Origin: Pirellulales bacterium
GTDB lineage: Bacteria > Planctomycetota > Planctomycetia > Pirellulales > Thermoguttaceae
Direction of reading: 5' to 3'
Length of the DNA stretch: 64,000 bases
Assembly: GCA_016935315.1 (NCBI GenBank)
Contig: JAFGRD010000039.1
Location: 186,001 to 250,000, forward strand
Below are positions 1-64,000 of this stretch, in pieces. Position numbers and translations under genes: made by a program. Position 1 is the first letter of the stretch. Each line of letters begins with the position of its first letter. The notes under the pieces are model-generated. The model searched no databases. It was not told the DNA's origin and was given only the letters and a program-made list of their open reading frames with translations.

Positions 1-2459
1 TCGGCGGCACCCTGGTGCGCTCTGGCGCCGGCACGCCCCAGGGCAACGTGACCGTCGACGGCGACTTGACCCTTGTGGGCGACTCGCTGGACATGACCGG
101 TTCGACGCTGACGACCAGCCCTCAATCGTCCGTCTCGGTGGCTGCCGGCAGGGCACTGACGCTTGCCGATTCCCTGTCGATCGGCGATCTCGATTGCGCC
201 GGCACGGTCACGGCCCACGGCATTTCGGCGGCCAAGATGGACATCCAGGCCGGGGGCGTGGTCCACTCGTTGGGCCCCGTCACCGCCGATCAGCTCCATG
301 TCGCCGGGCGGCTGAACCTCTCCGGCGTTGGCCCCGAGAGGGACGTGACGATTCGCCCGGGCGGCTGCCTGCTGCTGGAAGGCTGGAATCTTGACGTGGA
401 AGGGGCAACGTTGACGGCCGTGGAAGCCGACGTGACGATCGGTTTCGGCCGACGCCTGGTTTGTGATCGGGCGCTGACGGTCGGTTCGCTGGAACTCTTC
501 GGCGACCTCGTGCGGCGGGGCGCGGATCCGGCAGCCCGCGGCATCACGATCGCCCCCGGCGGCCATCTCGCTCTTCACCCGGGCACAATGCTCAACATGA
601 CCGGCTTAACCGAGGGCCCGCTGACGGCCGCCGGCGCCGAGATTACCGTGGACGATGCTGAACTGGTGCTGGCGACTCCCCTGGCGGCCGAGCGGATCGC
701 GGTGGCCGCCGGGCTGCTGGTTACCTCGGCCGAGATCACCGTCGGCACACTGGAGATCACCGGCGGCCGGGTGAACACGAACTCCAGCCACGTGACGATC
801 GGCAGGCGTCTGAAGCTCGGTGAGGTCATCTATGCCGCCGAGCCCGGCAGCACATTTTCCGCCCGCGGGTCGGACCTGTTGGCCGGATTCGACCTGGTGC
901 TCAATGGAAGCGTGCTCGATGTGCTCACACCGGCCGTCGCCGTCGAGCAAGGGCTGCAGTGGGGTCGCGTCTTCGCACGGGACGACGAGGTCGACTATCC
1001 CGTGCCGCCGCTGGTCCGAACGCCGGACTTGGCCGCCACCGAGATCACACACGAGGACGACCCTCCGTTTGGCGACAACGAGACGCACGTCTTCAGCGGC
1101 TATTTCTATGACGCTGATGGGCACGTCTCGTTCCGCGAGAGCTGCAACGACGAGTTTTATCTGAGGATCGACGGCGACGTGAAGATCAACGACGACCTCT
1201 GGAGCAACGTGACTATCGTAAGCCTGCAACTGGCCGACCACCCGACGCTGCCGGCCGGCTGGCACGAAATCGAGCTGCGGCTGAGCAACGGCGGCGGCAG
1301 CGCCGGACCGGTCCATGGCCGGGCCTTCAGCTTCGACGCCACCGGGGGCACGGATTTCGCCCATCCGCTAGATACCGGCGACGCCTCGATGTTTGCCCCC
1401 GACCTTGGCGGCCTGTTGATGGAGCCGATTCACCAGCAGACCGTCGACCTCGCCGTCCAGGGTGATTCGCTGCTGCGCGCGAACACCTCCGGTAGTACCC
1501 TGTTCGGCAATTTGACGCTCGACGGCGGCGCGACGATGACCCTGCAAGCGACGTCCGCCGTCAGCGTCGGTGACGTCCGGGCCGCCGACGGGGCCGTCGT
1601 TCACGGCGGCCTCTTCGTTCGTGGCGAGTTGCAGCCCGGCGACGATGCCATCGCCGCGCTGACCGTCGACGGCGTGTTCGAATTGGGCGACGACGCGACC
1701 TATGTTTGCGAGTTGGACGGCGCGGGCAGCGACCGGATCGACGTGGTCGACGGACAGGACATCTGGCTTGGCGGCACGCTCCAGCTCAGCGCCCTGGACA
1801 AAGTCGTTCCGCCCGACGCCCCCGGCGACCGTCCTTGGGGCGACTCGACGCTGACGATCCTCACGACGGTCGACGAGGGGGCCGTCGGCTGGTACTTCGA
1901 GAACGAGCCCGCCGTTGGCCAACACGTCGGCTGCGGCGTATTTCTTACCGACCGGGGCGCTCGCGGCCGGGGCGTGTCGTATCTTCCCAACGCCGTCGAC
2001 GTGGACGTCTTCCAGGCCGCGCCCGGCGATACGGACGGGGACCGTGCGGTCAACGGCAGCGACATTCAGGCCATCCTGGCCGCCAACAAGTTCGGACGGG
2101 ACGTCGATGCCGACTGGACCGAAGGCGACTTCAACGGCGACCGGCGCGTCAACGGCACCGACATTCAGGCCATCCTGGCCGCCAACCTGTTTGGCAGACC
2201 AGTGTACGCCGCAACCGATTACCCCGTCGGTTCGGCCGGGCCCTTCGACAGCGTTACGGATCTCAGCCGGGTCTTGGGCGACGACCTCTCGATGGGCCCA
2301 ATCGATGCGGGAGTTGCTTGCAGTTGTTTCACGTCGGACGATGGTCCCCTTGCCGGTAGTCCGCTCTGCGTCCCCGAGCCCCGTGTGCCCCAGATGGTTC
2401 TGGCCGGCGTTCTGACCCTGATGGCGCTCGGGCTGCGCCGCAGAGCCGTCGCGGGTTGA
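1..2459 (+). CDS. Secreted dockerin-like / PEP-CTERM surface protein (5' partial)
   Basis: The frame is open from the left edge of the window, so the N terminus and signal peptide are missing. About 800 residues remain. Most are imperfect Gly/Asp/Val-rich repeats that suggest a beta-helical or autotransporter-like stalk. In the middle is a PA14-like stretch (FSGYFYDADG, later WHEIELRL). Near the C terminus are two dockerin type I-like repeats with calcium-loop spacing (GDTDGDRAVNGSDIQAIL and GDFNGDRRVNGTDIQAIL). The protein ends in a PEP-CTERM sorting signal: VPEP, a hydrophobic helix, then RRR. In this family the tail is recognised by an exosortase, so the protein is probably exported and processed at the cell envelope. 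Its ligand is unknown. A protein-interaction or adhesion role is inferred. Confidence 0.85.
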   Translation, partial: GGTLVRSGAGTPQGNVTVDGDLTLVGDSLDMTGSTLTTSPQSSVSVAAGRALTLADSLSIGDLDCAGTVTAHGISAAKMDIQAGGVVHSLGPVTADQLHVAGRLNLSGVGPERDVTIRPGGCLLLEGWNLDVEGATLTAVEADVTIGFGRRLVCDRALTVGSLELFGDLVRRGADPAARGITIAPGGHLALHPGTMLNMTGLTEGPLTAAGAEITVDDAELVLATPLAAERIAVAAGLLVTSAEITVGTLEITGGRVNTNSSHVTIGRRLKLGEVIYAAEPGSTFSARGSDLLAGFDLVLNGSVLDVLTPAVAVEQGLQWGRVFARDDEVDYPVPPLVRTPDLAATEITHEDDPPFGDNETHVFSGYFYDADGHVSFRESCNDEFYLRIDGDVKINDDLWSNVTIVSLQLADHPTLPAGWHEIELRLSNGGGSAGPVHGRAFSFDATGGTDFAHPLDTGDASMFAPDLGGLLMEPIHQQTVDLAVQGDSLLRANTSGSTLFGNLTLDGGATMTLQATSAVSVGDVRAADGAVVHGGLFVRGELQPGDDAIAALTVDGVFELGDDATYVCELDGAGSDRIDVVDGQDIWLGGTLQLSALDKVVPPDAPGDRPWGDSTLTILTTVDEGAVGWYFENEPAVGQHVGCGVFLTDRGARGRGVSYLPNAVDVDVFQAAPGDTDGDRAVNGSDIQAILAANKFGRDVDADWTEGDFNGDRRVNGTDIQAILAANLFGRPVYAATDYPVGSAGPFDSVTDLSRVLGDDLSMGPIDAGVACSCFTSDDGPLAGSPLCVPEPRVPQMVLAGVLTLMALGLRRRAVAG

Positions 2460-2579
2460 TTTCTCTTGCTGTGCTTCGCTCGTCGGGCAAGGCCGGGACA
2501 CGGTTCGTGGCCTATGTTTGATGGGGAGGCTGTCCTTCGTGTGCGGGGCGGCCTGGAATCGAGCAGAAGGGTCATCGCC

Positions 2580-2939
2580 ATGCAAGCGCGCCAACCGCAG
2601 CGTCCCGATCTATCTCAACTCTCAGCCAAAATGGCCGCCAACCAGGCCAGGGTCGCCCAATTCGTCGAGCATCTGGACGGCTCGGTGGACGAGTTGGTCG
2701 CCGCGGCCGGCCGTCAGGATTGGGGTGACGTCCAACGCCTCAGTGGCCAGATTGCCGAGCAGGGCCGCGCAAGCGGATTTCGCGCCGTCAGCGCCATGGC
2801 GCAACGGGTGTTCGATGAGGCGCATCGCCCGAACAACGCCTTAGGCATCAAGCAGAGCCTGATTCGGCTGATCGGCACCTGCGGCCAAACAAGCACACCC
2901 CACCGCCGGGGCGGGATTCGGCAGCACGCGAGGCCGTAG
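2580..2939 (+). CDS. Hpt-like small helical protein lacking the phosphoacceptor His
   Basis: A 119-residue, mostly helical protein. The ATG at 2580 was chosen because an AGAAGG-like site lies just upstream; the longer frame from 2466 has no such signal. Residues 10-100 resemble a histidine phosphotransfer (Hpt) domain: an amphipathic helix (VAQFVEHLDGSVDELV), then a D-W-x-D-V-x-x-L segment, then QIAEQGRASGF. The last segment sits where Hpt proteins carry HxLKGxxxxxG, but here Gln57 replaces the phosphorylated His. It would therefore be an inactive Hpt-like adaptor or a structural relative. It lies downstream of the surface protein and upstream of the phosphofructokinase, with no obvious operon link. 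Function is not established. Confidence 0.6.
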   Translation: MQARQPQRPDLSQLSAKMAANQARVAQFVEHLDGSVDELVAAAGRQDWGDVQRLSGQIAEQGRASGFRAVSAMAQRVFDEAHRPNNALGIKQSLIRLIGTCGQTSTPHRRGGIRQHARP

Positions 2940-3210
2940 CCGGGCGTCGGCACGTACCGATGCATTCTGGGGCCAGCGGGACCCACACGGAAGATTGGGC
3001 TTCTTCGCCTTCGCGCGGGGATGAACCCGCAACTCGCTGAGGACAGCGCCGCTGGCGATTTCCCTGGTCTTCTGAGTCGGTTCTAAAGGCACGCCGGCCA
3101 GACTGCCATGCCCGCAGCGATCGTCCTCGCGAAATGCGCCCGATTGCCCGTGCGCAATGCACCCGGTAAAATGTGAGCTTTTCAGCGGGTCCATGTGATG
3201 GGGTCGTGGC

Positions 3211-4503
3211 ATGAGCAGCGGAGCGAGAAACATTGTCGTCGCCCAAAGTGGTGGTCCGACTCCGGTCATTAACAGTAGTCTCCAAGGCATTATCGAGGCC
3301 GCAAGGGACCTGTCGGCAATTGGGACTGTCTACGGCGCGCGACACGGCATCGAAGGCGTCTTGAAGGAGGAACTGCTCGATCTCTCGGCCCAGACCGCGG
3401 AGGAGGTGGCCCTCTTGCGGTTCACGCCGGCAGCCGGATCGATCGGCACCTGCCGTTACAAGCTGAAACCTGGACAGGACGAAGACTTCGGGCGGGTCAT
3501 CGACGTTTTTCGTGCCCACAATGTCGGCTACTTCCTCTACATCGGCGGCAACGACTCGATGGACACAGCCAATAAGATCGCCCAATTGGCCCACGAAAGG
3601 GGACTCGATCTGGTGGCCGTCGGCGTGCCGAAGACAATCGACAACGACGTGGGCGACAGCCGGTTTCGGCTCATCGACCACACGCCGGGCTACGGGTCGA
3701 TCGCCCGATACTGGATGCAGATGGTCCAGAACGCCAACGAAGAGAACATGGGCTCTTGCCCGGCCGATCCGGTCCTGGTGATGCAGGCCATGGGCCGCAA
3801 GATCGGCTTTATTCCGGCCGCCGCCCGGTTGGCCGATCCCCAGCGCGAAATGCCCCTGCAGGTCTACCTGGCCGAGAGCCCCTGCACCTTGGAGCAGTTG
3901 GCCGAGCAGGTCAACGCGAAGCTGCGAGAGGCCGGCCGCTGCCTGGTCGTGATCAGCGAGGGTTTTGACGTCGGCGACGTGGGCGAAGTCAAGGACTCGT
4001 TCGGGCACACGGCGTTCGGTTCCAGCAAGCTAACGGTCGGGCAGATCGTCGTCAACTATCTCAACGAGAAGGGCCTGGCCGTCAAGGGCGCCGCTCGGGG
4101 AAACGTCCCCGGAACCGACCAGCGGCACAGCATGGCGTTGGCGTCTGCGGTGGATCTGGACGAGGCGTATCGGGCGGGGCAGATGGCGGCCGAATTGGCT
4201 GCCTCGCGGCAGAGCGGCTACATGTCGACGATCCTGCGCAACCCGGGGCCGATCTACAGCGTGCGCTACGACAAGGTTCCCCTGGAAGAAGTGGCCAACA
4301 GCGAGCGGACCTTCCCGGCCGACTGGATCGACCCGAGCGGCTGTGACGTGACCAACGATTTCGTGCGATACGCCCGGCCGCTGGTGGGCAACGACATGAT
4401 CAGCCTGCCGATGGTCGACGGCCGACAGCGGCTGACGCGGTTCCAGCCGGTCTTTGCGGAGAAGAAGCTGCCGAAATACGATTTGCAGGCAGACCGGAAG
4501 TGA
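3211..4503 (+). CDS. pfp: 6-phosphofructokinase, pyrophosphate-dependent type
   Basis: 430 residues. Enzymes of this family phosphorylate fructose 6-phosphate to fructose 1,6-bisphosphate. The N-terminal nucleotide/PPi loop AQSGGPTPVINSS is clear. GGNDS at 112-116 replaces the GGDGS of ATP-dependent enzymes, and PKTIDND at 140-146 has the Lys typical of PPi-using or atypical PFKs in place of the Gly in PGTIDND. The substrate motif AMGRKIGF and a later EGFDVGD segment are present. The length is greater than the ~320 residues of bacterial ATP-PFKs and fits the PPi/atypical clade. PPi use would make the step reversible. The donor is inferred from motifs only. The next frame overlaps its stop codon, but a later start is preferred for that gene. 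Confidence 0.9.
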   Translation: MSSGARNIVVAQSGGPTPVINSSLQGIIEAARDLSAIGTVYGARHGIEGVLKEELLDLSAQTAEEVALLRFTPAAGSIGTCRYKLKPGQDEDFGRVIDVFRAHNVGYFLYIGGNDSMDTANKIAQLAHERGLDLVAVGVPKTIDNDVGDSRFRLIDHTPGYGSIARYWMQMVQNANEENMGSCPADPVLVMQAMGRKIGFIPAAARLADPQREMPLQVYLAESPCTLEQLAEQVNAKLREAGRCLVVISEGFDVGDVGEVKDSFGHTAFGSSKLTVGQIVVNYLNEKGLAVKGAARGNVPGTDQRHSMALASAVDLDEAYRAGQMAAELAASRQSGYMSTILRNPGPIYSVRYDKVPLEEVANSERTFPADWIDPSGCDVTNDFVRYARPLVGNDMISLPMVDGRQRLTRFQPVFAEKKLPKYDLQADRK

Positions 4504-4592
4504 CGGGCCTTTTCCGGCCGACGGGCGACAAGGGTGTTGAGAATTGGAGACGTGTTTGCGGTCCCTGTGACGTGTTTGAGACGGACTTCCCG

Positions 4593-5096
4593 ATGATGGC
4601 GAAGGTACTCTTGTCGCACCGTCGTGGCACCAGGCGCGAGGGTCTGGGCGTACTTGCGGCGGCTATCCTTACGAGCGGCGGTTTGCTCGCCGGCATCCAC
4701 GTGTTCGTCTGGATCAATCCTGAGTTCCTTGCGAACGATCCTTGGTTCTACTACGTTTTCTGCGGAGTTGCGTTGGTGATTGGCGCTATGCTTATTCTCT
4801 GCGTCGCCGTGCCCAACCTTCGGATGCACGAGGAATTCCGCTTTGTGGTGTCCGAGAAAAGGATGGAATGTGTGAGTCCGGCAGAAGCCTTTGGCGAATC
4901 GTATTCGATTCTGCTTGACGAGATCGCCATGCTAGAGGAGGAGGACAGCGCCAGCGAGGGGGCCAATGAATGGTGCGTGGTTACCCAAAAAGGCCGGAGA
5001 ATCCACATCACGCCCAACTACGGAAACCCAGTCCGGGAGATCGTTGAGACCCTGAGGGAGCTGAAACCGGAAATCCCGGTGAGACACGTTTATTAA
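4593..5096 (+). CDS. Small two-helix membrane protein of unknown function
   Basis: 167 residues from the ATG at 4593. A GTG at 4500, overlapping the pfp stop, would add 31 residues with no conserved look. Two membrane segments lie near the N terminus (GVLAAAILTSGGLLAGIHVF and FYYVFCGVALVIGAMLILCV). A cytoplasmic domain of about 100 residues follows, with a strand-rich start (EFRFVVSEKRMECVSP) and an acidic linker, ending in WCVVTQKGRRIHITPNYG. The layout resembles small PH-like or bPH membrane proteins, but no family is recognised. It may be co-transcribed with pfp. A tandem pair of palindromic repeats follows directly and may close the transcript. Confidence 0.6.
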   Translation: MMAKVLLSHRRGTRREGLGVLAAAILTSGGLLAGIHVFVWINPEFLANDPWFYYVFCGVALVIGAMLILCVAVPNLRMHEEFRFVVSEKRMECVSPAEAFGESYSILLDEIAMLEEEDSASEGANEWCVVTQKGRRIHITPNYGNPVREIVETLRELKPEIPVRHVY

Positions 5097-5190
5097 TGTT
5101 TGCATTGCGAATGATCAAGGCCGACCAACGGGAGGCCGGAAAAATCGGGCTCCCGTTGGTTGCCCTCGCGCATTGACTGTGCAAACGTCA
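5092..5190 (+). repeat. Palindromic repeat family A, copy 1 (tandem unit 1)
   Basis: A roughly 98-nt element. Ends are TGTTTGCATTGCG on the left and GCAAACGTCAAT on the right, which form imperfect terminal inverted repeats. The core hairpin arms are CCAACGGGAG and CTCCCGTTGG around an A-rich loop. Five other copies lie in this window, all intergenic. It contains no ORF of its own, so it looks like a MITE or REP-type element. Confidence 0.85.
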
Positions 5191-5291
5191 ATAATGTTTG
5201 CATTGCGAATGATCAAGGCCGACCAACGGGAGGCCGGAAAAATCGGGCTCCCGTTGGCCGCCCTCGCAGATTGGCTGTGCAAACGTCAATA
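5191..5291 (+). repeat. Palindromic repeat family A, copy 2 (tandem unit 2)
   Basis: Nearly identical to the preceding unit and joined head to tail with a 98-nt period. Differences cluster in the right arm (TTGGCCGCCCTCGCAGATTGGC against TTGGTTGCCCTCGCGCATTGAC), so the duplication is recent but not perfect. It ends about 40 nt before the HAD hydrolase start. Confidence 0.85.
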
Positions 5292-5332
5292 GAACTCTGG
5301 CATTTCAGGAGACAGGCAGATACTGTAACGAC

Positions 5333-6199
5333 ATGCTTGACATCACACCCAAACACGACTACCTGGTGGGCATCGACTCCGACGGATGCGCCTTCGACAC
5401 CATGGAGTTGAAGCACAAAGAGTGCTTCATTCCGAATCACATCAACTACTGGGAACTCCAAGGCGTGAGCAAGTACGCCCGGGAAGTGTCCGAGTTCGTG
5501 AACCTCTATTCCAGGAGCCGCGGCGTCAACCGTTTTCCGGGCATGGTCGAGGTGCTGCGGTGGCTGCAGAAGCGGCCCGAGGTCAAGGCCCGAGGCGTAA
5601 CGATCGAGATCCCCAAGTCGCTGACCGACTGGATCCAGCGCGAGACGAAGCTGGGGAATCCGGCCCTGGAAAAGGAGGTCGAGCGGACAGGCGACCCGGC
5701 ACTGCGTCACACCCTGGACTGGTCCAAGGCGATCAACGAGTCGGTGGCCGCCATGGTCCGCGGCGTGCCGCCGTTCCCGTTCGTCCTCGAAAGCATCCAG
5801 AAGCTGCGCGAGCAGGCCGATGTCATCGTGGTCTCGGCCACGCCGCAGGAGGCGCTGGTGCGGGAATGGGACGAGCACGACCTGACGCAATACGTCGAAG
5901 CGATATGTGGCCAGGAGATAGGCACCAAGCAGGAGTCGCTCGCTGCGGCAGCGAAATATCCACCCGCCCACACCCTGATGATCGGCGACGCTCCGGGCGA
6001 CCACCGGGCGGCGGTGGCCAACAACGCCCTGTTCTTCCCGATCAACCCGGGCGCCGAGGAGGCCAGTTGGAAGCGATTCTACGACGAGGGAATCGACCAC
6101 TTCTTTTCCGGCACGTTCGCCGGCGAGTATCAGCAGCAGTTGCTCGCCGAGTTCGACAGCTACCTGCCCGAACAGCCGCCCTGGCAGACGGACGGTTAG
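5333..6199 (+). CDS. HAD-superfamily hydrolase
   Basis: 288 residues. Motif I is GIDSDGCAFDT near residues 12-22. Its first Asp would be the nucleophile and the second (DxD) the acid/base typical of HAD phosphatases. Motif II is VIVVSATP near 165. The C-terminal acidic motif is MIGDAPGD near 215-222. A long alpha-helical cap lies between motifs I and II. HAD enzymes hydrolyse phosphate monoesters in the cytoplasm, but the substrate cannot be read from the sequence. The gene stands alone after the tandem family A repeats. Its TAG stop lies inside the left arm of a 19-nt inverted repeat that brackets a decayed gene. Confidence 0.85.
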   Translation: MLDITPKHDYLVGIDSDGCAFDTMELKHKECFIPNHINYWELQGVSKYAREVSEFVNLYSRSRGVNRFPGMVEVLRWLQKRPEVKARGVTIEIPKSLTDWIQRETKLGNPALEKEVERTGDPALRHTLDWSKAINESVAAMVRGVPPFPFVLESIQKLREQADVIVVSATPQEALVREWDEHDLTQYVEAICGQEIGTKQESLAAAAKYPPAHTLMIGDAPGDHRAAVANNALFFPINPGAEEASWKRFYDEGIDHFFSGTFAGEYQQQLLAEFDSYLPEQPPWQTDG

Positions 6200-6376
6200 A
6201 GATTGGGGATTGGGGGCATGCGAGGAGCGCGACAAACGACTTCTTACGTTATCTGGACCTTGCTGAGGGCTCACCGGCGGAACTGGAGACACATATGATG
6301 CTTGCCGAGCGGATCCAACATGGCGTGCCGGACCTGATCACGCCGATTCTGAGCTTTCCCAATCCCCAATCCCTAA
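6196..6376. repeat. 19-nt inverted repeat pair bracketing a gene remnant
   Basis: The left arm at 6196-6214 reads TTAGAGATTGGGGATTGGG. The right arm at 6358-6376 is its reverse complement with one mismatch (TTAGGGATTGGGGATTGGG). Further TAATCCC units follow to about 6393. The arms enclose the four-helix-bundle remnant, so the pair may mark the ends of a small mobile or recombining unit. Confidence 0.7.
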
Positions 6377-6390
6377 TCCCTAATCTCTAA
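6217..6390 (+). pseudogene. Remnant of an S23 / four-helix-bundle protein gene (C-terminal half only)
   Basis: One frame between the HAD and gnd genes reads ATNDFLRYLDLAEGSPAELE, then THMMLAERI. This matches the C-terminal half of the S23/Avd-like four-helix-bundle family, which typically shows FxxFLxIAxGSxxELETxLxLAxxL. The N-terminal two helices and a start codon are missing. The frame runs on into the T/A/C-rich flank until a stop at 6390. It is bracketed by a 19-nt inverted repeat. Family assignment is from recall of the pattern, not from a search. Confidence 0.6.
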
Positions 6391-6413
6391 TCCCCTCCTC
6401 CAAGGAGCAACTC

Positions 6414-7853
<1,440 letters not shown>

Positions 7854-7914
7854 CCGCTGCCTGGCCTACCAACACCGTGGCCGCGCGCGGCTTCGCAACC
7901 ACAGGAGACCTGCC

Positions 7915-8697
7915 ATGTCTGCTGAATATCTGCAAAAGCTTTTCGGACTCGACGGCCAAACGGCCGTGGTCATCGGCGGCGCCGGCGTGCTGGGCGGCGC
8001 CTTGTGCCGCGGCCTGATTCAGGCCGGCGCCCGGGTGATCGTCGCCGATTTGACCGAAGAGGGCTGCCGGGCCCGCGTCGAGGAATTGAAGCAACTCGGC
8101 GGCGAGGCCGGCTTCTGCCTCGTCGACGTCACCTCCCGCAGGTCGATCGAGGGCTTGCTGGCCTCGGCCGTGGAGCAGGCCGGGCGGATAGACATCCTGG
8201 TCAACTCCGCGGGCGTGAACTTCGGCAGTCCCTTTCTCGAACATCCGGAAGACCAGTGGGATCGGATTCTGGCGATCAATCTGAAGGCCGTATTCCTGGC
8301 CTGCCAGGTTTTCGGCCAACACATGATCGAAGCCGGCGGCGGCTCCATCCTCAACGTCGGCAGCGTCACGTCGCATCTGCCGCTTTCGCGCGTCTTCGCC
8401 TATTCCGCATCGAAGGCCGGCGTGTTGAACCTGACGCGCAACGTGGCCCAGGAGTTGGCGGCACACAACGTACGGGTCAACGCCGTTTGCCCCGGTTTCT
8501 TCCCCGCGGAGCAGAACCGCCGGCTGCTGGATCAGCAGCGCATCGACCATATCATGGGAGGGACCCCCATGCGACGTTTCGGCGAGCCCGAGGAACTCGT
8601 CGGCGCCGTGCTGTTGCTGCTTGCGCCGGTGGCCGGCAGCTTCATCACGGGAACCCACGTCAACGTGGACGGCGGGTTCACGGCGGCCTGGTTCTAG
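7915..8697 (+). CDS. SDR-family oxidoreductase (fructuronate/gluconate-reductase-like)
   Basis: 260 residues, the classical short-chain dehydrogenase length. The cofactor loop is GGAGVLGG where most SDRs have TGxxxGIG. VADLTEEGCRARVE follows, whose Asp favours NAD(H). The structural motif is NSAGVN near 100 and the catalytic motif is YSASK, with Ser about 14 residues upstream (NVGSVTSHL). The C terminus is NVDGGFTAAWF. It lies 61 nt after gnd with an AGGAGA site. The GGAGVLGG variant recalls sugar-acid SDRs such as D-mannonate oxidoreductase-like enzymes, which would suit a neighbour of gnd and zwf. The substrate is an inference. Confidence 0.85.
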   Translation: MSAEYLQKLFGLDGQTAVVIGGAGVLGGALCRGLIQAGARVIVADLTEEGCRARVEELKQLGGEAGFCLVDVTSRRSIEGLLASAVEQAGRIDILVNSAGVNFGSPFLEHPEDQWDRILAINLKAVFLACQVFGQHMIEAGGGSILNVGSVTSHLPLSRVFAYSASKAGVLNLTRNVAQELAAHNVRVNAVCPGFFPAEQNRRLLDQQRIDHIMGGTPMRRFGEPEELVGAVLLLLAPVAGSFITGTHVNVDGGFTAAWF

Positions 8698-8864
8698 GCT
8701 TGCGGGCAAATGACCGCGAGGATCGCCTATACGCCCAGCCTACCGATGGCCGTCGATAGTGCCGTACGTCGCGCGAGCCGGCGCGCAGACCGCCTTGCGT
8801 GAGGACCATCGGCGGCTACACTTAGTATGTACGAACAGACTTCCGGTCGAAATGGGGATTGGCC

Positions 8865-10319
8865 ATGGCCCATAGCATCGTCATCTTTGGCGCCTCGGGC
8901 GACTTGACCAGCCGCAAACTGATTCCCGCGCTCTATGAATTGCGCCGGAAGGGGCGACTGCCCGAACAAACACGCGTGATCGGATTCTCGCGGACGCAGT
9001 TCACCAACGAGGCATGGCGCGAGAAGCTGTACGAATCGACGGCCCAGTTCGTCGGCAAGTCGTTCGACTCGGCAGTCTGGCAGGAGTTTGCCCCCTCGGT
9101 CTTCTACCACGCCGGCGACATCGGCGACGCGGACGACTTCGCCTCGCTTGCCAAGTATCTTGACGAGCTCGAAGGCGAACAGGGAGCGACACGCGTCTAC
9201 TACTTGTCGACGGCGCCGCAGTTCTACGAACCGGCAGTGGCCCAGCTCGGTGCCGCCGGCATGGTTGACGAACCGCACCACAAACGGCGGCTGGTCATCG
9301 AGAAGCCCTTCGGCACCGATCTGCAATCGGCCTGCCGCCTCAACCAGGCCGTGCACGAGGTCTTCGCCGAACACCAGGTGTACCGGATCGACCACTACCT
9401 GGGCAAAGAGACCGTGCAGAACGTCTTGGTGCTGCGTTTTGCCAACAGCATCTTCGAGCCGATTTGGAACCGCAACTACATCGATCACGTGCAGATTACC
9501 GCGGCCGAAGAAGTGACGATCGGTCACCGCGCCGGGTATTACGACGGGGTAGGCATCCTCCGCGACATGTTTCAAAACCACTTGCTGCAACTGCTCACAC
9601 TGACGGCCATGGAAGCCCCGACTCGATTCGAGGCCACCGCCGTCCGCGACGAGAAGGTCAAAGTGCTGCGGGCCATCAAGCCACTGTCTCGCGACGACGT
9701 TCTGATCGACACCCTGCGAGGCCAGTACCGCAAGTATCGCGACGAGCCAGGCGTGGCCCCGGATAGCGAAACCGCCACCTTCGGAGTGGTCAAGTTGTGC
9801 GTCCACAACTGGCGGTGGCAGGGCGTGCCGTTCTTTCTCCGCACCGGCAAAGCCATGTCGTGTCGCACCACGCAGATCGTCATCCAGTTTCGTCAGGCGC
9901 CCCACATGATGTTCGAGATGGGGCCACAAACCACCAACCAGACCAACCGATTGGTCATCCAGGTCCAGCCGGCCGAGGGCATTCAGTTGCATTTCCACAC
10001 CAAAGTGCCCGACGTCGGCATGAAACTGCGGCTGACCGACCTGAACTTCCTGTTCAAGGAGAAATTCGCCGGCGAGATGCCCGAGGCGTATCAGCGGCTG
10101 CTGTTGGACGTGATGCAGGGCGACGCCAGCCTTTTCTCGCGGTCTGACGAAGTCGAACTGGCCTGGGGCATCATCGATCCGATCGCCGCGACATGGCAGG
10201 CCACCTCGTTGCCGCCACTGGAGCTTTACGAGGCGGGCGGCTGGGGACCGCCCAATTCGACGGAATGGATGCAGCGTCACGACCGCGAATGGTTCGACAG
10301 TTGCCCCGTGCTCAAGTAG
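8865..10319 (+). CDS. zwf: Glucose-6-phosphate 1-dehydrogenase
   Basis: 484 residues from the ATG at 8865; a TTG six bases upstream is less likely. GGGGATT gives a possible ribosome site. It oxidises glucose 6-phosphate to 6-phosphogluconolactone with NADP. The N-terminal coenzyme loop is GASGDLTSRKLIPALYEL. The substrate and catalytic signature RIDHYLGKETVQN is intact, with the His of the DHY motif as base. FRTGKAMS-type spacing appears as FFLRTGKAMSCRTT. It is the third gene in the gnd-SDR-zwf series. The series supplies NADPH and pentose phosphates, and with eda elsewhere in the window it could feed an Entner-Doudoroff route. Confidence 0.97.
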   Translation: MAHSIVIFGASGDLTSRKLIPALYELRRKGRLPEQTRVIGFSRTQFTNEAWREKLYESTAQFVGKSFDSAVWQEFAPSVFYHAGDIGDADDFASLAKYLDELEGEQGATRVYYLSTAPQFYEPAVAQLGAAGMVDEPHHKRRLVIEKPFGTDLQSACRLNQAVHEVFAEHQVYRIDHYLGKETVQNVLVLRFANSIFEPIWNRNYIDHVQITAAEEVTIGHRAGYYDGVGILRDMFQNHLLQLLTLTAMEAPTRFEATAVRDEKVKVLRAIKPLSRDDVLIDTLRGQYRKYRDEPGVAPDSETATFGVVKLCVHNWRWQGVPFFLRTGKAMSCRTTQIVIQFRQAPHMMFEMGPQTTNQTNRLVIQVQPAEGIQLHFHTKVPDVGMKLRLTDLNFLFKEKFAGEMPEAYQRLLLDVMQGDASLFSRSDEVELAWGIIDPIAATWQATSLPPLELYEAGGWGPPNSTEWMQRHDREWFDSCPVLK

Positions 10320-10394
10320 CGATCCGTTTGTGTGATCGTTCCGACTCGCCGGCAGGTCGCATGGGCAGCGCCGCTGTGCGTCGCTACTCTCTCC

Positions 10395-10430
10395 CTTATG
10401 CCCAACCCAATTCTTTACGAGTCCTTGAAG
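10395..10430 (-). repeat. Repeat family B, half copy 1
   Basis: CTTATGCCCAACCC, then TTCTTTACGAGTCCTTGA. This is the reverse complement of the family B arm (AAGGACTCGCAAAGAACAAGTTGGGCAT) with a few changes. It ends three bases before the dihydrouridine synthase ATG. Confidence 0.6.
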
Positions 10431-10432
10431 CG

Positions 10433-11437
10433 ATGATCCAGCGCCCTGCCCAACTCCGTGTCGGTTCGGTCGAGATTGGGTTCCCGGTCGTCCAGGCCGC
10501 GCTGAGCGGCTATAGCGATTGGCCGATGCGGACGATTGCCCGCCGACTGGGAGCGCCCTACACGCTCTGCGAGGTAATGCTGGATCGGTTCGTCATCAAC
10601 GTTAGCAAGGGACGCAAGGCGGATCGCTATCTCCGTGTCGGCGACGAGGAGCACCCCTGCGGCGCCCAATTGATGGGATCGAGCCCGGAGGAATTTGCCG
10701 AGGCGGCCGGGAAAATGGTCGCAGCCGGATTCGACGTAATCGACCTGAACTTCGCTTGCCCGGTCAAAAAGGTTCTTGGCAAATGCCGCGGTGGTTACCT
10801 GTTGAGCCAGCCCGAGACGGCCCTGGCGATCGTCGCTCGAGTTCGCGACGCCTTGCCGCCGCAGGTCCCGCTTACGGTGAAGATGCGCCGGGGAATGGAC
10901 GACGGCCCGCAAAGCCGCGAGCATTTCTTCACCATTCTCGACGGGGCATTTCAGTTGGGTGCCGCCGCCATCACGGTCCACGGCCGCACGGTCCATCAAC
11001 GCTACGAAGGCCCCAGTTCCTGGGAGTTTCTCCGCGAGGTCAAACGCCATGCCGGCCATGGCACGGTGCTCGGCAGCGGCGACCTGTTCACACCGCAGGC
11101 ATGCCTGGAGATGATGGCCCAAACCGGCGTCGACGGGGTCACGGTTGCCCGCGGCGCCATCGGCAACCCCTGGATCTTCCAGCAGGCCCGTGCGCTGGCC
11201 GCCGGCAAGCCGGTCGTCCTTCCCGATCTGTGGCAGCAAGGTGAGGTCCTGCTGGAACACTTCCGCCTGGCCGAGGAGGTCTACGGTCCCGGCCGGGCAT
11301 GTCGCCGGATGCGGAAATTCGGCATCCGATACGCCCGGCTTCACCCGGCCGAACCCAGCGTCCGCGATGCCTTTGTCGCCGTTCGAGATCCGTCCGAATG
11401 GCATACCGTGGTGCGGCGTTGGTATCCGGCCTCGTAG
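10433..11437 (+). CDS. dus: tRNA-dihydrouridine synthase (DusB-like)
   Basis: 334 residues from the ATG at 10433. A longer in-frame extension back to 10193 overlaps zwf and is rejected. The enzyme reduces uridine to dihydrouridine in tRNA D-loops using FMN and NADPH. The N-terminal TIM-barrel start is QAALSGYSDWPMRT. The active-site segment DLNFACPVKKVLGKCRGG carries the catalytic Cys in NFACP. TVKMRRGMDDG and ITVHGRTVHQRYEG follow, and the FMN phosphate loops are GSGDLFTP and VARGAIGNPWIF. A half copy of repeat family B lies right before the start and a full copy right after the stop. Confidence 0.93.
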   Translation: MIQRPAQLRVGSVEIGFPVVQAALSGYSDWPMRTIARRLGAPYTLCEVMLDRFVINVSKGRKADRYLRVGDEEHPCGAQLMGSSPEEFAEAAGKMVAAGFDVIDLNFACPVKKVLGKCRGGYLLSQPETALAIVARVRDALPPQVPLTVKMRRGMDDGPQSREHFFTILDGAFQLGAAAITVHGRTVHQRYEGPSSWEFLREVKRHAGHGTVLGSGDLFTPQACLEMMAQTGVDGVTVARGAIGNPWIFQQARALAAGKPVVLPDLWQQGEVLLEHFRLAEEVYGPGRACRRMRKFGIRYARLHPAEPSVRDAFVAVRDPSEWHTVVRRWYPAS

Positions 11438-11440
11438 GCC

Positions 11441-11590
11441 TAAGGACTCGCAAAAGAACAAGTTGGGCATGCATGAAAGCGCAAGGGCGCGCAGCGGCCT
11501 TGCTCTTTCATCACACGCCGCCTTTCCACCCATAAGGATGCCCGACTTGTTCTTTGCGAGTATTAAGTGCCGTTTTTTCAGAAAATGCAG
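11441..11590 (+). repeat. Repeat family B, full palindromic copy 2
   Basis: This is the most complete copy. The outer arms are at 11446-11470 (ACTCGCAAAAGAACAAGTT, then GGGCAT) and 11538-11561, which is the reverse complement with one indel and one mismatch. An inner hairpin pairs GCAAGGGC with GCCTTGC, flanked by GAAAG and CTTTC. A tail AAGTGCCGTTTTTTCAGAAA follows and recurs at 42531-42560. It has no ORF. The rest of this 318-nt gap, up to the gene at 11756, shows nothing I recognise. Confidence 0.8.
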
Positions 11591-11755
11591 CCCCAGCAGT
11601 CAACGTGTGAAAACGGGAAGGCTGCCCCCTATATGGAGTGGATTTTGCCGGAAATCTCTGCGCTGCGTCACGTTATCCGGTTTGGGCGGCCTATAAGCCA
11701 ATGGAGCGAGGGGCGGTTTTAGGAAAGCCAACTCATCTGCTGGGGAGCGAGAGAC

Positions 11756-12403
11756 ATGAAAAACTGGATCATGGTATGTGCAGCGTTTATGGTGCTGGTG
11801 GTTGCCGCATCGGCATCTGCCTCGATCGAGGGGGACACGATTCAGGGCGTGTTGAACTTCGGAGGATTTCCTTCCACCAACTATTTTGACCCGGCAAGCA
11901 CGATAGGCAGCCCCGCGCACTCGTCAGTTCCTGCCGGTAGCTCCGGCATCCAGCCCAGCGCCGTGGTGACCTCCGACGACGCCAGCAACGGGTACGTCGA
12001 GTTGATGTACCTCAACGACCGCAGCGGCGTCAATGTAGACGTTGATGCGAACACCGTGACTATAGACTGGTTCGTCATTGCCTCACCGTATTACGTGGAA
12101 ATGCCTAACGGCTGGACCATTTACCTCAACGATGTCGATTGGCTCCCGTCCGGCGGTGGATTGCTCGGTGTGACCGAGATCAGCGACACCTTTGACACCA
12201 CTCTTGGCAGCGGGGTGACCGCCACACTGCTCTCCGACAGTTCGATCCAGTTCTCGTTCGCCGGTGCCGCCGTGTTTGCGGAGCATACCACGGCCGTCTA
12301 TCGACTGTCGGGCATCCCCGAACCGGCCACGATCCTGATCTGGTCGCTGCTCGGCGGCCTCGGCATGGTGGCGGTTTGCAGGCGACGCAAGCGGGCCTCA
12401 TAG
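11756..12403 (+). CDS. PEP-CTERM sorted secreted protein
   Basis: 215 residues. An N-terminal signal peptide (WIMVCAAFMVLVVAASASAS) comes first. A low-complexity beta-rich body with many Ser/Thr/Asp follows, then a PEP-CTERM tail: IPEPATILIW, a hydrophobic stretch and RRRKRAS. In this family an exosortase recognises the tail and processes the protein during export, usually in strains that make exopolysaccharide. The GGGGAGCGAGAG stretch before the ATG offers a ribosome site. No exosortase lies in the window. The body has no recognised catalytic motif, so only location and processing are supported. Confidence 0.85.
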   Translation: MKNWIMVCAAFMVLVVAASASASIEGDTIQGVLNFGGFPSTNYFDPASTIGSPAHSSVPAGSSGIQPSAVVTSDDASNGYVELMYLNDRSGVNVDVDANTVTIDWFVIASPYYVEMPNGWTIYLNDVDWLPSGGGLLGVTEISDTFDTTLGSGVTATLLSDSSIQFSFAGAAVFAEHTTAVYRLSGIPEPATILIWSLLGGLGMVAVCRRRKRAS

Positions 12404-12435
12404 CGGCTGGCTTCAAAACGCGAAAAGACACCGAC

Positions 12436-12460
12436 GGGTCGTCCGAAAGGGCGGCCCGCT
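12436..12460 (+). terminator. Probable terminator hairpin after the PEP-CTERM gene
   Basis: GGGTCGTCC, loop GAAA, then GGGCGGCCC form a 9-bp stem with two G-U pairs. GCTTCTGTTCC follows, so the T tract is weak. It lies 33 nt after the stop codon, in the gap between two convergent genes. Confidence 0.4.
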
Positions 12461-12468
12461 TCTGTTCC

Positions 12469-12510
12469 GGACTTGCAGAAGAACAGGTCGGGCATCCGTG
12501 AAAGAGGAAG
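12469..12510 (+). repeat. Repeat family B, half copy 3
   Basis: GGACTTGCAGAAGAACAGG, then TCGGGCATCCGTGAAAGAGGAAG. It matches the left arm and start of the inner part of the full family B copy. It sits between the convergent PEP-CTERM and queG genes. Confidence 0.65.
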
Positions 12511-12525
12511 CAACCGCAGCGCGTC

Positions 12526-13650
12526 TCACGGGCACCGTTGCAGGGCTGCTTCAATTTCTGTCTGCACGGCAGGGACCGTCTCGACCTTCTGCCTGGCGAC
12601 CAGCGCCTTTCTCGCGTCCTCGATCGCGTAGCAGCCCAGAGCCCACGCACAGGCGGAACGCACCAACGGCTCGTCGTCTTCCAGTCCGGCGACCAGCCCA
12701 GGCAATGCGGCGGCGTGCGGCCGATTGCCCAAGACAATCGCCGCGTTGCGCAAAACGCCGCGACGCCTTAATCGCCACAGCGGCGTGTGACGAAATCGCC
12801 TTCGGAACTGCGCCTCGTCGAGCAAGAACAATCCAGTCACCGTGACCGGGTTCATCTTGTCGCCCGGATAGAACGCCCTTTCAGCGGCAGGTGGTGTGCG
12901 GTGGTTGAAGGGACAGATCTCCTGACACCGATCACAGCCAACCAGATGATCACCGATTGCCTCGCGCAGTCCGCCCGGTACCGGATCACGCAACTCGATC
13001 GTCAGATAGCTGATGCATCGGCGGGCGTCGAGTCGGTAAGGTTCCACAAGGGCCCCCGTTGGACACGCATCGAGACAGGCCCGACAGCTCCCGCAATGCC
13101 CGGCGCCGAGAGGTTTGTCGTACTGGAGTTCTGCGCTGGTCAACAGGGCCGCCAGGAAAAGCCAACTACCGTACCGCTTGCTCAGCAGCAGCGTGTTCTT
13201 CCCGATCCAACCCAGTCCGGCAAGCCGGGCAAACTCGCGCTCCAAGAGAGGAGCCGTGTCGACGACGCCCCGAACAGCGACCTCAGGCATCAGTTGCCGA
13301 TGGAAATCGGCCAGCCGATGCAGCCGCCGCCGAATGACTTCGTGGTAATCGGTTCCCCAGGCGTAGCGAGAGGCGACCGCCTGCCCGGGCCCGGCACCAG
13401 AGGGCTCGACCGTTCGGTAGTTCGTCGCCAGAACGAGAACGCTCCGGGCCCCTTCGAGAACGTGCTGCGGATGGCGATAGGCTTCGGCGCGGTCCGCCAT
13501 GTATCGCATCTGACCGGCATGCCCTTCGGCCAACCATCGGTCGAATCGCTCGATTCCGGGCGGTGCCGCGGCCGGGGTGGCCCCCGCCAGATCAAAGCCA
13601 AGGCGGTGGGCTTCCTCTTTCAATGCGGCGGTCAGCAGGGCAGGCGTCAT
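12526..13650 (-). CDS. queG: Epoxyqueuosine reductase
   Basis: 374 residues. It catalyses the last step of queuosine biosynthesis, reducing epoxyqueuosine in tRNA, and is a cobalamin and iron-sulfur enzyme. The N-terminal domain has RYAWGTDYHEVI and VDTAPLLEREFARLAGLGWIG, family hallmarks that include the catalytic Asp region. Two 4Fe-4S sites are visible: CGSCRACLDACPTGAL, and CDRCQEICPFN further on. The C terminus has HEAT-like repeats (LRRRGVLRNAAIVLGN, LVRSACAWALGCY), the usual tRNA-binding extension. It is transcribed alone, convergent with the PEP-CTERM gene. No other queuosine gene is seen in the window. Confidence 0.95.
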   Translation of the reverse strand: MTPALLTAALKEEAHRLGFDLAGATPAAAPPGIERFDRWLAEGHAGQMRYMADRAEAYRHPQHVLEGARSVLVLATNYRTVEPSGAGPGQAVASRYAWGTDYHEVIRRRLHRLADFHRQLMPEVAVRGVVDTAPLLEREFARLAGLGWIGKNTLLLSKRYGSWLFLAALLTSAELQYDKPLGAGHCGSCRACLDACPTGALVEPYRLDARRCISYLTIELRDPVPGGLREAIGDHLVGCDRCQEICPFNHRTPPAAERAFYPGDKMNPVTVTGLFLLDEAQFRRRFRHTPLWRLRRRGVLRNAAIVLGNRPHAAALPGLVAGLEDDEPLVRSACAWALGCYAIEDARKALVARQKVETVPAVQTEIEAALQRCP

Positions 13651-13925
13651 GGGTCGAGTCTGTCGTTCAGGTCGCGGATTGCCCGGAGTCTACGCCGTAG
13701 ATTGTATACCCGGCCGCTGATTCCGAGATCCCGCATGCACATGCTAGCCGGATTAATGAGTTTTTTGGTGATAATGGACGGATGTGGTTTGGCCCTGTCC
13801 GGCGAGAATCCGGGGCCGTTTACGAAGGGGGTTCCATTGCCCGGCGTGTTGATTAAGATAGACAGGACAGGCGAACTATGATGCTTTTCTGCAACCAAGG
13901 CCTTTCGGCAACCAAGGAGATGACC

Positions 13926-14339
13926 ATGAGAGCGAAACTGGCGATGGGGGTCCTTCTAGTGGGATTGGCAATCTGGGCCACACCCAACGGGGCGAAGGCA
14001 GCCTGCGGACCGTACTTTGGTCATCCCTATTGTGCCACACCCTGGGGTTATGATTCGGGGCAGACCTATGCCCACCTGAGCAACAATCTCCCCTATTTCG
14101 CACTGCATCCCCCAGTTTACTACAACTACTCGGTACAGCGCCCCTACGGCTATAGCCCATTTGCCGACCGTCCCGCACCGATTCCCGCAGGCTACGCGGC
14201 GACCTCGCCCCAGGCGGCTCGCGGTATCGATTCTCCTGCTGGATTCGTTGCCAGACCGGAGCCTCAGCCGCCGGTCCAGCCGCTGCGGATCATCAATCCG
14301 TATGTGTTGCAGGCCGGCAATTCGGGAGCCACACCGTAG
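13926..14339 (+). CDS. Secreted Tyr/Pro-rich protein, planctomycete type
   Basis: 137 residues. The ATG at 13926 is chosen because AAGGAG lies 6 nt upstream; ATGs at 13878 and 13920 are badly spaced. A signal peptide (AKLAMGVLLVGLAIW, then GAKA) is followed by a mature part rich in Tyr, Pro and aromatic residues (LPYFALHPPVYYNYSV, RPYGYSPF). I recall similar short secreted proteins with the HPPVYY and PYGYSPF phrases in other planctomycetes, but their role is unknown. There is no catalytic motif. A structural role in the envelope is only a guess. Confidence 0.65.
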   Translation: MRAKLAMGVLLVGLAIWATPNGAKAACGPYFGHPYCATPWGYDSGQTYAHLSNNLPYFALHPPVYYNYSVQRPYGYSPFADRPAPIPAGYAATSPQAARGIDSPAGFVARPEPQPPVQPLRIINPYVLQAGNSGATP

Positions 14340-14521
14340 GGGCTCGTCCCCGCCAGCACCCTGAATCCGGCCGGTTCCGACCTCGGACCGGCCCGTCAGG
14401 TGCGCATGGGGCCGCAGGCCCCGGGTCCGGAAATCGCTCTGGACACGTGTGGAAAAAACGCTACCCTACTGGCCCCATCGGCGGTAGTGTTCGCACGCCG
14501 GGTCACGTCATGAGTGCCGCC

Positions 14522-14572
14522 AAGGACTCGCAAGAGAATAAGTTGGGCATTCTTATGGGCGGAAAGGCGGCA
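14522..14572 (+). repeat. Repeat family B, half copy 4
   Basis: AAGGACTCGCAAGAGAATAA, then GTTGGGCATTCTTATGGGCGGAAAGGCGGC. It matches the left arm and adjacent part of family B. It lies about 40 nt upstream of the lipoprotein start. Confidence 0.7.
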
Positions 14573-14614
14573 CGAGACCCTCGCTCTGCCGAGAGTTGGA
14601 AAGGAGTCTGTCCT

Positions 14615-15715
14615 ATGAAACGGCTGCTACTGCCGGTAACCCTCGCCTTGGCCCTGACCGGCTGCGCCAATCAGCAGCCGCCAACTGCCAATCCGTTTGT
14701 CGGGCCGACCACGGTGCCGCCTCCCGGAACCAACACGTATTCCAACGGGGCACCAAACTCCTACTACCCAGGCGCACCCAACATCACGTTTCCTCAGACG
14801 TCGCCGACACAGGCGGCTCCGCCGGTCAACCAGCAACCCCTGCCGGGCAACGGAGGTTCCCAATACGCACCACCGGCGGGAGGATACAACTACCGCAGCA
14901 GTTCCCGGCAGAGTCTTTCCGTCCCGACTCCCGCCCGCTCGGCGTCGCGGGTCTCTCCGCCATCGTTCACCGAGCCCCAACCGACTCGCGCAGCCGAGGG
15001 TACAACCACTTTGGCGGCCGATCTTGTGCCCGAGCCAATGGACGACACGACCGCAGCGGCCCGGCAGGAGAATCCCGCAGCCATCGACCTAGCGGCGGAG
15101 ACCTTGGCGGGACGGCAGCGGGTCGTCCGGACACTCCAGCCGCGGTCGCAAGCTCAGGCCGCCGAGGCCGAGCAGGTGGCGATTCCACGGCCCGCTCTGG
15201 GCGCCGCGCCGCGTGAGCCGCGATTGCTGGACGTTGCCGAGGATGCCATCGACATCATGGACCTGCCCGCGGCGTCCGCTTCCTCCGCGTCTGGTGGCAC
15301 CCAATCGAAGTCGGCGGCGCAAGGTTTCCGCCTGGTCTCCGGCGCCGAGGCCTCCGGGCAATCGTCGGAGGTGGCCACGGCAGTGGGCTTCTCTAAGCCG
15401 AAAACCGACCCGCCGCAAACCCGTTCGGCCGCGCAGGTCAGCTACGGTCATGCCTCCGACTACGCGTGGATCCGAGGCAAGCTGGAGTACTCCCAAATCG
15501 ATCGCCAATGGAAACTCAGGTACATCCCCGTCGAGGGAGAAACCGACGACTTTGGCGGCAGCGTCGTGGTATCCAACCCGTCGGCATTGACCGGGCACGA
15601 ACGAGGGGATTTCGTCGAGATAGCGGGCCGGCTGGTCGATCGGGAAGTGAAGAAGGGCTTTGCCCCGACCTACGAAGTCAGCACGGTTGCGACGCGCGTC
15701 GAGCCGGCCCAATAG
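14615..15715 (+). CDS. Lipoprotein with Pro/Gln-rich linker and C-terminal beta domain
   Basis: 366 residues from the ATG at 14615, which has AAGGAG 8 nt upstream; an upstream in-frame extension runs through a repeat and is rejected. The signal ends in a lipobox, ALTGCANQ, so the protein is lipid-anchored at Cys. A long disordered region rich in Pro, Gln, Asn, Ala and Ser follows (residues 20-260). The last 90 residues form a compact domain: WIRGKLEYSQIDRQWKLRYI, later GDFVEIAGRLVDREV. This could be an OB-like or beta-sandwich fold. No enzyme motif is present. A peptidoglycan- or envelope-associated role is inferred from the lipobox alone. Confidence 0.7.
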   Translation: MKRLLLPVTLALALTGCANQQPPTANPFVGPTTVPPPGTNTYSNGAPNSYYPGAPNITFPQTSPTQAAPPVNQQPLPGNGGSQYAPPAGGYNYRSSSRQSLSVPTPARSASRVSPPSFTEPQPTRAAEGTTTLAADLVPEPMDDTTAAARQENPAAIDLAAETLAGRQRVVRTLQPRSQAQAAEAEQVAIPRPALGAAPREPRLLDVAEDAIDIMDLPAASASSASGGTQSKSAAQGFRLVSGAEASGQSSEVATAVGFSKPKTDPPQTRSAAQVSYGHASDYAWIRGKLEYSQIDRQWKLRYIPVEGETDDFGGSVVVSNPSALTGHERGDFVEIAGRLVDREVKKGFAPTYEVSTVATRVEPAQ

Positions 15716-15857
15716 GGTCTTTCGCGGTAGCTCCTGCGCGCAGTACGAGCCTGTTGGCAGGTGCTGTTGGGCTGCGGGCCAACCCGCTCCAGGGGGCAGC
15801 GTCGCGTGGCGAGACAGGGCGGGGTGGTTCTCCGAGGCGTTCTGTAGCCTATAATTA

Positions 15858-15959
15858 TTGATGTTTGCATTGTGAATGATCCAGGCCGACCAACGGGAGA
15901 GGCCGGGAAAAACGGGCTCCCGTTGGTCGCCCTCGCGCATTGACTGTACAAGCGTCAAT
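15858..15959 (+). repeat. Palindromic repeat family A, copy 3
   Basis: The ends are TTGATGTTTGCATTGTG and TGTACAAGCGTCAAT. The core hairpin is CCAACGGGAG with CTCCCGTTGG. It lies between the lipoprotein stop and the SecA-like gene, in a 302-nt gap where nothing else is recognised. An ATG at 15958 overlaps its end and is not a convincing gene start. Confidence 0.85.
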
Positions 15960-16017
15960 GGGAATTGGGGAGGGCGCGCTCCCTGGCAGTCACCGACTTC
16001 GTTTTTCGAGGGCCACC

Positions 16018-17982
16018 TTGAGCGATATTCCTGCGGGATTTCAGTCACGCTTGGCAGCGATCAGCGGCGGGCCGAATCGCGTGCGACTTGCCCATTGGGC
16101 GCAATTGCTGCCGAAGATCGCTGCGTTGGAGCCGGGGTTGAAGGAGTTGGACGATTACCAGCTTCGCAAGCGGAGCCTCGCGCTGCAGTATCGCGCCAAG
16201 AGCGGCGAGCCGTTGTCCCGGCTGTTGGTGGAAGGATTTGCCCTGGTTCGTGAAGCCGGGCGCCGCACGATCAACATGCGACACTTTGATGTGCAGTTGC
16301 TCGGCGGCATCGCCATGTTTCACCGGTCGATCGTGGAGATGCAGACGGGCGAAGGCAAGACGCTGTCCGCGACGTTGCCGCTGTACCTTCACGGACTGAC
16401 CGGCAAGGGCTGCCAACTGGCCACGGTCAACGACTACCTGGCCCGCCGCGACGCCGAGTGGATGGAGCCGATCTACAAGGCGCTGGGTTTAACCGTGGGC
16501 GTGGTGGAAACCCAGATGTCCCAGCCACAGCGGCGGAAGGCCTACGCTTGCGACATCAGCTACGGGACCGCCAAGGAATTCGGATTCGATTTCCTTCGCG
16601 ATCGGCTCCTGTTGCGTCGAATCGGCGAGGGGCAGACCGATCTGCTCGGAGGCATGCTCAGCGGGGGGAGACGAGGCGAGACGAATGAGAAGCCCGTCCA
16701 GCGCGAACCCTATTTCGGCCTGGTCGACGAGGCCGACAGCATCCTGATCGACGAGGCGAGAACGCCGCTGATCATCAGCGCCGTGCCGACCGAAGAACAG
16801 CGATTGGAGGTGGAAAGCTACAAGTGGTGCTCGTCGGTGATGGACGAGTTCATCGAAGACGAAGACTACGAATACGATCACGAGAAGAAGAAGGCCGAAC
16901 TGACTCGCGCCGGCCGCCAAAAGGCGCGAGGGCTGTCCAAGCCCGAGGATCTCGACACCGTCGGGATGGTTAACATCTATCAGTACTTGGAGCGGGCCAT
17001 CGTGGTCCAGCGCGAGTACCACCTGGACCGACAATTCGTGGTCCGCGACGGCGAGGTGGTGATCGTCGACGAGTTCACCGGCCGTCTGGCTGAAGGCCGG
17101 AAGTGGCGCGAGGGCATCCACCAGGCGGTGGAAGCCAAAGCCGGCGTGGACGTCACCGTGGCCACCGGCCAGGCCGCCCGGATCACCGTGCAGGATTTCT
17201 TCCTGCGGTATGACAGGCTGGCCGGAATGACCGGAACGGCCATGCCCTCGGCCCGGGAGTTGCGGAAAATCTATCGCTGCCACGTGCTGCCGATCCCCAC
17301 GAACCGCCCGGAAATCCGCCAGCGATTGCCCGACAGCGTCTTTGGCAACACCGAGGCGAAATGGACGGCCGTGGTCGAGGAAATCTGCCGACTGCACGCC
17401 GAAGGCCGGCCGATTCTGATCGGAACCCGCTCGATCGACAAGTCGGAGCTGCTTTCCAAGATGCTGCAGGAACGAGGCATCGAACACCAGGTCCTCAACG
17501 CCAACCATATCGAGGCGGAGGCCGACATCGTGGCGCGGGCCGGGCTGCCCGGCAGAGTCACCGTCTCGACCAACATGGCGGGACGCGGAACGGACATCAA
17601 GCTGGGTGAAGGGATCGCCGAACTCGGCGGCCTACACGTGATCTGCACCGAGATGCACGACTCGGGCCGCATCGACCGCCAGCTTATCGGCCGCTGCGGT
17701 CGTCAGGGCGATCCCGGCACCTTCCGACAATACCTCGCCCTGGACGACGAGCTGTTGCTCGGCGGCCTCGGTCCGGAGAAATCGCGGAAGCTCAAGGCAC
17801 TCGGCGAGCAGGCCGAGAGCGACTCCTTCCACCGATTGGGCAGGGTTTTCCGCAGGGCCCAGAAGAAGGTCGAACGGCGCCATTTCCGCCAGCGCAAGGC
17901 ACTGATGTACTTCGAGAAGGAGCGCAAGAAGATGCAGCGGCAGATGGGGCAGGATCCGTATCTGGACACGCCGGGGAACTGA
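16018..17982 (+). CDS. Short SecA-family translocase ATPase (SecA paralogue)
   Basis: 654 residues from a TTG at 16018 with GAGG upstream; an ATG at 15958 would start inside a repeat. The motor core is intact: EMQTGEGKTLSA (Walker A), VDEADSILIDEARTPLIIS (DEAD box), EFTGRLAEGRKWREGIHQA, GMTGTA, STNMAGRGTDIKLGEG and RQLIGRCGRQGDPG. It is much shorter than house-keeping SecA (~850-900 residues). The C-terminal scaffold/wing region is abbreviated and the Cys/His zinc tail is absent; it ends with a basic helical segment. It also has a glycine-rich insert between the Walker motifs (near LLGGMLSGGRRG). It is therefore probably an accessory SecA for special substrates rather than the main translocase. 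No other Sec gene is nearby. Confidence 0.88.
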   Translation: MSDIPAGFQSRLAAISGGPNRVRLAHWAQLLPKIAALEPGLKELDDYQLRKRSLALQYRAKSGEPLSRLLVEGFALVREAGRRTINMRHFDVQLLGGIAMFHRSIVEMQTGEGKTLSATLPLYLHGLTGKGCQLATVNDYLARRDAEWMEPIYKALGLTVGVVETQMSQPQRRKAYACDISYGTAKEFGFDFLRDRLLLRRIGEGQTDLLGGMLSGGRRGETNEKPVQREPYFGLVDEADSILIDEARTPLIISAVPTEEQRLEVESYKWCSSVMDEFIEDEDYEYDHEKKKAELTRAGRQKARGLSKPEDLDTVGMVNIYQYLERAIVVQREYHLDRQFVVRDGEVVIVDEFTGRLAEGRKWREGIHQAVEAKAGVDVTVATGQAARITVQDFFLRYDRLAGMTGTAMPSARELRKIYRCHVLPIPTNRPEIRQRLPDSVFGNTEAKWTAVVEEICRLHAEGRPILIGTRSIDKSELLSKMLQERGIEHQVLNANHIEAEADIVARAGLPGRVTVSTNMAGRGTDIKLGEGIAELGGLHVICTEMHDSGRIDRQLIGRCGRQGDPGTFRQYLALDDELLLGGLGPEKSRKLKALGEQAESDSFHRLGRVFRRAQKKVERRHFRQRKALMYFEKERKKMQRQMGQDPYLDTPGN

Positions 17983-18054
17983 TGTTCCCGCGCTGAGTCC
18001 GCGTGGCTCGCCGTGTGTTATACGCCGACTCACGTGTATTCTGATTGACAGGCC

Positions 18055-18098
18055 CCAAGAAAACGCGGGAAGGCCATCTTCCGAGGGCCCTCCCGCGT
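18055..18098 (-). terminator. Intrinsic terminator for the Gfo/Idh/MocA gene
   Basis: On the minus strand, ACGCGGGA (complement of 18091-18098) pairs with TCCCGCGT (18063-18070), with extra GGCC pairing inside. A run TTTTCTTGG follows. The hairpin starts about 20 nt after the stop of the oxidoreductase gene and also lies between two convergent genes. Confidence 0.65.
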
Positions 18099-18119
18099 CA
18101 TGTCTGCCGACGGATCGGA

Positions 18120-19433
18120 TCAGGCGTAAGGATCGTAAACACCCGGCACGGGGATCGGGTAGTTGCCGTCGGCGTCCTTCTGGACGGGCGCCGGGGCATC
18201 GTAAGAGAGATCGTCGGGCATTTCGGAGCGACCCTTCTCGACCAGTTCATCCCACTTGACGACCTTGCCCGAGTAATTCGCGATGCGACCCAGCACGGAC
18301 GTCATGCTGCTGTTGGCGCCGTAGTAGCCTTCATTGTATCGCTCTCCGGCCCGCAATGCGGCCAGCAGATCGGTCTGCTCCTGCTGATGGCCGCCGGGGC
18401 TGCGACCGCGGAAGCTCCACTCGTTCTTGCCGTCGATGCGACCGTTGCAGTTCGAGGTGCCTTCGGAGCCGTGGGCGGCCTCGGAGACGGGCCCCCAACA
18501 GCCGCTCATGTGCCGGCACTGGCTGTACATCCTCGTTCCATCGGCGTAGGTGAACTCGACGAAGTGGTGGTCGAAGATCTGGCCGGTGCCTTTCCAGTCG
18601 CCGAGGTAGCGAGCCGTGCAGCCGCCCATCCCGTTGGCTTCGACCGGATGCTGATCGCCCATCACCCAGTTGCCGACGTCGAGGTTGTGGATGTGCTGCT
18701 CGCCGATGTTGTCGCCGCTGAGCCAGCAGAAATGATACCAGTTGTGGACCTGGTACTTCATCTCCGACATGCCTTCCTCGCGCCGCCGATTCCAGATGCC
18801 ACCGCCGTTCCAGTAGACTCGCGTGAACAGCACCTTGCCAATGGCACCGTCCTGAATCCGCTTGACGGTATCGATGTACCTCGGCTCGTGGCGGCGTTGC
18901 AGTCCGACACCGACCAACAGGCTCTTCTCGTCGGCGAGCTTGCTGGCCCGGATCAGCTTCAGGTAGCCGGGGGCGTCAACACAGCAGGGCTTCTCCATGA
19001 AGACGTGCTTGCCGGCTTCGATGGCCGCCTCGTATTGCATGGGGCGGAATCCCGGCGGAGTGCCCAGCACGACCAGATCGGCGTCGGTGGCGATCGCGTC
19101 CTTGTAGGCTTGCAGACCGACAAACACCCGGTCGGCAGACACGTCCACCTGGCTCGCGTATTGCTGCTTCAAGCCGTTGATGGCCCCGGTGGCCCGATTC
19201 TCGAACGCATCGGCCACGGCAATCAGCTTGACATTCTTGTCCGCGTTCATCTGCTGGGCCACGGCGCCCGTGCCGCGTCCGCCGGCCCCGATCAGGGCCA
19301 CCTTGATCACGTCGTCACCCGCTGCGTGGGCCGACCGGGCGATATTCAGACTCCCGGCCAGTGCAGCACCGGCGGCCATGGCCGTGGAACCCTTCAGGAA
19401 TTCCCGGCGCGAGGGTTTCGTCTTGTCGCTCAT
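18120..19433 (-). CDS. Gfo/Idh/MocA-family oxidoreductase with Tat signal
   Basis: 437 residues. A twin-arginine leader (SRREFLKGSTAMAAGAALAG) directs export of the folded, cofactor-loaded enzyme. The NAD(P)-binding start is VALIGAGGRGTGAVAQQ. EKPCCVDAPGYLKL carries the family EKP motif, with the Lys that helps bind cofactor and substrate. The C-terminal domain has GGWGPVSEAAHGSEG-type loops and HNWYHFCWLSGDNIGEQ, as in the large planctomycete expansion of these enzymes. Members act on sugars or cyclitols; the substrate here is unknown. An AGGAG-like site precedes the ATG, and a hairpin terminator follows the gene. Confidence 0.92.
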   Translation of the reverse strand: MSDKTKPSRREFLKGSTAMAAGAALAGSLNIARSAHAAGDDVIKVALIGAGGRGTGAVAQQMNADKNVKLIAVADAFENRATGAINGLKQQYASQVDVSADRVFVGLQAYKDAIATDADLVVLGTPPGFRPMQYEAAIEAGKHVFMEKPCCVDAPGYLKLIRASKLADEKSLLVGVGLQRRHEPRYIDTVKRIQDGAIGKVLFTRVYWNGGGIWNRRREEGMSEMKYQVHNWYHFCWLSGDNIGEQHIHNLDVGNWVMGDQHPVEANGMGGCTARYLGDWKGTGQIFDHHFVEFTYADGTRMYSQCRHMSGCWGPVSEAAHGSEGTSNCNGRIDGKNEWSFRGRSPGGHQQEQTDLLAALRAGERYNEGYYGANSSMTSVLGRIANYSGKVVKWDELVEKGRSEMPDDLSYDAPAPVQKDADGNYPIPVPGVYDPYA

Positions 19434-19531
19434 CCTCGAATCTCCTAGAACTGGGTAAGTAACGGAATGTTAAGGTAAGAACACTGAAGGATGAATGCCA
19501 ACGCATCACTCATCTTTCACCACGGGCTGCC

Positions 19532-21076
19532 CTACTCTTTGCCCGCCTGGGCCTCCTGGTACTCCCGAATGGTCTTTGCGTCCGGCTCGTACAGCTTCGC
19601 TTCCGCGGTATCCGGCACCTTCAAGGGACGCACCACACGGAACCCGGGACAGTAGACCTCGGTCAGGTACCAAATGCTTCGCGGGATCTGCGGATCCTGC
19701 ATCTTCCAGTCGGCGCTGGAGGGGCTGCGAGCCGCGCTGCGAAGGGCATCCGGATCGTTGTCCCAGCAACCGCCGCGGGCTACACGAGGGTAAAGCGTGG
19801 TCGGCACCGCGAACGGCCGCGTGGTCGTCTTGCCGGCAAACTGCTGGTAGTAGTCGGGGAGGTACTGGTCGAGCACCCACTCGGCGACGTTGCCGTGCAT
19901 GTCGTACAGGCCCCAAGGATTGGGCTTCTTCAAACCGACCTTCTGGTAGCCGTCTTCGCTGTTGCCGAAGTGCCAGGCGTAATCGTCCAACTGGTCGGGA
20001 TCATCGCCGAACGAATAGGCCGTGGTCGTCCCGGCCCGGCAGGCGTATTCCCACTCGGCCTCCGTCGGCAGGCGATAGTAGCGCCCCGTCTTGGCCGAGA
20101 GCCACTTGCAGTAAAGCTTGGCGGCAAGCTGCGTCATGCAGATCGCCGGATACCCGTCCCTGCCCATGCCGAAGGTCATGTCGGAGTAGGGATTGGTGGG
20201 ACGGGCGATGGCGTCGACCAGCTTCTCGCGTTCGGTGGGCTCCCCACTGGCGGCGCCCCGTCTCTGTTCCCGGCGCTGCTTGTCCAGACTCAGCCCCCAC
20301 AGTTCATACTCGTCCCAGGTCACCTCGCACTTGCCCATCCAGAACGGTTCGATCACGACCTCGTGCTGCGGGCCTTCGTCGTCTTTGCGATCGGCCTCGC
20401 TGTCCGGGCTGCCCATCATGAACTTGCCGCCCGCAATGGGGACCATGTCGAACGTCGTGTCGGCGTCGGGGATGACTTCCGTGTAGTTCTTCATCTCTTC
20501 CGGCGCGGTTGCCGTCGCGTTGGGAACTTCGGTCGGCTCGGGCAGCCACTTGACGATCGGCGTCGCCGTCGCATCAAAGGGCTCGTCCGACGAGACGTCT
20601 TCCGCGGGGGCGTCTCCAGCAGGAGCATCAGCAGCGGGAAGGTCTCCCGAGGGCGCATTCATCGCCGGCGTGTCCTCGATCGGCGCATCCGGCGCCGGTG
20701 CGTCGGCAGCCGGTGCGTCGGCAGCCGGTGCGTCCATCGCCGGCATATCCGCCGCAGGCGCATTCTCCGTTGGTGTATCCGCCGCAGGTGCGTCCATCGC
20801 AGGGGCATCCGTAGCAGGAAGGTCTTCTGCCGGAGCATCTGCCGCGGGCGCATCGACAGCAGGCAGGTCTTCGTCGGGCAAGTCCGGCGACGGCGGGTCC
20901 TCCGCAAAGGGATCCTCGCCGGCCTGCCCGATGACGGTCGTCGACAGAGTCGTCGTTGCGGGAGACGGCTCTTCGTCGACCCGGGGGGCACAGCCCCACG
21001 ACACGACGATCATCGTGCCGCAGAACAACACGAAACACGCTTGCAATACGGACCGCTTGCCAAGTACGCTAGACAT
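19532..21076 (-). CDS. Lipoprotein with APAxD repeats and a formylglycine-generating-enzyme-like domain
   Basis: 514 residues. The signal ends in a lipobox (VVSWGCAPR). Residues about 45-165 are a five-residue repeat region ([15 protein letters not shown] and variants), probably an extended acidic spacer. Residues 200-490 form a SUMF1/FGE-sulfatase domain: [57 protein letters not shown] and [20 protein letters not shown]. In true FGEs this fold converts a sulfatase Cys to formylglycine, but most bacterial homologues lack proof of that activity and may only bind ligands. No sulfatase gene is near. It is divergent from apbE. Confidence 0.85.
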
Positions 21077-21161
21077 TCAGAGAAACCTCTCTCTCAAGAC
21101 TCGTGAGACTAGTGGAATCGAAAATCCAGGCCCAAGACTTTATCGACAAGGACCTGACCAC

Positions 21162-22211
21162 ATGGGATGGTTGCTGGTTGCGTGGCTAACGGGGGCGGGT
21201 GTGACGACCGCTCCACCCGATGAGCCGGCCTCAGACCGGTTCCAGTTTACCCGAGTGGAAATGGCCGTACCAATTAGGATTGTATTGTATGCTCCGGATG
21301 CCTCGACCGCAACCACGACTGCCGAGGCGGCCTTCGCCAGGATTCATGCCCTCAATGCCATTCTAAGCGACTACGATGCAAGAAGCGAATTGCGACAGCT
21401 CGGCAACACCGCCACGGGGGGGAAGACAGCAAGAGTCAGCAACGATCTCTGGCAAGTCTTGGCCCGAGCGCGGGCGCTTGCCGACCAATCGGGTGGGGCA
21501 TTCGATCCCACTGTTGGACCGGTCGTCCGCCTGTGGCGACGCGCCCGACGCAATCGACAGCTACCGGCGCCCGAGGCGATCGAGGCGGCCCGCGCGCTCG
21601 TCGGGTACGATCTGCTGCGACTGGACCCCGACAAGCAGACCGTTGAACTGCTCAAGCCCGGGATGCGCCTCGACCTCGGTGGAATTGCCAAAGGATATGC
21701 GGCGGATGAAGCCCTCAGAGTGTTAAGAAATTTCGGTCTGAATCGCGCGCTGGTCGACGCCGGCGGCGACATCGTCTTGGGCGACCCGCCGCCCGACCAG
21801 GCCGGTTGGCATATCGCCATCGCCCCGCTCGAGGCCGACGGTCCGCCCAGCCGCGTGCTCTCGCTCTGCCGCACGGCGATCGCGACCTCCGGGGATACCT
21901 GGCAGTTTGTCGAAATCGACGGCCGGCGCTATTCCCATATTGTCGATCCGCGAACCGGCCTGGGATTGACCGACCACAGCAGCGTGACGATCGTTGCCCC
22001 CGACGGCACGGCCGCCGACGGCCTCGCTTCGGCCGTGAGTGTACTCGGGCCCCAGAAGGGTATCGAACTGATCGAAGGGATGCCCGGCACCGCCGCGTTC
22101 ATTGTGCGGGCGCCCGACGGCAAGCTGGAAACGCACGCGTCGCGCCGCTGGCAGGAGTTGCCCGTCGCCGTGGCACCGTCTCCCGACGAAGCGACAAGAG
22201 AAGTGCCGTAG
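21162..22211 (+). CDS. apbE: FAD:protein FMN transferase
   Basis: 349 residues from the ATG at 21162. The same frame stays open upstream, but only through the antisense of the APAxD repeats. The enzyme attaches FMN covalently to Thr/Ser of target flavoproteins (for example NqrB/RnfG-type subunits) and also handles FAD in the periplasm. Motifs include LRLDLGGIAKGYAADEAL, NRALVDAGGDIVLG and YSHIVDPRTGLGLTDHSSVT (Mg/FAD binding), then PDGTAADGLASAVSVLG. The N terminus (GWLLVAWLTGAGVTT) could be a short export signal. The glycyl-radical activase starts 44 nt downstream, so the two are probably co-transcribed. No obvious flavoprotein target is in the window. Confidence 0.92.
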   Translation: MGWLLVAWLTGAGVTTAPPDEPASDRFQFTRVEMAVPIRIVLYAPDASTATTTAEAAFARIHALNAILSDYDARSELRQLGNTATGGKTARVSNDLWQVLARARALADQSGGAFDPTVGPVVRLWRRARRNRQLPAPEAIEAARALVGYDLLRLDPDKQTVELLKPGMRLDLGGIAKGYAADEALRVLRNFGLNRALVDAGGDIVLGDPPPDQAGWHIAIAPLEADGPPSRVLSLCRTAIATSGDTWQFVEIDGRRYSHIVDPRTGLGLTDHSSVTIVAPDGTAADGLASAVSVLGPQKGIELIEGMPGTAAFIVRAPDGKLETHASRRWQELPVAVAPSPDEATREVP

Positions 22212-22255
22212 TCGTCCTCCGTCAGCGCGGGCCCTTACTGGTAAACGTCCTCACG

Positions 22256-23200
22256 ATGACTGACTCCTCGAATCCTTGCCCCGAGACGTCGGCCGACGCG
22301 ACGGGAATCGTGTTTGACGTCAAGCGATACGCCATCCACGACGGGCCGGGAATTCGCACTACGGTCTTCTTGAAGGGCTGCCCTCTGCGATGCCGCTGGT
22401 GCCACAATCCGGAAAGCGTCCTTGCGAGGCCTGAACACTCGTTTCGGCGCAGCCGCTGCACGGGTTGCGGGCGTTGCGAGGCGGCGTGCGAGTTGGGGGC
22501 CGTTTCCCGGTCCGGCGATTCGTGGTTGGTCGACATGGCCAGGTGTGTGCTTTGCGGCGCGTGTGCCGACGCCTGTCCGACCGGGGCCTGGGAGATCCTC
22601 GGCCATCGGGTGACCGTGCGAGAACTGGTAGCCCGGATCGAGCGAGACGTGATCTTCTTCGACCAGTCGGGCGGCGGTGTGACGTTCTCGGGTGGAGAGC
22701 CCTTGTTTCAACCCGTGTTCTTGGCGGAGATGCTGCGGCAGTGCCAGGCGAGGGAGATCCACACCGCATTGGACACGAGCTGCCATGCCCCGTGGGAGAC
22801 GATCGAGGCGCTGCACGCAGACATCGACCTCTATCTTTGCGACGTCAAGCACATGGACCCGGTGGCCCACGAGCGATTTACCGGCGTGTCCAACGAGTTG
22901 ATCCGGCAGAACATCGAGAAGCTGGATGCGCTGGGCAGCCGGATAATTGTCCGGTTTCCGGTAATCCCGGCAGTGAACGACGATGACGCGAACGTGGTGG
23001 CAACCGCCGAGTTCATCGCCTCGCTTCACCACGTGGAGCGGGTCGACGTTCTGCCGTACCACGAAGGGGCCGAGGTCAAAGCGGTCCGGCTGGGCCGAGC
23101 GAACGGGCTGTTGAAGACGGTGCCCCCTTCGCCCGAGAAAAGCGAGGCGATTGCGGCGACCCTGAGGCGTTTCGGCCTGAGCGTCACGATTGGCGGCTGA
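22256..23200 (+). CDS. Glycyl-radical enzyme activating protein (radical SAM)
   Basis: 314 residues from the ATG at 22256; a long upstream extension only overlaps apbE. The radical-SAM cluster motif is KGCPLRCRWCHNPES (CxxxCxxC). It is followed by two ferredoxin-like 4Fe-4S motifs, CTGCGRCEAACELGAV and CVLCGACADACPTGAW. That insert marks activases of the pyruvate formate-lyase-like/decarboxylase/dehydratase group rather than PflA itself. VTFSGGEPLFQP is the GGEP SAM motif. The protein makes the glycyl radical in a partner enzyme, but no glycyl-radical enzyme gene is found in this window. It is flanked by apbE and a sigma-54 regulator. Confidence 0.93.
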   Translation: MTDSSNPCPETSADATGIVFDVKRYAIHDGPGIRTTVFLKGCPLRCRWCHNPESVLARPEHSFRRSRCTGCGRCEAACELGAVSRSGDSWLVDMARCVLCGACADACPTGAWEILGHRVTVRELVARIERDVIFFDQSGGGVTFSGGEPLFQPVFLAEMLRQCQAREIHTALDTSCHAPWETIEALHADIDLYLCDVKHMDPVAHERFTGVSNELIRQNIEKLDALGSRIIVRFPVIPAVNDDDANVVATAEFIASLHHVERVDVLPYHEGAEVKAVRLGRANGLLKTVPPSPEKSEAIAATLRRFGLSVTIGG

Positions 23201-23354
23201 GCTTGCGACTGACGGTCGCGGCAGTCCGGCCAGCGGGGCATGACGCTTTCTCACGGCCCGAAGAAGCCGCTACAGACCGTGGCATATACTGGACCCGGGC
23301 CGTGAAATATGCTAGGATTCCCGTGGTCACGTCTGGAAACTGTGGAGCTGTGCC

Positions 23355-24944
23355 GTGGAGAAGTTCCAATCCGTGCTGCTGAAGGTCTGGCGCGAAGCAT
23401 GTCGGCACATCGAAATTCGGGAGTCGGTCGAGACGATTGCGCCGATGCTCCTCGGCGACATTCCCATGGATCAGCTCTATGTGCGGCGAATCGACCGACA
23501 ACGCCGATCGATCGAAACGGTGGCCCTCGGGTTTCCCGCGGCATCGCCGGACCAGCAGGAAGCCCGCACCGAGTGTTCGGCGTCGGAAATGAAGAAACTG
23601 ATCGGCTGGTGCACGCGAGGCAAGCTCGTCGACAGCCAGGCGGCGAAACGCCGCGCGGAAGCGTTGGCCATTATGCTACCCGACGGCGTGGAGCGGAGTG
23701 TGCTGGTGGGCCCGCTGGGCAAGAGAGACGCACCTTCCGGCGTGTTGGTGTTCGTCGCACCCGGCCAACGCACGTTCAGCGCGCGTCATCGTGCGCTGGC
23801 CGAGGCCCTCTTGGAGCCGTTCTCCGCGGCACTCGACAACGACCACCAGGTTCGAGAGACGGACTCGCTGCGAAAAGCGGCCGAGGCGGAAAACCGTTCC
23901 TTGCTGGCCCGGCTGGGACGCAAGAAGCTGGCAGACACGATCGTCGGCGCGGAATCGGGTCTGCAAATGGTGATGGAACGCGTCGAGTTGGTCGCGCAAT
24001 CCGACGTGCCCGTGTTGATCTTCGGGGAAACGGGGACGGGCAAGGAACTCATTGCCCGAGCCATTCATGCCCGCTCCCGACGCTGTGAGGGACCGGTGAT
24101 TCGGGTCAACTGCGGCGCCATACCCTCGGAGCTGATCGATTCCGAGCTGTTCGGCCACGAACGGGGAGCCTTTACCGGGGCGGTGGACGTTCGCAAAGGC
24201 TGGTTTGAACGGGCGGACGGTGGGACGCTGTTTTTGGACGAGATCGGCGAGCTGCCCGCCGCGGCGCAGGTCCGCTTCCTCCGTATCCTCCAAGACGGCT
24301 GGCTGGAGCGCGTCGGCGGCCAGCGGCCGATCAACGTCGATGTGCGCGTGGTCGCGGCCACGCACCGCGACCTGGCCGGCATGGTGGCCGGCAGTGAATT
24401 TCGCGAGGACCTTTGGTATCGTCTGGCCGTGTTTCCCATCGTCTTGCCGCCGCTGCGCGAACGCGCCGGCGACATTGCGGAGCTCGCCCGGTATTGTGCC
24501 GAGCGCGCCGCCACGCGATTCGGCCTGCCGCTGGTACTGCCCTCGCGCGAAGACATCGATTTGTTGGGGTCCTACGCTTGGCCGGGAAACGTCCGCGAGT
24601 TGGCGGCGGTCATCGATCGGGCCGCGATTCTGGGCAACGGAGAGCGGTTGGAGGTGGCCAAGGCCCTGGGTGTCTTGGCCGGTCCTGCCGGCGCGTCGCG
24701 GAGCAACAACGTGCACGGCACGGCGCAGCCGCGGTCTCCGGCGGACGTCGTGCCGCTGGATTCGGTCGTCAGGCAACACGTCCAATCGGTGCTCACGATT
24801 ACCCACGGACGGATTGAGGGCCCTCAAGGGGCCGCCGCGCTGCTGGAAGTCAATCCCCACACGCTGCGCGCCAGAATGCGCAAACTGGGTATCGATTGGC
24901 GGCAATTCCGCGATTCGGACGTTTCCTCGCCAAGCAGGCGGTAG
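23355..24944 (+). CDS. Sigma-54-dependent transcriptional activator with N-terminal GAF-like domain
   Basis: 529 residues from a GTG with GGAG upstream. Residues about 20-175 look like a GAF sensor domain, followed by a coiled segment. The AAA+ domain (about 195-425) has Walker A GETGTGKE, the sigma-54 contact loop HERGAFTGAVD, Walker B GGTLFLDEIGELP and the arginine region FREDLWYRL. A helix-turn-helix near the C terminus (NPHTLRARMRKLGI) binds DNA. The layout is that of NorR/FhlA-class activators, which respond to a ligand in the GAF domain. It lies 154 nt after the glycyl-radical activase. It may control that system or a distant operon. Confidence 0.92.
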   Translation: MEKFQSVLLKVWREACRHIEIRESVETIAPMLLGDIPMDQLYVRRIDRQRRSIETVALGFPAASPDQQEARTECSASEMKKLIGWCTRGKLVDSQAAKRRAEALAIMLPDGVERSVLVGPLGKRDAPSGVLVFVAPGQRTFSARHRALAEALLEPFSAALDNDHQVRETDSLRKAAEAENRSLLARLGRKKLADTIVGAESGLQMVMERVELVAQSDVPVLIFGETGTGKELIARAIHARSRRCEGPVIRVNCGAIPSELIDSELFGHERGAFTGAVDVRKGWFERADGGTLFLDEIGELPAAAQVRFLRILQDGWLERVGGQRPINVDVRVVAATHRDLAGMVAGSEFREDLWYRLAVFPIVLPPLRERAGDIAELARYCAERAATRFGLPLVLPSREDIDLLGSYAWPGNVRELAAVIDRAAILGNGERLEVAKALGVLAGPAGASRSNNVHGTAQPRSPADVVPLDSVVRQHVQSVLTITHGRIEGPQGAAALLEVNPHTLRARMRKLGIDWRQFRDSDVSSPSRR

Positions 24945-24995
24945 CCGAAAGCACGCACTGCGCGGGCACCGCTTCGGGCAAGGGCGCGGGGACAC

Positions 24996-26627
24996 TCAGA
25001 AACCCTCTTCCACCGCCTGCTGCCCGTAGATCGGCATATAGCGGTAATAGACTTCCAAGGTCATCAGCGCCATCGCCGTGTTGTACAGACGCCCGCCCTT
25101 GTCGCCGTGGGGGTCGGGAAAGTGCCAACTGCCGGCCTCATGGCTGGCGACGGCTTGCGTGGCGACCAGGTAGTCACGCATCTCGGCGTTCCACCGCTCC
25201 CACGGCTGCCCCTGCCAGTGGTGCAGGGCCTGGGTGGCGTAGTAGTTGAAGTACATGTTGCTCTTCGACGGCCCCGTTTCGGCAAGCAGGGCGACGCCTC
25301 GCTGCAGCCCCGGATGGTCGCGTTCCCGGCCCGTATACATCCGGCAGAGCAGCCCGATTGCGGAGGTCGTGCTACGCGGCTGCGGCGTCATGTAGCCGTA
25401 TTGGGCCCCGCCGTCCGATTCGACGCCGGAGAGGAACTCTCGGACCAGGTAGATCGTCGGCGGGGGAACGGCCATCCCGGCCATCTGCCCGCTCTTCAGC
25501 GCCATCAACTGCCAGCCGGTGACCGTCATGTCGCCGGGTGCCCCGGGCGTGTAGCGCCAGCCGCCGCCTTTGACGTCCTGGGCGTAGCAGACGAAGTCGA
25601 TTGCCCCTTGGCCGAAATCCTTCAGAGCCGGATCCCTCGTCATGGCGTAACCTTCGCAGAGCGCGATGGCGGCCAAACCCTGAGCATACATCGTCCCTTC
25701 CTGAAGATCGTAGCCGTGGGGCGTGACCAAGGCCCGGCGGGTCAGGTAGTAAAGCCCTTCGCGGACCACGTCCCGGTATTCGCCGTCCATGTGCGTGTAT
25801 CCGGCGCCCAGAAACGGCAACAGGGCCATGGCGGTGGCGGCGGTGGTGCTGGCCTCGCTGCCCGAGTAGCGACACAGTCCCCTGCAACTGGTCTTGCGAA
25901 GGTCGAAGCACCAACTGCCGTCTTCACGCCGGTGGGCCTTCAGCCATCGCAGCCCCCGCTCGACCGCCTCTTCGCTCTGCGGCGTGCCGCCACCGGCTTG
26001 CGCCAAAACGGTCCGTTGGTCGCGGCCGTCCAACATACCGCCGACCGGTGTGTCGGCCCGCAGGAGCCAGTCGGACGGTTCCGGCGGTCCCGTGCCGTGT
26101 GGGCGCGGCTCGACGCGGCCGGACCGCTGCGAGTCCACGCGAAGATCGGCCACTCGGGGCACCCGATACGTTGGATCGGAAGTCGTCGCGCCGCCCTCGG
26201 GAAGATTCGGCTGCACAGGCAAAATATGGGACAGACGTGGACCGAGTTCCTCAAGCGGCACCGGCACGTTTGCATAGGCAGTCAGGCCGCGCACGGCCGA
26301 GGTCGGTCGCGCGGCCTCGACGAACAGCGCCAGGCTCAACAGCAAACAGAAATGGAACAGGAAACTGACCACACAGCCGGACGACAAGCGCCGTCCGACA
26401 AACGCCCACCAGAGGCGCCACCCGGCCGGTCGGGGGCCGCCAGTGTCGACTTCCGGCGACGCGGTTTCCGGTGACGCGGTCCTACCCGGCGGTGGAGGCG
26501 GCACTGCCCGGCGCGGCCGGGTGACAACTTCCAGGGGCGAAGCGTCCGATTCGTCGCCGCGCTGCCCCCCGACGGCCGCCGCGGCCCCATGGGCCGGATC
26601 GGATTGCACGGGCAACGATTTGGACAC
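24996..26627 (-). CDS. Membrane-anchored squalene-cyclase-fold protein (paralogue 1)
   Basis: 543 residues from a GTG with GGAG 7 nt upstream. An N-terminal disordered region is followed by one membrane segment (CVVSFLFHFCLLLSLALFVE), a linker, and a C-terminal alpha/alpha toroid of prenyltransferase/squalene-cyclase repeats (VERGLRWLKAHRREDGSWCF, GGGWRYTPGAPGDMTVTGWQ, GLQRGVALLAETGP, NYYATQALHHWQG). The cyclase DxDD acid motif is not seen; PGDMTV stands in a comparable place. So it is probably not a triterpene cyclase. Similar two-part proteins are common in planctomycetes and their function is unknown. A paralogue lies directly upstream, separated by a family A repeat. Confidence 0.8.
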   Translation of the reverse strand: MSKSLPVQSDPAHGAAAAVGGQRGDESDASPLEVVTRPRRAVPPPPPGRTASPETASPEVDTGGPRPAGWRLWWAFVGRRLSSGCVVSFLFHFCLLLSLALFVEAARPTSAVRGLTAYANVPVPLEELGPRLSHILPVQPNLPEGGATTSDPTYRVPRVADLRVDSQRSGRVEPRPHGTGPPEPSDWLLRADTPVGGMLDGRDQRTVLAQAGGGTPQSEEAVERGLRWLKAHRREDGSWCFDLRKTSCRGLCRYSGSEASTTAATAMALLPFLGAGYTHMDGEYRDVVREGLYYLTRRALVTPHGYDLQEGTMYAQGLAAIALCEGYAMTRDPALKDFGQGAIDFVCYAQDVKGGGWRYTPGAPGDMTVTGWQLMALKSGQMAGMAVPPPTIYLVREFLSGVESDGGAQYGYMTPQPRSTTSAIGLLCRMYTGRERDHPGLQRGVALLAETGPSKSNMYFNYYATQALHHWQGQPWERWNAEMRDYLVATQAVASHEAGSWHFPDPHGDKGGRLYNTAMALMTLEVYYRYMPIYGQQAVEEGF

Positions 26628-26691
26628 TGCACGGGCTCCAGTATGGCCGTCCGGGGAAACGGCGCAAATCCAGGCGAGAAAAGCACTTTTA

Positions 26692-26790
26692 TTGACGTTT
26701 GCACAGTCGATGCGCGAGGGCGACCGACGGGACCCCGATTTTTCCGGCCTTCCGTGGGTCGGCCTTGGTCATTCGCAATGCACACGTCAA
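26692..26790 (-). repeat. Palindromic repeat family A, copy 4
   Basis: Reverse orientation. The ends are TTGACGTTTGCACAGTC and the complement of GCATTGCGAATGACC. The core arms have drifted (ACCGACGGGACCC with GGCCTTCCGTGGGT). It lies between the two squalene-cyclase-fold paralogues. Confidence 0.85.
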
Positions 26791-26897
26791 CACTAATTAT
26801 AACCCGGCGCGGCGGGAAAGAAGAGCAGAATCCACCTTAACGAGGGGAGTCGCAGCGTTGCTCCGTGCGGCCTTTCGCCGTCGGATACCGCGGCAGG

Positions 26898-28520
26898 CTA
26901 CTCCGGGAACTCTTCCTCGGTGCTCTGTTTCTGATAGATGGGCAAGTGGCGATAGTAGACCTCCAAGACCATCGTGGCCATGGCGGTGCAGTAAAGACGC
27001 CCGCCCTTATCCGAGCCGTGATCACCCTTGTGCATGTACCAACTGCCTGCCTCGTGTCCCCCCTTGGCCTGCGAGTTGACCAACTGATCGCGCATCACGT
27101 TGTTCCAATTGTCCCACTCTTCGCCTTCCCAGTGTCGCATCACCTGGGTGGCGTAATAGTTGTAGTACATGTTGCCCGAAGAAGGGCCCCGGTCGCTGAG
27201 GAACTTCACGCCGCGCTGTAGCGCCGGGTTGTCCTTCTTCCAGCCGAGATACATGCGGCAGAGCAAGCCGATGGCGCTAGTGGCATCACCCTGGCCCGGG
27301 CTCGTGTAGCCGTAGTTGGCGCCGTCGTTGGCCTGCACGGAGTCGAGAAACTGGATCGCCTTCTTGACCGTGATCGGCGGCACGTGCAGGTAGGCCATGT
27401 CGGCGCTTTTCATCGCCATGATCTGCCAGCCGACCACCGACGTGTCGCCGGGTGTGCGTTCCTCGTAACGCCACCCGCCGCCGATCGTGTCCTGGGCGTA
27501 GCAGATGTAGTTGATTGCCGCTTGGGCGTAGTCGTGGAGGTCCCTGTCGTGGGTCATGGCGTAGGCCTCGCACAAGGCGATCGACGCCAGCCCGTGCGAG
27601 TACATCCGCCCGCCCTTTTCCCAAAGCTCGCCGCCTTTGGGAGTGACCTTCATATTGCGGGCCAGAAAGAACAGCCCGGCGTTGACGTTGTCCTTGTACT
27701 TGCCGGTCTTGTGCGTTTGTCCGGCGCCCAGAAACGGCAGTAGAGCCATTCCGGTAGCCCCGATGCGGGCCTCGGCCATGTCTCCGGGATTGCGGCAAGC
27801 GCCGTTGCACTGCGGAGCCAGGGCGTGGTTAAAGCACCAACCTCCGTCGGGCATCTGGTGGCTGGCCAACCACTGCAGCGCCAAGGCCACCGCCGCTTCG
27901 CTTTCCGGCGTCCCCTTGTACTTACGCAGCAGCGCCTGCCTCGCCTCGCCGCCACGTCCCTCCGTTCCCTTTCCCGTAAAGGACCCGATCGTCGTCAACA
28001 GGTCGTTGCGGGGCGCGTGTTCCACCCCGAACTCGCTGAGATCAACGTGCATCGGCGCCGCTTCCAACTCGTCGGTCATCGGGATTTCAACGTCTTCCGG
28101 CGCCACGTCGGTCTCGATCGCCGTGATGTCGACGTCAATGTTCTCCAGCGGCTCGTCGGGCAAATCGTCCAGATCATCGACTTCCGCAAGTTCCTCGGGC
28201 GAAAGGAACAACTGCCGCAATTCGTCCGGAACGGCCTCTGGAAGCGTTAGCAGGGCCAGCCCAAGCAGAATCACCATATGGACCACCATGCTGACCAGCC
28301 AGCTCGGGGTCTGTTGGATGGCGCCGTGCAACCAGGTGCTGAATCCCCCGAACATCTCCCGTTCCAGGAGTTCTTCGGCGGCGCCCATTTCCCCGGCGGC
28401 AACGGCCGTCGTCGCCGCGCCCGCCTTCTCCGTGGCTTGCCCAGCAGCCGCTTCCGCCTTGCCCGACTCTTGCGTTGGGGTCGATTGCTCTTTGCCCGCG
28501 GACAACTCCCTATCGGCCAT
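26898..28520 (-). CDS. Membrane-anchored squalene-cyclase-fold protein (paralogue 2)
   Basis: 540 residues from the ATG at 28520 with GGAG upstream; a GTG three codons earlier is less likely. An N-terminal Ala/Glu-rich part is followed by a membrane helix (LVSMVVHMVILLGLALLTLP), a very acidic linker (EELAEVDDLDDLPDEPLE), and then the toroid repeats (ALQWLASHQMPDGGWCFNHA, GGGWRYEERTPGDTSVVGWQ, GVKFLSDRGPSSGNMYYNYY). It shares the whole plan and many phrases with the downstream paralogue and also lacks the DxDD motif. The two are probably a tandem duplication in one transcript. The acidic linker may hold the toroid away from the membrane. Function is unknown. Confidence 0.8.
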   Translation of the reverse strand: MADRELSAGKEQSTPTQESGKAEAAAGQATEKAGAATTAVAAGEMGAAEELLEREMFGGFSTWLHGAIQQTPSWLVSMVVHMVILLGLALLTLPEAVPDELRQLFLSPEELAEVDDLDDLPDEPLENIDVDITAIETDVAPEDVEIPMTDELEAAPMHVDLSEFGVEHAPRNDLLTTIGSFTGKGTEGRGGEARQALLRKYKGTPESEAAVALALQWLASHQMPDGGWCFNHALAPQCNGACRNPGDMAEARIGATGMALLPFLGAGQTHKTGKYKDNVNAGLFFLARNMKVTPKGGELWEKGGRMYSHGLASIALCEAYAMTHDRDLHDYAQAAINYICYAQDTIGGGWRYEERTPGDTSVVGWQIMAMKSADMAYLHVPPITVKKAIQFLDSVQANDGANYGYTSPGQGDATSAIGLLCRMYLGWKKDNPALQRGVKFLSDRGPSSGNMYYNYYATQVMRHWEGEEWDNWNNVMRDQLVNSQAKGGHEAGSWYMHKGDHGSDKGGRLYCTAMATMVLEVYYRHLPIYQKQSTEEEFPE

Positions 28521-28978
28521 CGTTCTCACTCCGCAACCTGCTCGCGCACCCTAACCTTTTAGCCTACATCCCCTTACGGCAAGAATCAACCGCCGAGTCC
28601 TTCCGGCGACCACACGGGCTAGAAGCATCCCGTCGAGAGACTGGTGATCGCTCCACAATACTCCCCACGGATGCGGCACAGAAACCTGGCCCAAAAAGCC
28701 AGTTTCCCTTGGGGCTCACCTAACCTCCCTGCCGGTCTCATTGCCCCTTCCAGCCTCTTTTTCGACTACCGGACATAGGTTTATTCCCCGATCTGAAGGG
28801 CGGCAGAGTCGGCAGCCGTGGCTGCGCCTCCGGAAACTCCCCTGACAACGCGGGCATTGGATGCCGCTATTCTTAGGGGGGCGTGCCCTTTGGGCCGCGG
28901 CTGGTGATCGCCCGCCGACCAAGCTACCGCATGCACGATCTCGACGACGGTATACGGGGCCGACGATCGGCGGTCGGG
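28521..28978. other. 458-nt stretch without a recognised gene
   Basis: No convincing gene is seen. A minus-strand frame (28716-28982) includes CPRCQGSFRRRSHGCRLC, which resembles a zinc-ribbon phrase. It lacks a ribosome site and is Arg-rich, as expected from random GC-rich DNA. The stretch should hold the promoter of the squalene-cyclase-fold pair and the 3' end of the ars operon. Confidence 0.5.
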
Positions 28979-29731
28979 TCAAACCACTTCGAACACGTAG
29001 CGCAGGTCAAAAAACACCCCCAGCAGGATGAAAATCCAGCCGGTCGTCATCCGCGCCCACCACTCGACCTTGGACAGCAGGTTGTAGGTTCTGCCGACCG
29101 ATTGCGCGCTGTAGGCCAAGAGAAAGGCAACCAGAAGTACCGGCACGGCCGTCCCGATGCCGTAGATCAGCGGAAGGACAACGACGCTGCCGGGCAGTGT
29201 GGCCTCGGGCAAGACGATGCCAATCTTCGCCAACATGGCCGTCACCGCCTCGGCTTCCGCGCCAAAAACAAGCGCCAAGAGCCCAAAGAACCAGGCGGCC
29301 GAGGTCGGACAGAACGAGACGGCAAAAAGAACGCCCAACAAGAGGGCTCCCCAAATGCCCATGGCGTCGACCTTCTTCTGCATGCCCTCGCTCATCACCG
29401 CCCCGCCACTGGTTACCGTGACCAGGCCCACCAAGAACACGCCCAGAATCAGGAAGATCGGTCCGAGAACCAGATGCATGTACTTCTGGAGAAAGACTGA
29501 AACGCTGGGGATCGACAACGCGGTGCCGGCCAAGACGGTGGCCAGCCCCAGATAGAGAATGCAACGCCCCAGCGTGTAGAGCCCGCCGGCCAAGAGGACC
29601 CTCCGCGGGTTTTCCACCTTACGGCCGATGTAGGAGATGGCCGCGATGTTGGTGGCCAACGGGCAGGGGCTGATCGAGGTCAACAGGCCCAGGTACAAAG
29701 CGGCCACGACGTAGAGTGCATAGGCAACCAT
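28979..29731 (-). CDS. arsG: ArsG-like / CcdA-fold membrane exporter
   Basis: 250 residues from the ATG at 29731. About six membrane helices form the DsbD/CcdA-type fold. The first carries a CP motif (LLTSISPCPLATNIAAISYI), and a matching SFCPTSAAWFFGLL lies at mid-protein. These two Cys-Pro sites are the signature of the fold. The two ArsF-like genes just upstream point to the ArsG subgroup, which was reported to export trivalent aromatic arsenicals in Shewanella. A CcdA-like electron-transfer role is the alternative. It is the last gene of the minus-strand operon, 16 nt after the preceding gene. Confidence 0.8.
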   Translation of the reverse strand: MVAYALYVVAALYLGLLTSISPCPLATNIAAISYIGRKVENPRRVLLAGGLYTLGRCILYLGLATVLAGTALSIPSVSVFLQKYMHLVLGPIFLILGVFLVGLVTVTSGGAVMSEGMQKKVDAMGIWGALLLGVLFAVSFCPTSAAWFFGLLALVFGAEAEAVTAMLAKIGIVLPEATLPGSVVVLPLIYGIGTAVPVLLVAFLLAYSAQSVGRTYNLLSKVEWWARMTTGWIFILLGVFFDLRYVFEVV

Positions 29732-29747
29732 CGAATACCTCCCGATA

Positions 29748-30245
29748 TCACTTCGCCCGTTGGAGCGATGTGTCGGGGGCCGGCTCCAGCGCGGTTTTCG
29801 GCTCCAGTTTCTGGCAGGCCGTGACATGGTCGCGCACGTACTTCAAAAACACCTCCTTGTTGCGGTTCTTCGTCCAGATCTCCTGCAAGTCCGTGAACCG
29901 CACGACCTTGTTCTTGACCACCTTTGCCACGACCAGCGCCGGGCCACTGATCTTGTAGCCTCTGGTCAGCGCGGCGTTTTTCTTGTTCTGGAAATCGATG
30001 TAGTGGAATTCGACCGTGCCGTCCTTGACTTGCTCGGCAAAGCCCTTGGTGACGGCCTCTTCCGAGTAGCTCCCCATCTTCAGGCAGGTCGGGCATCGCT
30101 GGGTGCGATGAAAGTACATCACGACCACGCGATCGGCCGGTCGCTTCACTTGGGCCTTCTTCTCCGCGGCAGCCGCGCCGGCGGATTGCGTCGATCCGAG
30201 AAGGATCATCGCGAGCAGCACAAATGGTAGGGCCATTTGTCTCAT
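29748..30245 (-). CDS. arsF: ArsF-like thioredoxin-fold protein 1
   Basis: 165 residues from the ATG at 30245 with AAGGAGG 8 nt upstream. A signal peptide (ALPFVLLAMILLGST) leads into a thioredoxin-like domain: VVVMYFHRTQRCPTCLKM. The YFHxxxRCxTC phrase marks the family named after ArsF, a subunit linked to reduction of nitrophenyl arsenicals. VEFHYIDFQNKKNAAL and GYKISGPALVV continue the fold. Export to the periplasm is predicted. It precedes the ArsG-like exporter by 16 nt and follows a second ArsF-like gene by 49 nt. Activity is inferred from context and motif; the CPTC pair is intact. Confidence 0.8.
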   Translation of the reverse strand: MRQMALPFVLLAMILLGSTQSAGAAAAEKKAQVKRPADRVVVMYFHRTQRCPTCLKMGSYSEEAVTKGFAEQVKDGTVEFHYIDFQNKKNAALTRGYKISGPALVVAKVVKNKVVRFTDLQEIWTKNRNKEVFLKYVRDHVTACQKLEPKTALEPAPDTSLQRAK

Positions 30246-30294
30246 CTCTACTTCCTCCTTGTTCGAAATCTGAATTCTCTCTTGCGAACACTTA

Positions 30295-30951
30295 CTACGG
30301 AACGGGAATCTCACTGGGGCCGGCCGGCAGCGGAATGTCGCCCGGCTCGCCCTCGGGCACCGGCAGCCCCGGGCCATCGCCAGGCTGCGTGGTCTCGGGC
30401 TCCGGGCCGGGCGTCGTCAGCATTTCGTCGATTTCCTTCTGAAGGTACGCGGAAAGGGCCGGCTTATCGTCGGCAAGCATCAGCACCCGATCGAGTGGAT
30501 TCCAGACGCCGATTTCGCCGGCCTTCATCTTCACGAGCACGATGGTCGAGCTCGTCACGCCAAAGCGCTTCGCCATCGACTCGGCCGTGGGGTCCGTCAC
30601 GTAGTCGAGCACCTTCCAGACCACTTCGCCGCTGTCCAATTGCGAGGCATACTCGCTCTGAAGCGTGTTGTGGGCGTTGGCTTCGGCGGCGCGACAGGTC
30701 GCGCAGCGAACACCGTGGAAATAGTAGACCATCAGGGCGTCGTCGGCCGCCGCGATGACGGTCCCTTCGCCCGAGGCCGCTGCCAGGCCGCCCTGCTTCC
30801 GGATCGCCTGAAGCTCGTTGGCAATCTGCTTTAATTGGGGCTCCAATCGCGAGGCCGCCTGCAGGTCGAGCGCCCGGGCGATCAGCACCACCAGCGACGC
30901 GGAGAAGAGCGAAATCAGGCATACGGCCAGTGCGTTCTTCAGTTCCATCAT
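30295..30951 (-). CDS. ArsF-like thioredoxin-fold protein 2, membrane-anchored with Pro/Glu tail
   Basis: 218 residues. The ATG at 30951 overlaps the stop of the upstream gene (ATGA) and has GGAGG before it. One N-terminal membrane helix (ALAVCLISLFSASLVVLIA) is followed by a short coiled segment and the ArsF-like domain: LMVYYFHGVRCATCRAAEAN. A C-terminal tail rich in Pro, Gly and Glu (PGPEPETTQPGDGPGLPVP) is extra compared with copy 1. Two ArsF-like proteins in tandem, one soluble and one anchored, suggest a relay or heterodimer. The tight overlap shows it is translated with the DGC gene. Confidence 0.78.
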   Translation of the reverse strand: MMELKNALAVCLISLFSASLVVLIARALDLQAASRLEPQLKQIANELQAIRKQGGLAAASGEGTVIAAADDALMVYYFHGVRCATCRAAEANAHNTLQSEYASQLDSGEVVWKVLDYVTDPTAESMAKRFGVTSSTIVLVKMKAGEIGVWNPLDRVLMLADDKPALSAYLQKEIDEMLTTPGPEPETTQPGDGPGLPVPEGEPGDIPLPAGPSEIPVP

Positions 30952-31349
30952 GCACCTCCGGCCGCTTCGGCCAGGCGCGTGCGTCCACGTCCAACCACTT
31001 GGTCCACATGGTCCGGCGTGGCGGCCGTCTTGCCCTTTTCCATCCCGAGATCGTTCAGCCGCAAATGCTCGAACCGGGTGAAGCCGGCTTCTTCGAGCGT
31101 CTTGCGGCCACAATCCAGCGGGCAGCCGTCGATGGCCAGGATGGCGGCGGCCGCCTTAGTGGTTTCCAGAATGCCGCCGACCCGGCCCCCGATCCCCGCC
31201 AGGCAGAACATCTTGCCCGCCCCCTCGGCAGTCAGCTTCCGGGCAGCGAGGTCAGAGACCTGCCCGACGTCCGCCGCCCCAGAACAGGCGAATATGAGCT
31301 TCGGAGCAGCGTCGCAAGCACAACATGGTTTCTTGGGTTCTTCGGTCAT
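30948..31349 (-). CDS. DGC-domain putative zinc-binding protein
   Basis: 133 residues from the ATG at 31349; a TTG one codon earlier is possible. The Cys motifs are PCCACDAAPKLIFACSGAAD near the N terminus, MFCLAGIGGRVGG, and DGCPLDCGRKTLE near residue 70, which names the DGC family (putative zinc-binding). Such proteins often sit in metal, arsenic or electron-transfer operons, but no activity is established. Five or more Cys could bind As(III) or zinc. It shares an ATGA overlap with the downstream ArsF-like gene and follows the small thioredoxin-like gene by 83 nt. Confidence 0.82.
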   Translation of the reverse strand: MTEEPKKPCCACDAAPKLIFACSGAADVGQVSDLAARKLTAEGAGKMFCLAGIGGRVGGILETTKAAAAILAIDGCPLDCGRKTLEEAGFTRFEHLRLNDLGMEKGKTAATPDHVDQVVGRGRTRLAEAAGGA

Positions 31350-31432
31350 CAAAATCGTCCCGTGAAGTCAGGGTTCTTGGCCACCGCATAAGGCTCCCGG
31401 ATTGACTGGTTCACCTTATTCTCTTTCGAGTC

Positions 31433-31666
31433 CTAGGTCAAAAGCTTCTTGATCTCTTCCACCGACGGAACCTTGCCGACGAGCTTGACCTCGCCGTCGA
31501 CGGCGAGGGCGGGCGTCATCATGACGCCGAAGCCTGTGATCACGTTGATGTCGGTGATCTTTTCCACGGCGGCCTCCACGCCCGATTGAGCAACGGCCGC
31601 TTCGGCGTTGTGTTTGAGCTTCTCGCACTTTGGGCAGCCGGGCCCCAAGACCTGAATCAGTTTCAC
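31433..31666 (-). CDS. Small thioredoxin-like redox protein (MTH895/ArsE-like)
   Basis: 77 residues. A GTG at 31666 is chosen because AAGGAG lies 8-9 nt upstream; the frame extends back to a TTG at 31687, but the ribosome site is inside that extension. The fold starts KLIQVLGPGCPKCEKLKHNA with an intact CPKC redox pair. FGVMMTPALAVDGEVKLVG follows, with the cis-Pro of thioredoxins. The size and type match redox-active disulfide protein 2 and, as I recall, ArsE of arsEFG operons. In this operon it could deliver electrons to ArsC or the ArsF-like proteins. A family B repeat lies between it and the permease gene. Confidence 0.85.
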   Translation of the reverse strand: MKLIQVLGPGCPKCEKLKHNAEAAVAQSGVEAAVEKITDINVITGFGVMMTPALAVDGEVKLVGKVPSVEEIKKLLT

Positions 31667-31700
31667 GTTACGTTCTCCTTTGCTCAACGGTTCGTTGTCT

Positions 31701-31753
31701 GCGCCGCCTTTCCAGCCATAAGAATGCCCAACTTGTCCTTTTGCAAGTCCTTA
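31701..31753 (-). repeat. Repeat family B, half copy 5
   Basis: Reverse orientation. On the minus strand it reads TAAGGACTTGCAAAAGGACA, then AGTTGGGCATTCTTATGGC. The TAA that stops the permease gene is the first triplet of this repeat, so the insertion appears to have set the permease C terminus. Confidence 0.7.
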
Positions 31754-33076
31754 CGCAAAGAACCAGCCGAAGATCATTCCCACAAACGTGCTCATGATCA
31801 CGGTCAAGACGACGAACGTGGTCGTCTTCTTCAGTCCGATCACACTGTAGATGACCGCAATGCTCGGCAACGACAGGGCCGGGCCCGCCAGAAGCAGAGC
31901 CAGTGCCGGTCCGCGTCCCATACCCAGCCCGAGCAGTGCCTCGAGGATCGGGATCTCGGTCAGCGTGGCGAAGTACCACATCCCGCCAATCATCGAGGCC
32001 ACCAGGTTGGACGTGAAGCTGTCGCCGCCGACCCAACTGGCCACGATGTGCTCGGGAATCAGCGCCCCGACGAATCCGGTTACCAGGACGCCCCCGAACA
32101 GAAGCGGGATGATCGACTTCGAGAAGCTCCACGTCTGGTCCATCCATTCGGCGAGTTCTTCCCGGTCGAACCACCGCCATGCCATCCCCGCGACCGCCAG
32201 GAAAAAGCCGCCGGCGAAATACCAGCGATGGTGAAACACCCAGGCGACCCACCGGTAGTTTTCGGGCGTGAGGTCTTTCTCCGAGGCGATGCCGCTGATG
32301 TTGAGCATCAGCTTGGCGCCTTTCTTCAGGTCGCCAAGGGGCTCCTCAAGCTGGACCCGATAGGTCTCCGCCGTGCGAATCAACACGGTCACGTGCATCC
32401 GCGTGCCGTCGGTCTTCTCGATGATGGTCTGGCTGGGGTTGGCCCAATCGCTGAAAACGAGGAACGTGATCATGCAGACGAAGAACAGGGCCGTCTGCCA
32501 AAGCCTCCGCCGGGCCGGCGGAGGGTCGGGCAATTGCATCACGGCGGCCGTGCGGTCTTCTTCGTCCTTGCGAAAGATGACGGCCATAATCAGGCCGATC
32601 ACCACGGCAAACACTACCGAGCCGATGATCCGCGCAATACCCAGGTCAAAGCCGAGCACCCGTGCGGTCAGGAAGATGGCCATCACGTTGATCGCCGGCC
32701 CGGAATAGAGAAACGCCGAAGCGGGTCCCAGGCCGGCTCCTACTCGATAGATGCCCGCAAACATCGGCAGTACGCTGCACGAGCAAACGGCCAGCACGGT
32801 GCCGGAGGTGGATGCCACGCTGTAGGCTTCCACCTTGTTGGCCTTGGGCCCCAGGTGGCGCAGCACGGCCTCTTTCGAGAAGAACGTGGCGATCGCTCCC
32901 GCAATGAACATGGCCGGCACCACGCAGGCCAGGGTATGGTAGCGGACATACCACTGCAGCATGTAGAACGCCTCCATGATCGCGTTCTGGATCTTTGGAC
33001 TGGCGAAGTTCACGTAATAGGCGAACAGGAAGATCCCAACCAGGGTCGCCAGAATCGAGAGCTGCCTCTTACTCAT
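31751..33076 (-). CDS. Permease (PF03773 / ArsP-type)
   Basis: 441 residues from the ATG at 33076; an ATG at 33160 has no ribosome site. It has about eight to ten membrane helices. The family Cys site is LAVCSCSVLPMFAGIYRVGA, followed by SAFLYSGPAINVMAIFL. The C-terminal half repeats the pattern with FATLTEIPILEALLGLGMG and LLLAGPALSLPSIAVI. ArsP-type permeases export trivalent organoarsenicals; close relatives move Cu or Zn. Between the halves is an extramembrane insert of roughly 70 residues (VTVLIRTAETYRVQLEEPLG, then LMLNISGIASEKDL), which typical ArsP proteins lack. It lies 101 nt after arsR. Confidence 0.83.
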   Translation of the reverse strand: MSKRQLSILATLVGIFLFAYYVNFASPKIQNAIMEAFYMLQWYVRYHTLACVVPAMFIAGAIATFFSKEAVLRHLGPKANKVEAYSVASTSGTVLAVCSCSVLPMFAGIYRVGAGLGPASAFLYSGPAINVMAIFLTARVLGFDLGIARIIGSVVFAVVIGLIMAVIFRKDEEDRTAAVMQLPDPPPARRRLWQTALFFVCMITFLVFSDWANPSQTIIEKTDGTRMHVTVLIRTAETYRVQLEEPLGDLKKGAKLMLNISGIASEKDLTPENYRWVAWVFHHRWYFAGGFFLAVAGMAWRWFDREELAEWMDQTWSFSKSIIPLLFGGVLVTGFVGALIPEHIVASWVGGDSFTSNLVASMIGGMWYFATLTEIPILEALLGLGMGRGPALALLLAGPALSLPSIAVIYSVIGLKKTTTFVVLTVIMSTFVGMIFGWFFA

Positions 33077-33177
33077 CCGGAGGTCCCTTTCCGAGGGCCG
33101 GTAAAGCCTGCTTTGTTGATTGGCAAAATTAACAAATATCAGCCCGAAACAAATGGCCATGCCGGGAAGCAGGGCCC

Positions 33178-33501
33178 CTATGCAAGCAACTCCTGTTGAC
33201 TCTTAGCGTTGCACGCCAAGACCGATTCGACGCAGTCGAAGAAATTCAGGATGCACTTCAGGCGGAGACGGTAGAACACCATCTGTCCGCGTTTCTCGTC
33301 CTCGACAAGACCGGCCCCCTTCAGAACCGCCAGGTGTCGCGATACGGTCGACATGTCGGAGCCGATCATCTCGGTCAGCTCACACACACAACGCTCTCCG
33401 GCCGTGGACAGTTCGTCCACGATCAGCAGGCGAGCCGGGTGGGCCATGGCCTTGATGATTTTGGCCCGGGCCTCGTATTTGGCGAGTCTCTTGCTGTCCA
33501 T
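33178..33501 (-). CDS. arsR: ArsR/SmtB-family metalloregulator
   Basis: 107 residues. The winged helix-turn-helix is clear (LIVDELSTAGERCVCELTEM, then MSTVSRHLAVLKGAGLVEDE). ERCVCEL matches the ELCVCDL-type As(III)/Sb(III) site at the start of the recognition helix, with Cys spaced as in classic ArsR. Another Cys pair is near the C terminus (ILNFFDCVESVLACNAKSQQ). Such repressors release DNA when arsenite binds. It precedes the permease and the redox genes, so it is the likely autoregulator of this operon. A sigma-70-like promoter with a TTGGC/GCCAA palindrome over its -10 lies upstream. Confidence 0.93.
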   Translation of the reverse strand: MDSKRLAKYEARAKIIKAMAHPARLLIVDELSTAGERCVCELTEMIGSDMSTVSRHLAVLKGAGLVEDEKRGQMVFYRLRLKCILNFFDCVESVLACNAKSQQELLA

Positions 33502-33535
33502 CGGTCTCTCGTATCGGCCGCTCTTATGTATCGGC

Positions 33536-33579
33536 TTGGCACAATTGGTATCTTAGCCAAATATGCAAGCGATAGTCAA
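33536..33579 (-). promoter_or_regulatory. Candidate arsR promoter and operator
   Basis: On the minus strand, TTGACT (33574-33579) and TAAGAT (33550-33555) are separated by 18 nt and match the -35 and -10 boxes at 5/6 and 4/6 positions. A palindrome TTGGC (33536-33540) / GCCAA (33556-33560) spans the -10 box and is a possible ArsR site. No experimental support. Confidence 0.45.
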
Positions 33580-33718
33580 TCCTATTCCGGTGCGCCCGGG
33601 CAGGCCACCCCCCGATATGGTGCATCCGGGGCACCATGCCTCGCGGCCGGTGTTCCGTCTGGCCCAGCGCCACATAGGGCTCGACCGCGCGTGCGCTTGC
33701 TCGCGGTGGCGGATCGGA

Positions 33719-34144
33719 CTACCGATCCAACGCCTCGGGCAGCGTCTCTACGAACGCGCGAATCTCGTCTCGAACACGGCGATAGTGGTTCAACGCCTCT
33801 TCCTCGCTCGCGGCCTCCTGGGCCAGTCGCGGCGGGTCGTCGAAGCCCACGTGCGTTACCTTGGGCGTGCCGGGAAACACCGGGCAGGACTCGTGAGCAC
33901 GGCCACAGACGGTCACGACGTGGTCGAACTCGACGTCGCCGACCTCGTCCAGGTGTTTCGAGCGATGCCCGGAAATATCGACGCCGACCTCGGCCATGAC
34001 CCTCACGGCGCTGGGATTCAGGCCGTGCGTCTCGATGCCCGCCGAATACGGCTCCAACACATCGTCCTTCAGGTGCCGAGCCCAGCCTTCGGCCATCTGG
34101 CTGCGGCACGAGTTTCCGGTGCACAGGAACAGAATCTTCAGCAT
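33719..34144 (-). CDS. arsC: Arsenate reductase, thioredoxin-coupled low-MW phosphatase type
   Basis: 141 residues from the ATG at 34144. The P-loop is FLCTGNSCRSQMAEGWARHL (CxxNxCRS), with the nucleophilic Cys near residue 8. The two resolving Cys are in VTVCGRAHESCPVFPG, matching the Cys82/Cys89 pair of the Bacillus enzyme. HVGFDDPPRLAQ follows, with the catalytic Asp of this fold. It reduces arsenate to arsenite using thioredoxin. The gene lies 217 nt upstream of arsR on the same strand, perhaps with its own promoter. The product arsenite would induce the arsR operon and be handled by the exporters. Confidence 0.95.
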   Translation of the reverse strand: MLKILFLCTGNSCRSQMAEGWARHLKDDVLEPYSAGIETHGLNPSAVRVMAEVGVDISGHRSKHLDEVGDVEFDHVVTVCGRAHESCPVFPGTPKVTHVGFDDPPRLAQEAASEEEALNHYRRVRDEIRAFVETLPEALDR

Positions 34145-34227
34145 TCGCCCCGGCTCTGCTTTCGGCATGGCCTGTGACCGTACGAAGCTGTAAGAACGTG
34201 GCGTCGCTTCTCGTCGGACAGCGAGAC

Positions 34228-35937
34228 TCAGCGGAAGTAGTATCGCTTCGGCGGCTTCCAGGTCGTTTCCCCGACCGGTCGAACCTCGCGGATTTGCACG
34301 CTGGGACGGCGCTGATCCAGGACCACCGGCTCGGTCGTCTCGAACGTGCCGACGTTGCCCGCCTTGTCGCGGACCTCCAGCCGAAGATAGACCGTTGCCG
34401 GCGCGCGATCATCGATCGGCCAGGCGTATCGCCCCGTGTTCTCCAACCCGGTGGCAATCGTAGTCCACGGGCCCCCCGGGCTTTCGCTCAGTGAGATAGA
34501 GACCGGCTGATCGGCAAGGATCTGGTCCGTGGCTTGCCAGGTAACGATCAGATTGCCGGCGCCGTCACTCGTCCCCCGCGAGGCCGAGAGAATCCTTGCG
34601 GTCGGCCTGGTCAGATCGACGACAACGACCACGTCGGGCAACTCGCCGCTTTGGGGCGGCTTGCCACCGAAGCCGGTGCCGCCGGTCACCACGACCCGAA
34701 ACCCGTAGATCCCTTCTTCGTCCACTTTGACCAGCAACGGGCTGCGGTTGTCGTCGTCCAGGGCGAAGCTCTTCCAACTCCGACCCCCGTCGCGGGTGGC
34801 CCAGAGCTCGACCCTTGCAATCCCGGAGGGGCCTGGCGAGCTGACGTCGTAGTCCAACTCGAAGAGCCGGGAGTTGACCATGTGTTGCGGCGATTTCGCC
34901 GCGGCGCCGTCGGGGAGCGCGGCGTCTTGGCCATTTCCACCGGTCGGAGCCGTGTATTGGTGCTGGATCGGTGGACTGGCGCCTACTGCAACCGGGCCGG
35001 AGGGCGGACCGGCTGAGGGATAGCGATAGCCGGCGTACCGATCGATGCCGTACGAGGCACTCAGATCCTGACGGCCTCCCGGTGGGGCCGCGTAGCGGCT
35101 GTCGGCCGCGAGCGGGGCGGGCTGTTGCGAGCCATCCGATTGCCGGGAGGCCGAATCGGCGGGGGCCCGCCAGGGCGACGAGGCCTCGGAGCCCGCCGGC
35201 GACGCCTGCGAAGCGACACCGGACGCGGAAGCCGGATCAGCGGCGATGTCGGAAGCAGTACGGGCAACCAGCTTGACCTGGGCATGACTGACCGAGGGAT
35301 TGCCCGCCCTGTCGGCCACTTCCGCCCGGATCTGCACCTCTCGGGCGTCGGCCGGCGGCAGCCAGGTCGCCTCGTTGACGAACACCGGCCCGGCCAGATC
35401 GGTGCCGGCGCCGCTGACCGCCACCGGCTGCCACGGGCCGTCGGCCGTTGCCCGATACTGGATCTTCAGGCTACCGGCATCCAGATTCGGCTCCTCGATC
35501 GTCCATCGGGCGGTAATCTGTCCGGCCTGGCCCCGCTCGGCCAGGATGTCGAGTTTCGGCGGCGCGGTGTCGACCATCACTCGCAACCCCGGCCCCACGA
35601 CCTCCCTGGGCCAGAACTGGCCGGATTGGTCCAGCGTGCGGACCATGAACCAGTATTCACCGTCGGAGGTCGCTCGAAACATGAAGTGCTGCCGCGTCGG
35701 CGGTGACTTGCTGTAGAGGTGCCAGCTTGCGCCCCGATCAACCGAAACGAACAACTGGACCTCAACCGGTCTGCGCGAGGCATCCGTCGGCTCGTCGATC
35801 CGGAATGGAATGGCAAAGAGCGTTTGCCTTGTCGCAATCGGCGTGGGCAAGCCCTCAGCCGCCGGGGGCGAGCCGGGCGCCGCGGGCGGCGCCATGGCTG
35901 CCAAAACGATCAATCGGGCCATCGGTGCGAGCCACAT
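34228..35937 (-). CDS. Secreted multi-domain Ig-like protein
   Basis: 569 residues with GAGGAG upstream of the ATG. A signal peptide (LAPMARLIVLAAMAPPAAPG) is followed by at least four beta-sandwich-like segments with recurring phrases: VSVDRGASWHLYSKS, WATRDGGRSWKSFALD, GPWQPVAVSGAG, GPWTTIATGLENTG. DTAPPKLDI and DLTRPTARIL mark domain starts. A Ser/Pro/Gly-rich linker (residues about 230-330) sits between the second and third. The pattern resembles fibronectin/Ig-like extracellular modules, with sialidase-like 'DGG..W' turns. No catalytic site is seen. Export and an envelope or extracellular structural role are inferred. Confidence 0.75.
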   Translation of the reverse strand: MWLAPMARLIVLAAMAPPAAPGSPPAAEGLPTPIATRQTLFAIPFRIDEPTDASRRPVEVQLFVSVDRGASWHLYSKSPPTRQHFMFRATSDGEYWFMVRTLDQSGQFWPREVVGPGLRVMVDTAPPKLDILAERGQAGQITARWTIEEPNLDAGSLKIQYRATADGPWQPVAVSGAGTDLAGPVFVNEATWLPPADAREVQIRAEVADRAGNPSVSHAQVKLVARTASDIAADPASASGVASQASPAGSEASSPWRAPADSASRQSDGSQQPAPLAADSRYAAPPGGRQDLSASYGIDRYAGYRYPSAGPPSGPVAVGASPPIQHQYTAPTGGNGQDAALPDGAAAKSPQHMVNSRLFELDYDVSSPGPSGIARVELWATRDGGRSWKSFALDDDNRSPLLVKVDEEGIYGFRVVVTGGTGFGGKPPQSGELPDVVVVVDLTRPTARILSASRGTSDGAGNLIVTWQATDQILADQPVSISLSESPGGPWTTIATGLENTGRYAWPIDDRAPATVYLRLEVRDKAGNVGTFETTEPVVLDQRRPSVQIREVRPVGETTWKPPKRYYFR

Positions 35938-36131
35938 GACAAGACTCCTCTAAGTGAGGGAGCGAGAGGCCAATAGGACACGGCGCGCGCAACCCCGGCA
36001 TCAGGCAGCGCGAAGTTCGTATCGGCTTCAACGGTCATGCGACTTGAAGAGGAAGAAATGAATGGTTAAACGAGGGGGAGCAGGGGGAAATGGGCACGCG
36101 TTCCAGCGGATGACGTGATCCAGGCGATTGC

Positions 36132-37049
36132 CTAGTCGAACGCCTCGTTGACCAGCTCTCCGCCGGCGATGGTGCTCATCGACCTGGCCTGCTGCGGGTC
36201 TTGCTCCGGGCGTCTGAGCAACACGGTGCCGTCGCCGAGCAGAACGTGCGCCCCGCTCGGATGATAGCTGCGGATTCCGTCATCGGTGCCGTCATTGACT
36301 CGAAAGCTGATTTCTTCTGCGGAAAGGTCCCGCGGCTCCGTCCATGGGATTCCGCTGCCGGCGGCCTCCACGATCAGGATCGTCAACGGGAGGCCATCGT
36401 GGATGTCTTCGATTCGGTGCGCGGTCGGCCCGTCGGAAATCATGCCGGGGCCCACGAGCATCGCGTAGCTGGTTTGCGAATCGACGGCGTGAGGGTCTTC
36501 CGGACAACCGTAGACTTCGGGCATCTGCCGGGCGACCGCCAGATTGGCGGGGCTGTCCCAGGGTTCGTCGAACTTGTAGGCGTCGTAAAGATCCTGGCGG
36601 CCGAGAAACGGCAGCAAAAGCACGCGCCAACTGTGCTGCGGCTTGCCGTCGCCGTCGGCGACATGGGAAGGCGGAAAATGGCCGTTGGCTGCATGGTAGG
36701 CGTGCATGGCCGCGCCGATCTGCCGAAGACGATCGGCGCATTCGTCGGTGGGCAGATACGGTGCGGCTGATAGCGGCACGGGCGGCGGCGACACGGCGAC
36801 GGCCCGAAAGCCCACCAGAAAGAAGGCACCACCGCAAAGCACCAACATGGCGATCAGCCCGAAGACAATCACGGCAACGATGGCCAGCGTCGGGATGCCT
36901 CGTCGCGCGGGCGAGTAACCGGGCGTGCCGGCCAGCGGGGGGACCGTAATCGTTCGGCCGCAGGCGGAGCACGGGCCGGATTGGCCGGCGTACTGTTCCG
37001 CCACGTCGGTCTTGGTGCCACAGTGCGGACAGGTAAACGAAATGGGCAT
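36132..37049 (-). CDS. DUF1559-like protein with N-terminal zinc ribbon (paralogue 1)
   Basis: 305 residues from the ATG at 37049; a long upstream extension is rejected. The N-terminal zinc ribbon ISFTCPHCGTKTDVAEQYAG is followed by CSACGRTI, then a Pro/Gly linker and one membrane helix (TLAIVAVIVFGLIAMLVLCG). The outer domain has the DUF1559 phrases: LRQIGAAMHAYHAANGHFPP, SWRVLLLPFLGRQDLYDAYK, and near the C terminus HPSGAHVLLGDGTV. The family is greatly expanded in planctomycetes, and most members have a pilin-like N terminus. Here a cytoplasmic ribbon replaces it. Function is unknown. The paralogue lies directly upstream. Confidence 0.85.
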   Translation of the reverse strand: MPISFTCPHCGTKTDVAEQYAGQSGPCSACGRTITVPPLAGTPGYSPARRGIPTLAIVAVIVFGLIAMLVLCGGAFFLVGFRAVAVSPPPVPLSAAPYLPTDECADRLRQIGAAMHAYHAANGHFPPSHVADGDGKPQHSWRVLLLPFLGRQDLYDAYKFDEPWDSPANLAVARQMPEVYGCPEDPHAVDSQTSYAMLVGPGMISDGPTAHRIEDIHDGLPLTILIVEAAGSGIPWTEPRDLSAEEISFRVNDGTDDGIRSYHPSGAHVLLGDGTVLLRRPEQDPQQARSMSTIAGGELVNEAFD

Positions 37050-37108
37050 CAGTGGAGTCCTTCTCGAGAGACTCGTCGCCACGGGGCGGCGCGGCGAAGG
37101 GCCGCGGA

Positions 37109-38023
37109 CTAGGGTACGGCACCCTCGGGCAAGAGCCCTCTCTCGGGTAACGGGTCCTCTTCGGCCGAAACGGGCACGCCCTGCAGCGAACCGGGGGGAA
37201 CCGGACCGACGATGGGACGTACGGAGCCGTCGCAGTAAAGGACATTGGCTACTGCGGCGTGTTTGCTGCTGATTCCCGCGCCGGGACCGTTGACGATCGT
37301 GGTCATTGTCTGGATGTCCAGGTCCTTCGGTTCCATCCAATGGATGTCCGCGCCCGCGGTTTCGGCCACCATGATCGTGTTGGCCATATTGGGAATCTGT
37401 TCCGGCGATACCTTGGAAGTTCCGTCGGAAATCGCTCCCGGACCGACGATCATCGCGTAGCTGGCGATCGCATCGCCCGGCTCTCCCGGCGAACTCGGAC
37501 ACCGGTAAACCTCCGGCATCATATCGGCCAGCAGGCGGTTGTTCGGGCCGTCCCAGGGTTCGTCGAGGTCGTATTGATCATAGAGCATCTGCTCACCGAG
37601 GTACGGCAGGATGAGCACCCGCCAACTGTGCATCGGCTTTCCGTCTTCGTCGGCGATATAGGCCGGCGGGAAACTCCCGTTGGCCGACGCGTAGTTGTGC
37701 AAGGCCACGCCGATCTGCCTCAGGTTGTTCGAGCAGGCCGCCCGGCGAGCGGCTTCACGGGCTGCCTGGACCGCCGGCAACAGCAGGGCGAGCAGGATTC
37801 CGGCACACGCCAGCAGGACGGGCACGGCCACTAAGGCAATGACGATCAGAACCGATGCCGAGGAGCTGGATCCCTTCGGTGGTGGGGTATACACCGGGGC
37901 GCCTCCCGGAGCCGGAACCATGATCGTCCGGCCACATTGGCTGCAGGGCCCGCTCTGCCCCGCGTACTGATCGGATACGTCCGTTTCCTGCCCACAGTGC
38001 GGACACGTGAAGTGAATGGACAT
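37109..38023 (-). CDS. DUF1559-like protein with N-terminal zinc ribbon (paralogue 2)
   Basis: 304 residues. The ribbon is [20 protein letters not shown] with [12 protein letters not shown] membrane helix follows ([20 protein letters not shown]) and then the family signature [20 protein letters not shown], which is closer to canonical DUF1559 than in paralogue 1. [40 protein letters not shown] and a C-terminal [12 protein letters not shown] complete the domain. Both paralogues share linker, ribbon and outer domain, so a tandem duplication is likely. A GGAGG-type site precedes the ATG, and the two genes are 59 nt apart on the same strand. Confidence 0.88.
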
Positions 38024-38145
38024 CGTGATTCCTCCTGAAGTGTGGATCCCCAGGCGCGCCGATGCACCGCGGCCGGCTGCGTGGCGCGATGCTCGGTACT
38101 CTCTAGTTCGTTATTCGATCTAGTTCGTTATTCGACACGGGGCCT

Positions 38146-38811
38146 CTACTCTTGGGTGTCTGATTTGCCGGCCCGTGTGTGTCGGACGATCTCGGCATAC
38201 TGCCGGGCGAGCGATTCGATTCGTGCCATGTCGCCGGCGGCGACGGCCTTGGCCTCGACCAGCGAACCACCGATTCCCAAGGCGCAGGCTCCGGCCCGGA
38301 GAAAATCGGCGGCGGTCTGTAAATTGACGCCGCCGGTCGGCATCAGGCGAACCTGGGGCAACGGGCCGTGCAGCGCCTTAAGATACTTCGGTCCGGTAAG
38401 GTCGGAGGGGAAAACCTTCACCACGTCGGCGCCGGCCTCCCAAGCCGCGAGCACTTCGGTCGGCGTCAGGGCTCCCGGCATCACCGCCTTGTCGTAGCGC
38501 CGGCAGAGGCGGACCACATTGAGGTTGACCGTCGGGGCGACGATGAACTCGGCCCCGGCCAACAAGGCCGTCCGCGCCGTCTCGGGGTCCAATACCGTAC
38601 CTGCCCCCAAAAGGACCTTGTCGCCGAGTCGATCCGCCACTTGCTCAAGCACGCGATGGGCCCCCGGCACGGTAAAGGTAACTTCGATGGCTTCCACTCC
38701 ACCGGCCAACAGGGCCTCGGCCACATCGGCAAGCATCTCGCCGCTGGGAGCGCGAAGCACGGCGATCACACCCGAGTTGATGATTCGCGAAAGGGTCTCG
38801 TCTTTCGACAT
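38146..38811 (-). CDS. eda: KDPG/KHG aldolase
   Basis: 221 residues, the usual length of the class I TIM-barrel aldolase that splits 2-keto-3-deoxy-6-phosphogluconate to pyruvate and glyceraldehyde 3-phosphate. VIAVLRAPSGE starts the barrel. AIEVTFTVPGA holds the catalytic Glu. GAGTVLDPETA, APTVNLNVVRLC, MPGALTPTEVLAAWEAGAD and VVKVFPSDLTGPKYLKAL follow; the Lys in VKVFP forms the Schiff base. PTGGVNLQTAADFL binds phosphate. The Arg seen after the Glu strand in E. coli (LRTE) is replaced by TVPGA, a common variant of the family. With zwf it could complete an Entner-Doudoroff path, but no edd is seen here. Confidence 0.93.
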   Translation of the reverse strand: MSKDETLSRIINSGVIAVLRAPSGEMLADVAEALLAGGVEAIEVTFTVPGAHRVLEQVADRLGDKVLLGAGTVLDPETARTALLAGAEFIVAPTVNLNVVRLCRRYDKAVMPGALTPTEVLAAWEAGADVVKVFPSDLTGPKYLKALHGPLPQVRLMPTGGVNLQTAADFLRAGACALGIGGSLVEAKAVAAGDMARIESLARQYAEIVRHTRAGKSDTQE

Positions 38812-38993
38812 GCTGGCTTTAGAATCCCGGTCGGAGGTAAGGTCGCGTGCCCCTCATTCGGGTCAGGGCAGGCCTGCTCATGTTCAGTCCTCAGGTTAGG
38901 TCCATCGGGGGCAGTTGTCAACAAGCGGGAAGATCGGGTGGCGCACGCTGGACCCGGCCCTGCATGATGGAGATAATAGACGGCGTGGTTTGA

Positions 38994-39311
38994 TTGATCG
39001 ACCTGGGGACTCTATTTGGCGCGGTGGCCGGCAGTCTCATGCAGCGACTCACGGAAACGGGCGCCGAAGAGCTGATCCTTTGGATTGCGATTCTGGCCAT
39101 AGCGATCGCCGTGGCGGTTTATGTGATCGACAAAGTTCGCAGCGGGCCGGTACAACACGAACCGAAGGCCACCGAATTGATCTCAAAATTCCGCGATCTG
39201 CACTCCCGAGGTGAGCTAAGCGATGTAGAATTCCGAACAATAAAGACTGCATTGGCCACGCGGCTCCAAGCGGAGTTAAAGGATAACGGGGAAACGGGTT
39301 GCGACGAATGA
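38994..39311 (+). CDS. Small single-helix membrane protein with SHOCT-like tail
   Basis: 105 residues from a TTG at 38994; an ATG at 39039-39041 is an alternative start. One membrane helix (LILWIAILAIAIAVAVYVI) is followed by a charged tail with ELISKFRDLHSRGELSDVEF and RTIKTALA. This resembles SHOCT-type short C-terminal domains (LxxLxxLxxxGxISxxEF). Such tails are thought to mediate oligomerisation or nucleic-acid contact, though this is not proven. It lies upstream of clpX on the same strand. Whether they share a transcript is unclear. Start choice is uncertain. Confidence 0.6.
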   Translation: MIDLGTLFGAVAGSLMQRLTETGAEELILWIAILAIAIAVAVYVIDKVRSGPVQHEPKATELISKFRDLHSRGELSDVEFRTIKTALATRLQAELKDNGETGCDE

Positions 39312-39455
39312 AGCCACTCACTCCGGAGTCGTCGGTTCGGGCGGTTCTGACGACCGAAGAGGCTTTCTGGCTTCCGCCGGGCCAAACCCCCAGGCACAAC
39401 GCCCCGTAGAAACAGCAGCTCTGACAGTTCAGGCGGAACGCAAAAAGGAATTGGC

Positions 39456-40742
39456 ATGCCCTCAGGACGCGATTTCAACTCGGGACGTCGAGGAAACGGA
39501 ACCACCAAGAAAAACGCCTTCTGTTCCTTCTGCCGAAAAAGCTACCGCGACGTCGGTCCGCTGGTCGAAGGCCCGGGCGACGTCTACATCTGTGGCGAAT
39601 GTATCGACCTCTGCCAGTCGATCTTGGAGCAGGAGCGCCGGCGTCGAGGCACCTCGAAACAGTTGTTCACCAAGGTGCTATCGCCTCGGCAGATCGTCGA
39701 GCAACTCGACCAGTACGTGATCGGGCAAGAACGGGCCAAGAAGGTCCTGGCCGTGGCCGTCCACAGCCACTACAAGCGGCTGATGCACGGCTGCGAAGAA
39801 TCCGACGTCGAAATCGACAAGTCGAACATCCTCCTGATCGGCCCGACCGGTTCCGGCAAGACGCTGCTGGCGCAGACGCTGGCGCGGATCCTCGATGTGC
39901 CGTTCGCCATCGGCGACGCGACCACGTTGACCGAGGCGGGCTACGTGGGCGAGGACGTCGAAAACCTCCTGTTGAAACTGCTGCACGCCGCCGACTTCGA
40001 CATCGAGGCGGCCCAGCGCGGCGTGCTCTACATCGATGAGATCGACAAGATCGGAAAAACCAGCCAGAACGTCTCCATCACCCGCGACGTTTCCGGCGAA
40101 GGCGTGCAGCAGGCGCTGTTGAAGATGCTCGAAGGCACGGTGGCCAACGTTCCGCCGCAGGGCGGTCGCAAGCATCCCGAACAACAATACATCCAGATCG
40201 ACACCAGCAACATCCTCTTCATTTGCGGTGGGACGTTCGTGGGCCTGGACGACATCATCGGCAAGCGATTGGGCAAACGCACCATCGGCTTCGGACAGGA
40301 CAAGGTGGTGCACGACGACATGGAGGTGGGCGAACTGCTGCAGCAGGTCACCAGCGACGACATTCTCCAGTTCGGCCTGATCCCCGAACTGGTCGGGCGG
40401 CTGCCGGTCGTCTCGGCCTTAAGTCCCCTGGACGTCGACGCCCTGGTCCGCGTCCTTTCCGAGCCGAAGAACGCCCTGATCCGGCAGTACGAAGCCCTCT
40501 TCTCCATGGAGAGTTGTGAACTGGCATTCACCGACGAGTCGCTGCGAGCGATTTCGCAGCGGGCGATGGAAAAAGAGACGGGTGCCCGGGCGCTGCGTTC
40601 CATCATCGAAGAGGTCATGCTCGACATCATGTTCGAGTTGCCGGATCAGCCCCGCGGAAGCAAGTACCTGATCACCGACGACATCGTCTACGGCCGCCAG
40701 CAGCTCTTCCCGCTGCCGGAGCCGAAGAACAAGAGCGCGTAA
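39456..40742 (+). CDS. clpX: ATP-dependent Clp protease ATP-binding subunit ClpX
   Basis: 428 residues. It unfolds substrates and feeds them to ClpP in the cytoplasm. The N-terminal zinc-binding domain is [20 protein letters not shown], followed by ICGECIDLC. The AAA+ core has [15 protein letters not shown] (Walker A), the pore loop [16 protein letters not shown], Walker [13 protein letters not shown] and sensor [31 protein letters not shown] is the RKH loop. The C-terminal part has [20 protein letters not shown] and [20 protein letters not shown]. clpP and tig, the usual partners, are not adjacent. A short membrane-protein gene lies upstream. Confidence 0.97.
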
Positions 40743-40917
40743 CCTCTCCGCGATCACTGCTGGCGCTGCCTCCACCACGAAGAGCCAGAGTGTCCACGAG
40801 CCAAGGTGTGCAAGCGACGGCCAAGACGCGCGCCGACCGCCGCCCTTCGTGCCGCCTGCGAACTGTCCGGTCGCCCGGCAGCCTCGCCGCGCCCTCGGTC
40901 GCAGCCTCTCGCCGCGA

Positions 40918-41121
40918 CTAAGGCAGCCAGGGCTGGTAGTCGTAAGTCTGCGGGGCCGGTGCGAGACTGGCCAACCACGCCACCAACGCGAAGGCCGCCA
41001 GAAGCAGCACCACCGTGATTGCGGCGTGGATGCGATCCTTGCGGAGTTGCTCCTTGCTGATCACGTGCTTCTCCGGTTGCTGCGGCGTCGACTTGTGAGG
41101 CGTCTGCGGAACCGTTGCCAT
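40918..41121 (-). CDS. Short single-helix membrane protein
   Basis: 67 residues with GAGGAG just before the ATG. The N-terminal half is polar (HKSTPQQPEKHVISKEQLRK), followed by one membrane helix (HAAITVVLLLAAFALVAWLA) and an aromatic C-terminal tail (TYDYQPWLP). The good ribosome site and clear topology support a real gene. The product would be a type II or tail-exposed membrane peptide. It lies between clpX (convergent) and the aminotransferase gene, 182 nt downstream of the latter on the same strand. No function can be assigned. Confidence 0.7.
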   Translation of the reverse strand: MATVPQTPHKSTPQQPEKHVISKEQLRKDRIHAAITVVLLLAAFALVAWLASLAPAPQTYDYQPWLP

Positions 41122-41303
41122 AGCCTATCTCCTCTCGGGCAAGACAGGGTCTGTAACCGCTCTATAGCAATCATAGGACCCGCCCGGCAACGAGCCACCC
41201 CTCGGAATGGTCGTCGAGCGGGCCGGAACGGCAAAGCAGCGACAGGAGAGGAACCGGATGTGAGGGTCGTGCCGTTCTCTACGGTTCGCCCGTGATCGAT
41301 CGC

Positions 41304-42416
41304 TCACCCTTCCCGGGCCAGCCTCTTGAGCACCTCAATCCCCCGCTCGATCGTTGAGTCGGCCGCCGCGTAGGAGATTCGAAAGTGCGTGTCGCGGCGG
41401 CTGAAGACATTGCCCGGGATGACCAGGAGGTTCTTCTCGATCGCCCGGGCGACGAACTCCATGCCGGTGCCCCGGGGGAGTTTCGGGAACGCGTAGAAGG
41501 CGCCGCCGGGCGTGACCAACTCGTAGTCGCCGGCCAGCCCCTCCACCAGCAGGTCCCGCTTTCGGCGATAGGCCTCCCTCTGCCCGCCCTCGTCGAAGTC
41601 CATTGCCAGCGCCCCGGCCCATTGGAAGGGCTGGGGAGCACACACGAAACTGTATTGCTGCAGCTTGATCATTTCGTGGATGATTGCCGACGGGCCGTGG
41701 GCAAACCCGAGCCTCCAGCCGGGCATCCCGTGGCTCTTGCTGAAGCCGTCGACCACCAGCGTCCGAGGGTTGTACTCCGCCGGCGAGACGAACGACCCGT
41801 CGTAGCAGAACGTGCGGTAGATCTCGTCGCTCAGCAACAGCACGTTTCGCGCCGCCGCCAGCTCGGCCAATTGTCGCACTTCTTCGCGGCCGGCCACGGC
41901 GCCGGTGGGATTGGCGGGGCTGTTGAAGATGATGGCTTTGGTGCGGGAGGTGACGGCGTCGGCCACCCGGCCCACGTCGATGCGGAAGTCGGGATACGTG
42001 TCGACATAGACGACTTTGCCGCCGGCAACGCCTGCCAACGCGCTGTACATCACGAAGTAGGGATCGAAAACAATCACCTCTTCGCCCGGATTCAGCAGCA
42101 CCAGCATGGCCAGCATCAGCCCGCCGCTGGTGCCGCAGGTGACGAACACCTCGCGGTCCTCGTGACCGTACTGCGCGTCGATTCTCGCTTGCAGCTTTTC
42201 GCGGAGCACGGGCATTCCCTGTGAGAGGGCATAGCCGTTCTTGCCGCTGCCGATGGCCTCGACCGCCGCCTGACGAACCGGCTCGGGAACGTCGAAATCG
42301 GGCTGTCCGATCGAGAGGTTGATCGGGTCGGTCATCTTCGCCCCCAGGTCGAACACCTTGCGGATGCCCGACGCGTCGAAGCACTTGGTCCTCTCGGCGA
42401 TCCAGTTCTCAGACAT
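41304..42416 (-). CDS. PLP-dependent aminotransferase, class I/II
   Basis: 370 residues from the ATG at 42416. Fold-type I motifs: INLSIGQPDFDVPEPV at the N terminus, TCGTSGGLMLAMLVLLNPGE, FDPYFVMYSALAGVAGG, IIFNSPANPTGAV (the Asn contacts PLP), LLLSDEIYRTFCYDG, and VVDGFSKSHGMPGWRLGF with the Schiff-base Lys in the FSKS segment. The C-terminal Arg lies in DTHFRISYAA. It transfers amino groups between an amino acid and a 2-oxo acid; the specificity cannot be read. Candidates are aspartate, alanine/valine or LL-DAP-type enzymes. The gene stands alone, with a partial family B repeat just upstream. Confidence 0.92.
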   Translation of the reverse strand: MSENWIAERTKCFDASGIRKVFDLGAKMTDPINLSIGQPDFDVPEPVRQAAVEAIGSGKNGYALSQGMPVLREKLQARIDAQYGHEDREVFVTCGTSGGLMLAMLVLLNPGEEVIVFDPYFVMYSALAGVAGGKVVYVDTYPDFRIDVGRVADAVTSRTKAIIFNSPANPTGAVAGREEVRQLAELAAARNVLLLSDEIYRTFCYDGSFVSPAEYNPRTLVVDGFSKSHGMPGWRLGFAHGPSAIIHEMIKLQQYSFVCAPQPFQWAGALAMDFDEGGQREAYRRKRDLLVEGLAGDYELVTPGGAFYAFPKLPRGTGMEFVARAIEKNLLVIPGNVFSRRDTHFRISYAAADSTIERGIEVLKRLAREG

Positions 42417-42481
42417 GGTTGTCGTCTTGCACTGTTGATGTGTGTACTGCAAATGACCAGGGCCTGACGCGGGAAAAAACG

Positions 42482-42560
42482 CCATGAAAGAGCAACGCCG
42501 CTGCACGCCTTTCCTCTTTCCATATAGGCCTAAGTGCCGTCTTTTCAGAAAGCGCAGTGG
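42482..42560 (+). repeat. Repeat family B, partial copy 6 (inner hairpin and tail)
   Basis: CATGAAAGAGCAACGCCGC, then TTTCCTCTTTCCAT, then CCTAAGTGCCGTCTTTTCAG with AAAGCGCAG. It matches the inner part and the tail of the full copy at 11441-11590 but lacks clear outer arms. It lies between the aminotransferase start and the end of the phosphohexomutase-like gene. Confidence 0.55.
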
Positions 42561-42576
42561 AGTACTATCCGATATT

Positions 42577-43842
42577 CTAACCCGCCGCCGAGGCGCCGTC
42601 GAGAACCTCGGAGAGCCGTCGGTCGCTTTGGCTGAGAACCACCAACAGCAGCGTCAGAGTCCTCAGCGCGTCGGGCAGCGCAAGCCCGCCGTCGGCGTAC
42701 CAGAAGCGCCCGCTCGGGCCACCGCCGAAGATCGCCCCCTGCTCGCGCATCGCCCGCTCCATCGCCGCGCGACGAGTATCGGCCCTGGCGACTTGGCCTC
42801 CCAAGGCTTCGATGCGCCGCGCCGTTGCCAAGTCGGTCCCGGTCTCCAACACCACGGTCTGCGGCGACCGCTCCGTGACCAGGTGGCCGGCCACGCGCAA
42901 CAACAACCGTTCGACGGCCACGCGGCGGCCCTGCTCGTCGAAGAGTCCGCAGGTCTCGCCGTCGTCACCGATGCGGATCGCAAAATGCGCCCCGTCGGCG
43001 ACGACCTGCTCGGGCAAACGGCCTTCGGCCTCGCGAGAGGGAATGACCCGGCAGGCCACGGGCCGAAGCAGCCTTTCGAGGAATCGGCTGAGCGGGCCGC
43101 AGGAGCTGTCCAACACAAACCGCAACGGGCGCAACGCGTGATAGTGCTCGGCCAACGATGCCACATAAGGCTCTTCGGCCCGAAACCGCCGCAACGAACC
43201 GAACCTCCGCGTGGGCCGATCGACACCGGCGCGATGCGTCTCCCTTAGCAGGTCGAGCGGTCCTTGGGCCGAGAGGGGGCGCGGCCCGGCCCAGAACTTC
43301 AATCCCACGGTGTGCGGCCGGCCGTCGCGATTGCCGACCAGCAGCCCGCCATCGGCGCCGAGATGCTCGATCGCAAACGCCAGGCACGGGGCGCTGGCGA
43401 CTCCGACGTCGGTTACGTCGCAACCAGCCCAGCGTAACCCTTCGGCGGCGGCCGCCACCAGCTCGCAACTCAAAGGCCGCCCGTCGCCGGCGATGACCAC
43501 TTGTGGGGCACGTTGTGGCGGCTGGTGCTTCCCGGCGAAACATCCCCGCAGACCGGTACCCAACGCGGCCGCCATCTCGCGTGCCGCGTCCGGTCCCAGA
43601 TCGTTTCCGTAGACTCCCTCGGTCCCTTCATCGTGGAACAGGGTCGCCGGCGAGCCCCGCGGCCGCGTTTCGACCAGTTGGGCGATTTGCCGCCGCGAAA
43701 GCGGGCCGGTCTCGTCCCGGTGCGGACATTGCCGACACCCAGGATAGAACCGGGCCATGCGTCCCAAATGGACGGATCGCGAGATCGGATACGGCTGGCC
43801 GGGGCAGCGGTATTCGGCGGTGTGTGGATCGGCGACAGACAC
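42577..43842 (-). CDS. Degenerate phosphohexomutase-family protein with N-terminal Cys motif
   Basis: 421 residues. The alpha-D-phosphohexomutase plan is visible in order: an altered GTxGxRG site (FHDEGTEGVYGNDLGPDAAR), the serine loop region GADGGLLVGNRDGRPHTVGL, the metal loop region AIRIGDDGETCGLFDEQGR, and the sugar loop GGGPSGRFWYADGG. Each catalytic site is changed. TASHNP is replaced by GNRDGRPH, so there is no phosphoserine. DGDxDR becomes GDDGET. GExSGH becomes GGPSGR. The N terminus adds a probable zinc site: YRCPGQPYPISRSVH, then FYPGCRQCPHRDE. It is therefore likely a pseudoenzyme or has another activity. I recall the N-terminal phrase from other planctomycetes. The ortholog function is unknown. 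Confidence 0.75.
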   Translation of the reverse strand: MSVADPHTAEYRCPGQPYPISRSVHLGRMARFYPGCRQCPHRDETGPLSRRQIAQLVETRPRGSPATLFHDEGTEGVYGNDLGPDAAREMAAALGTGLRGCFAGKHQPPQRAPQVVIAGDGRPLSCELVAAAAEGLRWAGCDVTDVGVASAPCLAFAIEHLGADGGLLVGNRDGRPHTVGLKFWAGPRPLSAQGPLDLLRETHRAGVDRPTRRFGSLRRFRAEEPYVASLAEHYHALRPLRFVLDSSCGPLSRFLERLLRPVACRVIPSREAEGRLPEQVVADGAHFAIRIGDDGETCGLFDEQGRRVAVERLLLRVAGHLVTERSPQTVVLETGTDLATARRIEALGGQVARADTRRAAMERAMREQGAIFGGGPSGRFWYADGGLALPDALRTLTLLLVVLSQSDRRLSEVLDGASAAG

Positions 43843-43908
43843 GTCGGCTTCCTTCGCGCAAGGTCAGCCGGGCACTGTAGGCGTATCCGCCTCTTCCGGT
43901 CAAGGCCA

Positions 43909-45117
43909 CTACCGCACGCGGCAGCGGAAGCGGAGAATGCCGCCCTGGCCGGGCTGCAACGGGTTGGCGACCTCGCAGCGGATCACCAGCGAGTCGCCCT
44001 CGTTCGGCTGGGTGAGGAACTCGGCCTCGACGCTGCACTGGGCGCTGTCGAGAACGTATTCCAGCCGCGACGTCAGGTTGTCGATGATCGTCACGTTGCC
44101 GATCGGCTGCGTGCCCACGTTGTCGAAGCGGATCGTGAACGCCACCTCGTCGCCCGGCTCGGCAAACGGCGTCGAGGCGACCTTGACTACTTGCAGCCGG
44201 GCCTCGCCCGGCGGGGCCTTCGCCGTGAAGAGGGAAGACACGCTTTGATCGCTCACGTCGGCCATGGCGGCCTGGCGGTCCAAAACCACCTGTACCGCCT
44301 GATCGTGCTCCCAGGCAACCGCGGCGGTATGGCCCTGGGCGAGCCACGCAAGCTCCGCCGAGTCGATCATGCCTGTACGCACCGTCCGCAGGTTCTCGTA
44401 CGGCTTGAAGGCGTCCTGGAAGCCCTTTGGCCAGATCGCGCTGGACATCACGCCATCGCCCTGCCGGCTGCGGTAGATCGCCAGGGGCTTGGTGCCGATT
44501 TGGCGACCGGTCTGCAAGTTCTGCTTGCTGGCGGCGACCGGTTGGATCGTGGTGGGGCCGGCCAGGACCTCGGGCGAGTGGACTCCGGCCAGCCGGCGAG
44601 CCCGCTCATAGGCCACCGATCCCACCACCTGGCGGACGGCGCCGAACCTCGGGCTGTAGATGTGGACTTGGTTGCTCGGCTCGACCACCCTTTGGCCGTC
44701 GACCGTGTCGTAATGGGCGATCGTGTCTTCCAGTTCGAGCCCGGTCACCTCCCAGTCCTTTTTGACCCTAGCGGGCAAGCCGTGGTCGCCGCCGTCACGG
44801 AGATATTCGTCCTCGGGCCACGGCTGACGGATGCCCGGCGGGGCCCAGGGACCACTCGGAGTGTACGGCAAGGGCACTCCCTGCTCCATGCCTGGCGGGC
44901 CGACAAGAGGCTGAACCGGCCCGCCTGTGTAGGCTTCCGGCGGCAAGCTCGCAGCCGTTTGGGGGCACGCCGGAGCCTCCACCGCCGAAGTATCGTAGGC
45001 GGCCTGATCCAATCCCCGGCACGAACAGAGGATCAGCGTGCAGAGTCCGATCAGCAGCATCCGCCAGCAGCGCGGCCACCGAAGGTCGGCCGGACCCGTG
45101 CAACTTGCGTCTCTCAT
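43909..45117 (-). CDS. Lipoprotein with C-terminal DUF11-like repeat domain
   Basis: 402 residues from the ATG at 45117, which overlaps the upstream stop (ATGA) and has GGAGG 10 nt before it. The signal ends in a lipobox-like CTLILCSCRG. A Pro-rich region follows, then a central conserved block (VHIYSPRFGAVRQVVGSVAY). The last 110 residues form a DUF11-type beta domain: KVASTPFAEPGDEVAFTIRF, DNVGTQPIGNVTIIDNLTSR, LEYVLDSAQCS. DUF11 domains are surface adhesin-like repeats. It is the last gene of a three-gene minus-strand operon of envelope proteins. Function is unknown. Confidence 0.82.
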   Translation of the reverse strand: MRDASCTGPADLRWPRCWRMLLIGLCTLILCSCRGLDQAAYDTSAVEAPACPQTAASLPPEAYTGGPVQPLVGPPGMEQGVPLPYTPSGPWAPPGIRQPWPEDEYLRDGGDHGLPARVKKDWEVTGLELEDTIAHYDTVDGQRVVEPSNQVHIYSPRFGAVRQVVGSVAYERARRLAGVHSPEVLAGPTTIQPVAASKQNLQTGRQIGTKPLAIYRSRQGDGVMSSAIWPKGFQDAFKPYENLRTVRTGMIDSAELAWLAQGHTAAVAWEHDQAVQVVLDRQAAMADVSDQSVSSLFTAKAPPGEARLQVVKVASTPFAEPGDEVAFTIRFDNVGTQPIGNVTIIDNLTSRLEYVLDSAQCSVEAEFLTQPNEGDSLVIRCEVANPLQPGQGGILRFRCRVR

Positions 45118-45893
45118 GGCTGCCGTGCCTCCGGGGCGATTGCCTGTGGGGGCGGCACGGTGGTCCGCGACGGGAATTCCGCGAAGGGCGGACAACCGTA
45201 GAGGAAGCTCTCATCGGGGCCCTGGGTGTTGTCGGGCAGTCGTCCCCCGATGCGCAGGATGGCCACGGGGCGTCCCAAGGCGTCGGCCACGGCGAGCGGA
45301 TCGCGGTGCGGCCCCACGTCGAACCAGTTCTGCGCCGCCGGATCGTCGCGCACCGGCAAGGCCCGCTGGGGATCTTCCAGATAGATCACTCGGGTAACGA
45401 ACTTTCCTTGCAGGGCCAACTCGATATCGGCCTGTGAAAGCTCGACCGGGATCGCGAATCGCTGCTGCTGTCCGCGCGGCGCGTAGAGTCGGTCGATCAG
45501 CTCCACGGTGGGAAAGACTTCGAGTCCCGGCTGCATGGGGATGTTCATGATCCGCATGCGGTACACTTGGCCGATCAGAAATCCGACCCGCAGGGGTGCT
45601 TGCCTCGGCTGATCGAGCCGTCCGGCGGTGGCCAGCGAAACCAAGGCCCCGGGTGGGGCCTTGATTTCGACCGGCTGGAAATAGCCCGGCAATGGTCCGC
45701 CCCGCTGGAGCTGCCAACTGCCAATCGCTCCCGGTGGCATCACGCCTCCATGCAAGTAGTGTATCCCCGGCTCCTGGGCAGCAAGGCCGGTGGCCGCTGC
45801 CAAGAGAAGGGACACTACCGTGGCTATCCTGCCGGCAACTCGTCCTTCGAGGAGTCGCTCTTGGGTTGCCGGGCAGCGGAGCATGTGGACCAT
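45114..45893 (-). CDS. Secreted protein, paralogue of the upstream lipoprotein
   Basis: 259 residues from the ATG at 45893 (45884 is an alternative). A signal peptide (IATVVSLLLAAATGLAAQEP) leads to a domain shared with the upstream lipoprotein: GQVYRMRIMNIPMQPGLEVF, FPTVELIDRLYAPRGQ, ELSQADIELALQGKFVTRVI, YLEDPQRALPV, and a final LGRPVAILRIGGR. The shared block covers about 150 residues. The stop overlaps the next gene's start (ATGA), so the two are translationally coupled. Three linked envelope proteins suggest a surface assembly. No enzyme motif is seen. Confidence 0.78.
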   Translation of the reverse strand: MVHMLRCPATQERLLEGRVAGRIATVVSLLLAAATGLAAQEPGIHYLHGGVMPPGAIGSWQLQRGGPLPGYFQPVEIKAPPGALVSLATAGRLDQPRQAPLRVGFLIGQVYRMRIMNIPMQPGLEVFPTVELIDRLYAPRGQQQRFAIPVELSQADIELALQGKFVTRVIYLEDPQRALPVRDDPAAQNWFDVGPHRDPLAVADALGRPVAILRIGGRLPDNTQGPDESFLYGCPPFAEFPSRTTVPPPQAIAPEARQP

Positions 45894-46002
45894 TGTCACG
45901 GGCGGAAAAGGACTCGAGTTATGATCTCGACCGAATGGGGCCGGATATTGCGGTAACCGTAGCCGGCACGGCCGGTTCACACTACCGCATGGCTTGCCGT
46001 TC

Positions 46003-47112
46003 TCAGTAGGGACACGCCCCCGATTCACAGGCTCCCGTCGTACAATCGGGAGTGATGACCTCGCATTTATCGCCGGCCGGTTGCCGGTTCCAACCCATCG
46101 CGGGCACGGTCTGTTCGAGGATGTACGCGTGGCTGGGCGGCTTGGGATAGCTGAAGCCGGGGTTCTGCCGCACGTCGATCTTCAGCTTCCGCGTTGGCTT
46201 GGGGATATGCACCTTCGTGTGGTTTCTGATCGTGTGCTTCTGCAGCCCGGCCGGAATGCCCAGCGGCACGTGTGGCGGTCCGGGCAGGCCGATCGGCGTG
46301 CCGCACATGGGCATGCCGTACTGCGGCCCGGTCAGGCCGGAGATGTAATGGCCCGGCATCGTGCTTCCGCTCCCCACGTTGGTCCCCATCGGCGTCGGGC
46401 CGGCGGCCATCGCCTGGTCCTCCGTCTGCAGGTACGAGGCCGGCATTACGCCGTTCGCCTCGATCAACTCGCCGGGAATCTCCAGGTCTTTGTTCCCCAA
46501 GCGGACGATCGCCAGGATCGCTCCGCGACGGTCGGCCTCCACGATCGGATCCACGCCCGGGTCCAGGCGCGTGCTGACCAGCGTTTCCACACCAGCCACC
46601 GCCAACTCCTGGTACTCGGGATCGGGCAGGTAGATCACTTTGGTCACGAAGTTGCCGCTGAGCACCTGGTCGAAGTCCTCTTCGGCGAACTGGACCGGAA
46701 TCGAATTGTGCGAGAGGAAGGCCTCGGTCCGCGGCATCGCCGGGCCGACCTCCAACGTGGGATACAATTCCACGCCGGGACGCCCCGGGACGTTGGTCAG
46801 CTTCAAGCGGTAGATGGCCCCCTGCGGGAAGTTGTAGCGTCCGGGACAGATCAGCGGCTCCGAGTCGAAATGTCCCGGCATGCCTTCGTCCCAGGCCACG
46901 GTCATGCCTTCGGGGCCGACGAACGCAACCTGTGAGGTCCGTCCGGTTACCGGAGGAGTCGGCTGATACATCATCACCCCGGGCCCCGGGCCGTCGACGC
47001 CCGGGCCTGGATGCATCAACATCTGCGCCGGAGGCAAGTTCTCTTGCATCGGGACCTGGCAGCCGGCCACCGCCACGGCCACAACGAATGCGAACACCAA
47101 CGAAATCCTCAT
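46003..47112 (-). CDS. Lipoprotein heading the three-gene envelope operon
   Basis: 369 residues from the ATG at 47112 with an AAAGGGGGG site upstream. The signal ends in a lipobox (VAVAVAGCQV). The middle block mirrors the downstream paralogue: GAIYRLKLTNVPGRPGVELY, YPTLEVGPAMPRTEAFLSHN, FAEEDFDQVLSGNFVTKVIY, YLPDPEYQELAV, ILAIVRLGNKDLEI. The C-terminal part is Gly/Pro/Met-rich and ends with a Cys-containing tail (CEVITPDCTTGACESGACPY). The four Cys at the end could form disulfides or bind metal. It is divergent from a LolA-like gene. Function is unknown; a role at the outer surface is inferred from the lipobox. Confidence 0.8.
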   Translation of the reverse strand: MRISLVFAFVVAVAVAGCQVPMQENLPPAQMLMHPGPGVDGPGPGVMMYQPTPPVTGRTSQVAFVGPEGMTVAWDEGMPGHFDSEPLICPGRYNFPQGAIYRLKLTNVPGRPGVELYPTLEVGPAMPRTEAFLSHNSIPVQFAEEDFDQVLSGNFVTKVIYLPDPEYQELAVAGVETLVSTRLDPGVDPIVEADRRGAILAIVRLGNKDLEIPGELIEANGVMPASYLQTEDQAMAAGPTPMGTNVGSGSTMPGHYISGLTGPQYGMPMCGTPIGLPGPPHVPLGIPAGLQKHTIRNHTKVHIPKPTRKLKIDVRQNPGFSYPKPPSHAYILEQTVPAMGWNRQPAGDKCEVITPDCTTGACESGACPY

Positions 47113-47446
47113 TGTGTTCCCCCCTTTGTTTGTCGTCTTGAGCCCGCGCGGCGAGAGCCTCCGAACAGGCCGACAGCATGAAACGATATCTTGTGCTTGA
47201 GTGGACAGTCTCTCCCGCAATGGCGGCGCGTCCGCAGCCGAACACGATTGGCGTGGACCGTATGCCTCCGTCGTCTTACAATGCGGGTTCCGCAACTTGC
47301 CCGGTTGCCCCCAAGCGCGGAATCCCACGTCGATTCCACTCGGCAGACGTCCGGCGCAAAGTCCGATCGCGCAGGACATCCTTCTGAGGTCTAATGGTCG
47401 GCCTGTCACAACGCGAATCTTTGGAAAATCCGTTAATACCCTTGAA
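47113..47446. other. 334-nt divergent intergenic region
   Basis: It separates two divergent genes and so should carry both promoters. No clear sigma-70 pair, operator, repeat or RNA structure was found by eye. The minus-strand ribosome site of the lipoprotein gene (AAAGGGGGG) is at its left end. Confidence 0.5.
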
Positions 47447-48361
47447 ATGAGAGCCAAATTGCCCACTTTGCCGATGTTGTGCCTGCTCGCGGCTGGCTGG
47501 GCCCTCCCCGACGTGGGCTTCGGACAAGGGGGGCCGGCTCCTGGGGGCGCCGCCTCGCCGGATCCTCAAGCACTGCTGGTCGAGGCAGAGCGGGCCTTGG
47601 AGGGCTGCACCTCGGTCTCCGCAAAAATCGTCCACGAGGCCCATCTCTTCGACAAGCACCTTGTCGGATCGGGAATCTATCTGCAGCAGCGGTCGGGCCG
47701 GGTCAGCTTGACCCGGCTGGAGCTGAGGCTTCAAATCGGCGACCAGACCAGCAGCCTTGTGCAGGTCTGCGATGGCCGAGCCCTCTGGACGAAACGGAAT
47801 GTGCTAGGGACCGAACAGCTCAGCCGCATCGACGTGGAGGCGGCGAGTGCTGCGCTGCAACCGGCGCGAGACTCGACGGCAATCGTCCCGGGCGACGTGC
47901 TTCCCGGTCTCGGCGGGCTATCCGATCTGCTCAAGAGGCTCGGTGCCGCGTTCGAATTCACGGCGGCACAGCCGGGGCGTTGGGGAAATCAGCCGGCGTG
48001 GCGGCTGACCGGGCGATGGAAGCCCGACAGACTGGTTCGGCTCCTTCCCGAGCAGAAAGCGGCAATCGAGGCGGGCCAACCCGCCGACCTGTCCCAGCTT
48101 CCCGCGCACCTGCCCGATCAGGTCGTCGTGCTTCTGTTGGCCCAAGAGCCGCCGCTATTCTACCGCTTGGAGTACCGTCGTGTCCGGAAAGGCGGGCCTG
48201 CATCCGTGGACTCGGGCGGCGAGGCCATCGTCACGATGGAGTTGCGGGACCTCGACTTCGTCACGCCCATCGACCCCAATCGCTTCATCTACAACCCCGG
48301 CGATCTTCCCTGCGAGGACCGCACGGCGGAGTACATCCGGTCGCTGGGCGGCGAGAAGTAG
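47447..48361 (+). CDS. Secreted LolA/DUF-like outer-envelope protein
   Basis: 304 residues. A signal peptide (LPTLPMLCLLAAGWALPDVG) is followed by a beta-rich domain of the LolA/LppX-like half-barrel type: TSVSAKIVHEAHLFDKHLVG, GIYLQQRSGRVSLTRLELRL, LVQVCDGRALWTKRN, and a C-terminal VTMELRDLDFVTPIDPNRFI. The YNPGDLPCEDRTAEYIRSLG ending is compact. The family binds lipids or lipoproteins in the periplasm, but this assignment rests on strand pattern only. The ribosome site is weak. A family A repeat lies between its stop and the convergent lipoprotein gene. Confidence 0.7.
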   Translation: MRAKLPTLPMLCLLAAGWALPDVGFGQGGPAPGGAASPDPQALLVEAERALEGCTSVSAKIVHEAHLFDKHLVGSGIYLQQRSGRVSLTRLELRLQIGDQTSSLVQVCDGRALWTKRNVLGTEQLSRIDVEAASAALQPARDSTAIVPGDVLPGLGGLSDLLKRLGAAFEFTAAQPGRWGNQPAWRLTGRWKPDRLVRLLPEQKAAIEAGQPADLSQLPAHLPDQVVVLLLAQEPPLFYRLEYRRVRKGGPASVDSGGEAIVTMELRDLDFVTPIDPNRFIYNPGDLPCEDRTAEYIRSLGGEK

Positions 48362-48405
48362 GGTTCATCTCGAGGAATCGCGCGTCCCCTGGGAGACGAC
48401 CCTTA

Positions 48406-48505
48406 TTGATGTTCGCATTGTGAATAATCCAGGCCGACCAACGGGAGACCGGAAAAACCGGGCTCCCGTTGGTCGCCCTCGCGCATGGACTATGCAAGCA
48501 TCAAT
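48406..48505 (+). repeat. Palindromic repeat family A, copy 5
   Basis: The ends are TTGATGTTCGCATTGTG and TATGCAAGCATCAAT. The core hairpin is CCAACGGGAG with CTCCCGTTGG around ACCGGAAAAACCGGG. It lies between two convergent genes, 45 nt after the LolA-like stop. Confidence 0.85.
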
Positions 48506-48652
48506 AGGACGGGGGCATCTTCAGGACAAAGGCGATTGGGCATCAGGTGAAAAGCCCGCGATTTCCATCGGACAACAGCCTTGCCGTGCCGCAGGCCGCC
48601 TCGCCGGCGACCCGGACTCGAAAACCACGTAGCGGGCCGTTCGGCCGCTATC

Positions 48653-49585
48653 TCACCATAGACGCGGGCGTCGACCGGGAACACGAGAAACGGCCGGGGG
48701 CGAAATGGCCGACGGCCGGCGGATTTTGGGGTCCGACAGATCGACCCACGGCGAGCCGGGATAGCTGGGCATGGTCCACAGTTGCCCCTGACTGTTGGCC
48801 AGCCGATTGATCTGGACGTTGCCCAAGTGGATTCGCATCGAGAAGGGCGGGTCGGTCGTCGGGCAGGTGATTTCCACCGAAGTGGGCATCACCAGGTTGG
48901 TCAACGGGTCGCGGTGATGCCCGCTGGCCGTCGAGCTGGCGATGTTGCGGCCTTCGGCGTCGTAGACATGCTGCTCCAGGATCCAGCCCCGGGCCCCGTC
49001 GAGGATCATCACTTTGGTCATCGGTCCGTTGACCGTTTCGCGGATGCTGCTGAGCTTCAGCCGGTCGTTGGGCAGGATCTCCGGGCCATGGTACGGCAGG
49101 GCCGGATCCAGTTCGGTGGTCCCCAGGGCCTCGACGAGCAATTCCGGCTCGATGGGGACCATCTCGCGTGCCGCGCTGCCGGCGAACTGGTCGTGTGGGC
49201 AATAGAAGACGGCCGGCGGCTGGTTCCTGCGGATCCAGAACCAGAAGAGCTGTTCGTTGCTGCCCACGTCGAGTTCGGGCCCGGTTACCGCCGTGTCGCC
49301 ACGGAGCCGGAACGACTTGGGGCGCTGAAACGCGATATCGGCCCGAAGCGAGGGAAAGCCCGCTACGCTGAGCGTGGCATGGGTGGTCGAGAACGTCTGA
49401 ATCTGGGAATTGTTGTCGTTGACGACCTGGATCACTTGCTCGAGCGTTGGCGACGGTGGAAGTGCGCGGGGCTCGGGTGCCGTGTATTGCCGCAGCGTGT
49501 TGGGGCAATGCGCCCCGCTGAGGCCGAACAGGCCCACCAACACCAGCAACAACAGCAAACGCCGCTTCCCGTCCATGGGGCTCAT
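48653..49585 (-). CDS. LolA-like lipoprotein/secreted protein
   Basis: 310 residues from the ATG at 49585, which has AAGGAAAGG upstream. A signal peptide (LLLLLVLVGLFGLSGAHC) ends in a possible lipobox Cys. The body has the pattern of LolA/DUF4292-type lipid-binding half-barrels: VIQVVNDNNSQIQTFSTTHA, TLSVAGFPSLRADIAFQRPK, SFRLRGDTAVTGPELDVG, and SNEQLFWFWIRRNQPPAVFY. It is 46 nt downstream of the next gene on the same strand and probably in one transcript. A lipoprotein or lipid-carrier role is inferred. The C terminus (RRPSAISPPAVSRVPGRRPR) looks disordered. Confidence 0.75.
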   Translation of the reverse strand: MSPMDGKRRLLLLLVLVGLFGLSGAHCPNTLRQYTAPEPRALPPSPTLEQVIQVVNDNNSQIQTFSTTHATLSVAGFPSLRADIAFQRPKSFRLRGDTAVTGPELDVGSNEQLFWFWIRRNQPPAVFYCPHDQFAGSAAREMVPIEPELLVEALGTTELDPALPYHGPEILPNDRLKLSSIRETVNGPMTKVMILDGARGWILEQHVYDAEGRNIASSTASGHHRDPLTNLVMPTSVEITCPTTDPPFSMRIHLGNVQINRLANSQGQLWTMPSYPGSPWVDLSDPKIRRPSAISPPAVSRVPGRRPRLW

Positions 49586-49631
49586 GCCTTTCCTTGGCAA
49601 CGCGTACGTGGAGGCAACGCACCCGGGCGTG

Positions 49632-50105
49632 CTATTCCAACAGCCGGGCCAACTCCTGCTGGATCTGCTCGATCTGCGGCGCGCCGGGCATCACCGCCGG
49701 GATCTCATACGTCATATCGCGACGAGGACAATACAGGACCAGGATCTCGCGGCCTTGTGGGTCTCTCTCACTCTCCTCCAGTCGCATCACCCGGCGGCGC
49801 ACCAGCAGCAGCGAGAGCACGTATCGCATGTCTTGCTTGTCGGGCTGCTCGGCCAATTCGTCGAAGAACTGGAGCATCACGTCGTTGGGCGCCCACTGCA
49901 TCCGATTGGCGTTGCGGTCGGGGATCTGCGATTTCCACCACCCCAGAGCCCCCTCCGGTGGACCATTCCACGACTCTACCGAGTAGTCGTTACGCAGCGT
50001 TTCAGCCCCCTCCAGGAGCAGAACCGAGTAAAACGTCTCGCCCGGGGAAAACTCCCGGCCGGTAACCGCACAATGTCGGGTGCAACGCTGGACTTCGTAG
50101 TCCAT
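49632..50105 (-). CDS. Conserved small Cys-containing protein
   Basis: 157 residues. The N terminus is YEVQRCTRHCAVTGREFSPG, a CxxxC-type site with His, followed by ETFYSVLLLEGAETLRNDYS and GPPEGALGWWKSQIPDRNAN. The rest is helical (NDVMLQFFDELAEQPDKQDM, YVLSLLLVRRRVMRLEESE). I recall proteins with the same opening in other planctomycetes, always of unknown function. The Cys/His cluster might bind zinc. It heads the two-gene unit with the LolA-like lipoprotein. There is no export signal, so it is cytoplasmic. Confidence 0.75.
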   Translation of the reverse strand: MDYEVQRCTRHCAVTGREFSPGETFYSVLLLEGAETLRNDYSVESWNGPPEGALGWWKSQIPDRNANRMQWAPNDVMLQFFDELAEQPDKQDMRYVLSLLLVRRRVMRLEESERDPQGREILVLYCPRRDMTYEIPAVMPGAPQIEQIQQELARLLE

Positions 50106-50249
50106 GGAACGAACTGGATAGAGAAGCAGAATGGGGTAACCCGCAGGGAGACGCTAAACGCCAACCCCACCACAGGGGCGCTTCTGGCGGTGCCAAGGGC
50201 GAGGCCGCCGAATCGCGCGGCGGAAGGATACCCGAAACGGGACTTCGGC

Positions 50250-50486
50250 TCAATAGGCAGTGAAAAAGCGGTTGTCGGTCCCGCCGGGGCCGATGCGGAT
50301 GCGAACGTGCCGCGAGCATTTCGGACAGCACCCTTCGTAGGCGGTCTCAGTCCGATTGACGTAAACCCTTGCGTAGACGTCACAACAGGCGAAGTGGATT
50401 CCGACGAAACGCCGCTGGACACCACCCCCTTTAGGTGGCGGCGTCGGTTCGTGATCGCTGAAAATGTCCAGATTCTCGCCAGGCAT
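50250..50486 (-). CDS. Small Cys-rich zinc-ribbon-like protein
   Basis: 78 residues. RRFVGIHFACCDVYARVYVN is followed by YEGCCPKCSRHVRIRIGPGG and a C-terminal TDNRFFTAY. Two CC pairs and a CPKC give a likely zinc ribbon. I recall a widespread planctomycete family with this exact layout (FVGxxFxCCxVYxRIYxN ... CPxCxxxVRVRIGxGGT). It is cytoplasmic, has no known role, and stands alone just upstream of the leuA leader region on the other strand. The conserved C-terminal half makes it more than a chance frame. Confidence 0.75.
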   Translation of the reverse strand: MPGENLDIFSDHEPTPPPKGGGVQRRFVGIHFACCDVYARVYVNRTETAYEGCCPKCSRHVRIRIGPGGTDNRFFTAY

Positions 50487-50640
50487 CTACCTTAGACTCC
50501 GGAAATTGCCCGCATGGTACATTTCTCGGCAGTGAGCGCCGCCGATGTCCGACAATTAGCCGCGTGCGCGCGGACGTTGTGCACGCCCCTTGGAACGCTT
50601 CGGCCGGGCCGCCCTCGCCTCCGCAGGCCTCGCGGCGAAC

Positions 50641-50669
50641 TTGACGCCCGCAGGCGTGTCTCGTAAAGT
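50641..50669 (+). promoter_or_regulatory. Candidate sigma-70 promoter of the leuA leader
   Basis: TTGACG (50641-50646) and TAAAGT (50664-50669) are separated by 17 nt and match the consensus boxes at 5/6 and 4/6 positions. Transcription would start near 50676, about 40 nt before the leader peptide start codon. Confidence 0.5.
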
Positions 50670-50716
50670 ATAGACGATTCGGCGCAAATGCCGAGATTCT
50701 CTTTGGAGATCATGAC

Positions 50717-50779
50717 GTGAATCGGCTTGGGACCCTATTGCCGCTGTTACTTCCGTTGCTTGCCGGGCGCAGGCCCTAG
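50717..50779 (+). CDS. leuL: Leucine-rich leader peptide of leuA (attenuator)
   Basis: A 20-codon frame beginning with GTG at 50717 and ending TAG at 50777-50779. GGAG at 50705-50708 gives an 8-nt spacing to the start. The peptide is MNRLGTLLPLLLPLLAGRRP, with 8 Leu in 20 residues. Leu codons are CTT, CTA, TTG, CTG, TTA, CTT, TTG and CTT, so several leucyl-tRNAs are sampled, including the UAA isoacceptor encoded just downstream of leuA. This is the classic design of ribosome-mediated leucine attenuation. Stalling when leucyl-tRNA is scarce would let the antiterminator form. The stop codon sits directly at the antiterminator's left arm. Confidence 0.8.
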   Translation: MNRLGTLLPLLLPLLAGRRP

Positions 50780-50823
50780 GGTTCGTCGTAAGCCGCTGTC
50801 AACCGATCCGCCAAACCGAACCC
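50779..50823 (+). promoter_or_regulatory. Antiterminator pairing in the leuA leader
   Basis: GGGTTCG (50779-50785) is exactly complementary to CGAACCC (50817-50823). The right arm overlaps the first bases of the terminator stem at 50822-50823, so the two structures exclude each other. A ribosome at the leader stop codon would mask the left arm. A ribosome stalled on the Leu codons would leave it free. Confidence 0.65.
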
Positions 50824-50851
50824 CAAGGCCGAGACCGCCTTGGGTTTTTTT
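50822..50851 (+). terminator. Rho-independent terminator of the leuA attenuator
   Basis: CCCAAGGC (50822-50829), a 7-nt loop, then GCCTTGGG (50837-50844) form a perfect 8-bp stem followed by seven T. It lies between the leader peptide and leuA, 180 nt before the leuA start. Confidence 0.85.
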
Positions 50852-51031
50852 GTTCCGTCAAGCGAACCATCCCGACGAGGTGTGATGTGAACAGCGACCG
50901 GCGAGAAGGGCCCACGAGGGCATGGTTGGTGTTGCCCGGGCCGACCAGGGGTCGGCTGGCAGGCATCTGAGGCAACGCGAGTCTTCTTCGCACAGACCAT
51001 CTTCACACGCAACGAGAGGATACCGACAAAT

Positions 51032-52606
51032 ATGTCAGATATGCAGGAAAACGCACCCCGCCGCATCGTGATTTTCGACACGACGCTCCGCGACGGCGAG
51101 CAATCGCCCGGGGCAAGTATGAACCTGGCCGAGAAGATGGAGGTGGCCCAGGCACTGGTCGATTTGGGCGTAGACGTCATCGAGGCCGGCTTTCCGATTG
51201 CCTCGCCGGGCGACTTCGAGGCGGTGCGGCAGATAGCCCGCTCGATTCGCGGATCGGTAATCTGCGGCCTGGCCCGCTGCCGCGACGCCGATATCGATCG
51301 CGCCTGGGAAGCCGTCCAGGACGCCCCGCAGTCGCGAATCCACGTGTTTCTGGCCACCAGCGCCATTCATCGCGAGTTCAAGCTCAAGATGGACAAAGAG
51401 GAGATCATCCGCCGGGCCGTGGCGGGGGTGCAGCGCGCGGCCGGCTATTGCCCCGACGTCGAATTCTCGCCGGAAGACGCCGTGCGAACCGAATCCGACT
51501 TCCTTTGCCGGGTGGTCGAGGCGGCGATCGACGCCGGGGCCACCACCGTGAACATCCCCGACACCGTCGGCTACGCCACGCCCGCCCACATGAATCAGGT
51601 CATCCGCACGCTCCGCGAACGGGTCCCCAACATCGACAGGGCCGTGATCAGCGTCCATTGCCACAACGACCTGGGCATGGCCGTGGCCAACAGTCTGACG
51701 GCGGTGGAGGCCGGCGCCGGACAGATCGAGTGCACGATCAATGGGCTCGGCGAACGCGCGGGAAACTGCTCGCTCGAGGAGGTTGTGATGGCCCTGCGGA
51801 CGCGAAACGACTTCTACCACGCCGGCACCCGGGTCGTCACCAACCGGCTGGTTCCCACCAGCCGGCTAGTCGCCAACATCACGGGCATCCACGTGCAGCG
51901 GAACAAAGCCATCGTGGGCCAGAACGCGTTTGCCCACGAAGCGGGTATCCATCAGGACGGCATGCTCAAGGAACGGACCACGTACGAGATTATGCGGCCG
52001 GAAGACGTCGGCTTCGTCAAGACGGATCTGGTGCTGGGCAAACACAGCGGTCGGGCAGCCCTGGCGGATCGGGCCAGAGCGCTGGGCTATCACCTCACGC
52101 CCCAGCAACTCGGCGACGTCTTCCAGGAGTTCAAAACCCTCGCCGACAAGAAGAAGGAGATCTACGACGGCGATCTGGCGGCGCTGGTCGACCAGCAGAT
52201 TCACGCCGTCGCCGAACAGTGGACGCTGCATTCGTATCAGGTCACCTCGGGCACGGGGCGCGTACCGGAGGTCACGCTGGTGCTGCGCCGCGGCGAAGAG
52301 CAGTTCAGCACCAAAACCTCCTGCGGCGATGGCCCCATCGACGCCATCTTTCTGGCCATGGAGCAGCTCACCGGGATTTCGGTGGCCTGCAAAGACTTCC
52401 GCGTCCACAGCGTCACGGTCGGCAAAGACGCCCAGGGCGAAGTGATGGTTCAGGTCGAATTCGAGGGGCATCTGTATCGCGGCCGCGGTGTCTCGACCGA
52501 CAGCATCGAAGCCAGTGCCAAAGCGTTTCTCAATGCGATTAACCGCATCGTGGCCCGAACCAACGGGGGCCCCGCGCCGGCGGCACCCTCCGCAGAGGAC
52601 TCGTGA
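51032..52606 (+). CDS. leuA: 2-isopropylmalate synthase
   Basis: 524 residues. It condenses acetyl-CoA with 2-oxoisovalerate, the committed step of leucine biosynthesis. The catalytic barrel starts IFDTTLRDGEQSPGASMN (metal Asp and the RDGEQ signature) and continues with NIPDTVGYATPAHMN, HCHNDLGMAVANSLTAVEAG (metal His pair) and NGLGERAGNCSLEEV. The subdomain has HEAGIHQDGMLK. The C-terminal LeuA regulatory domain, where leucine inhibits, includes SGTGRVPEVTLVL and GDGPIDAIFLAM. A Leu leader peptide, antiterminator and terminator precede the gene. The last codons (GAGGACTCGTGA) come from a family B repeat. No leuB, leuC or leuD gene follows; a tRNA-Leu does. Confidence 0.97.
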   Translation: MSDMQENAPRRIVIFDTTLRDGEQSPGASMNLAEKMEVAQALVDLGVDVIEAGFPIASPGDFEAVRQIARSIRGSVICGLARCRDADIDRAWEAVQDAPQSRIHVFLATSAIHREFKLKMDKEEIIRRAVAGVQRAAGYCPDVEFSPEDAVRTESDFLCRVVEAAIDAGATTVNIPDTVGYATPAHMNQVIRTLRERVPNIDRAVISVHCHNDLGMAVANSLTAVEAGAGQIECTINGLGERAGNCSLEEVVMALRTRNDFYHAGTRVVTNRLVPTSRLVANITGIHVQRNKAIVGQNAFAHEAGIHQDGMLKERTTYEIMRPEDVGFVKTDLVLGKHSGRAALADRARALGYHLTPQQLGDVFQEFKTLADKKKEIYDGDLAALVDQQIHAVAEQWTLHSYQVTSGTGRVPEVTLVLRRGEEQFSTKTSCGDGPIDAIFLAMEQLTGISVACKDFRVHSVTVGKDAQGEVMVQVEFEGHLYRGRGVSTDSIEASAKAFLNAINRIVARTNGGPAPAAPSAEDS

Positions 52607-52650
52607 AAGCACAGGTTGGGCGTTCTCATGGAAGCAGCAGCGGCGCGCGG
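52596..52650 (+). repeat. Repeat family B, half copy 7
   Basis: GGACTCGTGAAAGCACAGG, then TTGGGCGTTCTCATGGAAGCAGCAGCGGCGCGCGG. It overlaps the end of leuA, so the stop codon TGA (52604-52606) lies within the repeat arm. It ends about 8 nt before the tRNA-Leu gene. Confidence 0.6.
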
Positions 52651-52658
52651 CGGCACCT

Positions 52659-52743
52659 GGCCGAGTGGCGGAATTGGCAGACGCTAAGGATTTAAAATCC
52701 TTTGGGAGTAATTCCCGTGCGGGTTCGAGTCCCGCCTCGGCCA
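52659..52743 (+). tRNA. tRNA-Leu (anticodon UAA)
   Basis: An 85-nt cloverleaf. The acceptor stem GGCCGAG pairs with CTCGGCC, with discriminator A. The D arm is GCGGAATTGGCAGACGC. The anticodon stem is AAGGA/TCCTT with loop TTTAAAA, giving TAA at 52693-52695. A long class II variable arm (GGGAGTAATTCCC) identifies Leu. The T arm is GCGGGTTCGAGTCCCGC. The 3' CCA is not encoded (CCT follows the discriminator). Confidence 0.97.
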
Positions 52744-53088
52744 CCTGATGTTTTGGCACTATCATGCAGTGTTTTGCACCCTGACGCAAGGAGCCCAATT
52801 ATTCAAGGGATTCCCGCGTCTTCTGCGAGTCATTGCGATGTGTCGCGGCAGCCTGCGTCGAATGGATCATCAGAGCGGAGAACGCCGAAATCAGATAACG
52901 GGGAGGTATCGGCCACCCGAACTCGGCGCCGGAGGCATGTTCCGTTGCCGGAAAAGGGGGCAAGGGGCTTCCCCAGGCTGCGGCAACTGCTCACAATGAA
53001 GGTTCTAGCGCTTCGGCCGGCAGTGCGGTACCCGCCCGCAGCCCGTTGTCTGTCTTGCGGACCCAAGATTGTGTAGAGGCCGCCTTCC
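52744..53088. other. 345-nt stretch without a recognised gene
   Basis: It lies between the tRNA and the cytochrome b gene. Open frames here are short, Arg-rich and lack ribosome sites. No Rieske gene, which would be expected near cytochrome b, is present. The promoter of the respiratory cluster should be here, but no clear boxes were seen. Confidence 0.5.
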
Positions 53089-53793
<705 letters not shown>

Positions 53794-53842
53794 AACGGAG
53801 GCGGATGCAAACATCCATTGCCCTGTTTGAGGGCTTCCCTGC

Positions 53843-55159
53843 ATGTACGGCAACGAACACGAATTCCTCGAACGCATCGCCGGGCCGATGGGCTGGTTCT
53901 ATCTGTCGGCCTGCGCGGTGAACCTGCTGGCGGCGGGGCGAGCCCTGCGCGGGCGCAGGCCCCAGCGGGCCGGGGCGTGGGGGGCCGTGGGGCTGACGTT
54001 TGCGGTGCTCGGGTGGCGGGCCTTCGACGGAAACCCCGCCGCCATGCCCGAGGCGTGCAAAGACGCGATCGACGCCGTGCTCGGGCCCGTGACCTTCACG
54101 CTGGGCTCGTTTCTGATCCTCTGGGGATTATACCTAGGGCGCCGCGTTTTCGTGCGACCGGCGGTGGCGTTCGCCGGGCTGAACGTCTCGCTGCTGTTTT
54201 TGGGCCTGTCGTTGACCGACGCCCAGTTCGCCGCCGTGGTCATCCAGCCGGACAACGTACCGATCGTGGCGATGGTTTATCTGCTGGCACTGTTCACGTG
54301 GCTTTCGGCGTCGGCGGCCGTAAAAAACGACCGGCGGCTGGGGCAGGGCCTCGCACCGGCGGAGAAGGACCAGGCGGAAAAGGCCCTGGTCTGGCCCGAC
54401 CTGGTCTACACCGAGCTGATCTGCATGATCCTGGCCAGCGCGGTGCTACTGATCTGGTCGCTGAGCGTGCAGGCCCCGCTGGAACAGCCGGCCAATCCGG
54501 CGGTGACGCCCAATCCCTCGAAGGCCCCGTGGTACTTCGTCGGCCTGCAAGAGCTGCTGGTGTTTTCCGACGCCTGGATCGTCGGCGTGGTCGTACCCTG
54601 CTTGATCGCCTTTGGACTGATGGCCATACCCTATCTCGACCCCAACCCGCAGGGTAGCGGCTACTACACGATTCGCCAGCGGCCGTTCGCCTATGGCGTC
54701 TTCCAGTTCGGCTTTCTGCTCTTGTGGGTGTTGCTGATTCTGGTCGGCACGTTCATGCGGGGGCCGAATTGGGGTTTTTTTGGGCTGTACGAGGTCCGCG
54801 ACCCGCACAAGGTGCTGGCGCTGGGCAACGTGAAGCTCTCGGAATACTTCTGGACGATCTGGCTCGGACGCGGCGTGCCGCAGGTGGCGGCCGACGCCGG
54901 GTCGCTGGCGCAGTTCGGGCATATCCTCTGGCGGGAGATCGCGGGCGTGACCTTGGTGGGACTCTACTTCGTGGCCCTGCCGCCGCTGTTGGGCCGCACG
55001 CTGTTGCGCCGGCTGCGGGCCCAAATGGGCTTTGGCCGCTTCACGCTGATGGCCGTGCTGCTGTTGGCGATGATGACGCTGCCGCTGAAGATGATCCTGC
55101 GCTGGACCATGAATCTCAGTTACGTGGTGAGCATGCCGGAGTGTTTCTTCAACCTCTGA
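53843..55159 (+). CDS. Subunit IV-like cytochrome b C-terminal protein with extra N-terminal helices
   Basis: 438 residues, against about 160 for PetD. The C-terminal part (from about residue 190) is the subunit IV/cytochrome b C-terminal domain. QAPLEQPANPAVTPNPSKAP is followed by WYFVGLQELLVFSDAWIVG, the quinol-site loop where PWY stands for PEWY. FGLMAIPYLDPNPQGSGYYT and further helices follow. The N-terminal 190 residues add about five membrane helices (WFYLSACAVNLLAAG, TFTLGSFLILWGLYLG, VAMVYLLALFTWLS) with no recognised domain. Together with the b6-like subunit it would build the quinol-oxidising core. The octaheme cytochrome gene follows after 33 nt. Confidence 0.88.
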   Translation: MYGNEHEFLERIAGPMGWFYLSACAVNLLAAGRALRGRRPQRAGAWGAVGLTFAVLGWRAFDGNPAAMPEACKDAIDAVLGPVTFTLGSFLILWGLYLGRRVFVRPAVAFAGLNVSLLFLGLSLTDAQFAAVVIQPDNVPIVAMVYLLALFTWLSASAAVKNDRRLGQGLAPAEKDQAEKALVWPDLVYTELICMILASAVLLIWSLSVQAPLEQPANPAVTPNPSKAPWYFVGLQELLVFSDAWIVGVVVPCLIAFGLMAIPYLDPNPQGSGYYTIRQRPFAYGVFQFGFLLLWVLLILVGTFMRGPNWGFFGLYEVRDPHKVLALGNVKLSEYFWTIWLGRGVPQVAADAGSLAQFGHILWREIAGVTLVGLYFVALPPLLGRTLLRRLRAQMGFGRFTLMAVLLLAMMTLPLKMILRWTMNLSYVVSMPECFFNL

Positions 55160-55192
55160 TCCGGCAACTCGCCCAAGGGCGATCAGGACTCC

Positions 55193-58100
55193 ATGCACTC
55201 AGGCAACGACACCTACTACAACCTGAAACGTCTGCATCTGGTGTTTGCAGTCTCCTCGCTGGGCCTGCTGGCGGTCACGATCTGGATGCTGGCGGCCGAC
55301 CACTACCGCCCGTGGAAGGAACACCAGCGAACGTTCCGCGGCCGGATCGAGCCCTGGATGATCGCCGCGCAGATCGACCGGCAGCGCAGCGAGGCCTTCC
55401 TCGCCCGGGAAGAGGCGTTGACCGCGGTGCTGGACGAGGCGCGTCGGGCGGTGCCGGCAAGGAATCAGATCGAGCGTTTCGCCGCCGAGTTGGAAAGCGA
55501 CGCTGCGCAACGCGGCGCGACGGCAATCCCGCCGACCGATCTCTGGGAGGCCTACGACGACCTGGCGGCGCGGCCGAGCGTCGCGGCGCGCGACGCGCTG
55601 CGTGCCCGGCTGGATCGGCGGATTGCGGCCGCCGCCGTCCGCCACGAGAACGCCGAGCAGGAATTGCGGTTCCGCCGCGCCGAGTTTGACGAGGCCCGCA
55701 GCTACTACGAGGCGGGCGTCGGCGAGGGGCTCTCGCCACAGCGGCTGGCCAGTCTCCAGCAGAAGGTCGACCAGGCTCGGGTCGACGTCGATCGGCTGGC
55801 CGGCCTGTGCGAGGTGGCCGTCGAGCACCATCGCCGCTTGGAGGAAATTCGGCAACAGATCACGGCCGCCGAGAACGCCGCCGACAAGGCCTTGGCCGAT
55901 CATCGGGCGACCCTCGAGCGGCTGCAGCGGCAACTGGCAGCGCAGCGATCCGGGCCGGCCGGGCGGGTGTTCGAGTCGCCGCTGATCGATGCCTTGGGCC
56001 GTCCGCCGGCGATCGAGCAGATCTGGCTGCCGGGGCTGACCATCGACTACAACTTCTGTCAGGTCGCACGGTTCGACCGCTGCGCGACGTGCCATCAGGC
56101 AATTGGCAAGACGCAGCCGGGCCGGCCGGCCGAGCCAATGATCGGAACCCCCCGAACCCTGACGGTCACCTTGGCCACACCGGGCGAAGCCCCGCGGGCG
56201 GCAGTCGGGGAAGGGCAGGGCGGCAGGCCGACGCTTAGGCAGGCCTACGGCCTGGTCCTGGCGGCGCAAGGCGTCCTCGAACCGGAAGCGCCGACCGTCG
56301 CCCAGGTCTTGCCCAACAGCTCCGCGGCGTTTGCCGAGCTTCGCTGCGGCGACGTAATTACCCGTATCAACGACGAGGGCCCGCTGGAGCGCGCGGCCTT
56401 GAGCCAACGCCTGCTGCAGGACGTGGCGTGGGGAGAGCGGCTGACGCTGGAGATTCGGCGCGGGCTGCCGCAGCCCTATTGCTCCCATCCGCGACCAGCG
56501 CTGTACCTTGGTTCGCTGAGCCCCCATCCGATGGCCGACTTCGGCTGCACGATGTGCCACGACGGGCAGGGCAGCGCCACGCAGTTCACTTGGGCCTCGC
56601 ACACGCCGAACGATCTCGGGCAGCGGGCCCGCTGGCGCCAAGGGAAAGACTGGTCGCGCAATCCCCACTGGGACTTCCCGATGATGCCCCGGCGGTTCGC
56701 CCAGAGCCGCTGTTTAAAGTGTCACCACGCGGTGACCGATCTGGAGCCGAGCCGGCGGTTTCCCGATCCTCCAGCGGCCAGCGTGGTGGCCGGGTATCAA
56801 CTCATCGGGCAATACGGCTGTTTCGGCTGCCACGAGATCAAGGGGTTCGACGACACGGGTCGGTCCGTCGGGCCCGATCTGCGTTTGGAGCCGAACTACG
56901 CCGAAGCCGCATTGGCCCTGTCGACCGAGCAAGGCTTGACCGAGCGGCAACGCGGCCTCGCCCGGCGAGTCGTCGCGCAGCCGGAAGACGACGCCCCGCG
57001 GCGCGAACTGGCCAACTCGATTCTGGCTGACGGCTCGTCGGGAAGCCTCAGCCGGAACGCTCATCGGCTGGCCAGGTTGCTGGCGGCGGAGCCTCCGGTT
57101 CCGGGCACGATGCGCAAAGTGGGGCCGAGCCTCCGTGACCTTGCCGGCAAGGTGAAAGCCGAGTTCCTGGCCGACTGGATGGCCGACCCGAGGCGTTTTC
57201 TTCCCAGCACGCGGATGCCTCGCTTCTACGGCGTTGGTGAGCAACTCGGCGAGGTGAGCCGAGAGACGGCTGCCCGCTTCGAGGTGGTCGAGATTCTCGC
57301 CACGGTCGAGTATCTGCTGGCCGCTGGCCGGCCGGTCGAGCCGGCCGCGGCGCCGAGGGCCGTCACCGAGCCGCCGTCGGCCGAGCGGGGCAGGCGGCTG
57401 TTTGCGATTCACGGATGTCTGGCCTGCCATCCACATGCCGACTTTCCGCAGGGTCAGGCGACCCAGGGCCCCGACCTGACCAGCGTCGGTGCGAAGTTTG
57501 CGACCGACTCGGGCCGGCGTTGGCTGGTCAGTTGGATCCGCAACCCGGCACGGCACAGTCCTCGAACGCTGATGCCCAACCCGCTGCTTGAGCCGATCCC
57601 GCTGCCCGGCGGTGGGTCGGTGGCGACGACACCGGATCCCGGTGGCGACGTGGCGGAAATCCGCATGGCGCATGCGCGGACGACCGACCCGGCCGCCGAT
57701 GTGGCCGCCTACTTGCTGGCGGCGACCGACTGGCAGCCAACGGCGTTGCCGCCGCTGGTCGATGCGAACCTCGACGAGCTGGCACTGTTGCACCTTGGCA
57801 AGGTGTTTTCCCAGCGGCACGCCCGGCAGTATTTGCAGGAGGGCATCCCGCTGTCGATGGCCAATCGCCTCGAAGGCGACGCCGTGGAGCTGTTGGGTGA
57901 AATGACACAGGCGAAGAAGCTCCGCTACGTCGGCCGGCGGGTGCTCCGCACGCGGGGCTGCTTCGCCTGCCACGACGTGCCGGGACTGGAAGACGCCCAG
58001 GCCATCGGGCCGGCCTTGAGCGACTGGGGGCGAAAAAGGGAGTCGCTGTTGGCGTTCGGGCAGGTCCACCGTTTCCTGGAAGCCTCCGGCGAGCTGCCGG

Positions 58101-59551
58101 GGACGGGGGAGCAGCCTGATGCGGATCGAGGCTTCTTCCTCCAGGCCGTGCTCGATCAGCGCCGCGAAGGCTTCCTCTGGCAGAAGCTGCGGGCGCCGCG
58201 GAGCTTCGATTTCCGGATGGCCCGAAACAAGGGATACGACCAGTGGCTGACGATGCCCCGCTTCGAGTTGACCGACCCGCAGCGCGAACAAATCATCACG
58301 TTCGTGCTGGGACTGGTCGCGGAGCCGCCTGCCGGGCGGTACGTGTATCGACCGGACCGCCGTGGGCAGGCGATCGTCGAGGGGCGTCGGGTGCTTCAGA
58401 AATACGCGTGCGCCCAATGCCACACGCTCGAGATGAGCCGGTGGACATTCGAGCTGGACCCGGACACCTTTCAGCGGCCGCCGCAGGTGGACGACTACGA
58501 CCTCCTTCGGCCACAGCTTTCCCCGGAGCGGATCGCCGCGTCGCTGCAGAGCGACCTCCGGGGTCTGGCCAGCGCCGAGGTGGTCGGCATGCCCCAGGTG
58601 GACGCCGACGGCAAACTGCTAGTTGTCGACGAAGACGAAGACGATAGCGGCAATCTGGCGACGCTCTACAGTTTCACTTTCTGGGAGCCGGCGGCAATCC
58701 ATGGCGAGGTGTGCGCGGTGGGCGGCGCCGACGTGCTGCTCTGGGGCTCGCCGGCGATAGCGCGTGGTCTGCCGTCGCGCGCGTTCGATGTGTCATACTT
58801 CGGATCGCGGATCACCGGCGTCCGTCCCGCGATGGGCGGGACGTTCGCCCGGCTGCTGTTTCCCACGGCCTGGGCGGAAGCCCGGGCGGCCGGCAGCGGT
58901 GTGGTCGGGGCCGAGGTCTGGGGTTCGGTTCCCCCGCCGCTGACCAATGAAGGCAGCAAGGTCCGGCCCGACTGGCTCCACGACTATCTGCTCAACCCGG
59001 TGCCGGTCCGACCGGCCTGCATGCTGCGGATGCCGCGATTCAGTCTCTCGCCGGCCGAGGCGGGCACGCTGGCGGACTACTTTGCCGCTGTCTCGGGCGT
59101 CGACTTTCCGTACGCCGCGGCTTCCGCACCCTTGCCGCAAAATGCCCCACGGCAAGACAACCGCCTTGACCAGGCCATGAGGATGCTGGTCGACACGACG
59201 ACCTATTGTGCCAAGTGTCATCTAGTCGGCGATTTCAGCCCCGGCGGCGAAATTCAAACGGTCCTGGCTCCCAATCTGGGCGGCGTGGGCCGGCGGCTGC
59301 GGCCCGAATATCTCCGGCGGTGGCTGGCCGACCCCAGGGCCGTGCTGCCCTACACGCGCATGCCCGTGAACTTCCCCCCTACCGGCCAGTCGATCGATCC
59401 GAAGCGGTTTCCCGGCAGCAGCTTTGAGCAACTCGACACGATGACGGATTTGTTGTTAGACTATCAAGGGTACCTGGAATCGCAGATTTCGATCCGCCAG
59501 CGCGTCCTGCGGCAACGCGAGGCGGAGCAAGAGGGCGAAACGCCCCACTGA
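55193..59551 (+). CDS. Giant octaheme cytochrome c with coiled coil and PDZ domain
   Basis: 1452 residues. One N-terminal membrane helix (LVFAVSSLGLLAVTIWMLAA) anchors it with the rest outside. Residues about 40-260 are long, charged helices, probably coiled coil. Eight CxxCH heme sites begin at Cys297, 452, 507, 543, 742, 923, 1073 and 1339. Between the first two (about 365-435) is a PDZ-like domain: PTVAQVLPNSSAAFAELRCG, then DVITRINDEGPL. Several mono-heme modules share the phrases GPDLxxVGxK and ADWMADPRxFLPxTRMPxF, so the protein seems built by repeating a cytochrome c unit. It follows the cytochrome b genes and probably takes their electrons. Nothing of this length and mix is a standard bc or b6f subunit. 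Confidence 0.88.
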   Translation: MHSGNDTYYNLKRLHLVFAVSSLGLLAVTIWMLAADHYRPWKEHQRTFRGRIEPWMIAAQIDRQRSEAFLAREEALTAVLDEARRAVPARNQIERFAAELESDAAQRGATAIPPTDLWEAYDDLAARPSVAARDALRARLDRRIAAAAVRHENAEQELRFRRAEFDEARSYYEAGVGEGLSPQRLASLQQKVDQARVDVDRLAGLCEVAVEHHRRLEEIRQQITAAENAADKALADHRATLERLQRQLAAQRSGPAGRVFESPLIDALGRPPAIEQIWLPGLTIDYNFCQVARFDRCATCHQAIGKTQPGRPAEPMIGTPRTLTVTLATPGEAPRAAVGEGQGGRPTLRQAYGLVLAAQGVLEPEAPTVAQVLPNSSAAFAELRCGDVITRINDEGPLERAALSQRLLQDVAWGERLTLEIRRGLPQPYCSHPRPALYLGSLSPHPMADFGCTMCHDGQGSATQFTWASHTPNDLGQRARWRQGKDWSRNPHWDFPMMPRRFAQSRCLKCHHAVTDLEPSRRFPDPPAASVVAGYQLIGQYGCFGCHEIKGFDDTGRSVGPDLRLEPNYAEAALALSTEQGLTERQRGLARRVVAQPEDDAPRRELANSILADGSSGSLSRNAHRLARLLAAEPPVPGTMRKVGPSLRDLAGKVKAEFLADWMADPRRFLPSTRMPRFYGVGEQLGEVSRETAARFEVVEILATVEYLLAAGRPVEPAAAPRAVTEPPSAERGRRLFAIHGCLACHPHADFPQGQATQGPDLTSVGAKFATDSGRRWLVSWIRNPARHSPRTLMPNPLLEPIPLPGGGSVATTPDPGGDVAEIRMAHARTTDPAADVAAYLLAATDWQPTALPPLVDANLDELALLHLGKVFSQRHARQYLQEGIPLSMANRLEGDAVELLGEMTQAKKLRYVGRRVLRTRGCFACHDVPGLEDAQAIGPALSDWGRKRESLLAFGQVHRFLEASGELPGTGEQPDADRGFFLQAVLDQRREGFLWQKLRAPRSFDFRMARNKGYDQWLTMPRFELTDPQREQIITFVLGLVAEPPAGRYVYRPDRRGQAIVEGRRVLQKYACAQCHTLEMSRWTFELDPDTFQRPPQVDDYDLLRPQLSPERIAASLQSDLRGLASAEVVGMPQVDADGKLLVVDEDEDDSGNLATLYSFTFWEPAAIHGEVCAVGGADVLLWGSPAIARGLPSRAFDVSYFGSRITGVRPAMGGTFARLLFPTAWAEARAAGSGVVGAEVWGSVPPPLTNEGSKVRPDWLHDYLLNPVPVRPACMLRMPRFSLSPAEAGTLADYFAAVSGVDFPYAAASAPLPQNAPRQDNRLDQAMRMLVDTTTYCAKCHLVGDFSPGGEIQTVLAPNLGGVGRRLRPEYLRRWLADPRAVLPYTRMPVNFPPTGQSIDPKRFPGSSFEQLDTMTDLLLDYQGYLESQISIRQRVLRQREAEQEGETPH

Positions 59552-59648
59552 TCTTTGCACAGTTAATGCGTGAAGGCGACCAACGGGAGCCCGGTTTTTT
59601 TTCGGCTTCCCGTCAGTTGACCTTGGCTATCTGCGGTGCAAACATCAA
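59549..59648 (-). repeat. Palindromic repeat family A, copy 6
   Basis: Reverse orientation. CCAACGGGAGCCCGG is followed by a run of eight T and CTTCCCGTCAGTTG. The right end is TGCGGTGCAAACATCAA. The left terminal repeat is eroded. It overlaps the last three bases of the octaheme cytochrome gene. Confidence 0.8.
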
Positions 59649-59660
59649 CGAGGTTTGTTT

Positions 59661-59717
59661 CCCTGTGCGTCCTTGCACTTTCATGGATGTCCAACTTGTT
59701 CTTTCACGAGTCCTAAC
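59661..59717 (-). repeat. Repeat family B, copy 8
   Basis: On the minus strand it reads TTAGGACTCGTGAAAGAACA, then AGTTGGACATCCATGAAAGTGCAAGGACGCACAGGG. This matches the full copy at 11441 over about 55 nt. It ends one base before the next gene's ATG, the same place as the copy before the dus gene. Confidence 0.7.
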
Positions 59718-59718
59718 C

Positions 59719-60519
59719 ATGCGTGATCTCAATCGACGCCAGTTCGTGTGCCGATCCTCCGCGGTGGCCGCCGGTGTAGCCACCGGGCTGGGGACGCCCA
59801 CGATGGCCCAAGCGGCCGCTAATCGATGGGGCGACCTGGTCGGCCGGATTGTCTACGACGGCACGCCTCCGCCGCGCAAAAGGCTCGTCGTCGACAAGGA
59901 CGTCGCGTGCTGCGGCAAGTTCGACATTCGCGACGAATCGTTGATGGTCGGTCCCGACGGCGGACTGGCCAACGTGTTCGTCTACGTCCGCTCTCGTCGG
60001 GTGGACATCTGCCCGGAATTGGAGCAGTCTGTCGAGAAACGCGTGACGCTGGACAACCGCGACTGCATCTTCATGCCCCATTGCATGACGATCTGGTGCG
60101 AGAAGCAGGAGTATTACATAGTCAATTCCGACCCGGTGGCCCAGAACGTGGCCTATGCACCGCGGGGCGACATCGCGGCCAACATAGTGATTCCGGTCGG
60201 CGGCGACGCGACCTGGAGGTTTCGGTTGGCCCAGCGAACTCCCGTTGCGATCGTCTGCAACTACCATCCCTGGGAAAGCGGCTACATCCTGCCGTTCGGC
60301 AGCCCCTATGCGGCCATCACCGGGAAGGACGGGACCTTCAGGATTCCGAAACTCCCCGTCGGCAAGCTGGAGTTCCAGGCGTGGCACGAACGGACCGAGT
60401 ATCTGGACACGCCCGAATGGCCCAAGGGGCGGTTTGAGGTGACGATCAAGCCCGAAGGAACCACGTTGCCCACGGTGAAGCTGGCCCCGGCGATATTCGA
60501 GAAGGACGCGGTTTTCTGA
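59719..60519 (+). CDS. Tat-exported cupredoxin-like protein
   Basis: 266 residues from the ATG at 59719. A twin-arginine leader (NRRQFVCRSSAVAAGVATG) exports it. The mature domain has GRIVYDGTPPPRKRLVV, then DNRDCIFMPHCMTIW, YYIVNSDPVAQNVAY, VAIVCNYHPWESGYI and ITGKDGTFRIPKLPVGKLEF. The His in MPHCM, the Cys and His in CNYHPW are the usual type 1 copper ligands of this methylamine-utilisation-like cupredoxin family; the fourth ligand is unclear. The C-terminal AWHE phrase is typical. It overlaps the next gene (TGATG). A soluble electron carrier for the cytochrome cluster is inferred. Confidence 0.82.
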   Translation: MRDLNRRQFVCRSSAVAAGVATGLGTPTMAQAAANRWGDLVGRIVYDGTPPPRKRLVVDKDVACCGKFDIRDESLMVGPDGGLANVFVYVRSRRVDICPELEQSVEKRVTLDNRDCIFMPHCMTIWCEKQEYYIVNSDPVAQNVAYAPRGDIAANIVIPVGGDATWRFRLAQRTPVAIVCNYHPWESGYILPFGSPYAAITGKDGTFRIPKLPVGKLEFQAWHERTEYLDTPEWPKGRFEVTIKPEGTTLPTVKLAPAIFEKDAVF

Positions 60520-61700
60520 TGTCTGCATTCCGGAGGATCGGGGCCGAACGACGGGCGGCCGGCAGAGTTGGAACGCCGTTGTCCGTGCCCGTGGTTCCGA
60601 TCGCACAAGCGTTTCTGTTGTGCGCGGCGATCGGATGTGTTGGGTGCACGGCTTCCGATCTGCCGCCGTTTCGCCTGAACACCGAAGGCCGCGACCCCGA
60701 GGCGCTCACCGGCACGCAGACTGAGGCGATCGAGGACGCGCTGCAGACGCTCTTCGGAACGCCGGAGGAGCCGGCGGCTCCGCCCGAAGCCGGTTTGCGG
60801 CTCGACCCGTTGATGAGGGCGGCCGGACCGATCCGGGGCGACGCCGAGGGGAACCAGCGGGGGCTGTACCGGCAACATTGCGCAATCTGCCACGGCATCT
60901 CGGGCGACGGGGCGGGGTCGCTGGCCGCGGTGATGTACCCCTATCCGCGCGACTTCCGCAACGGAGTGTACAAATACACGTCGACCGCCGGCGGGGCCAT
61001 GCCGGTGCGCGATGATCTAGACCGGATCGTTCGGCGCGGGATGCCCGGCACCTCGATGCCCTCGTTCGCCACATTGCCGGAAGAGCAGATCGAGGCCTTG
61101 GTCGAGTACTTGCGTTATCTCGGCCTTCGGGGCGAGACGGAACTGTTCTTGTTCCAACTGGTCGTCGATGAGGATGAGTACGTGGTCGATTTGGATGAGG
61201 TGCTCGATGACGGTCTGCAGCCGGCGGTGGATCTCTGGGCCGAAGCGGGCCGGGCGGTGGTGGCGGCCGTGGAGCCGGCATCCGAAACGCCCCAACAGCG
61301 GCGCGCCTCTGCGGCCCGCGGCTACGAGCTTTTCTCCAGCAAGAATGCCCAATGCGTGGCGTGCCACGGGCCGGAGGGCAAGGGCGACGGCGAGCAGGCC
61401 GGCACGTTGGCCGACGACTGGAACCGGCGCAAGAAAGGGGCCACGCCCGAACAGACGAAGGAATTGGCCCGGCGTTTCCGTTTGCCCTTGCAGCCGCTTT
61501 GGCCGCGGAATTTCACCCAGGGGATCTTCCACGGCGGCAGCCAGCCGATCGACCTCTACTGGCGGATCCACGTGGGGATTCAGGGCACGCCAATGCCTGC
61601 CGGCGGTCCCGCGCCGGGCGCCTCCGGTGTGCTGACGCCGGAAGAGATCTGGCACGTGGTCCACTATATCCGCTCGCGGGCCGGGATAGATGACAAGTAA
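60519..61700 (+). CDS. Diheme cytochrome c lipoprotein
   Basis: 393 residues, start overlapping the upstream stop (TGATG). The signal region (FLLCAAIGCVGCTAS) has a lipobox-like Cys. Two heme sites, CAICHGISGDGAG at Cys121 and CVACHGPEGKGDG at Cys279, give two cytochrome c domains. The axial Met candidates are in GMPGTSMPSFA and GTPMPAGG. The domain order and MYPYPRDFRNGVYKYTSTA recall cytochrome c/CydX-type electron carriers in planctomycetes. It closes the series b6-like, subunit IV-like, octaheme, cupredoxin, diheme, so it may pass electrons on to a terminal oxidase. No oxidase gene is in the window. Confidence 0.9.
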   Translation: MSAFRRIGAERRAAGRVGTPLSVPVVPIAQAFLLCAAIGCVGCTASDLPPFRLNTEGRDPEALTGTQTEAIEDALQTLFGTPEEPAAPPEAGLRLDPLMRAAGPIRGDAEGNQRGLYRQHCAICHGISGDGAGSLAAVMYPYPRDFRNGVYKYTSTAGGAMPVRDDLDRIVRRGMPGTSMPSFATLPEEQIEALVEYLRYLGLRGETELFLFQLVVDEDEYVVDLDEVLDDGLQPAVDLWAEAGRAVVAAVEPASETPQQRRASAARGYELFSSKNAQCVACHGPEGKGDGEQAGTLADDWNRRKKGATPEQTKELARRFRLPLQPLWPRNFTQGIFHGGSQPIDLYWRIHVGIQGTPMPAGGPAPGASGVLTPEEIWHVVHYIRSRAGIDDK

Positions 61701-61755
61701 GCCGTGCAGAGGGTGGTTCCGTTGCATTCGTTAGTGGGGCATGGTCCATCTCGGC

Positions 61756-61781
61756 GCCGTGGCCCTCTCGCCGGCCACGGC
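61756..61781 (+). terminator. Possible terminator hairpin after the diheme cytochrome gene
   Basis: GCCGTGGCC (61756-61764) and GGCCACGGC (61773-61781) form a perfect 9-bp stem with an 8-nt loop. The next bases are TTGCAGGTGG, with no T tract, so a terminator is uncertain. It starts 55 nt after the stop. Confidence 0.35.
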
Positions 61782-61896
61782 TTGCAGGTGGCGCGGCAAT
61801 GCGGTATTTTGGCGGCGCCCGTTTTTTACTGACCCGCCCTTGTGCATAAGCCGCGTTGCTGGAGCGCGGGTCGAACCTGTTCTGCTTGGCTGAACC

Positions 61897-62928
61897 ATGA
61901 CCGACAGACAGTGGTGCGATCTGCTCTACGTACTCAAGGGCGAGGTGCTCAAGCCCTTGCCGGTCGGTCTGATCGTGGATTGTCCGTGGCTGCCCGGTTG
62001 GGCCGGCATGTCGATCCTCGACTATCTGACCGACGACTGCCTCTGGCTCGAGGCCAACCTCAAGGCGATCCGGCAGTTCCCCGACGTGATGTTCCTGCCC
62101 GGTTTCTGGGCGGAATACGGCATGTGCACGGAACCGGCCGCCTTCGGGGCGAAGTGTGTCTGGCCGAAGAACGACTTTCCCTTCACGCAGAAGATCCTCG
62201 GCGATTACTCCGAAGTGGCAAGGCTGAAGAAGCCCGACTGTCGCAGCGACGGGCTGTGTCCCTTCGTCATCAAGCGGTTGGAGCACACTCGGCAGGCGAT
62301 CGAGGACGAGGGCTATCAGATTCGCTTCGCCACCAGCCGCGGCCCGCTGAACATCGCCACCTACCTGCTGGGACACACCGAGACGTTCATCGGCGTGAAG
62401 ACGAATCCGGAAGAGATCCACCAGTTGCTCCAGGTGGTAACCGATTTCATCGTCGATTGGGTGAAGTACCAAGCGGCCCTGTTTCCGACGATCGACGGGT
62501 TGCTGGTGCTCGACGACCTGATCGGATTCCTGGGCGACGAGGACTTCCGGGCGTTCGCACTCCCCTACTTGAAGCAGATCAGCCAGGCGATCGAGGTCTC
62601 GGTGAAGATCCTGCACAACGATTGCCACGGCCTGATTACCGCCCGCTACCTGTCCGAAATGGGCTTCAATCTGTTCAACTTCAGCTTTGAGCACGGGCTC
62701 GCCGAGATGAAGCACGCCGTGGGGGGAGGAGTGACGCTGCTGGGCAACATCCCGCCGCGGGACGTGCTGGCCCAAGGGACTCCCGACGACGTGCGGCGGA
62801 GCGTGGCCAAGGCGTTGGCCCCGGTTGAGGACCGTCGCCGGATCGTGCTTTCGGCCGGCGGCGGAACGCCTCCCGGCGTGCCCACGGCCAATATCGAGGC
62901 ACTCTGCCAGGCCGCGGTGGAAGCATAG
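61897..62928 (+). CDS. Uroporphyrinogen decarboxylase (UroD)-family protein
   Basis: 343 residues with the UroD/MtaA TIM-barrel plan. WLPGWAGMSILDYLTDDCLW starts the domain, and MFLPGFWAEYGMCTEPAAFG, FATSRGPLNIATYLLG, LLVLDDLIGFLGDEDF, ILHNDCHGLITARYL and LGNIPPRDVLAQGTPDDV follow. Typical UroD has a PFxR start motif that is not seen, so this is not HemE. Relatives (MtaA, MtbA, CmuA) transfer methyl groups to cobamide or thiol carriers. HNDCHG may hold a zinc site (His, Cys) for a thiol substrate. It stands alone between the cytochrome cluster and the PQQ-like gene. Substrate is unknown. Confidence 0.85.
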   Translation: MTDRQWCDLLYVLKGEVLKPLPVGLIVDCPWLPGWAGMSILDYLTDDCLWLEANLKAIRQFPDVMFLPGFWAEYGMCTEPAAFGAKCVWPKNDFPFTQKILGDYSEVARLKKPDCRSDGLCPFVIKRLEHTRQAIEDEGYQIRFATSRGPLNIATYLLGHTETFIGVKTNPEEIHQLLQVVTDFIVDWVKYQAALFPTIDGLLVLDDLIGFLGDEDFRAFALPYLKQISQAIEVSVKILHNDCHGLITARYLSEMGFNLFNFSFEHGLAEMKHAVGGGVTLLGNIPPRDVLAQGTPDDVRRSVAKALAPVEDRRRIVLSAGGGTPPGVPTANIEALCQAAVEA

Positions 62929-63023
62929 GACCGCGGAGGCGGCCATTTTTTCCGCCGGGCGACGCCGCGGGCGGCTTTCCGCAAAGCGCGTTCTGCCATA
63001 TACTTAGGCATTGGAGCGCTGCC

Positions 63024-64000
63024 ATGGAACGCTTGTGCCGAATCCCCGGATTGCTGCTGGTCGGGCCGATGCTCTGGGCCGCCGCCCGAGACGTCTACGC
63101 CCAAGTCCAGGCGATCGGCGTGCTTCCCGGCGTGCAGTCCAGCAGCCGGTTCGAGCTCTCCGAGACCGTCCAGCTCGATCGGGCCGAGGGCACGACCCTG
63201 GCCCACCTTCAGCGGGTCAAAGCCTATCTGGCTGACGGCCAATGGGACGAGGCGGTCGAGACGCTCTGCGCTCTGATGGAGCACTCTGAAGACAAGCTGA
63301 TCGGCGTCACGGACCATCGCTTCGTCACGCTGCGCGACTATGGCCACCTTCGGCTGGCGGCGTTGCCGGCTGAGGCCTTGGCGCTGTACCGCAGCCGGAT
63401 CGATCCCGTGGCGCAGCGCTGGTATCAAGAAGGCCTTGCCACGCGCGACCGCCGGCTGCTGGCCAAGGTCGTCGACCAGGCGTTTGCCAGCAGCTTTGGT
63501 GACGACGCACTGATGGCGATTGGCGAGCTGGCGCTGGAGTCGGGCGACCACGCCGCGGCCCGGTGGTGCTGGCAGCGGATCGTCCCCGCCGAACTGCCGC
63601 CCGAGACGCCTCTCACCTGGCCGGGCTATCCCGACACGGATCTCGATTTGGCCGCCGTTCGCGCCCGGCTGGTGCTGGTGTCGATCTTGGAGGGCTCCCG
63701 CACTCGGGCTCGCGACGAGTTGGAGCAGTTCACACGGCTGCACGGCGACGCTCGGGGCCGGCTGGGCGGCCGGGAAGCCGACTACTGCGAGGCCCTGCGC
63801 ACCATGCGGGCCGAAAGTGCCGACTGGCCGCGACCGCCGTCGAGTCCCGATTGGCCGACGTTTGCCGGCTCGCCAGCGCGGAACAAGATCGCCTCCGAGA
63901 CGGTCGACGTCGGGCAGCTGGCGTGGCGGGCGCCACTGCCGGAGATCCGCGTTGCCGAAAGCCCGCTGCCGATAGGCCCCTCGAAGCCGGAGTACCGGCC
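63024..64000 (+). CDS. PQQ-propeller-like protein with N-terminal TPR region (3' partial)
   Basis: The gene runs off the right edge; 325 codons are visible. A signal peptide (IPGLLLVGPMLWAAARDVYA) precedes a TPR-like helical region (HLQRVKAYLADGQWDEAVET, LRLAALPAEALALYRSR, ALESGDHAAARWCWQRIV). Near residue 280 the start of a PQQ/BamB-type beta-propeller appears: DWPTFAGSPARNKIASETV, then QLAWRAPLPEI. Such proteins are common in planctomycetes; they are exported and may bind PQQ or act as scaffolds. No motif for PQQ dehydrogenase activity can be read in the visible part. The ATG is at 63024 with a GGAG upstream. Confidence 0.85.
   Translation, partial: MERLCRIPGLLLVGPMLWAAARDVYAQVQAIGVLPGVQSSSRFELSETVQLDRAEGTTLAHLQRVKAYLADGQWDEAVETLCALMEHSEDKLIGVTDHRFVTLRDYGHLRLAALPAEALALYRSRIDPVAQRWYQEGLATRDRRLLAKVVDQAFASSFGDDALMAIGELALESGDHAAARWCWQRIVPAELPPETPLTWPGYPDTDLDLAAVRARLVLVSILEGSRTRARDELEQFTRLHGDARGRLGGREADYCEALRTMRAESADWPRPPSSPDWPTFAGSPARNKIASETVDVGQLAWRAPLPEIRVAESPLPIGPSKPEYR

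Follow-up and report, generated by a model that had tools for sequence, protein, structure and literature searches.

In enterobacteria, the leu operon is preceded by an attenuator (leuL) that comprises a leucine-rich leader with rare Leu codons, an intrinsic terminator and an antiterminator that competes for the 5′ arm of the terminator. A T-box riboswitch turns a terminator on or off according to whether one given tRNA is charged. For actinobacteria, one report describes a LEU element upstream of leuA as a pseudoknot whose base stem pairs Leu codons with the Shine-Dalgarno box of leuA, and holds classical attenuation to be unlikely there; the same report describes leuS attenuators of Streptomyces, which regulate the synthetase through a classical Leu leader with terminator and antiterminator (PMC1262725). 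In Staphylococcus aureus, a leucine-rich attenuator peptide in the ilv leader is reported to control branched-chain synthesis (PMC5794164). Leader genes of Planctomycetes are treated by their distance to the gene in a further paper, which also cites a 2010 comparative study of attenuation (PMC4833913).

We analyzed a 64,000-nt stretch of DNA from a Pirellulales bacterium (contig JAFGRD010000039.1; hereafter, the window), in which the 2-isopropylmalate synthase gene leuA (51032–52606; TIGR00973, NF002086 and NF002087 above cut-off) is preceded by a Leu-rich leader and followed by a tRNA-Leu(UAA) gene, all on the + strand. The assembly that carries the window is 7.1 Mb long and 95.28% complete, and the closest named relative of its LeuA belongs to a Pirellulales MAG (78% identity). 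The leader resembles leuL in its Leu-rich, rare-codon frame, its terminator and an antiterminator set against the 5′ arm of the terminator, but it has no Rfam match, its antiterminator starts at the leader stop codon and, in many relatives, leuA stands between a second leader ORF upstream and a tRNA-Leu(UAA) gene downstream. As with a T-box, the charging of a specific tRNA would switch a terminator, whereas sensing here would proceed through codon translation, with no T-box found by Rfam. The LEU element likewise places a leader ORF with a run of Leu codons before leuA, whereas here the layout is that of a terminator-antiterminator switch, with 252 nt from the end of leader 1 to leuA; Streptomyces leuS shares leader, terminator and antiterminator, but the switch here would serve a gene of biosynthesis and, it appears, one for a tRNA (PMC1262725). 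The S. aureus ilv leader has a leucine-rich attenuator peptide in common with this locus but belongs to another operon and another phylum (PMC5794164).

At the gathering score, Rfam recognized only the tRNA in the window and in 20 relatives, with no leader family or T-box, and at a permissive threshold it returned two chance-level matches in 50600–51040 (E 5.5 and 9.1). Among the literature matches listed, from a search with most subscription journals outside its range, there was no planctomycete leucine attenuator, nor any biosynthetic operon under attenuation that includes a tRNA gene, and the suggestion of the first-pass annotation that a leucine attenuator may be new for this phylum is not contradicted. 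The attenuator itself is of a known kind; the link to tRNA-Leu(UAA) and the second leader element go beyond it. Judged from sequence comparison, a ribosome-mediated leucine attenuator likely controls a unit formed by leuA and tRNA-Leu(UAA).

The leuA leader and its probable switch

A promoter TTGACG-17-TAAAGT (50641–50669) was read as TTGACG (50641–50646), a 17-nt spacer and TAAAGT (50664–50669). A GGAG site (50705–50708) precedes leader ORF 1 (MNRLGTLLPLLLPLLAGRRP; 50717–50779), whose 20 codons, eight of them for Leu, run from a GTG start (50717–50719) to a TAG stop (50777–50779) and include a UUA codon at 50747–50749. The 5′ arm of the antiterminator, GGGTTCG (50779–50785), begins with the G of this stop codon and pairs over 7 bp with CGAACCC (50817–50823), which overlaps by 2 nt an intrinsic terminator (50822–50851) made of an 8-bp stem (CCCAAGGC, 50822–50829; GCCTTGGG, 50837–50844) and seven U (T at 50845–50851). 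The first-pass annotation had proposed a complete leucine attenuator in front of leuA from these same parts, with the stop codon at the left arm of the antiterminator, and each was found again in the sequence, as was the geometry; its leader peptide stood with regard to length and Leu content, but the start that it read as 'M' is a GTG codon. The minimum free energy of the 356-nt leader was no better than that of shuffles (z −0.03), so total fold energy alone would not reveal the attenuator.

Searches for leuA gave matches in 49 of 61 family genomes and 136 of 146 order genomes, besides named records. From these, 177 loci were taken, and removal of two without a start motif and three duplicates left 172 distinct upstream regions of at most 700 nt each. 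A fixed detector, requiring at least four Leu in eight codons and a stop codon 0–90 nt before a strong terminator, found a Leu-rich ORF with a terminator in 110 of the 172, an undercount in that at least four loci (L109, L128, L150, L164) looked attenuator-like by eye and fell under its threshold. Homologous leuA leaders lacking a Leu-rich frame and paired arms had been named beforehand as evidence against the attenuator, and the opposite was found. The stop codon and the terminator stem downstream of it are 25–56 nt apart in 106 of these 110 loci (median 35), and the 5′ arm of the antiterminator most often begins at the last base of the stop codon, as in TAGGGTTCG. The helix has at least six pairs in 62 of these loci. 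Its best score was 14.93 with a locus's own arms versus 14.04 ± 0.21 with arms of different loci (reached in 0 of 200 permutations), and arm variants such as TAGGGTTTGC/GCAAACCCTA still pair. Rare codons are enriched among leader Leu codons (CUA 20.4%, UUA 8.3%, CUU 17.7%, versus 2.1%, 1.7% and 7.9% in leuA), and the antiterminator arms co-vary.

Folding models of the window's leader put P(terminator) at 0.217 and P(antiterminator) at 0.987 for a ribosome with UUA in its A site; for a ribosome at the stop codon, the two values were 0.998 and 0.0. When only the 5′ arm of the terminator was treated as made, its occupancy by upstream RNA under a stalled ribosome was 0.758, versus 0.551 when 21 nt from the stop codon on were shuffled, and was higher than in the control in 98 of 110 loci; this control was used as evidence in place of the stalled-versus-stop comparison (0.752 versus 0.204), which is partly true by construction. 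In an equilibrium model with the full-length terminator, the terminator was favored in every state in most leaders (median P(terminator) 0.974 at mean Leu stall), and mean Leu stall and stop differed by at least 0.3 in only 27 of 110 loci, none of them reversed. Equilibrium switching was clear for the leader in the window.

As in trp/leu-type attenuators, what appears to be a short leader carries clustered codons for the amino acid of the pathway (8 of 20 Leu, with such leaders in 110 of 172 related regions), a predicted intrinsic terminator lies between the leader and the first gene, and the antiterminator is modeled to exclude the terminator and to have its arm masked when a ribosome sits at the stop codon. 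Layout, arm pairing and rare Leu codons fit ribosome-mediated attenuation, and the element is very probably a leucine attenuator. Should charged leucyl-tRNA run short, tRNA-Leu(UAA) in particular, a ribosome would stall at the Leu codons of the leader; GGGUUCG at the stop codon would be left free to pair with CGAACCC, the terminator could not form, and RNA polymerase would continue through leuA and the tRNA gene, giving more leucine supply and more of the limiting tRNA. With ample charging, a ribosome at UAG would cover GGGUUCG and transcription would end near 50851.

A further leader element ahead of leuA

ORF 2 with its hairpin (50887–50970) and the tRNA-Leu(UAA) gene behind leuA were absent from the first-pass annotation and are the more novel parts of the locus. 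Leader ORF 2 (MNSDRREGPTRAWLVLPGPTRGRLAGI; GTG start, TGA stop) is preceded by GAGG (50877–50880), its relatives share the motif R-A-[WR]-L-[VAL]-L-x-x-P, and it overlaps a hairpin, GCCGACC-AGG-GGTCGGC (50940–50956), whose pairing and covariation are seen in relatives. This element 2 (R-A-x-L-x-L-x-x-P), which in the window stands between terminator and leuA, occurs in 49 of the 172 regions, 38 of them with a detected attenuator, and the distance from the terminator to the first conserved leuA motif has a median of 239.5 nt with it and 142 nt without it.

Our guess, a weak one drawn from sequence, is that element 2 acts as a second leucine-sensing leader once the terminator has been passed; stalling at Leu-x-Leu would hold the hairpin that follows open and aid leuA, through translation coupling or protection from Rho or mRNA decay. 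This reading would add to attenuation of the leuA–tRNA-Leu(UAA) unit and not replace it, and we regard it as possible but rather doubtful. It is favored by the conservation of the peptide (both Leu in 49 of 49 regions, R and P in 48 of 49 each), and single-base codon differences in ORF 2 have a synonymous share of 0.589 in frame versus 0.306 and 0.228 in the other frames. The second Leu is encoded by TTG, CTA or CTT in 48 of 49 regions and by CTG once, whereas CTC and CTG make up 72% of Leu codons in leuA; the TTG found in 19 of the 20 loci of the window's own family also fits simple inheritance. The hairpin, too, speaks for the second leader: 89.7% of cells were paired and the covariation score was reached by 0 of 500 shuffles in 40 of the 49 rows, the nine others (hairpins of greater length or shifted position, near-duplicate sequences and weak hits) having been left out before the count, which favors the 89.7%. 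Double-change and pair-type measures did not exceed shuffles (108 and 370 of 500), and RNAalifold alone predicted only three of the pairs. Against the second leader stand a variable distance to the leuA start (97–359 nt), sequences with no U-tract and no conserved downstream partner found, and a weak predicted effect on the accessibility of the leuA ribosome site.

A covariance model of element 2 had matches in 43 of the 146 order genomes at E 0.01. Setting G130 aside, 29 genomes had a match below 1e-5, and in each of them it lies in front of leuA. As these hits are largely the training sequences, what carries information is that no strong match appeared away from leuA in the 146 genomes, one of which, G130, gave several weak repeat-like hits; this too favors a second leader. 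The best match outside the family, among 294 genomes of the phylum, was 2.9e-4.

Four other explanations of element 2 were rejected. A dispersed repeat does not agree with a pattern found once in its own genome at up to three mismatches and with no strong model match away from leuA except the weak G130 hits, and an intrinsic terminator does not agree with the missing U-tract in the sequences read. An alternative stem between the element-2 Leu codons and the 5′ arm of the hairpin places C opposite A in some rows (by eye). Masking of the leuA ribosome site changed predicted accessibility weakly, from 0.50 in the free to 0.54 in the stalled state (p 0.019).

In L093 and L005, the ORF 2 frame extends until its TGA overlaps the ATG of leuA (ATGA). 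The stop codon of ORF 2 is placed identically in L149, whereas the ORF 2 of L150 runs in frame into leuA; translational coupling of ORF 2 and leuA is possible in these four. One genome, G064, has three leuA matches (G064:C241:16842-20395 and C252), each with an element-2 match upstream; two of them are divergent neighbors with equal scores.

tRNA-Leu(UAA) and the UUA codon of the leader

The tRNA-Leu(UAA) gene (52659–52745) starts 52 nt behind leuA. Among 40 tRNA matches in the genome it is the only tRNA-Leu(UAA), with one exact pattern match, a single-copy count that refers to an incomplete assembly, with one tRNA truncated at the edge of a contig and not assigned a type; the other Leu tRNAs (CAA, UAG, CAG, GAG) were found once each. 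Across the loci compared, tRNA-Leu(UAA) lies behind leuA in 39 of 120 downstream regions of at most 1.5 kb, each time on the leuA strand: 9 of 52 shorter pieces and 30 of 68 longer regions, the latter including seven under 700 nt and L100, a copy of the named L005. The only other tRNA in the 120 regions was one tRNA-Arg. The distance from leuA to the tRNA ranges from 0 to 1229 nt, and in L092 the tRNA overlaps the end of the leuA frame.

UUA is decoded only by tRNA-Leu(UAA). Its presence in the leader was compared with the place of this tRNA in 87 loci, 23 of the 110 attenuator loci being omitted as their tRNA place was not known; 'downstream' means within 1.3 kb behind leuA (L192, with its tRNA about 1.2 kb behind leuA, included) and 'elsewhere' means placed by genome search. 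UUA was present in 32 of 34 leaders with the tRNA downstream, as opposed to 10 of 53 with the tRNA elsewhere (Fisher 1.6e-12). In the broader class with no tRNA within about 1.3 kb, 7 of 47 leaders had UUA. All 21 leaders of the nearest class (tRNA 0–417 nt behind leuA) did, and there UUA made up 37 of 151 leader Leu codons versus 7 among 678 Leu codons of the leuA sequence retrieved for the same loci. Permutation of labels within families reached the association in 0 of 20,000 trials. With and without the tRNA, UUA occurred in 18/18 versus 3/9 leaders of family f1, 5/5 versus 2/16 of f7, 4/4 versus 0/7 of f16 and 1/1 versus 0/1 of f17, and in 4/4 with the tRNA in f13. Counter-cases are f10, with UUA in 0 of 2 leaders though the tRNA lies behind leuA, and f18 (3/3; L115, L116, L124) and f12 (2/2; L178, L185), in which UUA is kept with the tRNA elsewhere, either as a remnant or through another link. 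On a LeuA tree limited to 46 of the 87 loci, as the gene sequence retrieved for the remaining ones covered its first part only, seven independent contrasting pairs comprised five concordant, none discordant and two tied (p 0.031). Other Leu codons had no such link to the tRNA place, apart from a mild association of CUA (635 of 20,000 permutations).

In the tested loci, 47 of 48 UUA codons stand 5–15 codons before the stop, a position that leaves the antiterminator arm free. That UUA is the generally best-placed stall codon was rejected, as the minimum of P(terminator) fell on UUA in 2 of 32 leaders, with 6.7 expected; in the window it is modeled as a near-best stall position. It is fairly likely, from its distribution, that UUA is kept in these leaders because it reads tRNA-Leu(UAA).

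As UUA follows the place of the tRNA, we read the arrangement as a closed loop, in which the attenuator would measure the tRNA from its own transcript. The order of the genes, the weakness of promoter-like sites close to leuA and the link of UUA to the place of the tRNA support the proposed loop, in which leuA and the tRNA would be co-transcribed; tRNA-Leu(UAA) probably belongs to the attenuated transcript in this genome. We lean, if only slightly, toward a switch in which the transcript supplies its own tRNA-Leu(UAA) and in which a shortage of this isoacceptor itself, and not of leucine only, would open the operon.

The competing explanation is an ordinary attenuator of leuA only, with a tRNA transcribed from its own promoter and a leader UUA that is merely another rare Leu codon. 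It draws on the enrichment of CUA, which tRNA-Leu(UAA) does not read and which at 20.4% is at least as prominent in leaders, and on the 10 of 53 leaders that have UUA with the tRNA elsewhere; yet UUA tracks the tRNA position, also within families, and other codons do so weakly or not at all. Promoter-like sites bear on both sides. Those of tRNAs close behind leuA are weaker (mean 10.2, n = 22, the window's own family plus one) than those of tRNAs elsewhere (mean 11.5, n = 20; p 5.8e-4), and the best site of the window's tRNA scores 10.0 where those elsewhere range from 9.5 to 14.5. For tRNAs 0.1–1.2 kb behind leuA in other families, however, the sites are of normal strength (mean 12.0, n = 14, no different from elsewhere), and these tRNAs may be transcribed alone. 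Gaps of only 6–54 nt between leuA and the tRNA in nine loci also speak against separate control, and overall we consider an attenuator of leuA only to be unlikely. In three loci of family f13 (L291, L395, L398), a recurring TTGGC(A/G)-17-TACGAT stands upstream of tRNA-Leu(UAA), 0.7–0.9 kb behind leuA, and is perhaps the tRNA's own promoter.

If the closed loop is true, it would be, to our knowledge, the first known case of a tRNA gene under codon-specific ribosome-mediated attenuation by its own product; we know of no tRNA gene in the S. aureus ilv attenuator system, and how bacteria set the levels of single tRNA isoacceptors is, so far as we are aware, largely open. By sharing a switch that reads codons, a biosynthetic gene and a tRNA would couple the supply of an amino acid to the capacity for decoding it in a single circuit, and several gains or losses of the tRNA behind leuA, accompanied by UUA, would have taken place inside a single bacterial order. 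Genomes with and without the tRNA behind leuA form a natural comparative experiment.

Distribution of the probable attenuator in relatives

A chance or coding artefact, conceivable in that a GC-rich genome has many Leu-rich frames and genes often have terminators nearby, and in keeping with a leader fold no more stable than shuffles, has a negligible probability and is refuted by the detector's 1 hit in 172 reverse complements and 0 in 860 dinucleotide shuffles (five rounds of the 172 regions) versus 110 in the regions themselves, and by geometry and codon bias that are conserved across relatives. Outside the order, the same detector was positive in 8 of the 9 leuA regions analyzed from the class, in 3 of 22 from the phylum's other classes and in 3 of 66 from other phyla. 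Probable leucine attenuators before leuA occur in several orders of one planctomycete class. Within the window's family, a second leuA lineage (L132–L147) has leuA genes that are 61–68% identical; 5 of its 16 loci were detector-positive, and the leaders are odder.

Promoter-like sites TTGAC(C/T)-N17-TA(G/A)A(C/G)T recur upstream of many relatives' leaders, in a scan of 75 nt that does not reach as far as the window's own site. Of the leaders whose promoter match was good, 65 in number, 29 have 30–47 nt between the −10 box and the leader start, a gap that is 47 nt in the window. In 21 of the 65 the box ends 6–11 nt before the start codon (L007, L011, L092, L101, L103, L197, L224 and others), and the leader mRNA may be leaderless at these loci.
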